DNA of 33,670 bases from a virus: the IMG/VR virus record IMGVR_UViG_3300044673_000585, positions 1 through 33,670 of that record. One strand, written 5' to 3'. Positions 1-33,670 of this stretch are shown here, one piece after another. Each line of letters starts with the position of its first letter. Within the stretch, counting starts at the first letter, position 1. The notes below the pieces were generated by a model. The model made no database searches, had not been told where the DNA came from, and was given only the letters and a program-made list of their open reading frames with translations. Position numbers and translations under genes: made by a program.

Positions 1-38
1 TAGCCCCCCCCTCCTTTATCTGTTACTTTGTGACGACA

Positions 39-740
39 CTACAGCCGTCTGCCTACCCACACCACCCGGCCAATGATCTTAAGCAGATCAGCGCTGTCTT
101 CGGAGATAATCTCCGTGTCATAGCGAGGGTTGTCGGGTTTCACCACAATACTGCCATCGAGCTTCCGCTGGATACGCTTGACGAGCAGCCCGCCATTCAG
201 TTGCAGCGCATAAATTGATCCATCCATAACACCTTTGGTGGTCATGTCCAGAAGCACCACATCCCCCTCGGAGAGAGTAGGCTCCATGGAGTCGCCGATC
301 ACGCTGATGAGTGCGAGATCGCGCACAGAGACACCCAAAGAGTTCCTCACCCATTCCGCCCGGAAAGAAAGATAATCCACCACCTGCTCGCCATGGATAA
401 CGGAACCGCCTCCGGCGCTGGCCTCTACTTCGTAGCGCGGGATGTGGACGAAGTCATCGCCGAGAGCAACACTGCGATCTGCCGCCCCGTTTTCCGCTAT
501 GCCACCTGCCAGCTTATCGCCATCACCAGTCATCAGCCAGTCGGTATTACAGTGATACTCCTGGCCAATTTTGAACGCCCACTGGATAGGAAAAGAATTC
601 CGCTGTCTCGCGCCAGAGACTGTCCCTGGTTGGACTTCAAGGAATGCGGCCAACTGATTGTCCTTTTGCCAATCAGTAACCTGCTTGATCCTTTCCCAAA
701 CAGCGTCAAATGGAATTTTTAGCCCTATGTTTCTTGCCAT
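39..740 (-). CDS. CI/LexA-like phage repressor (S24 family)
   Basis: A 233-aa lysogeny repressor read leftward. Residues 10-72 form a CI-type helix-turn-helix DNA-binding domain (FDAVWERIKQVT...WLMTGDG). Residues 95-230 are a LexA/S24 peptidase domain with GDSMEP giving the nucleophile Ser151, LLVKRI giving the general base Lys188, and an Ala109-Gly110 pair suitable as the self-cleavage site. The open frame extends upstream to 833, but I chose the ATG at 740: homology starts there, and the upstream stretch holds a perfect inverted repeat that looks like an operator. It is divergent from the early operon, as in Mu. Repressors of this type are normally inactivated by RecA-stimulated self-cleavage, so SOS induction is the likely switch. 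That differs from Mu's own c repressor, which is not of this family. Confidence 0.9.
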   Translation of the reverse strand: MARNIGLKIPFDAVWERIKQVTDWQKDNQLAAFLEVQPGTVSGARQRNSFPIQWAFKIGQEYHCNTDWLMTGDGDKLAGGIAENGAADRSVALGDDFVHIPRYEVEASAGGGSVIHGEQVVDYLSFRAEWVRNSLGVSVRDLALISVIGDSMEPTLSEGDVVLLDMTTKGVMDGSIYALQLNGGLLVKRIQRKLDGSIVVKPDNPRYDTEIISEDSADLLKIIGRVVWVGRRL

Positions 741-754
741 TTTTCTCGGCTTAA

Positions 755-1019
755 TTTCTTTCGGACTTTCAAAAAATAAAGTCCGAAAGAAAGTCTGAAA
801 TTGTTTTCCTAGCAAACTATCGGTTAATAACAACGTACAAGTAGATAGTTAGCTCGAAAGTGGGCAGCATTCTGTAAAAAGAAAGTCCGAAACGATTTTT
901 GTTTGACTTGATGTTCGTTTTGGACTAACTTGTGAGGCATAGGGACATACGACCCTATTTTTATATCATACCTGCACTATAGAAATGGGTCAATGTCCGA
1001 CTGCCTGAAACGTTCGGAC
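755..1019. promoter_or_regulatory. Repressor operator array
   Basis: The 313 bases between the divergent repressor and the first early gene are noncoding and carry repeated AAAGTCCGAAA-type elements. 755-769 and 778-792 form a perfect 15-bp inverted repeat with an 8-base spacer. Further copies are at 790-800 (AAAGTCTGAAA), 882-892 (exact 11-mer) and 918-928 (TTTTGGACTAA, 8 of 11). Core-only matches occur at 995-1000 (GTCCGA) and 1013-1019 (TTCGGAC). This is the expected place for cooperative repressor binding over both promoters. Assignment to the repressor is inferred from position. Confidence 0.65.
903..931 (+). promoter_or_regulatory. Candidate rightward early promoter
   Basis: A -35-like TTGACT at 903-908 is followed 17 bases later by TAACTT at 926-931, a weak -10. 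The operator-like element 918-928 overlaps the spacer and -10, so repressor bound there would block RNA polymerase. The -10 match is poor (3 of 6), so the assignment rests mainly on position. Confidence 0.3.
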
Positions 1020-1053
1020 GGAAAACGTAAAAACAGTGGACGGAGAAAAAGAC

Positions 1054-1476
1054 TTGAAACCAATTCAGCTCGATCTTTTCTCACAACCAACCCTTGCTAC
1101 CGTTGTCCGCGATGTGAAAGCGGCAATGAACCAGACGATCAAGGAGTCTTCCTGCTCCAGGGATCAAGTGTTGGACCGCATGAACATCCTGGCCACTCGC
1201 TACGGCGTGCAGCTCAACAAAAAGGCCAAGGAGCTCTCCAAAGACATCTTTGAAAAATGGCTCAACGTGAACGAGTCAACCCACTATCCGGCGCTTGCCG
1301 CCCTGTCTATCTTCTGCGCCGCCACCGGCAACATCGAACCCATAGCCATTCTTCTCCGGCCGATCGGCGGCATGGCGATAGGGGCAGAGGATGTCAAGCT
1401 GCTCAAATGGGCACGCGCCTACCACCAAGCCAAAGGTTTACGCAAACAGATGCGGGATCTGGAGGCCGAAATCTAA
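1054..1476 (+). CDS. Early phage protein of unknown function
   Basis: First rightward gene, 140 aa from the proposed TTG at 1054, which has a GGAG at 1042-1045 with 8-base spacing. An in-frame GTG at 1036 would add six residues but has no well-placed ribosome site. The protein begins with a KPIQLDLF segment, then a helical stretch with many Lys/Glu residues, and ends in a basic coiled-coil-like tail (KGLRKQMRDLEAEI). I recognise no catalytic motif. Position right after the operator region suggests a regulatory role such as a Ner-like or early control protein; this is inference only. The stop overlaps the next start (TAATG). Confidence 0.75.
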   Translation: MKPIQLDLFSQPTLATVVRDVKAAMNQTIKESSCSRDQVLDRMNILATRYGVQLNKKAKELSKDIFEKWLNVNESTHYPALAALSIFCAATGNIEPIAILLRPIGGMAIGAEDVKLLKWARAYHQAKGLRKQMRDLEAEI

Positions 1477-1688
1477 TGAGAAACACGCTTGAGATAGAGA
1501 TCTGGATGAAACGCAGAAAGCTGACTGTTTCCGATATCCAGCGGGCTCTGAACTTCAAAAATCATGGCGTGGTAAGCGATACCATCGCCGACCGGCGGCA
1601 GAATCGCAGGGTGTTGCAGTACCTGCTCAAGGAAGGATGTCCGGCCAGATACCTTGATCTACCAAAAGACATGAGGGAGGCAGCATGA
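1476..1688 (+). CDS. Small putative DNA-binding early protein
   Basis: A 70-aa protein whose ATG overlaps the upstream stop codon (TAATG), implying translational coupling. Residues 14-45 (KLTVSDIQRALNF, then a basic RRQNRR patch) read like a helix-turn-helix with a recognition helix. Size and position match the small Ner/XRE-type regulators that follow the repressor in transposable phages. The exact family is not certain. An out-of-frame extension upstream of 1476 overlaps the preceding gene and is not counted. Confidence 0.7.
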   Translation: MRNTLEIEIWMKRRKLTVSDIQRALNFKNHGVVSDTIADRRQNRRVLQYLLKEGCPARYLDLPKDMREAA

Positions 1689-2572
1689 AAGAAGAGGTCG
1701 TAGTCAAGGGAGAGGTTGTCAAGCCGCTGTCAACGTTGGAGCAGAAAAGGCTCGCGCAGCTTGAGGAGGTGGTTGTCGTCAACTTCAGGTCGTTCGTTCA
1801 GGTTGGCCAGGCCCTGGCCGAGATCCGGGACCGGCAACTGTATAGGGAGACGAGCAAGACCTTCGAACTGTACGTCAAGGATGTTTTCGATGTGGCACGC
1901 GGTACGGCATACAGATATATCGCCGCTGCCGAGGTGGTGGAAAATGTCTCCAATTGGAGACAAAAGGATGGCTCATCTCCACTGCTGCTCCCAGTGAACG
2001 AGGCCCAGGTAAGGCCTCTTACCAGGCTCCGGCCGGAACAGCAGGTTTCTGTCTGGCAGGCGGCGGTAGAGCGGGCACCCAGGGGCAAGGTTACCGCCGG
2101 TCACGTCAATAAGGTGGTCAAGAAGTATCTCGGCGAAGCCACCACCACCGGCATCCGCAACACTCAGGCCCGCTTGCAGCACGAACATGTGAGTGCCGAC
2201 TTCAAAGCGGCGTTCGATGCCTTGCTTGACCAGGTCGTCAAAGAAAAAGAAGCGGGCTACAAAACCACACCCAAGGCCATGATCATCAAGTATGTGGTCT
2301 CGCTGCGGGCGATCCTCGCCGAGGGAGAGGCTGATGGGCTCGTAGGGGGAAGCGAGCTGATTGAAGAGCGTGCCTTTAATGGCGGCTCTAACGATGCGAA
2401 CAAGCTACTGCGGGCCGGATACCGCCTTTTTCGCATGGACCGCTCCAGCATGACCATCAAAGAGTCCAACGGAGGAGGATGGAAGAAGCACAGTGGCCCG
2501 TTTGACACGGTCAAGGCGATGGAAGCCGAGTTCAAGGCTGTCCTGCAAGACGAAAAGCATCTACAGGGCTAG
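1685..2572 (+). CDS. ParB-like/DUF3102-like early DNA-binding protein
   Basis: A 295-aa protein starting in an ATGA overlap with the previous gene. Residues 30-90 (FVQVGQALAEIRD, then TFELYVKDVF and RGTAYRYIAAAEV) match the N-terminal pattern shared by phage and plasmid DUF3102/ParB-like helix-turn-helix proteins. The middle carries a basic segment (KVTAGHVNKVVKKYL) that looks like a second helical DNA-binding region. The C-terminal 90 residues (GYRLFRMDRSSMTIKES...) could be a compact alpha/beta domain. It lies immediately upstream of transposase A, so a role in transposition or early gene control is plausible but unproven. Confidence 0.75.
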   Translation: MKEEVVVKGEVVKPLSTLEQKRLAQLEEVVVVNFRSFVQVGQALAEIRDRQLYRETSKTFELYVKDVFDVARGTAYRYIAAAEVVENVSNWRQKDGSSPLLLPVNEAQVRPLTRLRPEQQVSVWQAAVERAPRGKVTAGHVNKVVKKYLGEATTTGIRNTQARLQHEHVSADFKAAFDALLDQVVKEKEAGYKTTPKAMIIKYVVSLRAILAEGEADGLVGGSELIEERAFNGGSNDANKLLRAGYRLFRMDRSSMTIKESNGGGWKKHSGPFDTVKAMEAEFKAVLQDEKHLQG

Positions 2573-2575
2573 CCC

Positions 2576-4708
2576 ATGCAAGCGGCATATTCTGTAAAAG
2601 AGATATCTAGCCTTGCCCTGGCTATGTTGCCAGGGACGGAGCGTGGCATACAGCAACGGGCCGACCGCGAAGACTGGCCTTTTTTTTGGCAAAAAGTCCG
2701 TGGCGGACAGCAAAAGCAATATCTCGCCGAGCTGCTGCCGCCGCCGATCCGTAAAGCCATCCTCGACCAGGAGCAGATCGCCGCTCTGGTGCCGGTGGCT
2801 CCTCAAGCACTGCCGCAGGACGAGGTGGTGAGCGAGGGCCAAACCCAGAAAGCCCTGCTCAAGGCCGATCTGCTCCGCCTTTACATGCAAGCCATGGCCA
2901 CCGCGCCCTGGGGCAAGAAGGACCAGGCCCGCGCCGATTTCCTCTCCGCATACAACTCCGGCATCGCCTACCCGCAGATTTTCGCCGCCCTGGGAGAGAT
3001 CAACTGGAAAACCATCGAAGGCTGGAAAATACGGGTCAAGAAGAGCAACGGCAACACCTTCCAGCTCGCCGACCGTCGCGGCTCCTGCCGAAAAGGCAAG
3101 AGCGGACTCACTGAAACGCAAACCGATATCCTGCTGCGCTGCGCCCTGCATCCCAATAAGCCCCGCACCGCCGAGGCCATCCGCATGGCGCACAGCATCA
3201 TGCGGACCAAGGGGATCAGCAACGGCCACTCGGAGGCCACCTATCGCCGCTGGCTCCAAGACTGGGCCTCCCGCAACTATCATATCTGGGTGTTCAATCG
3301 TGAGGGGGCCAAGGCCTGGAATGACAAGTGCGCCTTTTACATCGAACGCGATTACCGCCTGATCAATGTGGGCGATGTGGTGGTGGCCGACGGTCACACC
3401 CTGAACTTCGAGGTGATAAACCCCTGGACCGGCAAGCCAAAGCGCATGACGCTGATCTGCTTCCTGGACATGAAGTCCGGCATACCCCTGGGCTGGGAGA
3501 TCATGCCCACCGAGGACACGTCCTCCATCTCCAGCGCCCTGCGCCGCGCCATACTGCGCCTGGGCAAGATCCCCAAGGTCGTCTATCTCGACAATGGCCG
3601 GGCATTCAAGAGCCGGTTCTTCCAGGGCACGAATTTCGAGGAGGCCGGGTTCGCCGGGCTCTATGAGCGCCTCGGTATCAAGACCATCTTTGCCTGGCCA
3701 TACCATGGCCAGAGCAAGACCGTGGAGCGGTTCTTCGGCTCCTTTGCCGAGCTGGAGCGCTGGTGCCCGACCTATACCGGCACCAGCATCGAGACCAAAC
3801 CGCCCCGGATGATGCGCGGCGAACGGCTGCACCGCAAGCTGTACGAGAAGGCCAACGAGGGTCGTGTTCTCACCATGGAGGAGGCGCACCGCGCCATCGC
3901 CGCCTGGTTTGATGTGTATGCTAACCGTCCGCAGCGCGGCCACCTGGATGGGCAAGCGCCCATGGAGTTGTTCCTGGAGGGCCGAGGCCCTGGAGTGGAC
4001 AAAACCGCCCTGGCCTACCTGATGATGAGCTTGGAGATTCGCCATATCAACCGCAACGGCGTCACCTTCCAGGGCCAAAACTACTACGCCCCGGCGCTCT
4101 ATGGCCGTCGCCATCCGGTAGTCATTCGCTATGATCTGCAAGACCCCTCGACGATCTATGTCTTTGAGCCGGACGGCACCTACCTCTGCGAGGCCAGCCC
4201 GGTAGAGGGAGTCCACCCGGCAGCCACCATCCTCGGCACTGAAGAGGATAAGGAAAAACTCCGCCAGCACATTGAGTTCAAGAAGGGCCAGGAAAAGGAA
4301 GCCTCGGCCACGGCCCGCGCCTTTTTGGAACAGGAAGTGCTGCCCGAGCACCAGCGGCAGCTGGCCACCATCGGTGTGCTGACAGATGATCGGGGGCAAG
4401 CCAAGCAGCTGCCCGCCCCGGTGGTGAGTCTTGATGCTGAGAAGCTGGCCCGAGAAGTGGCGGAGAACGCCAGGTTGCAAGGCGAAGCGGACGAAAGAGA
4501 TTTCCGGGAAGACTTGTTGGCCATGGATAACAGCGACCGCTTCGAACGACTGCTGGAGCTGGAGGCACAGGGTGTTGAGCTGGCAGAGGAATGGCTGGGG
4601 TTCATGGCCTTCTTCCCGAAGACCAGCGACTACACGAACCATGAAGAATATTGGGAGTCACGCCGAATGGCGTTCATCCTGATGTACCGGAACCAGGCGT
4701 CTAAATAA
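2576..4708 (+). CDS. A: Mu-type DDE transposase A
   Basis: A 710-aa DDE recombinase that would bind the phage ends, cut them and join them to target DNA during integration and replicative transposition. The N-terminal 60 residues match the Mu-type winged HTH (SVKEISSL, QQRADREDWPF). A second DNA-binding region spans about 95-260. The catalytic core shows VVVADGHT (D272), VYLDNGRAF (D339) and SKTVERFF (E384). The D-to-D spacing of 67 equals that of MuA; the D-to-E spacing of 45 is shorter than MuA's 56. The C-terminal basic and acidic helices at 590-700 correspond to the MuB/ClpX-contact region. Length is close to MuA (663 aa). It sits three bases after the ParB-like gene. Confidence 0.97.
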   Translation: MQAAYSVKEISSLALAMLPGTERGIQQRADREDWPFFWQKVRGGQQKQYLAELLPPPIRKAILDQEQIAALVPVAPQALPQDEVVSEGQTQKALLKADLLRLYMQAMATAPWGKKDQARADFLSAYNSGIAYPQIFAALGEINWKTIEGWKIRVKKSNGNTFQLADRRGSCRKGKSGLTETQTDILLRCALHPNKPRTAEAIRMAHSIMRTKGISNGHSEATYRRWLQDWASRNYHIWVFNREGAKAWNDKCAFYIERDYRLINVGDVVVADGHTLNFEVINPWTGKPKRMTLICFLDMKSGIPLGWEIMPTEDTSSISSALRRAILRLGKIPKVVYLDNGRAFKSRFFQGTNFEEAGFAGLYERLGIKTIFAWPYHGQSKTVERFFGSFAELERWCPTYTGTSIETKPPRMMRGERLHRKLYEKANEGRVLTMEEAHRAIAAWFDVYANRPQRGHLDGQAPMELFLEGRGPGVDKTALAYLMMSLEIRHINRNGVTFQGQNYYAPALYGRRHPVVIRYDLQDPSTIYVFEPDGTYLCEASPVEGVHPAATILGTEEDKEKLRQHIEFKKGQEKEASATARAFLEQEVLPEHQRQLATIGVLTDDRGQAKQLPAPVVSLDAEKLAREVAENARLQGEADERDFREDLLAMDNSDRFERLLELEAQGVELAEEWLGFMAFFPKTSDYTNHEEYWESRRMAFILMYRNQASK

Positions 4709-4734
4709 AAAAGGCCGGTGTGACAGCACCGGCC
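4707..4734 (-). terminator. Perfect hairpin between A and B, terminator-like for leftward transcripts
   Basis: GGCCGGTG at 4713-4720 pairs perfectly with CACCGGCC at 4727-4734 around a 6-base loop. The plus strand has an A-run just before it and no T-run after it, so on the minus strand the hairpin is followed by about six Ts. It therefore has the form of an intrinsic terminator for leftward transcription, although no leftward gene lies nearby. On the plus strand it could act as an mRNA-stability element. Confidence 0.5.
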
Positions 4735-4766
4735 CACATATCAATCCTCAACCCAATGGAGGTGAC

Positions 4767-5501
4767 ATGACCACGAATATAAAATTCACCCCGACGTTTG
4801 TCCAGACAAAAAACGTGCGCGAGTTCGACACGTTGATGAAGGGACTGATGATCGGCAAGGGAGGATCAGGGGAAGGCGACGAGCGGCTGGCTTGTGTCTC
4901 CGGTCGGGCCGGACGCGGCAAAACCCGCACCACTCAGATCTGGGCGGCCAGAAACGGCTGCGCCTACATCGAGACCGTTTCGGTGTGGAGCGAGCTGGAT
5001 TTTTTGAAAAAGCTCTGTCTGGAGTTAGGGGTAAGGCAGATCAGCCATCGCCGAGGCCCATGCTTCGACGCCATCATCGACGTCATGCTGTCAAACCCCA
5101 ACCGGCCGGTCTTTATCGACGAGATCGAGCGGTTCGGCCAGAAGTACCTGGAGATCGTCCGCGACCTGGCCAAGATCACCGGCGGGATCATCGTGCTGAT
5201 CGGCGAGGAGGAGCTACCTCACCTGATGAAACAAAATCGCCGGGTATGGTCCCGCACCTACCGGGCCATGGAGTTCGAGCCGGTAAGCCCTTCTGATATC
5301 GTTACCTATGTGGCCCAGACCACAACCATGGCCCTGGGAGCAAAGGCTGCGGAGGTGATGCACAAGGCCTCTGGCGGGGATCTCCGCATCGTGCGCCGGG
5401 ACACCATTAACCTGGTTGATGCCGCCAACAGCCTCAAGCGCCCCGGAGAAGTGGACGCAGAGCTGGCCGGGATCGCCTGCAAGTGCGGGCTCAGGGGGTA
5501 G
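4767..5501 (+). CDS. B: MuB-like AAA+ target-DNA activator ATPase
   Basis: A 244-aa AAA+ ATPase, partner of transposase A, expected to bind target DNA and stimulate strand transfer while conferring target immunity. Walker A is GRAGRGKT at 46-53; Walker B is VFIDEIE with D118 and E119; a sensor-1-like GIIVLIGEEEL follows near 140. It is shorter than MuB (312 aa) and starts only some 45 residues before the P-loop, so the N-terminal DNA-binding appendage of MuB is absent. A full anti-SD match, GGAGGTGA, lies at 4758-4765. It is separated from A by a 58-base gap containing a hairpin. Confidence 0.93.
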   Translation: MTTNIKFTPTFVQTKNVREFDTLMKGLMIGKGGSGEGDERLACVSGRAGRGKTRTTQIWAARNGCAYIETVSVWSELDFLKKLCLELGVRQISHRRGPCFDAIIDVMLSNPNRPVFIDEIERFGQKYLEIVRDLAKITGGIIVLIGEEELPHLMKQNRRVWSRTYRAMEFEPVSPSDIVTYVAQTTTMALGAKAAEVMHKASGGDLRIVRRDTINLVDAANSLKRPGEVDAELAGIACKCGLRG

Positions 5502-5504
5502 GCC

Positions 5505-6068
5505 ATGGCCCATGAATCATTTTCAAAAAGGGTGCTGGATGCAGTAACCGATCGCGCCGCCTCAGCGCCTGACCATCAGGCCTCGGTGAGCGATATATCC
5601 GATGCCCTGATGATCCAGACCACGGCAGAGCACAAACGCATGCTCAACACGCTGTCCGATCTGAAGAATGCGGGCCGGATCGTGCGGGTAAGCCAGGGGG
5701 TGTATGCCCCGGCCAAGCGCGAAGTCCAGCCTGAGATCCGCGAGAGGATGTGGCGGGTACTGCGGATGCGCCGTCGGGTCATGGTGGACGATCTGGTGGA
5801 GATGGCCGAGGCCAGCGCGGAGTATGCCAGCGATTGGCTGCGCACCTTGGAAATTCAAAAGGTGGTGCGGAAGATCAACCCTGGCGTGGGCAAGCCCGGC
5901 GTTTGGCAGTTGATCAACGATACCGTGGAAATGCCGGTGGATACGAACAGCGCAGCCAAGTACCGGGCTCTGCGGAAAAAGAAGAAACAACAGGCCCTGG
6001 CGGACCTTGCGGCGGCACAGAAGCTGCTCGGCAAGGCACACCAGGCCATAACGGAGATGGAGGATTGA
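5505..6068 (+). CDS. Tandem winged-helix early protein
   Basis: A 187-aa protein directly after B. Residues 25-70 (SVSDISDALMIQ, LSDLKNAGRIVRVSQGVYAPA) form a winged helix-turn-helix with a GxY wing. Residues 75-140 (RMWRVLRMRRRVMVDDLVEMA, VRKINPGVGKPGVWQL) look like a second. The last 40 residues are a Lys-rich coiled coil (RALRKKKKQQALADL). This arrangement suits a DNA-binding adaptor, perhaps an early regulator or a factor that loads replication proteins. I know of no assigned function. Confidence 0.75.
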   Translation: MAHESFSKRVLDAVTDRAASAPDHQASVSDISDALMIQTTAEHKRMLNTLSDLKNAGRIVRVSQGVYAPAKREVQPEIRERMWRVLRMRRRVMVDDLVEMAEASAEYASDWLRTLEIQKVVRKINPGVGKPGVWQLINDTVEMPVDTNSAAKYRALRKKKKQQALADLAAAQKLLGKAHQAITEMED

Positions 6069-6070
6069 TC

Positions 6071-6490
6071 ATGGATAAGAATCAAGCGGTGCAAGACGCG
6101 GCTCACAGCATCCTTGACGATGTTGTCGCGGTGCAAACGGCGGTAAGCGGACAGTGCATGGTCCCGGTGGTGGTCCGGCAGGGGCTGCGCAACATCCAGA
6201 TCCAGGCCAGGGCGCTGCTGGCTGGCGGTAAAGCGGAGCCGTTCCCGGACGGGCCAATCGGCCAAGGCTACCGGCTGGATGTGTTGGACGTGCTCCAGGG
6301 ATTGACCTCGGCGCTGGTCAACAAAACGGCCGGGGCGGATGGAGACAGAACCGATGAAGAGTTGCACCTGATCGCCCTTGCCGCAGAGGCGGCGCATAAT
6401 CGGATCAACAATTATCTGCTGGTAAAACGGGCGGAGAACCTGATACGGCGGCGGGAGGGCAGCAATGGACTGGCTCAGCTTACTGCGTAA
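6071..6490 (+). CDS. Helical early protein of unknown function
   Basis: A 139-aa protein from ATG 6071, two bases after the preceding stop; longer in-frame extensions overlap that gene and are rejected. The sequence is mainly helical with Ala/Val-rich stretches and ends in a basic helix (LVKRAENLIRRREGS). There are no transmembrane segments and no catalytic signature. Its last 26 bases overlap the next gene in another frame, so the two are probably translationally coupled. Function unknown. Confidence 0.7.
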   Translation: MDKNQAVQDAAHSILDDVVAVQTAVSGQCMVPVVVRQGLRNIQIQARALLAGGKAEPFPDGPIGQGYRLDVLDVLQGLTSALVNKTAGADGDRTDEELHLIALAAEAAHNRINNYLLVKRAENLIRRREGSNGLAQLTA

Positions 6491-7253
6491 AGCGGTGCGG
6501 GTTGAAGGTGGACAAGCTGCCGTGGGTCGCAAGATAGACTACAGCGAGTCCACCATCAGCTTGGTACTGGGCGAAAAATACAACGGAAGCACCGATGCGA
6601 TCCGCGACAAGGTGCTGGAAATATACGGAGAAAAAGCAATGAACGAAAAACCGGTGCCGGAAGGCTACAAACGCAATGCGGCGGGCAATCTGGTGCCCAT
6701 CGAAAACATCAAAGAAATCGACCTGACCAGGGATGATTTTGTCCTGGGCGTGATCAAAAAGGCGGAGAAGATCAGCACCATGCTCGCCGAGTTCAAGACC
6801 GCGCTGGCCGGAGACATTCAGGCCTTCCTGGAACTCTCCGCCGAGAGATACGGGGCCGATATGGGCGGAGCCAGGGGCAACCTGAGCCTGGTGAGCTTCG
6901 ACGGCAAGTACAAGGTGCTGCGGGCCGTGGCCGATCGCCTGGAGTTTGATGAACGGGTACAGGCGGCAAAAAGCCTGATCGACGATTGCCTGCGGGAATG
7001 GACCAAAGACTCCAGGTCCGAGATCCGGGCTCTCATCGACAACGCCTTCCAGGTGGATAAGAAGGGCAAGATCAATACCAAGCGCATCCTCGGCTTGAGG
7101 CAGTTGAAGATCGATGACCCCACCTGGCTGCGGGCCATGGAGGCCATCGGCGACGCCCTCACCGTGACCGGCGCCTGCACCTATTACCGGGTGTACGAGC
7201 GGGATGAAAAGGGAGAGTATCAACAGATTCAACTGGACTTTTCTGGGGTGTGA
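6465..7253 (+). CDS. HTH-DUF3164 fusion protein
   Basis: A 262-aa protein with two parts. Residues 1-56 (SLLRKAVRVEGGQAAVGRKI, STISLVLGEKYNG) form an XRE-like helix-turn-helix. Residues 59-262 match DUF3164, a conserved early protein of transposable phages that usually stands alone at about 200 aa (PEGYKRNAAGNLVP at its start, DKKGKINTKRILGLR and ACTYYRVYERDE near its end). An in-frame ATG at 6639 marks the DUF3164 start and has its own GGAG (6627-6630) with 8-base spacing, so a short DUF3164-only product is likely as well. Function of DUF3164 is unknown; the fused HTH suggests DNA contact. Confidence 0.8.
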   Translation: MDWLSLLRKAVRVEGGQAAVGRKIDYSESTISLVLGEKYNGSTDAIRDKVLEIYGEKAMNEKPVPEGYKRNAAGNLVPIENIKEIDLTRDDFVLGVIKKAEKISTMLAEFKTALAGDIQAFLELSAERYGADMGGARGNLSLVSFDGKYKVLRAVADRLEFDERVQAAKSLIDDCLREWTKDSRSEIRALIDNAFQVDKKGKINTKRILGLRQLKIDDPTWLRAMEAIGDALTVTGACTYYRVYERDEKGEYQQIQLDFSGV

Positions 7254-7256
7254 TCC

Positions 7257-7460
7257 ATGAAGCCCGGCATGGACCCAGACAAAATAGTCACCGTCCTATT
7301 CCTTGTGCTGATTGCCGGTGCTGCGGTCTTCGCCCACATCAATCAGCAGTTGAGGGTAGATATTGCCAGACTTGAGATGGAACGCCTGGATCAGGCGGGG
7401 TTGATCGGTTGGGTTAATCTCGATCTGGCAACGATGCAGCTTTATTTCGTGGGGAGGTGA
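7257..7460 (+). CDS. Small single-pass membrane protein
   Basis: A 67-aa protein starting in the gap just after the DUF3164 stop. Residues 10-27 (IVTVLFLVLIAGAAVFAHI) are one transmembrane helix with a short N-terminus, followed by an amphipathic segment (LRVDIARLEMERL). No family recognised. The helix and charged tail could be an inner-membrane effector such as a superinfection-exclusion protein, but this is only a possibility. Confidence 0.6.
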   Translation: MKPGMDPDKIVTVLFLVLIAGAAVFAHINQQLRVDIARLEMERLDQAGLIGWVNLDLATMQLYFVGR

Positions 7461-7463
7461 GTG

Positions 7464-7592
7464 ATGGATACAGTTTTTATCGCGGATTTTTTGGAGGAAA
7501 ATTACCGGGTCTTCCAAAACTTTCTTGAAGAAAGAGGGGTAGACCCAGCTGAGGCTGATGTGATTATCGACCGGCTAAGAAAAGACAACTAA
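7464..7592 (+). CDS. 42-aa acidic small protein
   Basis: A very short gene with ATG at 7464 and TAA at 7590-7592. GGAGG at 7453-7457 lies 6 bases upstream, inside the end of the preceding gene. The product is acidic and probably helical (DFLEENYRVFQNFLEERG, then ADVIIDRLRKDN). A GTG at 7461 is an in-frame alternative. No family is recognised. Support comes from the ribosome site and the tight spacing; it remains hypothetical. Confidence 0.5.
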   Translation: MDTVFIADFLEENYRVFQNFLEERGVDPAEADVIIDRLRKDN

Positions 7593-7598
7593 AGCGAA

Positions 7599-7637
7599 AC
7601 CGGGCTTCGGCCCGGTCATCCAGGCGTGGCGGCCTGG
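7599..7637 (+). terminator. Two tandem hairpins after the small-gene pair
   Basis: ACCGGGC 7599-7605 pairs with GCCCGGT 7610-7616 around a stable TTCG tetraloop. CCAGGC 7620-7625 pairs with GCCTGG 7632-7637 around 6 bases. Neither is followed by a T-run, so they are more likely mRNA-processing or attenuation structures than full terminators. The next gene starts 27 bases later. Confidence 0.4.
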
Positions 7638-7664
7638 GTCTGATGATGCAGCCAAAGGATAAAA

Positions 7665-7880
7665 ATGAGCGCGGAACCACTGGAACAGGAAGAAGAACAA
7701 CGCCCCACACGGACAAAGCCAGTGGTGGTCAAACTGCGGCCGCACTGCACTGGCCCCCGGCTCATCGGCTGTCCAGCCTATCCGACAACCGGGCTCCTGG
7801 CCGGGGCCAGCGTTGAGTGGTGCCAGTCAAGCCGAGGCAGGATGGCGGCGTGTGCCACCTGCCGGTGGAATAAGGCATGA
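7665..7880 (+). CDS. Small Cys-containing protein of unknown function
   Basis: A 71-aa protein with AAGGA 6 bases before ATG 7665. Five cysteines (28, 36, 53, 63, 66) include a C-terminal CATC pair, suggesting metal binding. The N-terminus is acidic and Gln-rich, the middle basic. It overlaps the next gene through ATGA. It belongs to an early-operon group of small Cys-rich products. Confidence 0.55.
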   Translation: MSAEPLEQEEEQRPTRTKPVVVKLRPHCTGPRLIGCPAYPTTGLLAGASVEWCQSSRGRMAACATCRWNKA

Positions 7881-8200
7881 TCCGCTGCCAGGGCGGCTGG
7901 TGCGATTGGTGCCCGGTGAAGATCCAACTGGAGTGTGAGGAACAACGAATGATCCCCATCGAAAGAATCGAACATATCAGGCAATGCCTACGGCGGATGA
8001 ACCCGGTGCTGGGTTCTGAGCTGGCCGGAGCCGCTGCCATAGAAAAGGAATTGCAGGCCCTGGAACTAATCTTTACCCGGCTCGGTGTGATGGTTGAGGC
8101 ATTGTCGCCTAAAGACCCGCAGCGCTGCCCTGCCTGCCCCTACCCGGCATCCCTAGAAGCAATGACCCGCAACGCCCTGACCGGTGACACATGCGATTGA
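7877..8200 (+). CDS. Cys-rich early protein with paired CxxC motifs
   Basis: A 107-aa protein. The N-terminus carries CQGGWCDWC, and the C-terminus CPACP plus a terminal Cys, so the two ends could build a zinc site around a central helical segment (IERIEHIRQCLRRM, KELQALELIFTRLG). It begins in an ATGA overlap with the upstream gene and its last 10 bases overlap the next. Function unknown. Confidence 0.6.
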   Translation: MIRCQGGWCDWCPVKIQLECEEQRMIPIERIEHIRQCLRRMNPVLGSELAGAAAIEKELQALELIFTRLGVMVEALSPKDPQRCPACPYPASLEAMTRNALTGDTCD

Positions 8201-8679
8201 TCTGCCCAGGCTGCGGCCTCACCGCCTCTGTGGAGGCGTGGCTCAATGATGCCGAGGCCCGCGAGCTGTTGCTTGTCGTGGCCAGGCTGCCGCATCCGTT
8301 GCCGGAAGCCTGCCTGCCGTATCTGGGCCTGTTTCGGCCGGAGAGCAAAGCCTTGAGCTGGAAGAAGGCGGGACGAATCGTGGCGGAGTTGGCGAAGATC
8401 GCTGGCTCAGGCCATGTCCAGGTGCAGGGCAAGCCCTCCCGGCCATGCTCGCCCCGGATATGGGCCGAGGCCATGGGGCAGATGCTGGACCGGAGAGACC
8501 GGATCACCAGGCCCATGCCGAACCACAACTACCTGCGCCAGGTGGCCTGGCAGTTGGCCGACGAGGCGGACGCCAAGGGCGAGAAACAGCGCAACGAGAA
8601 TGAAAAGACTGGGACTCTGCCCAGGGAACGGATTGTCAGCACCAACCCGCTGGCCAAGTTGATGGGGGAAGATGGATGA
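8191..8679 (+). CDS. Zinc-ribbon early protein of unknown function
   Basis: A 162-aa protein starting with a CPGCG zinc-ribbon half (Cys5, Cys8), followed by a helical domain (LNDAEARELLLVVARLP, YLGLFRP, WKKAGRIVAELAKIA). The C-terminal 60 residues are charged and probably disordered (QRNENEKTGTL). The layout resembles replication-initiator or primosome accessory proteins in phage early operons, but I cannot tie it to a family. It overlaps the next gene by ATGA. Confidence 0.65.
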   Translation: MRLICPGCGLTASVEAWLNDAEARELLLVVARLPHPLPEACLPYLGLFRPESKALSWKKAGRIVAELAKIAGSGHVQVQGKPSRPCSPRIWAEAMGQMLDRRDRITRPMPNHNYLRQVAWQLADEADAKGEKQRNENEKTGTLPRERIVSTNPLAKLMGEDG

Positions 8680-8864
8680 ATTATTTGCTTTCGTTTGCAG
8701 TATGCGTGGCGGCTACCGTTTTCTCGGCCCTCGGCGGCTCACTGGAGGTGAAATACTTGGTTATGAGCGACGTCAATGTCGCGATATTCTTGCTGATCGC
8801 CTGGGGGCTGGATAAGAAGCGCCTCCCCATCAATATCAACCTGACCGTCAAGCGTGGTGACTGA
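8676..8864 (+). CDS. Small two-helix membrane protein
   Basis: A 62-aa protein with two hydrophobic segments, residues 3-19 (LLSFAVCVAATVFSALG) and about 32-45 (VNVAIFLLIAWGL), and a basic tail (KKRLPININLTVKRGD). It is coupled to the preceding gene by ATGA. It may be a membrane effector, or a holin-like protein misplaced from the lysis cassette; the sequence does not decide this. Confidence 0.55.
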   Translation: MNYLLSFAVCVAATVFSALGGSLEVKYLVMSDVNVAIFLLIAWGLDKKRLPININLTVKRGD

Positions 8865-8865
8865 T

Positions 8866-9306
8866 ATGCCGACCAGAGCCGACCTCGCTAAGATCCACAT
8901 CGCGGTTAAGGAATTGAACCTCACCGACGAGGCCTACCGGGATATGCTGCACCTACATTTCGGCGCCTCCAGCGCCAAGGATCTACTACCCAAACAAGTG
9001 GTAGTCCTGCTCAACCAGTTCCGGGCCAAGGGCTGGAAGCCGAAGAAAAGCGCCGTTGTAAAGCATGGCCGCAAGGATGACAACTTTATCGAGATCAAAC
9101 CGGGACCGAACGCAAAGCAAAAGCGCTACATCCTGGCCCTGTGGAACGCCCTGCGCTATGACGTTGCTAAGCTGCATGCCCGCTGCAAAAAGCAGTTTAA
9201 CGTGGAGCGGTTCGAGTGGCTGGAAGATGACCACGACCTGTTCGTCCTGGCCACGGATCTGCGTCAGCGGTGCATGAATGTCGGCATCGATCCGGAGCCG
9301 AATTGA
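8866..9306 (+). CDS. gemA: GemA/Mu gp16-like regulatory protein
   Basis: A 146-aa protein of the gp16/GemA family (DUF1018), always found just upstream of mor in Mu-like phages. Diagnostic stretches are LAKIHIAVKELNLTDEAYRD, FGASSAKDL and QKRYILALWNALR. GemA is reported to modulate host gene expression and DNA topology in Mu. I preferred ATG 8866 over the GTG at 8854 because family homology starts with MPTRADLAKIHI. Its stop overlaps the mor start (TGATG). Confidence 0.88.
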   Translation: MPTRADLAKIHIAVKELNLTDEAYRDMLHLHFGASSAKDLLPKQVVVLLNQFRAKGWKPKKSAVVKHGRKDDNFIEIKPGPNAKQKRYILALWNALRYDVAKLHARCKKQFNVERFEWLEDDHDLFVLATDLRQRCMNVGIDPEPN

Positions 9307-9635
9307 TGATAGGCGAAAGCGACATTGTCGAATTACCGGATGACGCTCTGCCAGGATTGGAGAATCTGAACGGCGACCTGCGGATGCTTGCCGAGGTTCC
9401 GGGAGTAGGAGTAGCCATGGCCTTGCGTATTGCCCAGATCTTTGGCGGCACGCCGATCCGCATCTATGGCACACAGAAATGGCTGCGGCGGCACCGGGAC
9501 CGCTGCATCCGGAATGAAAACGACAACGGCGTCTCCGCCGTGGAGCTGGGCCGCAAGTATCGGTTGAGCGAAAGGCAGATATGGAATATCCTCGGTTCAC
9601 CCGAGCTGGAAGAGCGTCAGATAAGGATGTTTTAA
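9306..9635 (+). CDS. mor: Mor-family transcription activator
   Basis: A 109-aa activator that binds DNA as a dimer and recruits RNA polymerase to middle/late promoters. The N-terminal dimerisation half shows LPGLENLNGDLRMLAEVPGVG and ALRIAQIFGG. The C-terminal helix-turn-helix is VSAVELGRKYRLSERQIWNIL, the hallmark of the Mor/C family. ATG 9306 overlaps the gemA stop. Only one Mor/C protein is present, so it may drive the whole lysis and morphogenesis region, where Mu uses Mor and then C. Confidence 0.9.
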   Translation: MIGESDIVELPDDALPGLENLNGDLRMLAEVPGVGVAMALRIAQIFGGTPIRIYGTQKWLRRHRDRCIRNENDNGVSAVELGRKYRLSERQIWNILGSPELEERQIRMF

Positions 9636-9647
9636 GGAGACCAAACC

Positions 9648-10025
9648 ATGAAGAAAACAACGACAATCTTGCTCGCCTGCCTATGTCTTCCTGTGGTCGC
9701 CTCCGCTGCGCATCTACATAAGGAGAAGTGGTACCAGGATCAATGGTGCTCCGAGCATGGCGGACAGGCCGAGGTGGTTCTCCCGGACAGTACACGCGCC
9801 GATTGCATCACGGCCACCCATGCCATCGAGCACGACTTCGGGCCGAAATGGGCCGAGGCCATCGGCCAGGCCCTTTATTATTCGCTGCAAACCGGCAAAC
9901 GGGCCGGGGTTGTCCTAATCCTGGAAGACCAGCAAGACCGCGTATACTGGCTGCGTCTGAACAGCACAATACAGCACTTCAACCTGCCAATCGATACATG
10001 GGCAATCGGCCCGTCTCCTCAGTAA
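9648..10025 (+). CDS. Exported protein with PD-(D/E)XK-like motifs
   Basis: A 125-aa protein with a Sec signal peptide: basic KK, hydrophobic TILLACLCLPVV, cleavage after ASA at residue 20. An AAGGAG lies just upstream. The mature part has two cysteines (34, 53) that could form a disulfide. Its core, D52, E61-x-D63, K67, then Q74-A-L-Y-Y78, resembles a restriction-nuclease fold with the RecB-type QxxxY motif, but the usual ExK lysine is replaced. Flanking strands (GVVLILED, YWLRLN) fit. It is the last gene of the early block, after mor. A periplasmic role is inferred; superinfection exclusion or scavenging are possibilities. Nuclease activity is uncertain. Confidence 0.7.
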   Translation: MKKTTTILLACLCLPVVASAAHLHKEKWYQDQWCSEHGGQAEVVLPDSTRADCITATHAIEHDFGPKWAEAIGQALYYSLQTGKRAGVVLILEDQQDRVYWLRLNSTIQHFNLPIDTWAIGPSPQ

Positions 10026-10080
10026 ATTTCCCATCTGGGGCGAGCTCTGCGCCGCCCCGCCTCATCGCTTCATCTCCAGC

Positions 10081-10180
10081 ACCTTTCTTCCCCACCCTGC
10101 AATCCCACTACTGAAACCGTTCAGCCTTACTCCCTCCCCCAAACCCCTGTAATTTATCCCCAATAGCTACACCCACTCTC
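10081..10180 (+). promoter_or_regulatory. C-rich, G-poor tract, rut-like
   Basis: By my count these 100 bases hold 46 C and 6 G and no credible gene. A long C>G imbalance in unstructured RNA is the classic signature of a Rho-loading (rut) site. It lies between the early genes and the lysis cassette and is followed at once by a strong hairpin, so it would stop early transcripts here. Rho dependence is inferred. Confidence 0.45.
10111..10153 (+). promoter_or_regulatory. Candidate Mor-dependent promoter
   Basis: CTGAA 10111-10115 and TTCAG 10120-10124 form a dyad with a 4-base centre. TGTAAT at 10148-10153 matches the -10 consensus at 5 of 6 positions, and no -35 box is present. With a start near 10160 the dyad centres near -42, close to where Mor sits in Mu's middle promoter. 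The strong hairpin at 10187 would lie in the leader, which argues for caution. Confidence 0.3.
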
Positions 10181-10186
10181 CCTTGC

Positions 10187-10221
10187 GCATCCGGTCCGGA
10201 TTGTCCGGTCCGGATGCTTTT
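10187..10221 (+). terminator. Strong intrinsic-terminator-like hairpin
   Basis: A 14-base arm at 10187-10200 pairs with 10204-10217 except for one T-T mismatch, with a 3-base loop, followed by TTTT at 10218-10221. The arms also make a direct repeat of TCCGGTCCGGA. It marks the boundary between the early block and the lysis genes. The T-tail is short, so it may work together with the C-rich tract upstream. Confidence 0.6.
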
Positions 10222-10243
10222 CCCGCGAGGGAGGAGAGGCACG

Positions 10244-10276
10244 ATGAAGAAGAAAAAGCGGAGGGCAAATGCATGA
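10244..10276 (+). CDS. Putative 10-aa basic leader peptide
   Basis: ATG 10244 opens a 10-codon frame encoding MKKKKRRANA, ending in TGA 10274-10276, which overlaps the lysozyme ATG at 10273. A purine-rich GGGAGGAGAGG lies upstream. The arrangement would couple lysozyme translation to the leader. It could also be chance in a purine-rich leader. Confidence 0.3.
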   Translation: MKKKKRRANA

Positions 10277-10707
10277 GCGAGGAAGACTTCGACCGCGACC
10301 TTGAGCAACAGCTTATCAAGCATGAGGACTTGCGGCTCAAGCCGTATAGGTGCTCGGCGGACAAGCTCAGCATCGGCGTTGGCCGAAACCTTGACGACAA
10401 CGGCATCACCCGAATCGAGGCCATGGTGATGCTGCGCAACGACATCACCAGCACCAGGTTTGCTTTGGAAAAGGCAGTCCCAGGCTTCCTCGGTTTTTCG
10501 GCCCAGCGTCGCAGGGCCTTGATCGACATGTGCTTCAATCTAGGCTTGTCCAGGTTCTTGCAATTCAAGCAAATGCTCGCCGCTATCAGGATGGGCGATT
10601 TCTGTGGAGCAGCGGATGAGATGCTCGACTCCAAGTGGGCATCGCAGGTTGGCAAAGAGCCAGGCCAGCGTGCGCATACCTTAGCAACCATGATGCGGGA
10701 GGGATAA
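10273..10707 (+). CDS. Phage lysozyme (GH24 endolysin)
   Basis: A 144-aa T4-type muramidase that cleaves peptidoglycan at lysis. HEDLRLKPY gives catalytic Glu18; nine residues on is Cys27, and six more Ser33, followed by IGVGRNL. This is the E-8-D/C-5-T/S catalytic pattern with the Cys variant. Further hallmarks are RRRALIDMCFNLG and the C-terminal W-x3-V-x8-RA segment. ATG 10273 has GGAGGG 7 bases upstream, better than upstream in-frame starts. There is no signal peptide or SAR helix, so release should depend on the holin encoded next. Confidence 0.92.
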   Translation: MSEEDFDRDLEQQLIKHEDLRLKPYRCSADKLSIGVGRNLDDNGITRIEAMVMLRNDITSTRFALEKAVPGFLGFSAQRRRALIDMCFNLGLSRFLQFKQMLAAIRMGDFCGAADEMLDSKWASQVGKEPGQRAHTLATMMREG

Positions 10708-10709
10708 CC

Positions 10710-11165
10710 ATGGGACTTGATTTAACTGGGCTTGGATCGGTGGCCGACCTGGCCAAGGGTCTGGTCAACAGATTCTTCCCGCCCGCCATGAGCGACACGG
10801 AAAAGGCCGCTGCCCAGATCCAGATCGAACAGATGCTGGAGCAACGGGAGACCGCCTTGATCGATATGCAGCGGTCGGTGATCACTGCCGAGATGGCCCA
10901 GGGCGACAACTACACCAAGCGGGCGCGGCCGAGCATCGTCTATTTCGGCCTGGGTGCCATCGGCTTGGTCCATGTTCTGTTGCCGGTGCTCGCCTGGTTG
11001 ATCCTGACCATCATGGGCAAGCCGGTCGTGTTGCCCACAATTCAACTGCCAGAGCAGTTCTGGCTCACCTGGGGCGGCGTCTGTTCCATCTGGATGATCG
11101 GCCGAACTGCGGAGAAGCGCGGTCAAAGCAGCCAGATGCTGAGTCTTATCACTGGGTCGAAATAA
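10710..11165 (+). CDS. Holin of the three-TM superfamily
   Basis: A 151-aa membrane protein two bases after the lysozyme. The N-terminal 80 residues form an amphipathic helix and coiled segment (AAAQIQIEQMLEQRETALIDMQ), followed by NYTKRARPSIVYFGLGAI, a first TM helix, a second (LLPVLAWLILTIMG), and a terminal hydrophobic WLTWGGVCSIWMIGR with a basic end. This matches the GTA/phage holin_3TM family. It would permeabilise the inner membrane to release the lysozyme. I see no spanin gene beside it. Confidence 0.85.
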   Translation: MGLDLTGLGSVADLAKGLVNRFFPPAMSDTEKAAAQIQIEQMLEQRETALIDMQRSVITAEMAQGDNYTKRARPSIVYFGLGAIGLVHVLLPVLAWLILTIMGKPVVLPTIQLPEQFWLTWGGVCSIWMIGRTAEKRGQSSQMLSLITGSK

Positions 11166-11398
11166 TGCACGAACCCAGAGACGAGGGCGATGTGGCCCAG
11201 GATTACCAGGCCAAGCACAATGCGGCGGCTGTTGCCGATCACCGGGCGAAAATGGAAGGCCAGATGGCGACTCCGTCTTTGATGATTTGTGAGGACTGCG
11301 AAGAGAAAATTCCGGAGGAGCGCCGCAAGAAACAACCGGGCTGCACCCGCTGCGTGGCGTGTCAGTCACTACATGAACGCCTCAAGGGGGGGATGTGA
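11165..11398 (+). CDS. DksA/TraR-type zinc-finger protein
   Basis: A 77-aa protein with the C4 zinc finger C42-x2-C45-x17-C63-x2-C66 (ICEDCEE, then CTRCVACQ) and a short helical N-terminus. TraR-like phage proteins bind the RNA polymerase secondary channel and mimic DksA/ppGpp. The start overlaps the holin stop (TAATG), and the stop overlaps the next start (TGATG). Such genes are common at this place in Mu-like lysis regions. Confidence 0.88.
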   Translation: MHEPRDEGDVAQDYQAKHNAAAVADHRAKMEGQMATPSLMICEDCEEKIPEERRKKQPGCTRCVACQSLHERLKGGM

Positions 11399-11784
11399 TG
11401 TTTGAAGGTCTGTCGCTGTCGGTGATTATGCCCATTGTCTCCATGCTTGGCCTACCTGGCTTGGTGCTGATCTTTTGGTATGTGGACCAGCGACGCATCA
11501 CCGAAGCGGCGGCCCGTCACATGGCGGAGATTGCCGCCATCAAGGAACAGTTTACAGCAGTCATGGAGTCCTCGGAAAAACGATTCGAGGCCGTGGTGCG
11601 GATGTACGAAGACAATGTGCTGCTGGTCAAGGGGTATGAGCGGCTGGCCGGAGATCTGGCCAACATCATCCACCTGAACACCCAGATGCAAACCCGGCTG
11701 GTAGAGAAGATTGAGAGCAACATGAATTGCCCGATTGTGCGGGATGGAGGGTTCAAGAAATGGGCTTTGACGGCGAACGGCTAA
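11398..11784 (+). CDS. DUF2730-like membrane/coiled-coil protein
   Basis: A 128-aa protein with one N-terminal transmembrane helix (VIMPIVSMLGLPGLVLIFWYV) followed by a long helical coiled coil (RHMAEIAAIKEQFTAVMESSEKRFEAVVRM) up to about residue 110. It overlaps the zinc-finger gene by TGATG. Size and position match DUF2730 proteins of Mu-like phages, found between lysis and packaging genes. A spanin-like envelope function is possible but not supported by a lipobox. Confidence 0.7.
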   Translation: MFEGLSLSVIMPIVSMLGLPGLVLIFWYVDQRRITEAAARHMAEIAAIKEQFTAVMESSEKRFEAVVRMYEDNVLLVKGYERLAGDLANIIHLNTQMQTRLVEKIESNMNCPIVRDGGFKKWALTANG

Positions 11785-12011
11785 AACACATGGGCAGGCT
11801 GGCGGAAAAAGAGGCGGACGCCCGGCGGCTTAAAATGAGCATCCAGGGCGATATTGACGCCGTCCGGAATCTTCTGGACCCGTTCGCTCCGATCGAGGAT
11901 CTGCGGGCCGAGGTTGCCGCCGCCCAAGCCGTGGAGCTGGCAGGCAAGCATGCCGAGTATTGCGGTCTGCTTGAAGAAATCAAGGCCATCAAGAAGGCCC
12001 TGGGGATCTGA
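11760..12011 (+). CDS. Small coiled-coil protein before the terminase
   Basis: An 83-aa helical protein from ATG 11760, overlapping the previous gene by 25 bases, with GGAGG upstream. The pattern LKHMGRLAEKEADARRLKMSIQ and LLEEIKAIKKALGI suggests a coiled coil. It occupies the place of the small gene that precedes the terminase small subunit in Mu. No catalytic motif is visible. Confidence 0.65.
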   Translation: MGFDGERLKHMGRLAEKEADARRLKMSIQGDIDAVRNLLDPFAPIEDLRAEVAAAQAVELAGKHAEYCGLLEEIKAIKKALGI

Positions 12012-12014
12012 CCG

Positions 12015-12626
12015 ATGAGCCCGGAATCGTACTCCTGGGAGACCCGCGAACAAGCGGAGGAACTCTACATCATCGACGGACTCACCTATGAGCAGGTGGC
12101 GGAACGGACTACCGTTTCGCTTTCGCAGCTCAAGCGATGGGGAGGCGAGTCAGGATGGGTGGAACGGCGCAAGGAGTACCGCCAGGCGCAAAGCGACATC
12201 CGGCGAGGAGTAACCCTGGCCAAGGCCAAGGCGGTCAATGCCCTGCTCACAACCATGGACCCGCAGACGGCTTATGCCTTCGCCTCCCTGGTTAGCTCCG
12301 GCAAGATCATCGAACAAGAGGCGCGGGATAACCGTATCGCTGCCCCGGCTGAACCGGCCACAGGCAGCATCGAGCGACCGATCAAGACTGCCGAGGACGC
12401 GGTGGTTGCTCTGCAAGAAGCGGTGGAGAAAAAAGTCATCGCCATGCTCACCCAGCCAGGCGGTGTATCTCTCGCCGGGATCAAGGAGATACGGCAGTCC
12501 CTGGAGATGGTCGAGGATATGACAGCCAAGTACAAACCGAGCACCGAAGAAACCGGCAAACCCGGCGGCCTTTCCGATGAAGCGGCCGAGGCTATCCGTC
12601 GGCAGATCCTGGGATTGAGCAAGTAG
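12015..12626 (+). CDS. Terminase small subunit (DUF1804/Mu gp27-like)
   Basis: A 203-aa protein just before the large terminase. The N-terminus is a helix-turn-helix (WETREQAEELYIIDGLTYEQ, SLSQLKRWGGESGWVERRKEY) for recognising the packaging site. A central acidic helical region probably oligomerises, and the C-terminal basic helix (EAAEAIRRQILGLSK) is suited to contact the large subunit. The family signature and position agree with Mu gp27. Confidence 0.85.
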   Translation: MSPESYSWETREQAEELYIIDGLTYEQVAERTTVSLSQLKRWGGESGWVERRKEYRQAQSDIRRGVTLAKAKAVNALLTTMDPQTAYAFASLVSSGKIIEQEARDNRIAAPAEPATGSIERPIKTAEDAVVALQEAVEKKVIAMLTQPGGVSLAGIKEIRQSLEMVEDMTAKYKPSTEETGKPGGLSDEAAEAIRRQILGLSK

Positions 12627-12628
12627 CG

Positions 12629-14161
12629 ATGACTGAAGATACCTTTGTCAAAGAAGACCGCTCGAAACGCACTCCCATGGCGCTGCTGTCCTACCAGCAA
12701 CGCTGGCTGGAGGACGATGCGGATGTCAAGATCATCGAAAAATCACGGCGCATCGGTTTGTCCTGGGCGGAGGCGGCGGACGATGCCCTGCTGGCCGCCA
12801 GCCAGAGCGGCATGGATGTCTGGTACATCGGCTACAACAAGGACATGGCTCAGGAGTTCATTGAGGACTGCGGCGACTGGCTCAAGCATTACGACAAGGC
12901 CGCCTCCGAGGTCGAGGAGTTTGTATTCGATGACGAGGACAAAGACATCCTGGCCTTTCGCATCCGCTGCGCCTCCGGCCATAAAATAGTGGCCCTGTCG
13001 AGCAGGCCCTCCAACCTGCGCGGCAAGCAAGGCAAGGTGGTCATCGACGAAGCTGCCTTCCACGACAACCTGGGCGAGCTGATCAAGGCGGCCATGGCGC
13101 TGCTCATGTGGGGCGGCAAGGTGGTGATCATCTCCACTCACGATGGCGACAGTAATCATTTCAACGAAGTGATCCAGGAGGTGCGAGCTGGAAAGAAACC
13201 GTACAGCCTGCACCGGGTAACACTGGATGATGCCCTGGCCGAAGGCCTATACGAGCGCATCTGTCTGCGTCTTGGCAAGGAGTGGAGCCAGGAGGCCGAG
13301 GAAGCCTGGCGCAAGATGATTATCGCCCAGTACGGAGATGGCGCGGATGAGGAGCTTTTCTGCATCCCGAGTGCCGGTGGCGGAACCTATCTGACCAGGG
13401 CGGTTATCGAACGCTGCATGCGTGAAGATATCCCAATCCTGCGCTGGGCTTGCAAGGATGAGTTTGCCATCTTGCCGGATCACATCCGTCAAGCCGAGGC
13501 CCGCGATTGGTGCGAAGAGCATCTGGCTCCGCTGTTGGCCCAGCTCGATCCGAACCGCGCCCATTACTTCGGCGAAGACTTTGCCAGAACCGGAGATCTA
13601 TCAGTCTTTGTGCCGTTGGCAGAAGAACAGAATCTCAAGTACCGCGCCCCCTTTGTGGTGGAACTGGCAAACGTGCCGTTCAAGGAGCAGGAACTCATTT
13701 TGTACTACATCGTGGACCGGTTGCCTCGCTTTACCCGTGGCAACCTCGACTCGCGGGGCAACGGTCAGTACCTCGGCGAGCGGGCCATGCAGAAATACGG
13801 CCCTGAGCGCATCGGCCAGATCATGCTGTCCGAGGCCTGGTACCGGGAGGAGATGCCCAGGTTCAAGTCGTTCTTTGACGACGGCACCATTGAAGTCCCG
13901 AAAGACGCCGACCACATGGACGATTACCGGGCAATCAAGATGATCAAGGGTGTGGCCAAGCTGCCGGACACTAAGACCAAAGGAAAGGACGGACGGCAGC
14001 GGCATGGTGACGCCGCCATTGCCGTGGCCATGGGCGTGGCCGCCACAAGGGCCGAGGCCTGCGAATACGCCTACCACCCGGTAACGGCTAAAGATATGCA
14101 CGACATGGAGCGGCCTGTTTCCATGACCGCCGGATTCGGCCGCATTCAAGGAGCATGGTAA
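12629..14161 (+). CDS. Terminase large subunit (Mu gp28-like)
   Basis: A 510-aa packaging motor with ATPase and nuclease domains. A variant Walker A is SRRIGLSW at 39-46; Walker B is KVVIDEA with D140 and E141; the coupling motif is VVIISTHDGDS at about 165-175. The C-terminal RNase-H-like nuclease has D317 (GEDFARTGD), D374 (LDSRGNG) and D461 (RHGDAAIAVAM). It would package headfuls from the pac site outward into host DNA, as Mu does. It follows the small subunit by two bases and overlaps the portal start. Confidence 0.93.
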   Translation: MTEDTFVKEDRSKRTPMALLSYQQRWLEDDADVKIIEKSRRIGLSWAEAADDALLAASQSGMDVWYIGYNKDMAQEFIEDCGDWLKHYDKAASEVEEFVFDDEDKDILAFRIRCASGHKIVALSSRPSNLRGKQGKVVIDEAAFHDNLGELIKAAMALLMWGGKVVIISTHDGDSNHFNEVIQEVRAGKKPYSLHRVTLDDALAEGLYERICLRLGKEWSQEAEEAWRKMIIAQYGDGADEELFCIPSAGGGTYLTRAVIERCMREDIPILRWACKDEFAILPDHIRQAEARDWCEEHLAPLLAQLDPNRAHYFGEDFARTGDLSVFVPLAEEQNLKYRAPFVVELANVPFKEQELILYYIVDRLPRFTRGNLDSRGNGQYLGERAMQKYGPERIGQIMLSEAWYREEMPRFKSFFDDGTIEVPKDADHMDDYRAIKMIKGVAKLPDTKTKGKDGRQRHGDAAIAVAMGVAATRAEACEYAYHPVTAKDMHDMERPVSMTAGFGRIQGAW

Positions 14162-15774
14162 TGGCAAGCCTGGTTGATCATCTCGGAAGACCGATCAAAA
14201 AAGAGCAGCTCACCAAGGAGCTGGCAGCACCCAGCCTGTCCGGGGTGCGCACGGTTTGGGACAACACCGTCACCAGCGGCCTCACACCGCATCGCCTTGC
14301 CTTAATGCTCCAGGGTGCGGCCGCTGGCGACATGTACGACTACCTCACCCTGGCCGAGGAAATGGAAGAGCGCGATCTCCATTATCGCTGCGAGATCGGC
14401 AAGCGCAAGCTGGCCGTCTCCAGCCTGCCGGTAAGCGTTGAGGCGTACAGCGACTCGACCCACGATGTGAAGCTGGCCGACGATGTGCGTGCCCTGGTGA
14501 AACGCGCCGGGTTTCGTGGCCTGCTCAAGGATCTGCTCGATGCGATCGGCAAGGGGTATTCCGTGGCCGAGATCATCTGGCAACGTGGTGCCACCTGGTG
14601 GCCGGAGCGGTACGAGTGGCGCGATCCCAGATTCTTCACCTTCGATCGGGAGAGCCGCAGGCAGATCCGGCTCCTGGATGAAGAGGACATGATAAACGGC
14701 ATTCCGCTTGCGCCTTACAAGTTCATCGTCCACTTGCCGCACCTCAAGACCGGCATTCCAATCCGTGGCGGCCTGGCCCGCGTTGCTGCTTGGTCGTACC
14801 TGTGCAAGAACTACGACGTCAAAGACTGGCTTGCCTTTGTCGAGGTGTTCGGCATGCCGCTTCGGGTTGGCAAATACGGGGCTGGCGCGAGCGGTAAGGA
14901 CATCGACGTTCTCAAGATGGCAGTGGCCAACCTGGGCAGCGATGCCGCTGCGGTGATCCCGGAGTCCATGAAGATCGAGTTCATCGAGAGCGGCAAGAAA
15001 GGTGGAGGCGAAAGCATCTTTCAGGCGCTGGCCGATTGGCTCGACGCCCAGGTAAGCAAGGGCATCCTCGGTCAGACGGCATCCAGCTCCGGCACGCCCG
15101 GTCGTCTCGGTGACGACAAGCTTCAGGCCGAGGTCCGCGACGATATCCGCAACGACGATGGCCAGCAGCTTGCGGAAACGCTCAACCGTTATCTGGTCAA
15201 GCCGTTCATCGACCTGAACCACGGCCCCCAGGAGAATTACCCGGAGCTGACTCTTCAGGCGCTTGAGCAGGAAGATATCAAAACTCTTGTTGATGCCTTG
15301 GAAAAATTGGTGCCGTTAGGCTTGGAGGTTGAACAATCGGTGGTGCGTGACAAGATCGGCCTGCCAGACCCGGCCAAGGGCGCGGTGCTGCTCAGGCCCA
15401 AGGATAAGCAGCCACCCGCAGAACCAGCAGCGGCAGCAGCGAAGCCTACGGCAGCCAACCGGCAGCAGAGCAGTGCGAACGGCGCTTGCCCCGGTTGCGG
15501 GTCAGCCAGAAACAGTCAGGGCGATGATGGCGTCGACGTTGTCGACGAGCTGACGGAACAGACCCTGGCCGATGCCGACGGCTCCGACATGGTGGATGAA
15601 GTGTACCGGCTGCTGGCCGAGAGCGGAAGCCTGGAAGAGGCCCAGGTAAAGCTGCTCGATATCTACGATCGCATTCCGCTGGCAGCAACAGGCGAGGCCC
15701 TGGGCAACAGATTGTTCCAGGCCGACCTGACCGGCCGGGCCGAAGTGCTCGACGAGGTGGGCGGTAATGGTTGA
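14161..15774 (+). CDS. Portal protein (DUF935/Mu gp29-like)
   Basis: A 537-aa portal forming the head vertex through which DNA passes and to which MuF and tail attach. DUF935 hallmarks are MYDYLTLAEEMEERDLHYRCEIGKRKLAV, KDLLDAIGKGYSVAEIIW and WLAFVEVFGMPLRVGKYGAGA, here cited in parts. The C-terminus carries an Ala/Pro-rich linker and a CPGCG motif. ATG 14161 is preferred over 14155, because GGAG 14149-14152 is 7 bases before it. The gene overlaps the MuF gene by 8 bases. Confidence 0.9.
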   Translation: MASLVDHLGRPIKKEQLTKELAAPSLSGVRTVWDNTVTSGLTPHRLALMLQGAAAGDMYDYLTLAEEMEERDLHYRCEIGKRKLAVSSLPVSVEAYSDSTHDVKLADDVRALVKRAGFRGLLKDLLDAIGKGYSVAEIIWQRGATWWPERYEWRDPRFFTFDRESRRQIRLLDEEDMINGIPLAPYKFIVHLPHLKTGIPIRGGLARVAAWSYLCKNYDVKDWLAFVEVFGMPLRVGKYGAGASGKDIDVLKMAVANLGSDAAAVIPESMKIEFIESGKKGGGESIFQALADWLDAQVSKGILGQTASSSGTPGRLGDDKLQAEVRDDIRNDDGQQLAETLNRYLVKPFIDLNHGPQENYPELTLQALEQEDIKTLVDALEKLVPLGLEVEQSVVRDKIGLPDPAKGAVLLRPKDKQPPAEPAAAAAKPTAANRQQSSANGACPGCGSARNSQGDDGVDVVDELTEQTLADADGSDMVDEVYRLLAESGSLEEAQVKLLDIYDRIPLAATGEALGNRLFQADLTGRAEVLDEVGGNG

Positions 15775-16969
15775 GTACGGCAGCCTGCCCTTCGAGGAAG
15801 CGGAGACGTTCTTCCGCGACAAAGTCCGCATTCCCACGCGGCATTGGGATGACCTGAAGAAGGGCCAGCACGCCAGGGGCTTCATGATCGCGGGGGCGCA
15901 GCGGGATGACATGCTCTGCGACTTTCAGGTCGCGCTTCGCAAAGCAATCGAACAAGGCACCACCCTGGAGACGTTCCGCAAGGACTTCGACCAGATCGTA
16001 GGACGATACGGCTGGAGCTATAACGGCGGCCAGGGATGGCGCACGCGGGTGATTTACGATACCAACCTGCGCACCTCATACATGGCCGGGCGCTACAAGC
16101 AGATGACCGATACGGACGTGCTCGCCTACCGGCCCTTCTGGAGGTATCGCCATGGCGACAGCCGTAGGCCCAGGCCTCAGCATCTTGCCTGGCACGGGCT
16201 GGTGCTGGCGCATGACGATGGCTTCTGGTCCAGCCACTATCCGCCAAATGGCTGGGGTTGCAAGTGCTCGGTGGAGGCCATTTCCGGCCGCGATATGGAA
16301 CGCCTTGGCAAGAGCGGGCCGGACCAGACCCCGCCCATTGTGATCGATCCAAAGACCGGTGCGCCGGTGGGCATTGACAAGGGCTGGGATTACAACGTGG
16401 GCGAGGCGGCCTGGGGGAAGAAGCTGTCGGAAACAAGCATGAATGAGTGGCGGGCGCAGGGCGCAAAAGCCTGGGAGAGATTGACTCCTGGGGACTGGCA
16501 GAGCGCTGGCCGCAAGGAGCGCATCCCGGCAGACATCCCCCGCGCAGCCCTTGGGCCCAAGCTTACCTCCGTCGAGGCTGCGGCCAAGGCCTTGACCGGA
16601 ATCATGGGCGGCGAGGAGCGGATATATACGCTGCCCTCTGGAGGCAAGATGCTGGTGAACGCCGAGAGCCTGGCCAGCCATGTTGATCTTGAACGCACGC
16701 CGTACCTGCCATTGTTGCCGGAGGTACTGGAAAATCCCTACGAGACGTGGCTCTCGTTTGAGCAGCACAAAGGCACCGGCAAGGTGGTACTGCGGCAGCG
16801 GCTGGTCAAGCTGGTGCAACTGGATAAGGCCAGGGCCTTGCTGGTGACGGCCCAGGCAAAGAACGGAATGCTGGAAGCGTGGACGATGGTACCGACCACG
16901 AAACTCGACTACGTCAATAAGCAGCGGAACGGGAAGTTGTTGTGGGGAAGAGAAGAGGTGGGGCCGTAA
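15767..16969 (+). CDS. MuF head protein with C-terminal PBECR2-like toxin domain
   Basis: A 400-aa protein. Residues 1-175 are the MuF/SPP1-gp7 minor head domain (RVIYDTNLRTSYMAGRYKQM, HLAWHGLVL with H139 and H143, NGWGCKCSVEA), which binds the portal and enters the capsid. After a linker, residues 285-395 look like PBECR2, a Barnase/EndoU/ColicinE5-RelE-like nuclease found fused to MuF proteins: SLASHVDLERTPYLPLLPEVLENPYETW, with H305 and R310 the candidate catalytic residues, then a basic C-terminus. It could be injected with DNA as an effector. No immunity gene is recognisable next to it. Confidence 0.88.
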   Translation: MVEYGSLPFEEAETFFRDKVRIPTRHWDDLKKGQHARGFMIAGAQRDDMLCDFQVALRKAIEQGTTLETFRKDFDQIVGRYGWSYNGGQGWRTRVIYDTNLRTSYMAGRYKQMTDTDVLAYRPFWRYRHGDSRRPRPQHLAWHGLVLAHDDGFWSSHYPPNGWGCKCSVEAISGRDMERLGKSGPDQTPPIVIDPKTGAPVGIDKGWDYNVGEAAWGKKLSETSMNEWRAQGAKAWERLTPGDWQSAGRKERIPADIPRAALGPKLTSVEAAAKALTGIMGGEERIYTLPSGGKMLVNAESLASHVDLERTPYLPLLPEVLENPYETWLSFEQHKGTGKVVLRQRLVKLVQLDKARALLVTAQAKNGMLEAWTMVPTTKLDYVNKQRNGKLLWGREEVGP

Positions 16970-17053
16970 GGCTTCCGCAGAAACCTTGGCGCTAGGTGCC
17001 GGTTATCGGGACTGCGGCCCAACCGGAACCATCGTTCACATAAAATAGCGCAA

Positions 17054-17070
17054 TTGACGGGGATTGTCAA
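17054..17070 (+). promoter_or_regulatory. Hairpin presenting the ribosome site of the next gene
   Basis: TTGAC 17054-17058 pairs with GTCAA 17066-17070 around GGGGATT, ending directly before ATG 17071. The GGGG loop is the only plausible Shine-Dalgarno. A larger hairpin, CCGGTT 16999-17004 with AACCGG 17021-17026, lies upstream in the same 101-base gap. Confidence 0.35.
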
Positions 17071-17607
17071 ATGGCCGGAGCCTTCACCCTCATAAACAAG
17101 ATCGACGACCGCGAGGTCGTTAAGACTCTTGATCGCTTGCATGCCAAGGCTGGCAGGATGGCCCCGGCCTGGAAGAACATCGGTGAGGTGCTGGTGCGAT
17201 CTACCCAGGATCGATTCGATAGCCAGACAGATCCGGACGGTCGCCCCTGGCAGCGGCTCAAGGCTTCCACGATTGCCGGTAAGGCTCTGCGTGGCCATAG
17301 CGACAAGATATTGCGGCAGCGCGGATATCTTTCGGATTCGATCCGGTCCCAGGCCAACGAGAACGGTGTAAGAGTCGGCACCAACCGAATCTACGGAGCG
17401 ATCCAACATTTCGGCGGCAAGACAAAGCCGCATGTGATCAGGCCAAAAAACAAGAAGGCTCTGGCCTGGCCAGGAGCAAGAAACCCCGCCAGGGCGGTGA
17501 ACCATCCCGGTTCCGAGATCCCGGCACGGCGATTTCTGGGGATCTCGCGGCAGGACCGTGACCGGATACTTGAGGTGGCTGGCGACCACCTCGGACTGAA
17601 AACGTAA
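17071..17607 (+). CDS. Virion morphogenesis protein (gpG/Mu gp31-like)
   Basis: A 178-aa protein of the phage virion morphogenesis family (P2 gpS/Mu gpG type). Signatures are RFDSQTDPDGRPWQRLKAST, GYLSDSIRSQANENGVRVGTN, YGAIQHFGG and the C-terminal IPARRFLGIS, quoted here in part. Such proteins act in head completion or tail-head joining. It lies alone, with gaps of 101 and 131 bases on either side, in the usual place between MuF and the protease. Confidence 0.88.
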   Translation: MAGAFTLINKIDDREVVKTLDRLHAKAGRMAPAWKNIGEVLVRSTQDRFDSQTDPDGRPWQRLKASTIAGKALRGHSDKILRQRGYLSDSIRSQANENGVRVGTNRIYGAIQHFGGKTKPHVIRPKNKKALAWPGARNPARAVNHPGSEIPARRFLGISRQDRDRILEVAGDHLGLKT

Positions 17608-17614
17608 ATAAAGG

Positions 17615-17728
17615 CCCGTAGCGGCGTCTTGGTCGACAAAACGTCCGGACGCACGGGTGAGGATGCTCGCGCCTCGCACAAGAGAATCTAAAGATGTTTT
17701 AAACGCGGTTGGTGTTTGTCGAACACCA
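17615..17728 (+). ncRNA. Structured leader of the protease gene
   Basis: The 131-base gap holds three hairpins. CCCGT 17615-17619 pairs with ACGGG 17653-17657 and encloses GCGTC 17624-17628 with GACGC 17648-17652. GTGAGG pairs with CCTCGCAC apart from one bulge. TGGTGTT 17710-17716 pairs with AACACCA 17722-17728, ending exactly where the Shine-Dalgarno GGGAGGAAGG begins. No promoter or T-run is obvious. It may regulate or stabilise the head-gene message. Confidence 0.4.
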
Positions 17729-17738
17729 GGGAGGAAGG

Positions 17739-18758
17739 ATGCACAAAAGATATCGGGGAATCGCACTGAACAGCGTGACCGAATTGCCGGACCGTGTGGC
17801 CCTGAATTTTGAGTTCTCTCCAGGGGCACATGTGCCTGACTGGATCGAGTTGCTTCCGGCCGGGCCGGAGATAAAGGGCCGAGATGGCCGGGCATGGAGG
17901 ATGGATGATCCTCAGGCGATCATCGAAGCCTTCCTCGCCGATGTAAAGGATCTGCCGGTGGATATCGAGCACGCCACCGAACTGAAAGCGCCGGAGGGTA
18001 ATCCCGCCCCGGCAGTGGGCTGGATCAAGGCTCTGGAGGTACGCAACGGCGGTGTGTGGGGCCGGGTGGAATGGACCAACGATGGCGGTTTTACGGTGAG
18101 TGAGCGCCAGTATCGCTACATTTCTCCGGTGTTTCAGTACGACAAGACGACCAAGCAAATCCTGCGGCTGACGTCAGCCGCTTTGACCAACCAGCCGAAC
18201 CTGGCATTGCAGGCCCTCAATCGCGAGGGGCAAACAGAACACGAGGAGGAACCCGACATGGATCTTAAACAACTGCTGGCAGCCTTGGGCTTGCCGGAAA
18301 CCGCGACCTTGGGCGAGGCGCTCAACCACATCGGCAAGATGAAGGCCGATCTTGCCACCGCCTTGAACCGGGCGGAAAGCCCGAGCCTGGATAAGTTCGT
18401 ACCCAGAGAAGATTACACTTTGGCCCTGAACCGGGCGACCGCCGCCGAAACCGCCCTGGCCGACGTGAAGAAAGCGGAGATGGAGACCGCGATCAACACC
18501 GAGATCAATGCCGCCCTGAAGGATGGCAAGATCACCCCGGCCACCGTCGATTATCACAAGGCGAGCTGTCGGCAGGAAGGGGGACTGGCTCGCTTCAAGG
18601 AATATGTGAAAGCTGCTCCGGCCATCGGCGGTTCTTCCGGCCTGGATGATCGGCAGGTAGATGGCGATGGCAAGGCGCTGAACAGCGAGGTCAAAACCGT
18701 TGCCGCCATGATGGGCAACAGCGAAGAAGATCTCAAGAAGTACGGCGCTACTGCATAA
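17739..18758 (+). CDS. I: Prohead protease (Mu gpI-like) with scaffold C-terminus
   Basis: A 339-aa protein from ATG 17739 with GGGAGGAAGG directly upstream; more upstream starts lack this. The protease half (1-160) shows PVDIEHATELKAPEG with His78, APAVGWIKALEV, YRYISPVFQY with Ser129 and TSAALTNQPNLALQAL, all typical of Mu-type prohead proteases. Residues 174-339 are a helical, charged scaffold domain. As in Mu, where gene Z is nested in gene I, the scaffold appears to be made separately from an internal start. It would mature the prohead and remove scaffold. Confidence 0.9.
   Translation: MHKRYRGIALNSVTELPDRVALNFEFSPGAHVPDWIELLPAGPEIKGRDGRAWRMDDPQAIIEAFLADVKDLPVDIEHATELKAPEGNPAPAVGWIKALEVRNGGVWGRVEWTNDGGFTVSERQYRYISPVFQYDKTTKQILRLTSAALTNQPNLALQALNREGQTEHEEEPDMDLKQLLAALGLPETATLGEALNHIGKMKADLATALNRAESPSLDKFVPREDYTLALNRATAAETALADVKKAEMETAINTEINAALKDGKITPATVDYHKASCRQEGGLARFKEYVKAAPAIGGSSGLDDRQVDGDGKALNSEVKTVAAMMGNSEEDLKKYGATA
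18258..18758 (+). CDS. Z: Nested scaffold protein (Mu gpZ-like) from internal start
   Basis: In-frame ATG 18258 within the protease gene is preceded by GAGGAGGA (18243-18250) at 7-base spacing, as strong as any ribosome site in the window. It would give a 166-aa protein covering only the helical scaffold region (LKQLLAALGLPETATLGEAL, then a coiled coil of repeated ALNRAE/ALNRAT units). This is the Mu I/Z arrangement. Expression is inferred from the site and the known homologous case. Confidence 0.7.
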   Translation: MDLKQLLAALGLPETATLGEALNHIGKMKADLATALNRAESPSLDKFVPREDYTLALNRATAAETALADVKKAEMETAINTEINAALKDGKITPATVDYHKASCRQEGGLARFKEYVKAAPAIGGSSGLDDRQVDGDGKALNSEVKTVAAMMGNSEEDLKKYGATA

Positions 18759-18812
18759 GCCGTTGGCGGCAGGCCTTTAACCATCAAAGATTAACGAAGC
18801 AAGGAGAAACCC

Positions 18813-19214
18813 ATGGCTTTATCCGCAGACAGAAACACAGAAATGAAGGATGGCGGGCTGGTTGTCGTGCCTGTTGCGGCAAACACCAAGTGCTTTGCCG
18901 GAGGCATCGCAGTGGCGAATGCCACTGGTTATGCAGCGCCAGGCACAACCGCTACCGGGCTGACCTATCTCGGCCGTTTTGAGATGACGGTGGATAATAC
19001 TAGCGGTGCTGCCGGAGCACAGAATATTTCTGTGCGGCGCGGCAAGGCCTTTAAGTGGAAAAACAGCGGCACTGATGCCGTGACCCAGGCTGAACTCGGC
19101 AAGACTTGCTACATCCAGGACGATGAGACGGTGGCCAAGACTGACGGCACCGGCACCCGTTCTGCGGCTGGCAAGGTTGTCGGTATCGATTCGAGCGGAG
19201 TCTGGGTCCAGTAG
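18813..19214 (+). CDS. Capsid decoration-like protein
   Basis: A 133-aa protein between protease and capsid. Composition is Gly/Ala/Thr-rich with strand-forming repeats (GGLVVVPVAANTKCFAGGIAV, LTYLGRFEMTVDNTSG, VVGIDSSGVWVQ). Position and pattern fit DUF2190-like or other head-decoration proteins. A strong AAGGAG precedes the ATG. I cannot assign the precise family. Confidence 0.65.
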   Translation: MALSADRNTEMKDGGLVVVPVAANTKCFAGGIAVANATGYAAPGTTATGLTYLGRFEMTVDNTSGAAGAQNISVRRGKAFKWKNSGTDAVTQAELGKTCYIQDDETVAKTDGTGTRSAAGKVVGIDSSGVWVQ

Positions 19215-19283
19215 GCAACTGCCCAACCAGATCGCCGGGATAATCTAAACGGTTCAAATTTCAACAAAGCGGAGGATTTTCAA

Positions 19284-20342
19284 ATGTTCAAAGGTCTCTT
19301 GAGTTTACTTCTGTGTCTGGCCGGTTTTGTCGGTCTGGCCATCCTGGTCTCTCCGGAGCACGCTGCTGCTGCTCCCTGGCCCGGCTTCGGTGCGGTTGGC
19401 CTGCCGTTGGTGGCCGGAATGATCGTAAATCAGGCCAATATCTCGGCCATCTTCATCAATCTGAAAACCACCTTCAACAAAGCCTTTGAGGCCGCGCCCA
19501 GCTTCTGGGAGAAGGTGGCCATGCTGGTGCCTTCTGGGGCGGCAACCAACGACTACAAATGGCTGGCCAATTTCCCTCGTATGAAAAAGTGGATTGGTGA
19601 CAAATCGGTCAAGGCCCTGGCCGCCTTCGGTTACAGCGTCACCAATGATGATTGGGAGGCCACCGTGGAAGTGGACCGCAACCACATCGAGGATGACCAG
19701 CTGGGCATCTATGCGCCCCAGGCACAGATGGCAGGCTTCTCTGCCAAGCAACTGCCCGACGAGATCGTGGCGGATCTGATCAACGGCGTCTTTGCCACCA
19801 AGTGCTTTGACGGGCAGTACATGTGCGACACCGATCACCCGGTAACCGATGCCGCTGGAGCGGTGCAGTCCGTGGCCAACAAAGGCACCAAGCAGCTGTC
19901 CGCCGCTACCCAGGCCGCCGCTATCGCCTCCCTGGGCGCTGCTCGTACTGCCATGAAGAAATTCAAGGATGATGAAGGGCGTCCGTTGAATATCACCCCG
20001 AACATCCTGCTGGTACCGCCCGCCCTGGAGGATATTGCTAACGTATTGGCAACCAACGAACGGCTGGATGATGGCAAGCCCAATCCTTACAAAGGCACCA
20101 TCACCGTGGTGTCTGATGCCCGGCTCACCTCCGACACCGCCTGGTTCCTGTTGGATACCACCAAACCGATCAAGCCGTTCATCTACCAGGAGCGGAAGAA
20201 GCCGGTATTCGTCCAGCAGATCGACCCGCAGGCCGACGATGTTTTTATGCGAAAGATGTTCAAATTCGGCGCTGAGGCGCGGGCCGCTGGTGGCTATGGC
20301 TTCTGGCAGTTGATCTGGGGCAGCGACGGTACCGTTGCGTAA
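19284..20342 (+). CDS. T: Major capsid protein (Mu gpT-like) with signal-like N-terminus
   Basis: A 352-aa HK97-fold capsid subunit. Homology to Mu gpT begins at residue 46 (MIVNQANISAIFINL) and continues through YKWLANFPRMKKWIGDK, HIEDDQLGIYAPQ, a C-terminal KPIKPFIYQERK and YGFWQLIWGS. The first 45 residues are extra and resemble a Sec signal peptide: LLSLLLCLAGFVGLAILV, then HAAAAP. The upstream ATG 19284 has a strong GGAGG at 8-base spacing, while the internal ATG 19419 has only a weak site. The extension may be removed by the protease, or reflect an alternative start. Confidence 0.92.
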   Translation: MFKGLLSLLLCLAGFVGLAILVSPEHAAAAPWPGFGAVGLPLVAGMIVNQANISAIFINLKTTFNKAFEAAPSFWEKVAMLVPSGAATNDYKWLANFPRMKKWIGDKSVKALAAFGYSVTNDDWEATVEVDRNHIEDDQLGIYAPQAQMAGFSAKQLPDEIVADLINGVFATKCFDGQYMCDTDHPVTDAAGAVQSVANKGTKQLSAATQAAAIASLGAARTAMKKFKDDEGRPLNITPNILLVPPALEDIANVLATNERLDDGKPNPYKGTITVVSDARLTSDTAWFLLDTTKPIKPFIYQERKKPVFVQQIDPQADDVFMRKMFKFGAEARAAGGYGFWQLIWGSDGTVA

Positions 20343-20361
20343 TCCGTAATCGTAACGAAAT

Positions 20362-20388
20362 GGCGAGGCAGTGGAGAGCTGCCTCGCC
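20362..20388 (+). ncRNA. Strong hairpin downstream of the capsid gene
   Basis: A perfect 10-bp stem, GGCGAGGCAG 20362-20371 with CTGCCTCGCC 20379-20388, has a 7-base loop and lies 19 bases after the capsid stop. There is no T-run, so it is not a normal terminator. A conserved RNA called the Mu-like gpT downstream element occurs in this location in other phages, and this may be a member; I have not compared it with the family model. Confidence 0.5.
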
Positions 20389-20421
20389 CACCACCATCAC
20401 CGACAACATGAGGACATCATT

Positions 20422-20718
20422 ATGCTTCGCATTACAGCTAAAATGGAAGGGTTTCGCCGCTGCGGGGTGGCACATCCCGCTCAACCAACAGACCACCTTG
20501 CTGACTTTTTCACTGAGGGGCAGATCGAGATCCTCAAGGCCGAGCCCATGCTGACTGTGGTCGAGGTCGAGGAAGCGGTAAAGCTCACTGCCAACGAAGT
20601 GATCGCCAAGGCTAAGGCCGCAGCAACCATCGAGGAGTTGGACGAGCTTGCCAAGGGCGAGGATCGCAAGAGTGCGATGGCCGTCATCGAGGCCCGGCGC
20701 AAAGAGTTGAGCGCATAA
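20422..20718 (+). CDS. FluMu_N-domain protein
   Basis: A 98-aa protein from ATG 20422 with GAGGA upstream. Residues 2-40 (RITAKMEGFRRCGVAHPAQP, FFTEGQIEILKAEPMLTV) match the FluMu N-terminal domain seen right after the capsid gene of Mu-like phages. The C-terminal half is a Lys/Glu/Ala-rich helix. Function is unknown; a head-completion or accessory role is likely from position. Confidence 0.82.
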   Translation: MLRITAKMEGFRRCGVAHPAQPTDHLADFFTEGQIEILKAEPMLTVVEVEEAVKLTANEVIAKAKAAATIEELDELAKGEDRKSAMAVIEARRKELSA

Positions 20719-20721
20719 GCC

Positions 20722-21156
20722 ATGTACTGCACCTTGAATGATATCCGGGCAACGGTTCCGGAAAACGACCTGATCCAGTTGACCGATGACGCGATGCCGC
20801 CGGTCGCGGTCAACCAGGTGAACGTGGACCGGGCCATCACCGATGCCGGGGAGTTGATCGACGGCTATCTCCGGGGAAGGTATGCCCTTCCCCTTTCCCC
20901 GGTGCCAGGGCTGCTCAATACTCTGGCTGCCGATGTGGCGATCTACCGGCTGTATGCCCGGCGGATAAAGCTCACCCCGCCGGAAGGCGTTACCGAGCGG
21001 TACAAAAGTGCCCTGAAGATCCTGGAGCAGATCCAGTCAGACAAGATCTCTCTTGGGTCGGAAGGCAACGGCGGCGGGGTAACGGTTGAGTCCGGCGGGG
21101 CAGTTGTCTCCGGACCGGCCAGGTTATTCAGCCGCGACAGTATGCGGGAGTTCTAA
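20722..21156 (+). CDS. Head-tail connector-like protein (DUF1320/Mu gp36)
   Basis: A 144-aa protein with the DUF1320 pattern: YCTLNDIRATVPENDLIQLTDD, ITDAGELIDGYLRGRYALPL and LNTLAADVAIYRLYARR. Mu gp36 is a head-tail joining protein of the gp6/adaptor type. It starts three bases after its neighbour and its stop shares a base with the next ATG (TAATG). Confidence 0.88.
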   Translation: MYCTLNDIRATVPENDLIQLTDDAMPPVAVNQVNVDRAITDAGELIDGYLRGRYALPLSPVPGLLNTLAADVAIYRLYARRIKLTPPEGVTERYKSALKILEQIQSDKISLGSEGNGGGVTVESGGAVVSGPARLFSRDSMREF

Positions 21157-21665
21157 TGCTCACCCAGATTGAAGACGCGATCGTCGACCGCATAGAAACA
21201 AAACTGGCTGCCACTGCCGGGATGGTTGCCGTGCAGAAAGGGGCGGAAGGCATCCCGCATCCGGCCGTCTATGTCTCCACCGAGGAGGGGAGTTTCAAGG
21301 AGGTGACCCAGACAAGTTTCAACCAGGAGGTGAAGATCTTCGTTGATGTCATCTTCTCGAACCTGGCCAGCGAGGGGGAGCGGCGCAAGGGGGTCTACCT
21401 GATCCTGCAAGGCATTATTCAGATCCTGCTATTGCAGAAGCTGGGTCTGGCCATCAAGCCGTTGAAGCCGACCAGATGGAGGAATATCACCACCGAGGAA
21501 TTCAGGGAGAAAGGACTCATTGTCTACTCGCTGGAGCTGGCCACCTCGTTTGTTATTACGAAGCTCGATGATGAGGTGGTGGCGGATCTGCTGACCGTCG
21601 GCCTCAATTACTATCTCAAGCCTGGCGATGACGTTGTCGACGCCAGTGACACCGTAACGGTATAG
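21156..21665 (+). CDS. Gp37-like tail completion protein (DUF1834)
   Basis: A 169-aa protein matching DUF1834/gp37: IEDAIVDRIETKLA at the start, PAVYVSTEEGSFKE, a central KIFVDVIFSNLASEGERRKGVY and LAIKPLKPTRWRNI. The family lies between gp36 and the sheath in Mu and acts in tail-to-head joining. The C-terminal extension YLKPGDDVVDASDTVTV is variable. Confidence 0.85.
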   Translation: MLTQIEDAIVDRIETKLAATAGMVAVQKGAEGIPHPAVYVSTEEGSFKEVTQTSFNQEVKIFVDVIFSNLASEGERRKGVYLILQGIIQILLLQKLGLAIKPLKPTRWRNITTEEFREKGLIVYSLELATSFVITKLDDEVVADLLTVGLNYYLKPGDDVVDASDTVTV

Positions 21666-21675
21666 GAGGCAGGCA

Positions 21676-21849
21676 ATGAAAGTGACAGCCGCTCCGGGCC
21701 TTATGTGCCCGATGGAAGGCAAGCCCAGAGAGTATATCAATGACGATCCCAAAGGAGTCGTCGTGCCGGACACCAGCTACTACCAGCGCCTGCTCGATGA
21801 TGGGTCGCTGGTTCTGGTTCCGGTAAAAACCAAGGGAGGTGACCAGTAA
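21676..21849 (+). CDS. DUF2635 small protein (Mu gp38-like)
   Basis: A 57-aa protein with ATG 21676 and TAA 21847-21849. AGGAGGCAGG precedes it. The sequence (KVTAAPGLMCPMEGKPREYI, VPDTSYYQRLLDDGSLV) is typical of DUF2635, a small protein before the sheath gene in Mu-like phages. The sheath start overlaps its stop (TAATG). Function is unknown; it may be a tail accessory protein. Confidence 0.88.
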   Translation: MKVTAAPGLMCPMEGKPREYINDDPKGVVVPDTSYYQRLLDDGSLVLVPVKTKGGDQ

Positions 21850-23270
21850 TGGCATCCAAGAATATCAGTTTTGACACCATCCCGGCCAGTATCCGCAAGC
21901 CGGGCAAGTATTTCGAGTTCAACACCAGGTTTGCGGTCCGGACCCTGCCCTCCAATCTTCAGCGGATGCTGATTATAGGCCAGCGGCTGGTCGCCGGGAC
22001 CGTGGCTGCTCTGGTTCCGACCCAGGTGTTCAGTGATGCCCAGGCGGCGGACTATTTCGGCAATGGTTCTCTGGCCCATCTTATGTGCCGGGCGGCGATT
22101 ACCGCCAACCGCTATCTGGATCTGACCGTGATTGCCCTGGACGATGCTGGTACAGCCGTTGCAGCCAGTGGCACCCTGACCATCACCGGGCCTGCCACCA
22201 CCAGCGGCACCTTGGGACTCTCCATCGGCTCGCAGCGCGTCGAACTCGGTGTTGCCTCCGGAGATACTGCCACTGCCATCGCCGCCAATCTGGTGACCGA
22301 GCTGGCCAAGTACCCCGGTCTGCCGGTGACGGCTGTCGCAGCCCTGGGCGTGGTGACGTTCACCGCCAAGAACAAGGGCACCGTGGCCAACCAGATCGAT
22401 CTGCTCGCCGACTGCACCGCCAAGGGTGTCGCCGCCACGGTGGTGGCCATGACCGGGGGCAGCGTTGATCCAACCCTTTCCACGGCCCTGGCCAAGGTTT
22501 TTGCCGAGCAATACCATGTGGTGGCCACCCCGTATAACGACCAGACCAACCTGACCACTCTCCGCGATCACCTGGACTCCGTCTCTGGATCTATGGAGCA
22601 GCGGGGTGCGGTGGGTGTCTACGGTATTGATGGGGCATTGGCCTCCGCCACTACCCTGGCGGGCCAGGTCAACCATGGCCGAGTGGTGGGCGCATATCTT
22701 CGGGGCACCAAGAGTCCGGCCTACGAGATCGCCTGCGCCTTTGCTGCGGTAATGGCCTACGAGGAAGATCCGGCCATGCCCCTTAACACCCTGGAGCTGA
22801 AGGGTATTTCCGCACCGGCCATCGACCAGCGCCTATCCCGCACCGAGCAGGAAAACTGCCTCAACAATGGGGTGGCCCCGCTGGAAGTCGGTCCGGGCGA
22901 AAAGGTGCAGATCGTGCGGGCCATCACCACCTACGTTAAAGATCCCCAGGGGATTCTCGATATCTCGCTCCTGGACGTGACCACCATCCGGACCCTGGAT
23001 TATGTCCGCTTGGCTTGCCGCACCCGGATCAGTCTGCGCTTTCCCCGCTCCAAGCTCTCCAGTAAGACTCCGCCCAGGGTTAGAACCGAGCTGGTGGATG
23101 TGCTATTTAAGCTGGAGGAGCTGGAGATTGTCGAAAATGTTACCGACTACCTGGCTTACCTGATTGTAGAGCGTGATCTGCAAGACCCCAATCGGTTGGA
23201 CGGGAAGATCCCGGCGGATGTGGTCAACGGCCTGCATGTCTTTGCCGCGGGGATTGATCTGTTGTTGTAA
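21849..23270 (+). CDS. L: Contractile tail sheath protein (Mu gpL-like)
   Basis: A 473-aa sheath subunit that contracts to drive the tube through the envelope. N-terminal signatures are SFDTIPASIRKPGKYFEFN and LIIGQRL. The middle holds an Ala/Thr-rich insertion with repeated strands (GTLTITGPATTSGTLGLSIG). The conserved C-terminal domain shows APAIDQRLSRTEQENCLNNG, VQIVRAITTYVKD and SLLDVTTIRTLDYVR. Length is close to Mu gpL (495 aa). Confidence 0.95.
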   Translation: MASKNISFDTIPASIRKPGKYFEFNTRFAVRTLPSNLQRMLIIGQRLVAGTVAALVPTQVFSDAQAADYFGNGSLAHLMCRAAITANRYLDLTVIALDDAGTAVAASGTLTITGPATTSGTLGLSIGSQRVELGVASGDTATAIAANLVTELAKYPGLPVTAVAALGVVTFTAKNKGTVANQIDLLADCTAKGVAATVVAMTGGSVDPTLSTALAKVFAEQYHVVATPYNDQTNLTTLRDHLDSVSGSMEQRGAVGVYGIDGALASATTLAGQVNHGRVVGAYLRGTKSPAYEIACAFAAVMAYEEDPAMPLNTLELKGISAPAIDQRLSRTEQENCLNNGVAPLEVGPGEKVQIVRAITTYVKDPQGILDISLLDVTTIRTLDYVRLACRTRISLRFPRSKLSSKTPPRVRTELVDVLFKLEELEIVENVTDYLAYLIVERDLQDPNRLDGKIPADVVNGLHVFAAGIDLLL

Positions 23271-23276
23271 AAAGCT

Positions 23277-23304
23277 GATAGCTATCGGCTGACGGCTGTC
23301 AGCC
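23277..23304 (+). repeat. Tandem palindromes between sheath and tube
   Basis: GATAGCTATC at 23277-23286 is a perfect palindrome. Next to it GGCTGAC 23287-23293 pairs with GTCAGCC 23298-23304 around GGCT. Neither has a T-run. The hairpins sit before the tube ribosome site AAAGGAG. They may set the relative amounts of sheath and tube, or be a REP-like element. Confidence 0.45.
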
Positions 23305-23320
23305 ATAAAAGGAGAACACT

Positions 23321-23674
23321 ATGCCTGAATACGTATCACAAGTGTTTCTGGAGGTAAACGGCCAGGAGATCAGCGACTTCAGTAGCGTCACTGAAAAGGA
23401 AGTCGAGATCAGCAAGGAAGTGAAGCTGATGAACAAGACGGGCTTTGCTTCCGCCACCCCGCGCTTTGGCCTCGAGGTGGAGTATGTGGTGCCAAAGGAT
23501 GCGCCGGAATTCGATTTCTCATCCGTGAAGAACGGGACGCTGACCATCGACAAGCAGAACGGGGTGCGGGAGACATACACCGGCGTCTATTGTCTCAAGA
23601 TCGGCACCACCAAATATGACGGCGAAAAAGAAGCGACCAGACAGATTGATTTCGGCGCGACCGGGAGGGTGTGA
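23321..23674 (+). CDS. Tail tube protein (position of Mu gpM)
   Basis: A 117-aa protein right after the sheath. It has alternating strands (SQVFLEVNGQEISDFSSVTE, KEVKLMNKTGFASATPRFGLEVEYVVP) as expected of a tail-tube beta-sandwich, ending with a polar KEATRQIDFGATG. Size matches Mu gpM (118 aa). It is followed by the chaperone gene, as in other contractile phages. The call rests on position, size and general pattern. The stop overlaps the next start (TGATG). Confidence 0.82.
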   Translation: MPEYVSQVFLEVNGQEISDFSSVTEKEVEISKEVKLMNKTGFASATPRFGLEVEYVVPKDAPEFDFSSVKNGTLTIDKQNGVRETYTGVYCLKIGTTKYDGEKEATRQIDFGATGRV

Positions 23675-24033
23675 TGCTGGCGGAAAAAGGGACATTGCCA
23701 TTCGGCATTGAAAGGGAAGGGGCGGGGCATCGCAAGTATACCCTGCGGGAGCAACTGGTGTGCGACGCAATCGAGGTGTTCGACTCCACCGATGCGGAGA
23801 GGGCTGGTAAGAGCGATAGCTACTTCGGGGTGTGCGTCATGGCCCAGAGGCTATCGATTGAAGGCATCCCGCAGGAAGAGATCACCACGGCCCTGCTGAT
23901 GTCCATGCGCCAGACCGACTTCAACGAGCTTGCCGCTGCGGACAAGCGGCTGGAAGAGAAGAGGCGCACGTTTCGAGGCGCGGCTGAAGCCGCAGCGAAA
24001 GCTCCAGATAGCGCTGTTGAAGTTGGGGCTTAG
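23674..24033 (+). CDS. Tail assembly chaperone, short form (Mu gp41-like)
   Basis: A 119-aa protein from ATG 23674. It is the upstream member of the G/GT-type tail-assembly chaperone pair that coats the tape measure before tube assembly. Features are TLPFGIEREGAGHRKYTLRE at the start, helical CVMAQRLSIEGIPQEEI and a charged C-terminus. The second frame reads through from about 23981, see the frameshift entry. It ends at TAG 24031-24033 when no shift occurs. Confidence 0.82.
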   Translation: MLAEKGTLPFGIEREGAGHRKYTLREQLVCDAIEVFDSTDAERAGKSDSYFGVCVMAQRLSIEGIPQEEITTALLMSMRQTDFNELAAADKRLEEKRRTFRGAAEAAAKAPDSAVEVGA

Positions 24034-24163
24034 CTACCAGGATACTCTGACGATGCCGGAGGGAGAGGTCATGGCCTTGCTGCTTGCCCATGAAGAGATT
24101 GTCTCCCCGCAGAAGAAAAAGACCTATGTCGTAAAGAGGAAGAAACCGAGCAATGGGCGATAA
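23981..24163 (+). CDS. Frameshifted C-terminal extension of the tail chaperone (gp41-42 type)
   Basis: The other frame is open to TAA 24161-24163 and reads KLQIALLKLGLSYQDTLT, MPEGEVMALLLAHEEI, like the T-part of chaperone pairs. It has no good start of its own, only TTG 23930 or a late ATG 24053. GCG at 23980-23982 can slip back two bases onto GCG 23978-23980, giving a 163-aa fusion; this is the -2 shift reported for Mu. Plus-one slips at AAAG (23998) or GGGG (24025) are alternatives. The fused product would bridge chaperone and tape measure. Confidence 0.7.
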   Translation, partial: RLKPQRKLQIALLKLGLSYQDTLTMPEGEVMALLLAHEEIVSPQKKKTYVVKRKKPSNGR

Positions 24164-25961
24164 CATGAAACTGTTCCTGGAGCTGGTCGCAAATGCGTCC
24201 GGCTTCAAGACGGAAATGAACAGCTCGCATAGCGCGGTGACACGGTTTGCCCGTGGCGCGAAGGGCGAACTGGATGCCTTGAAGGGCGCGTTCGGTTCCG
24301 TCCATGGCCAACTAGCTACCCTCGGGATCTCTGTCGGGGTTGTCAAGACCATGATGGACTCCGCCCGGCTCGACAAGTCGCTGACCCAGATCGGCCAGAC
24401 CGCCGGAGAAGGGAGCGGCAAGGTGTCGGCGCTGCGGGCGGATCTCTTTGCCCTGGCCAGAGAGTCAGGTCAGGGGGTCGAGGATCTCAAGGACGGCTTC
24501 AACTCTCTGGTTCAGTCCGGGCTCAACATGAACGAGTCCAGGGAGACCTTGAAGGGCATCAATACTGCCATGGCCGTAACCGGAGCCAGCGCCCAAACCC
24601 TGTCTTCGGGGCTCACGGTGGCGGCAACCGCTTACAATTTTGATTTGTCTAAGCCTGGCATGGCGCTGGAGATGCTCGACAAGATGACCGTGGCTGGTCG
24701 CCTTGGTAATGCCGAATTGGAGAACCTCTCCGGGATCTTTGCCAGGGTCGGGGTTAACTCGGCCAGCGCGGGCATGGGTTTTGAAAAGACCCTCGCCTTC
24801 ATTGAGGGATTGTCCATGGTGGAACGCCAGCCGGAGCGCTTGGCCACCCTGGCAGACAGCACCATGCGGGTATTCACCAATCTCAAATACATGGCCGATG
24901 CGCAGAAAGGCACCGGCGTCAAGTTTTTCGATGCGAAGGGTGCCCGGCGTGACGCCCTGGACGTGCTGGGTGACATCAAGAAAAAATATGACACCCTGAC
25001 CACGGACGCCCAGCGGGCGGTGTTCATTCAGAAGGCTTTCGGTAAAGCCGATCTTGATACCGTCAAAGGCATCAAGACCCTACTCCAAGGAGATTCCTTG
25101 AACAAGGTGCGGTCGTTCTCCGACAGCATCGAAAAGGCCGGGGGCACCCTGAAAAGAGATTTCTCCGAGGCGACTCGAAACCTAATCGACCAGACCGGCA
25201 TGCTGAAGAATGACCTGCGTGAGGCTGCGGACGGGTTTGTCAAACCGATCAACGAGACCCTGGGTCAATTCATCCAGTTTGTCAGAGACAAAAAAGAAAA
25301 TGGCGGGCTGAATCTGGATGGGAAAAAGATGATAGTTGGTGGCCTGGCCGGAACCTTAGGAACCATGCTCGCCGCAAGATATGGTTCCAAAGGTATTGGC
25401 GCTGTAGCCGAGAGAATGCTCAAGGGCGGCGGTTCCGTTGGTCTTGGGGTAGCTGAAGGCAAGGTTCTGGAGGCTGCCACTGGGGTAAGTCCGGTATTCG
25501 TCGTCAACTGGCCCACTGGTTTTGGTGGTGGTGTACTTCCGCCTGGTATTCCGCAGGGTGTTCCGACTGCGGCTTCGGCTGCTATCGGTGCCTCATGGGC
25601 CGTTCCTTTGGCCATCCCGATTGCGACCGCAGTTGCCGCAGAGACCTCCATGGCGATCGGCAAGGCAATAACCAATGCCCAGATCGCATCGTCGTCGCAA
25701 GAGACCCTACGGACTCTCCGGGATAGACACATGGTCATGGGCGGCGGCTCCGATAGCTATCAAGTGAGAGCGATTGACTCAGTGCTCAATCGTGGATACG
25801 AGGGCGGTGGCGGCCCAATGAAAAACGACATCAACCTGAGCATCGCCATCGACGGCAACAACCGGGTGGTAACGCAAACCAGCGATCCGAATACCCACAC
25901 CAAAATCAATACCATGCGTCGGGGCAGCTTTGGTCCGGCGGCTATGGCTTCGTCCCATTAA
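24153..25961 (+). CDS. Tail tape measure protein (Mu gp42-like)
   Basis: A 602-aa tape measure that sets tail length and spans the tube. The N-terminus (MKLFLELVANASGFKTEMN) and the TP901-type core (LRADLFALARESGQGVEDL, NLSGIFARVGVNSASAGMG, LADSTMRVF) are recognisable. Residues 395-510 are glycine-rich and hydrophobic, including a likely membrane-inserting region (GASWAVPLAIPIATAVAAE). Mu's protein is 654 aa, so the tail should be of similar length. An alternative ATG at 24165 is possible. Confidence 0.93.
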   Translation: MGDNMKLFLELVANASGFKTEMNSSHSAVTRFARGAKGELDALKGAFGSVHGQLATLGISVGVVKTMMDSARLDKSLTQIGQTAGEGSGKVSALRADLFALARESGQGVEDLKDGFNSLVQSGLNMNESRETLKGINTAMAVTGASAQTLSSGLTVAATAYNFDLSKPGMALEMLDKMTVAGRLGNAELENLSGIFARVGVNSASAGMGFEKTLAFIEGLSMVERQPERLATLADSTMRVFTNLKYMADAQKGTGVKFFDAKGARRDALDVLGDIKKKYDTLTTDAQRAVFIQKAFGKADLDTVKGIKTLLQGDSLNKVRSFSDSIEKAGGTLKRDFSEATRNLIDQTGMLKNDLREAADGFVKPINETLGQFIQFVRDKKENGGLNLDGKKMIVGGLAGTLGTMLAARYGSKGIGAVAERMLKGGGSVGLGVAEGKVLEAATGVSPVFVVNWPTGFGGGVLPPGIPQGVPTAASAAIGASWAVPLAIPIATAVAAETSMAIGKAITNAQIASSSQETLRTLRDRHMVMGGGSDSYQVRAIDSVLNRGYEGGGGPMKNDINLSIAIDGNNRVVTQTSDPNTHTKINTMRRGSFGPAAMASSH

Positions 25962-25974
25962 GAGGACCGACTGA

Positions 25975-27297
25975 ATGCCCGATCTTTACATGGCCCAGCT
26001 CGATGGTTTCGCCCTGGAGATAGAAACCACCGACGATGCCTTTGAAAAATCCATTGTCCGGCACGAGTACCCGTTCATGGACGGCGCGCTCCTGGAGGAC
26101 ATGGGCCGGAAGGCGCGGATCGTGAAGTTCCGCTGCTATTTCTGGGACGATGGGGCGGACCATCTAACCTACGACACCCACATCGAGCTGGTGAAACATC
26201 TGGCGTCTCAGGAGATCAGCGAGCTGGTCCACCCGAAATACGGTCCTCTCCGGGGCTGTGTCGAGTCGATGTCAGTGCGGCATGATGACCGTGATCGGAC
26301 GGCGGAGATCGATGTCACCTTTGTCGAGGGGCTTATCGAGGATGGCGGGAACACCAGGCACGAGGATGTCGAGGCCGGAGCCGAAGAGGCCTACAACGAC
26401 GGCATCGAAGATCAGAAAAAAGAATTCGCCGACGATGTAAAGGAGGCCCTCGGACCTGAAGCTCAAGGCATTCTGGACAGGGTACTTGACCCGGCAAAGG
26501 GCATCGTGGAGCAGTTCAGCGATGTGTCCACCAAGGCCAGGAATTACCTCAAAACGGTTGAGTCGTATACCGGCACCATGGAGGCCACGCTGAACAAGAT
26601 CGCCAACCCGGCCAACTCCCTGGTCTCCACCATAAATTACGGCACCAATCTTCCCGGCCGGGTGATCGGCAGCGTGAGCCGTTGCGTGGAGCGCTATGCC
26701 CTGCTCTATGACTCACTGAAAAATGCTCCGGCCCGTTTTGTGAACAGCATGACCTTCGGCCTCAAGGGGTTGTCGAACACCTCAGGGAAATTCTCCAAGA
26801 CCACGAAGATTGCAGGGGCAAGCCATACCGCGCTCCAGACCGCTTACCTTTACAAGGCTGATGAGACGCTGCGGGTTGCCCAGAAAAAGAACGAAGGGCT
26901 CCGGGCCTTTGATGCCCTGGGGAATTACACAGCTCCGGCTGCTGTTGCCAGCAGGGTAAGCAGCACTGATGCTGCTGTCGCTCCTGAAACGACAATGACG
27001 GTGAACGAGTTGGAGAGCAGCCTGGCCGAAGTGCGGGGAAGTATCCAGGAGGCCATTGATCTTTCCAGGCAGAACACCAGCCTGAAGCAACAGGCCCTGC
27101 AACTCCAGACCCATGTGAACAGCATCAAGCTGGAGCGGGAGAAAATTATCCAAGTGCTGCTCGACAACCCCATGCCGCTGCACCTGGTCTGCCTGAGATA
27201 TGGCCTCCCCTATAATGCCGCCGAGCGGCTGTTGACGATTAACGCCATCCCCAACCCCAATAGCACCAGTGGAGAGGTGAGCGTGTATGCCTCCTGA
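25975..27297 (+). CDS. N: DNA circularisation protein N (Mu gpN-like)
   Basis: A 440-aa protein. The N-terminus (LYMAQLDGFALEIETTDDAF, RKARIVKFRCYFWDDGADHL, VHPKYGPLRGCVESM) matches the phage DNA circularisation N family. The remainder is long and helical (KTVESYTGTMEATLNKIA, ELESSLAEVRGSIQEAIDL). In Mu it is a virion protein delivered with the DNA that holds the ends in a circle; here a baseplate role is also possible. It overlaps gpP by 11 bases. Confidence 0.9.
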   Translation: MPDLYMAQLDGFALEIETTDDAFEKSIVRHEYPFMDGALLEDMGRKARIVKFRCYFWDDGADHLTYDTHIELVKHLASQEISELVHPKYGPLRGCVESMSVRHDDRDRTAEIDVTFVEGLIEDGGNTRHEDVEAGAEEAYNDGIEDQKKEFADDVKEALGPEAQGILDRVLDPAKGIVEQFSDVSTKARNYLKTVESYTGTMEATLNKIANPANSLVSTINYGTNLPGRVIGSVSRCVERYALLYDSLKNAPARFVNSMTFGLKGLSNTSGKFSKTTKIAGASHTALQTAYLYKADETLRVAQKKNEGLRAFDALGNYTAPAAVASRVSSTDAAVAPETTMTVNELESSLAEVRGSIQEAIDLSRQNTSLKQQALQLQTHVNSIKLEREKIIQVLLDNPMPLHLVCLRYGLPYNAAERLLTINAIPNPNSTSGEVSVYAS

Positions 27298-28360
27298 TAA
27301 CGTTACCCTTCAGATAGCTGGCCACAGGATCGAGCGGTTCGCGTCGTACTCGGTGGAAGCGGATCTGTACACGGCAGACGACGCCTTCTCCCTGGAGGTG
27401 GCCGCTCCCGAGATCGAGATCAAGCGGGGTCAGCGGTGCGAACTGTATGTCGGCGGCAATCTGGAGCTGACCGGTATTATCGACAAGCGCTCCCGTAAAT
27501 ATGCCAAGAGTGGCTCGCTGACCATACGGATCGAGGGCCGAGATCTGATGGGGCTGCTGGTGGACTCCTACTGCGAGCAGTTCGTCTCGGTCCAGGGCAA
27601 GAAGCTCTCGGAGCTGGCGGCAATGCTGCTCAAGACCGTGCCGTTCATCAACCGCAAGCAGATTCAGTACCAGGAGAATATCGTCGGCAAGCTGAAGGGT
27701 AAAAAGAAGGCCGTTGACACCCCCATGATCGGCTTCCTGGACACTCCGCAGAAGATCTCCCAGATCGAGCCGGGCATGACCGTGTTCGAGGTGCTGCGGA
27801 CCTATTCGGCCAGCCGAGGGCTGATGTTCTTTGCCCTGCCGGACGGCACTTTGGTTTTCGGTAGGCCGAAGGCCAAAGGCGAGCCGATGTTTACGCTCAC
27901 CTGCACGAAGAACGGGGTCGGCGGCAATGTGCTGGAGGGTGAGGAGATCGATGACATCTCGAAGCGGTACTCAAAGATAACGGTGCTCGGCCAGCAGCAG
28001 GGCCAGGAAGATTTCGGCATGGACGCCCACAAGATAACCACCAAGGGAGTGGTCGAAGACAAGGACTTCCCCTTCTACAAGCCCTTTGTCACCAGGGACA
28101 ACAACGATTCGCAAAGCCCGGCGCTCCACGCCAGGTTCCTGTTGGAGCAGCAGCGCCATCAAGGCTACCAGCTCCACTATAAGGTTCAGGGGCACAATCA
28201 GAACGGGAAGAACTGGCAGATCAATGAATTGTGCCAGGTCCACGACGAGGTGCTGGGAGTCGACGGGGTGTTTCTTATCTATGGACGGACCTTCGAACGC
28301 TCCAGGACTGATGGAACCACAACCAGGCTGAAACTTGGGCCTCCGGGGTTGGTGCAATGA
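27287..28360 (+). CDS. P: Baseplate hub protein P (Mu gp44-like)
   Basis: A 357-aa hub protein. Family features are a beta-rich start (VTLQIAGHRIERFASYSVEA), GNLELTGIIDKRS, a repeated LTIRIEGRDLMGLLVDSY and a C-terminal GVDGVFLIYGRTFERS. It forms the central hub onto which the gp45 spike docks. It overlaps both neighbours (11 and 4 bases). Confidence 0.9.
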   Translation: MPPDNVTLQIAGHRIERFASYSVEADLYTADDAFSLEVAAPEIEIKRGQRCELYVGGNLELTGIIDKRSRKYAKSGSLTIRIEGRDLMGLLVDSYCEQFVSVQGKKLSELAAMLLKTVPFINRKQIQYQENIVGKLKGKKKAVDTPMIGFLDTPQKISQIEPGMTVFEVLRTYSASRGLMFFALPDGTLVFGRPKAKGEPMFTLTCTKNGVGGNVLEGEEIDDISKRYSKITVLGQQQGQEDFGMDAHKITTKGVVEDKDFPFYKPFVTRDNNDSQSPALHARFLLEQQRHQGYQLHYKVQGHNQNGKNWQINELCQVHDEVLGVDGVFLIYGRTFERSRTDGTTTRLKLGPPGLVQ

Positions 28361-28923
28361 TCCGGGGCATCATCATATCCGTGTGGGAAGGGGTTATCAA
28401 ACGCTTCAGCGCCTCCGGCCGGGCCGGGGAGACATTTACCGATCGGGAGTATTTCCAGCACTACGGATACACCTCGCGGCCATTGCCAGGTGCTGAGGGA
28501 ATCATCTTCCGGGAGGGGAACCATATCATTATGATCGCCTCAGATGACCGTCGGTACCGGATCGCCCTCGAAGAGGGAGAGGTGGCGCTGTATGACGACC
28601 AGGGCCAGGTCATCAAGCTGATGCGTGGCAAAGAGATCCATGTCTATGGGTGTGACAAGCTGACCGCCGATGTGGCGATGGAAACCAAGGTCACCTCGCC
28701 GGTGGCCACGGTGGTTGCCTCCACCAGCTGCCAGGTGACCAGCCCCGTAATCAACCTGGGCGGCGACCGGGGAGGGTTGCGGTCACTCATCGACGAGCGG
28801 TTTCTGGCCCTATTCAATGCCCATAACCACGGTGGGATACAGCCCGGCAGCGGCAATAGCACCGGACCGAACACAACACTGACGCAGGCCAACACCTGCA
28901 CCACTATCACCAAGGCGGGCTGA
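28357..28923 (+). CDS. Baseplate spike (Mu gp45-like)
   Basis: A 188-aa spike of the gp45/gpV family that punctures the outer membrane. An OB-fold N-terminal domain is followed by repetitive beta-strand sequence (VTSPVATVVAST, VTSPVINLGG) for a triple-stranded helix. The tip holds His156-Asn-His158 (FNAHNHGG), the H-x-H motif that binds iron in related spikes. It overlaps P by 4 bases. Confidence 0.92.
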   Translation: MIRGIIISVWEGVIKRFSASGRAGETFTDREYFQHYGYTSRPLPGAEGIIFREGNHIIMIASDDRRYRIALEEGEVALYDDQGQVIKLMRGKEIHVYGCDKLTADVAMETKVTSPVATVVASTSCQVTSPVINLGGDRGGLRSLIDERFLALFNAHNHGGIQPGSGNSTGPNTTLTQANTCTTITKAG

Positions 28924-28924
28924 A

Positions 28925-29287
28925 ATGGATTTTGCAATCACCATACCGGAGGATGGCCAGGCCCAGATGACCTTCGGCGAGGCTGGCGACATCTTCAATA
29001 ATATCTACCTCAGTCTGACCGTTAAAAAGGGCTCCTTTTTTCACAACCCCGGATTTGGCCTGCGCCAGAGAGGCAGGCTGAAGAATACCGAGACCACGGC
29101 GGCACTGATCCGTCACGATTATAAAGATGCCTTGCAATGGCTCATCGATACAGGGCGGGCTCGATCAGTGGATGTCTCGTCAGAGCGTGACCGCAGACAG
29201 GATCTGAATCGCTTGAAAATCCTGATCGAAGTTGTGCAGGCGGACGGCCGCACGGTGACGTTTACGACATTTAGAGAGGTGGTGTGA
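28925..29287 (+). CDS. Baseplate protein gp46 (gpW/gp25-like)
   Basis: A 120-aa protein of the Mu gp46 family: MDFAITIPEDGQAQM, NIYLSLTVKKGSFFHNPGFG, ALIRHDYKDALQWLIDTG and the C-terminal RLKILIEVVQADGR, cited in part. It corresponds to the T4 gp25 role of joining sheath to baseplate. Its stop overlaps the gp47 start (TGATG). Confidence 0.88.
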   Translation: MDFAITIPEDGQAQMTFGEAGDIFNNIYLSLTVKKGSFFHNPGFGLRQRGRLKNTETTAALIRHDYKDALQWLIDTGRARSVDVSSERDRRQDLNRLKILIEVVQADGRTVTFTTFREVV

Positions 29288-30054
29288 TGGCCTTTGAAAA
29301 AACCTTCGACGAGATCCTGAACGGTATTCTGACCGATTTCCAGAATATCTTCCCCAGCGTTGATGTCTCCCAGGGGAGCCTGGCCTATATGAAGGCGGCG
29401 GGCTACGCCTCGGCCTTGTGGGGGCTCTATAAATACCAGGAATGGATCAAAAGGCAGGCCTTTCCAGACACCGCCGACACCGAGGCCCTGGAACATCATG
29501 CTTGGGTGCGCGGGATATCACGCACGGCTGGAGAGAATGACGCAGACTACCTAGTTCGCCTGCTCGATTACATCCGCATGCCCCCGGCCGGAGGCAACAA
29601 ATACGATTACGAAAAATGGGCGGAGGCGGTCGATGGGGTGCATGCGGCGTATGCCTTTCCCCTAGCCCAGGGGGCAGAGAGCGTGGATGTGGTGATCGTA
29701 GCCAACACGACCACCGGCTCCGAGATCCCAAGCCAGGCATTGATTGATGCCGTGGCTGCTTGTATCGAGGATGTACGCCCGGTGGGGGCGCGGTTTGTTC
29801 GGGTGCTGGCCCCGACCATCGTGAGTCAAGCCTTGACCATGACCGGGGTGGGGAGCGCCCTGGCAGCAACGGTGCAGTCTGACATCGCGGCATATCTGAC
29901 CAGATTCGAGCCGGGGCAAGAGTTATATCTACCCCAGTTGCTCTCCATCGCCACGGAAAACGGCGCGGTAAACCCGGTGATCCTGGTACCGGCGGCCACG
30001 GTTACGCCGCAACCGTATGAAATGCTGCGTCCAGGGGTGATCAATGTCAGTTAG
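29287..30054 (+). CDS. Baseplate protein gp47 (J-like), shortened
   Basis: A 255-aa baseplate J/gp47 protein from ATG 29287. N-terminal features (FDEILNGILTDFQNIFPSVD, EALEHHAWVRGISR) run straight into YLVRLLDYIRMPPAGGNKYD and YEKWAEAVDGVHAAYA, which belong to the C-terminal domain. Mu gp47 is about 385 aa, and the central beta domain with IP-x-GT motifs seems missing. It may be a compact variant or an internal deletion without frameshift. It overlaps gp48 by 11 bases. Confidence 0.86.
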   Translation: MAFEKTFDEILNGILTDFQNIFPSVDVSQGSLAYMKAAGYASALWGLYKYQEWIKRQAFPDTADTEALEHHAWVRGISRTAGENDADYLVRLLDYIRMPPAGGNKYDYEKWAEAVDGVHAAYAFPLAQGAESVDVVIVANTTTGSEIPSQALIDAVAACIEDVRPVGARFVRVLAPTIVSQALTMTGVGSALAATVQSDIAAYLTRFEPGQELYLPQLLSIATENGAVNPVILVPAATVTPQPYEMLRPGVINVS

Positions 30055-30601
30055 CGCCAAAGATACCCTGCGGCTTCTCTTCCCGGTTGAATTGAGCGGT
30101 GACCATGACGCGGATCTGGATCTGGATGCCAAACACCTGGACACAGCCCAGGCCAGCGCCGAGACCTTGCTGGTGGAGATGTTCCCTGACCAGGCTGCCG
30201 TCACGTTGGTTGACTGGGAGCGGGTACTCGGTCTCCAACCTGGTGCGGATGATCCACTGCAATACCGCCGCGACAAGGTCGTACGAAAAATCCGCGAAAA
30301 AGGCGGGCTCTCGATCCCTTATTTTACCCGGCTGGCCGAGTCCCTGGGCTACGTGGTCAAGATCGTGGAGCCGCTGCCGTTTATGGCCGGATGGGGAGCG
30401 GCCGGAGATGAGCTGTTCGGCGACACGGTCGTTTATCAGTGGGGGTTGGAGATCTATAACCAACCGATCTACGAGTTTCGGGCGGATGGATCTGCGGCGG
30501 GAGAAATGTTGTCTTGGTGGGATTCGCAAACTCTGCTCGAGGAGTTGTTCAGGGAGCTGAAGCCTGCGCACACCTTTGTCTACTTCAGCTACATTATATA
30601 A
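30044..30601 (+). CDS. Tail protein gp48 (DUF2313/P2 gpI-like)
   Basis: A 185-aa protein of DUF2313: TLRLLFPVELSGDHDADLD, EMFPDQAAVTLVDWERVLGL, IREKGGLSIPYFTRLAESLG and the terminal AHTFVYFSY. The family links the baseplate to tail fibres. It ends nine bases before the fibre gene. Confidence 0.87.
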   Translation: MSVSAKDTLRLLFPVELSGDHDADLDLDAKHLDTAQASAETLLVEMFPDQAAVTLVDWERVLGLQPGADDPLQYRRDKVVRKIREKGGLSIPYFTRLAESLGYVVKIVEPLPFMAGWGAAGDELFGDTVVYQWGLEIYNQPIYEFRADGSAAGEMLSWWDSQTLLEELFRELKPAHTFVYFSYII

Positions 30602-30610
30602 GGAGGAACC

Positions 30611-32116
30611 ATGCAAAGAATAGGAACGCAAGACGGTCTTTTTAATGCCGGAGATCCGGCGACCAATACCAAAGGCACGGTCGTCACCGCAGATTGGCTG
30701 AATACACATCAAGAAGAGTTAGCGGGGGTGGTGGAAGGCTTGGGCGGCACTCTTAATCCGGCTGACAATGGCCAGCTATTAGCTTGTCTCCTCGGCGCAT
30801 TTGTCGGAAAGGGTGATTTACGATTGCCTCTTCGCTTTACCGCAGGCGGCACGGCAGACGCAATCACCGGCATAACTAATCCGGCCATTACAGCGTATTC
30901 CGATGGGCTTAGAGTTACCACCGTGCCGACAGGCCCGAACCTCACAACCACTCCGACCCTGGATGTCGGGGGCGGGCCGGTTATCATTCACAAGAGAGAC
31001 CCTAGCAATGGGTGGACTCCTGTTTCACGCGGAGACATGAACAATTCTGGACCTGCTGATTTTCAATATGACAACGCCCATGCCTGCTGGATTTTGCTAA
31101 ACCCTATCCCTGCTGTTGGGCCGTGGGGGTTTAGGAATAAGATTATCAACGGCAGTTTTGATATCTCTCAGCGCGGTGCATCATTCGCAATCCCAGCCCT
31201 TACGGCGACATATGGATGCCTGGACAGGTGGGCTTATTGTGCGGGAGCGGCAAATTTGATAACGGTTTCCAAAAATGGCGTAGCCAGCCCTGTTGGTTTT
31301 ACCAACGCCATGAGATTTTCTGTCGCTGCCCCTTACACCTCGGCAATCTCCTATATGTACGCTGCTTACGTTATGGAGAGTCAAGACTCAACGAAGCTGG
31401 CGGGGAAGACTGTCACTTTGTCCTTGTACGGGAGGAAAGGAGCGTCGGCAAACCCAACCCTCAATCTGTTTGTCAGAATGGGTAAGGGTATAGATCAATC
31501 TGTAGGCAGCATGCTAACTTCCACATGGACGGGAGGCACTGAGCAGGCACCTTTAGCATTGTCAGGATTAACAACTGCATGGCAACGGTTTCAGCTCACA
31601 TTTGCAATCCCTGCTGATGTGACACAGATTGGAATGTTTTTAAATTACTCGCGGGCGGCGGGTGCCACAGACGCAAATGACTGGTTTGAGGTTACAGGAT
31701 TGCAACTGGAAGAGGGGTCTGTTGCTACCCCCTTTGAAAGCAGGCCCTATACTGTGGAGGAAGACCTGTGCAAAAGATATTTTCGGAAGTCTTTTCCTAG
31801 GGCGACTGCTCCGGCCCAGGCTGTTGGGAATCGCTATGGTGCCGTGACCTACAGGGTGCAGGTCTCTGGGTTAGCAGCGGGCTACTCGCTCTTTGTGCCG
31901 TTTAACCCTCCGATGAGGGCTACTCCCACAACCATAACAACTTACAACCCTGATGCGGCAAACAATAAATGGAGAAACACGACTGCCGGAGACAGTGATA
32001 CAGCAGGCATCTTTAATGCCTGTGAAATGGGTATGCAACTTACTAATGCTCAGGTGGCTGGCGACCTGGCAACCCATAATTGTTACATCCATTACACGGC
32101 GGAGGCTGAATTATGA
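30611..32116 (+). CDS. Tail fibre/receptor-binding protein
   Basis: A 501-aa fibre with a strong AAGGAGG site. Residues 1-75 (FNAGDPATNTKGTVVTADWLNT, NGQLLACL) resemble the baseplate-binding N-terminus of phage fibres. Residues 172-380 start with NKIINGSFDISQRG, typical of a carbohydrate-binding jelly-roll domain, and end with FEVTGLQLEEGSVATPFESRPY. The last 110 residues probably form the receptor tip. The DNA is visibly more AT-rich than the neighbours, fitting modular replacement for host range. Confidence 0.85.
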   Translation: MQRIGTQDGLFNAGDPATNTKGTVVTADWLNTHQEELAGVVEGLGGTLNPADNGQLLACLLGAFVGKGDLRLPLRFTAGGTADAITGITNPAITAYSDGLRVTTVPTGPNLTTTPTLDVGGGPVIIHKRDPSNGWTPVSRGDMNNSGPADFQYDNAHACWILLNPIPAVGPWGFRNKIINGSFDISQRGASFAIPALTATYGCLDRWAYCAGAANLITVSKNGVASPVGFTNAMRFSVAAPYTSAISYMYAAYVMESQDSTKLAGKTVTLSLYGRKGASANPTLNLFVRMGKGIDQSVGSMLTSTWTGGTEQAPLALSGLTTAWQRFQLTFAIPADVTQIGMFLNYSRAAGATDANDWFEVTGLQLEEGSVATPFESRPYTVEEDLCKRYFRKSFPRATAPAQAVGNRYGAVTYRVQVSGLAAGYSLFVPFNPPMRATPTTITTYNPDAANNKWRNTTAGDSDTAGIFNACEMGMQLTNAQVAGDLATHNCYIHYTAEAEL

Positions 32117-32517
32117 GTTATCAACTAACAAAAGGTGATTGGCCCATGCGCCTTTCCGATGGGGCGTTTGTAAACCCGGAGACTAATCAGGAATATCTTG
32201 ACTGGTTGGCAGATGGGAATGAACCCGACCCTGCTGATACACCCCCCATAACCTTGGCAGACTATCAAGATGCAGTTCAGGACATGCTCGATGCCAAAGC
32301 AAAGGAACGGAACTACGATGACATCCTCTCTCTTTGCACCTACGTTGCCAGCGGCAATCCGCTTTTCGCAGCGGAGGGGCAAGCGGGAGTTTCCTGGCGG
32401 GATGCGGCATGGGCAAAATGCTATGAAGTTCTGGCCGAAGTTCGGGCAGCAACAAGACCACAGCCTACAGTGGAAGAGTTGATCGCCGAACTCCCAGCAA
32501 TGGTTTGGCCGACATGA
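32113..32517 (+). CDS. Tail fibre assembly-like protein
   Basis: A 134-aa protein overlapping the fibre stop by ATGA. It has VNPETNQEYLDWLADGNEPDPAD, a helical DYQDAVQDMLDAKAKERNYDDI and a C-terminal VEELIAELPAMVWP, a combination found in phage fibre-associated (DUF4376-like) proteins. It may chaperone fibre assembly or be part of the fibre. It pairs with the fibre gene and likely co-transfers with it. Confidence 0.7.
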   Translation: MSYQLTKGDWPMRLSDGAFVNPETNQEYLDWLADGNEPDPADTPPITLADYQDAVQDMLDAKAKERNYDDILSLCTYVASGNPLFAAEGQAGVSWRDAAWAKCYEVLAEVRAATRPQPTVEELIAELPAMVWPT

Positions 32518-32744
32518 AGCAAGTCGCCATCGCCCTCGACCAACTCCTGAATACGCTCCTCGGCGGTTGGGCAGATGAGACTCTATCTGCCCGCATGTGG
32601 CGTCATCGAGGATTGGCATGGTGGCGGGAGGCTCGGTGGCTGGTTGACAAGCTGTTCTTCTGGCAGCCGAACCACTGCTACCAGTCATTTGTTTCGGAGT
32701 TGCAGCGGAAGCAGTTGCCGGAAGACTACCAAGAGGGGATGTGA
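32514..32744 (+). CDS. Conserved small phage protein of unknown function
   Basis: A 76-aa protein from ATG 32514, overlapping the preceding stop. It carries QVAIALDQLLNTLLGGWADE, TLSARMWRHRG, WLVDKLFFWQPNHCYQSF and ELQRKQLPEDYQEGM, a pattern I recognise as widespread in phages near tail or right-end genes, without known function. Twelve aromatic and many charged residues suggest a folded soluble protein. Confidence 0.7.
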   Translation: MKQVAIALDQLLNTLLGGWADETLSARMWRHRGLAWWREARWLVDKLFFWQPNHCYQSFVSELQRKQLPEDYQEGM

Positions 32745-32759
32745 AGTAAGGACGGGACT

Positions 32760-32858
32760 GGGGGCTGCGTTAACAGCCCCCGAACCATCCACCCGTGCGG
32801 AAACACGGAATGGAGGCCCGCAGGAATACCTGCTTTCGTCCCGGTGCTGTGGTACAGC
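32760..32858 (+). ncRNA. Hairpin-rich intergenic segment before dam
   Basis: The 161-base gap holds four hairpins in a row: GGGGGCTG 32760-32767 with CAGCCCCC 32774-32781; CCGTG 32793-32797 with CACGG 32804-32808; GCAGG 32820-32824 with CCTGC 32829-32833; GCTGT 32846-32850 with ACAGC 32854-32858. No reading frame fits and no T-run follows. The dense structure suggests a functional RNA or a leader controlling dam; its family is unknown to me. Confidence 0.45.
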
Positions 32859-32905
32859 AGCGCGGAACGTAGCACAATGCCTGCCCATATTCAAGGATGT
32901 AAACA

Positions 32906-33670
32906 ATGGGCTCATTTATACCGTATTTTGGAGGCAAGACCAGACTCGCAAAACGCATCATCGAGAAGATCCCGGCGCATGGCTGCTATGTAGAGGTGTT
33001 TGCCGGTAGCGCCACGGTGCTCTTCACCAAGGAGCCGTCCAAGGCCGAGGTGTTGAACGACTTCGACCAAGAGCTGGTCACGTTGTACCGGGTGATTAAG
33101 CACCACCCTTTGGAATTCCATCGCCAGTTCGAGTTGAGCCTGGTGAGCCGCGACGAATTCGCCAGAATGCTGCAAGTGGTTCCGGAAACCCTCACCGACA
33201 TACAGCGTGCGGTTCGCTACTTCTACCTGCAAAAGAATAGCTTCGGTGGCAAGGTCACTGGCCAGACCTTCGGCACCTCCACCTCCGGTCCACCACGGCT
33301 CAACCTGTTCAACCTGGAGCGCACCATCCATGACGCTTGGCTTCGCCTGTCCCAGGTGACCATCGAGCGGCTGGACTTCCGAAAGCTGATCCCAAAATAC
33401 GACCGGCCGCATACCTTTTACTTCCTCGACCCACCTTACTGGCAGATCCCCGGCTATCGGCACGACTTTGAGGCACAGGACTTTCACGATCTGGCCAACA
33501 CCCTCTCCGGCATCCAGGGCCGCTTCCTGATGACCATTAACGACACGCCCGAGGTGCGGGAGATATTCAAGGAGTTCAAGATCGAGGAGGTGCGGCTTCG
33601 GTATTCGATGAGCCGCAATGGTAAGGCCAGGAGCAAAGAGCACACCGAGTTGCTGGTGGCAAATTACTGA
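32906..33670 (+). CDS. dam: DNA adenine methylase (D12 class)
   Basis: A 254-aa N6-adenine methyltransferase of the D12/Dam class. FGGKTRLA near the start is the AdoMet-site loop; EVFAGSATVLF at 30-40 is motif I; DPPYW at 175-179 is catalytic motif IV. A target-recognition segment lies between (about 60-165). An AAGGA precedes ATG 32906 and the TGA is the final codon of the window, so the gene is complete. It probably protects phage DNA from host restriction, taking the place of Mu mom. The target sequence is not predictable here. Confidence 0.93.
   Translation: MGSFIPYFGGKTRLAKRIIEKIPAHGCYVEVFAGSATVLFTKEPSKAEVLNDFDQELVTLYRVIKHHPLEFHRQFELSLVSRDEFARMLQVVPETLTDIQRAVRYFYLQKNSFGGKVTGQTFGTSTSGPPRLNLFNLERTIHDAWLRLSQVTIERLDFRKLIPKYDRPHTFYFLDPPYWQIPGYRHDFEAQDFHDLANTLSGIQGRFLMTINDTPEVREIFKEFKIEEVRLRYSMSRNGKARSKEHTELLVANY

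Follow-up and report, generated by a model that had tools for sequence, protein, structure and literature searches.

The tail assembly chaperones of long-tailed double-stranded DNA phages are known for a frameshift of the lambda gpG/gpGT type (Xu, Hendrix and Duda 2004, as cited in PMC5009743), usually a -1 shift at an X_XXY_YYZ heptamer. In phage Mu, gp41 carries a -2 shift, annotated as verified, at CGG_GGG_CGA; its efficiency is ~2.2% (PMC3498833). Shifts of +1 are known from bacterial prfB and from Listeria phage tsh and cps (PMC5009743, PMC10885494), with slips at CUU or CCC beside a stop codon (prfB, tsh) or at CCC before a sense codon (cps). In influenza A PA-X and in plant amalgaviruses, the +1 motif is UUU_CGN (PMC3498833, PMC5052127). 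For the PA-X site, UCC_UUU_CGU, mass spectrometry fixed the position and the +1 direction of the shift, and re-pairing from UUU_C to UUC was deduced; tRNA-Phe (anticodon GAA) has been argued to read both UUU and UUC, with UUC preferred. At this site CGN is preferred in the A site, UCC in the E site is stimulatory, and the efficiency is ~1% (PMC3498833).

Here we describe a phage locus that resembles the lambda pair in lying between the tube and tape measure genes and in combining a chaperone with a shifted C-terminal extension, and whose close homologues use the -1 form, but for which the predicted shift is +1 at UUU_CGA. It would share +1 P-site slippage on bacterial ribosomes with prfB and the Listeria genes, but would slip at UUU while CGA occupies the A site. 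With PA-X and the amalgaviruses it has in common the slip codon, the C that must follow and the preference for CGN, although those are eukaryotic viruses using eukaryotic ribosomes and the genes are unrelated.

Results

Overlapping frames between the tube and tape measure genes

The window (the whole stretch of 33,670 bases analysed, record G000) comes from a Mu-like transposable phage whose genes include those for a Mu-type transposase, a portal, a major head protein and a contractile tail. The record is incomplete at its right end, past which runs the gene at 32906-33670, encoding a DNA methyltransferase (phrog_56, E 9.2e-80). Two overlapping ORFs, arranged as a gpG/gpGT-like pair, occupy the interval between the tail tube and tape measure genes (Table 1). 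The start codon of ORF1, ATG at 23674, overlaps the stop of the tube gene (TGATG) and is preceded by an SD sequence, GGGAGGG, at 23663-23669; ORF1 ends at TAG 24031-24033. The second frame, offset by +1 (equivalently -2) relative to ORF1, is open from 23900 to 24160 and closes with TAA at 24161-24163. An HMM of the ORF1 family recovers Mu gp41 (E 1.9e-15), and ORF1, which also matches phrog_508, is a homologue of known chaperones with an inferred chaperone function.

Table 1. Features of the chaperone locus in the window
Feature	Coordinates	Strand	Evidence
Tail tube protein gene, upstream neighbour	23321..23674	+	phrog_185 E 2.6e-12
ORF1, tail assembly chaperone (Mu gp41 / lambda gpG-like), 119 aa	23674..24033	+	phrog_508 E 2.8e-18
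Both-frames-open overlap of ORF1 and second frame	23900..24033	+	
Candidate +1 slip site TTT_CGA	23971..23976	+	TTT in 70/70 +1-class loci
+1-frame extension (gpT-like domain)	23975..24163	+	HMM homologues in 118 loci, +1 or -1 relative to ORF1
Tape measure protein gene, downstream neighbour	24153..25961	+	phrog_973 E 4e-30; PF10145 E 2.7e-24

Homologous pairs fall into two frame classes

Direct searches failed because ORF1 is too diverged: neither tblastn with ORF1 against phage records nor an ORF1 scan of viral contigs gave usable relatives, and tblastn with two other +1-type ORF1s and blastn with one +1 locus found no matches among phage records. Identity of ORF1 homologues to the window is mostly only 30-50%. 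The tail sheath therefore served as anchor in place of ORF1, providing 80 viral loci and 77 loci in bacterial genomes, and HMMs of ORF1 and ORF2 were made from the first homologues and then iterated. Both ORFs were located by HMM in 117 loci, where the second ORF lies in the +1 frame in 70, in the -1 frame in 47 and in the same frame in none. Thus the two domains are joined across a frame break in every placed locus, but in two directions. Sampling by sheath similarity yields related loci, so the p-values given below are illustrative only, and the strength of the evidence lies in invariance across diverged sequences. The break between the frames is genuine and is maintained by selection.

Stops and conservation place the shift

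We set 53 sequences in register with TTT as codon 0. Stops in the +1 frame reach no further than codon -2, while 0-frame stops begin at codon +5; pooled, they confine the shift to codons -1 to +4, provided that all sequences share one site. Amino-acid conservation switches sharply in the same region: before TTT the mean BLOSUM score is 0.85 in frame 0 and -0.38 in +1, and after TTT it is 1.38 in +1 and -0.04 in frame 0. The +1 frame is stop-free over 28 codons in the 53 sequences, and the second ORF is conserved and without a start of its own.

An earlier sequence-only reading of this DNA had taken the second frame to be coding and displaced by -2/+1, which these results bear out; its proposal of a programmed frameshift in the tail chaperone pair, with +1 as one of two options, is strongly supported by conservation among homologues. 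It had, however, placed the slip within 23978-24033 and judged it no obvious copy of a standard slippery heptamer, whereas the conserved TTT_CGA sits just 5' of that interval and matches a known site, UUU_CGN.

A conserved TTT_CGA site in the +1 class

In the window, the predicted P-site TTT (23971-23973) is ORF1 codon 100, CGA (23974-23976) would occupy the A site, and the new frame would run from 23975. Each of the 70 +1 loci carries an in-frame TTT in a single invariant column, and the next base is C in 69; the exception, L108, reads TTT_TCA at the same column, and its TTT can also re-pair. In-frame TTTC lies in the overlap of 69/70 +1-class loci but of only 1/47 -1-class loci (Fisher p ~3e-30, uncorrected for relatedness). 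Removal of near-duplicates left 54 TTTC sites, in which TTT is present in 54/54 by construction; no +1 locus was dropped for carrying TTC, since TTT is found in all 70. Against a background in which TTT makes up 44% of Phe codons, the chance of TTT over TTC has log10 P ~ -23, calculated from per-locus codon usage with sites taken as independent.

The codon after TTT is CGA in 38 of the 54 sites, CGC in 13, and CGT, CAA and CCC in one each, so that TTT_CGN is found at 52/54 with ORF2 in +1. CGG never follows TTT, although among the Arg codons of these phages CGG makes up 30% and CGA 5.3%. This favouring of CGA and CGC sets the phage sites apart from those of PA-X and the amalgaviruses. The E site often holds a Ser or Thr codon (TCG 9, ACG 8, TCC 7 and ACC 6 of 54; each 1-5% in sheath genes), and UCC_UUU_CG is present at 7/54 sites. 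The distance from TTT to the ORF2 domain is constant in 52/54 and one codon off in the other two. Since TTT followed by C is exactly what re-pairing to TTC requires, a +1 slip is favoured; a -2 re-pairing of tRNA-Phe is unsupported, because the codon before TTT varies widely.

The +1 site has no clear stimulator, as no conserved downstream RNA structure was found at the +1 sites (the consensus fold is empty; mean downstream z -0.4) and an SD-like sequence 10-12 nt upstream is present in only about a third of them, a modest enrichment.

The -1 class and Mu-type -2 sites

All 47 loci of the -1 class carry a classical heptamer, which is A_AAA_AAG in 40, A_AAA_AAA in three (L076, L093, L103) and G_GGA_AAR in four (L116, L120, L147, L158). 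Because the same ORF1/ORF2 pair uses textbook heptamers in these phages, fusion by shifting is the rule of the family. In the window ORF2 lies in +1, and the overlap holds no A-rich heptamer. Users of G_GGA_AAR, which in L116, L120 and L147 stands ahead of the ORF1 stop, include some Desulfovibrionaceae-type and other -1-class members. One deltaproteobacterial contig, PHAR01000007.1, carries two related Mu-like prophages, of which L116 is of the -1 class and L094 yielded no chaperone ORF to the HMM.

The Mu site CGG_GGG_CGA is kept at the ends of gp41-type ORFs in Mu, D108, B23, MuM16-2, Kp4866-3 and Vibrio 1.028.O (loci L085, L087, L209, L210, L215 and L216), and in every one of them the second ORF lies in the -2/+1 frame. 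The four phages besides Mu and D108 represent Alteromonadaceae, Shewanella, Klebsiella and Vibrio. A -2 signal that recurs in this way is unusual.

Alternative explanations for the second frame

The sequence-only reading favoured GCGCG (23978-23982) as the site of a Mu-like -2 slip. Such a slip would reach the same net frame by re-pairing between identical Ala codons, GCGCG does fall within codons -1 to +4, and there is precedent in the verified annotation of the Mu homologue, whose site recurs in D108 and four other phages. GCGCG is indeed present in the window, but it is found at this place in only 5/54 homologues. An identical-codon -2 slip of any kind is available in the overlap in 21/54 and is not conserved; CGG_GGG_CGA is absent from the window, and TTT is invariant instead. 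We therefore regard a -2 slip at GCGCG as very unlikely, and the junction expected in the protein is TFEAR rather than the TFRGAR of the formerly predicted ...TFRGA-RLKPQR. The second frame might instead be a separate gene that needs no frameshift, expressed either by translational coupling or from a start codon within the frame, such as TTG 23930 or ATG 24050. TTG 23930 is in the +1 frame of the window, and a second small ORF is entered in the annotation of some related records. Yet 30/54 homologues have no ATG, GTG or TTG before the conserved +1-frame domain, 42/54 have no ATG there, and a start plus SD-like sequence occurs in only 5/54. Independent initiation, which had been set against the frameshift from the outset, is thus unsupported, and since it leaves the invariant TTTC and the fixed spacing unexplained we hold it highly improbable.

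Two further +1 slips had been suggested close to the end of ORF1, at AAAG (23998-24001) and GGGG (24025-24028). Both motifs exist, are in frame and permit +1 re-pairing, and 27/54 homologues have a GGGG at some point of the overlap. They correspond, however, to codons +9 and +18, beyond the 0-frame stops at codons +5 to +8 where homologous ORF1s already end, and AAAG appears anywhere in the overlap in only 19/54; a slip at either is extremely unlikely. A lone metagenomic record could also hold an indel, or the gene could have decayed. We practically dismiss both: 70 loci, drawn from many projects and including isolate genomes, repeat this frame relation and motif, and the +1 frame has kept free of stops as described above.

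Evolution and distribution

An ORF1 tree was built with the slip site itself left out and rooted on Mu and D108; it rests on 101 columns, which is few. The +1 loci group in a single clade (SH-aLRT 99) and the -1 loci are paraphyletic, which is most simply read as +1 having been gained once. For loci L002-L161, frameshift class needs 8 changes on the sheath tree (fast method) versus one on the chaperone tree, which suggests that the two chaperone ORFs are exchanged together between phages. Hosts of the +1 class include Desulfobulbus, Geobacter, Syntrophorhabdus, Nitrospirota and Gallionella-type genomes, and those of the -1 class are mostly Beta- and Gammaproteobacteria.

Discussion

From these comparisons we consider it very likely that expression of the pair involves a programmed +1 shift, in which tRNA-Phe slips in the P site from UUU to UUC while the A site holds CGA. 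Most ribosomes would finish at the ORF1 stop and yield the 119-aa chaperone, while a minority would shift when UUU is in the P site and the A site presents CGA, a rare codon. The tRNA-Phe (anticodon GAA) would move from UUU onto the overlapping UUC, GAG would then enter the A site, and translation would run on for 62 codons to 24160, giving a predicted 162-aa fusion (...EEKRRT-F-EARLKPQRK...). If the two products act as lambda gpG and gpGT do, the short form would coat the tape measure protein and the fusion would recruit tube subunits.

CGA may act as a slow codon, but the preference for it could partly reflect the Glu that it sets in the +1 frame. We considered whether CGA is poorly decoded through inosine alone. 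This fails in Desulfobulbus elongatus, a +1-clade genome with single tRNA-Arg genes for UCG, ACG and CCG; as tRNA-Arg(UCG) is present besides ACG, CGA need not be poorly decoded there.

The Mu -2 site resembles the window's in having a homologous ORF1, the same net frame and CGA in the A site, and differs in its P-site codon and in the direction of slippage. The occurrence of CGA in the A site of both types suggests a shared principle of P-site slippage. Taken together, we lean towards a reading in which UUU_CGN evolved independently on bacterial ribosomes, convergent with eukaryotic RNA viruses, and in which one chaperone family has swapped between -1 (A_AAA_AAG), -2 (GGG_CGA) and +1 (UUU_CGA) shifts, the latter two both slipping in the P site while CGA waits.

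Frameshifting in tail chaperones has long been known. We found no report of UUU_CGN use in a phage or bacterium in open papers, and since our coverage of the literature is incomplete, it is with moderate confidence that we describe a +1 shift at UUU_CGN as apparently new to phages.

No general +1 motif is known, according to the authors of PRFect (PMC10885494), and +1 sites at sense codons are hard to recognise. A phage family in which UUU_CGN is conserved offers a bacterial system, workable in common laboratory strains, for a motif that until now has been studied in viruses of eukaryotes. Recognising it would also improve annotation, as the extension is entered as a separate hypothetical ORF or left unannotated in several related phage records. 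In this family the direction of the shift has been exchanged naturally while the same two protein domains were kept, so that what the phages require would be the fusion at some ratio and not a particular mechanism for making it.
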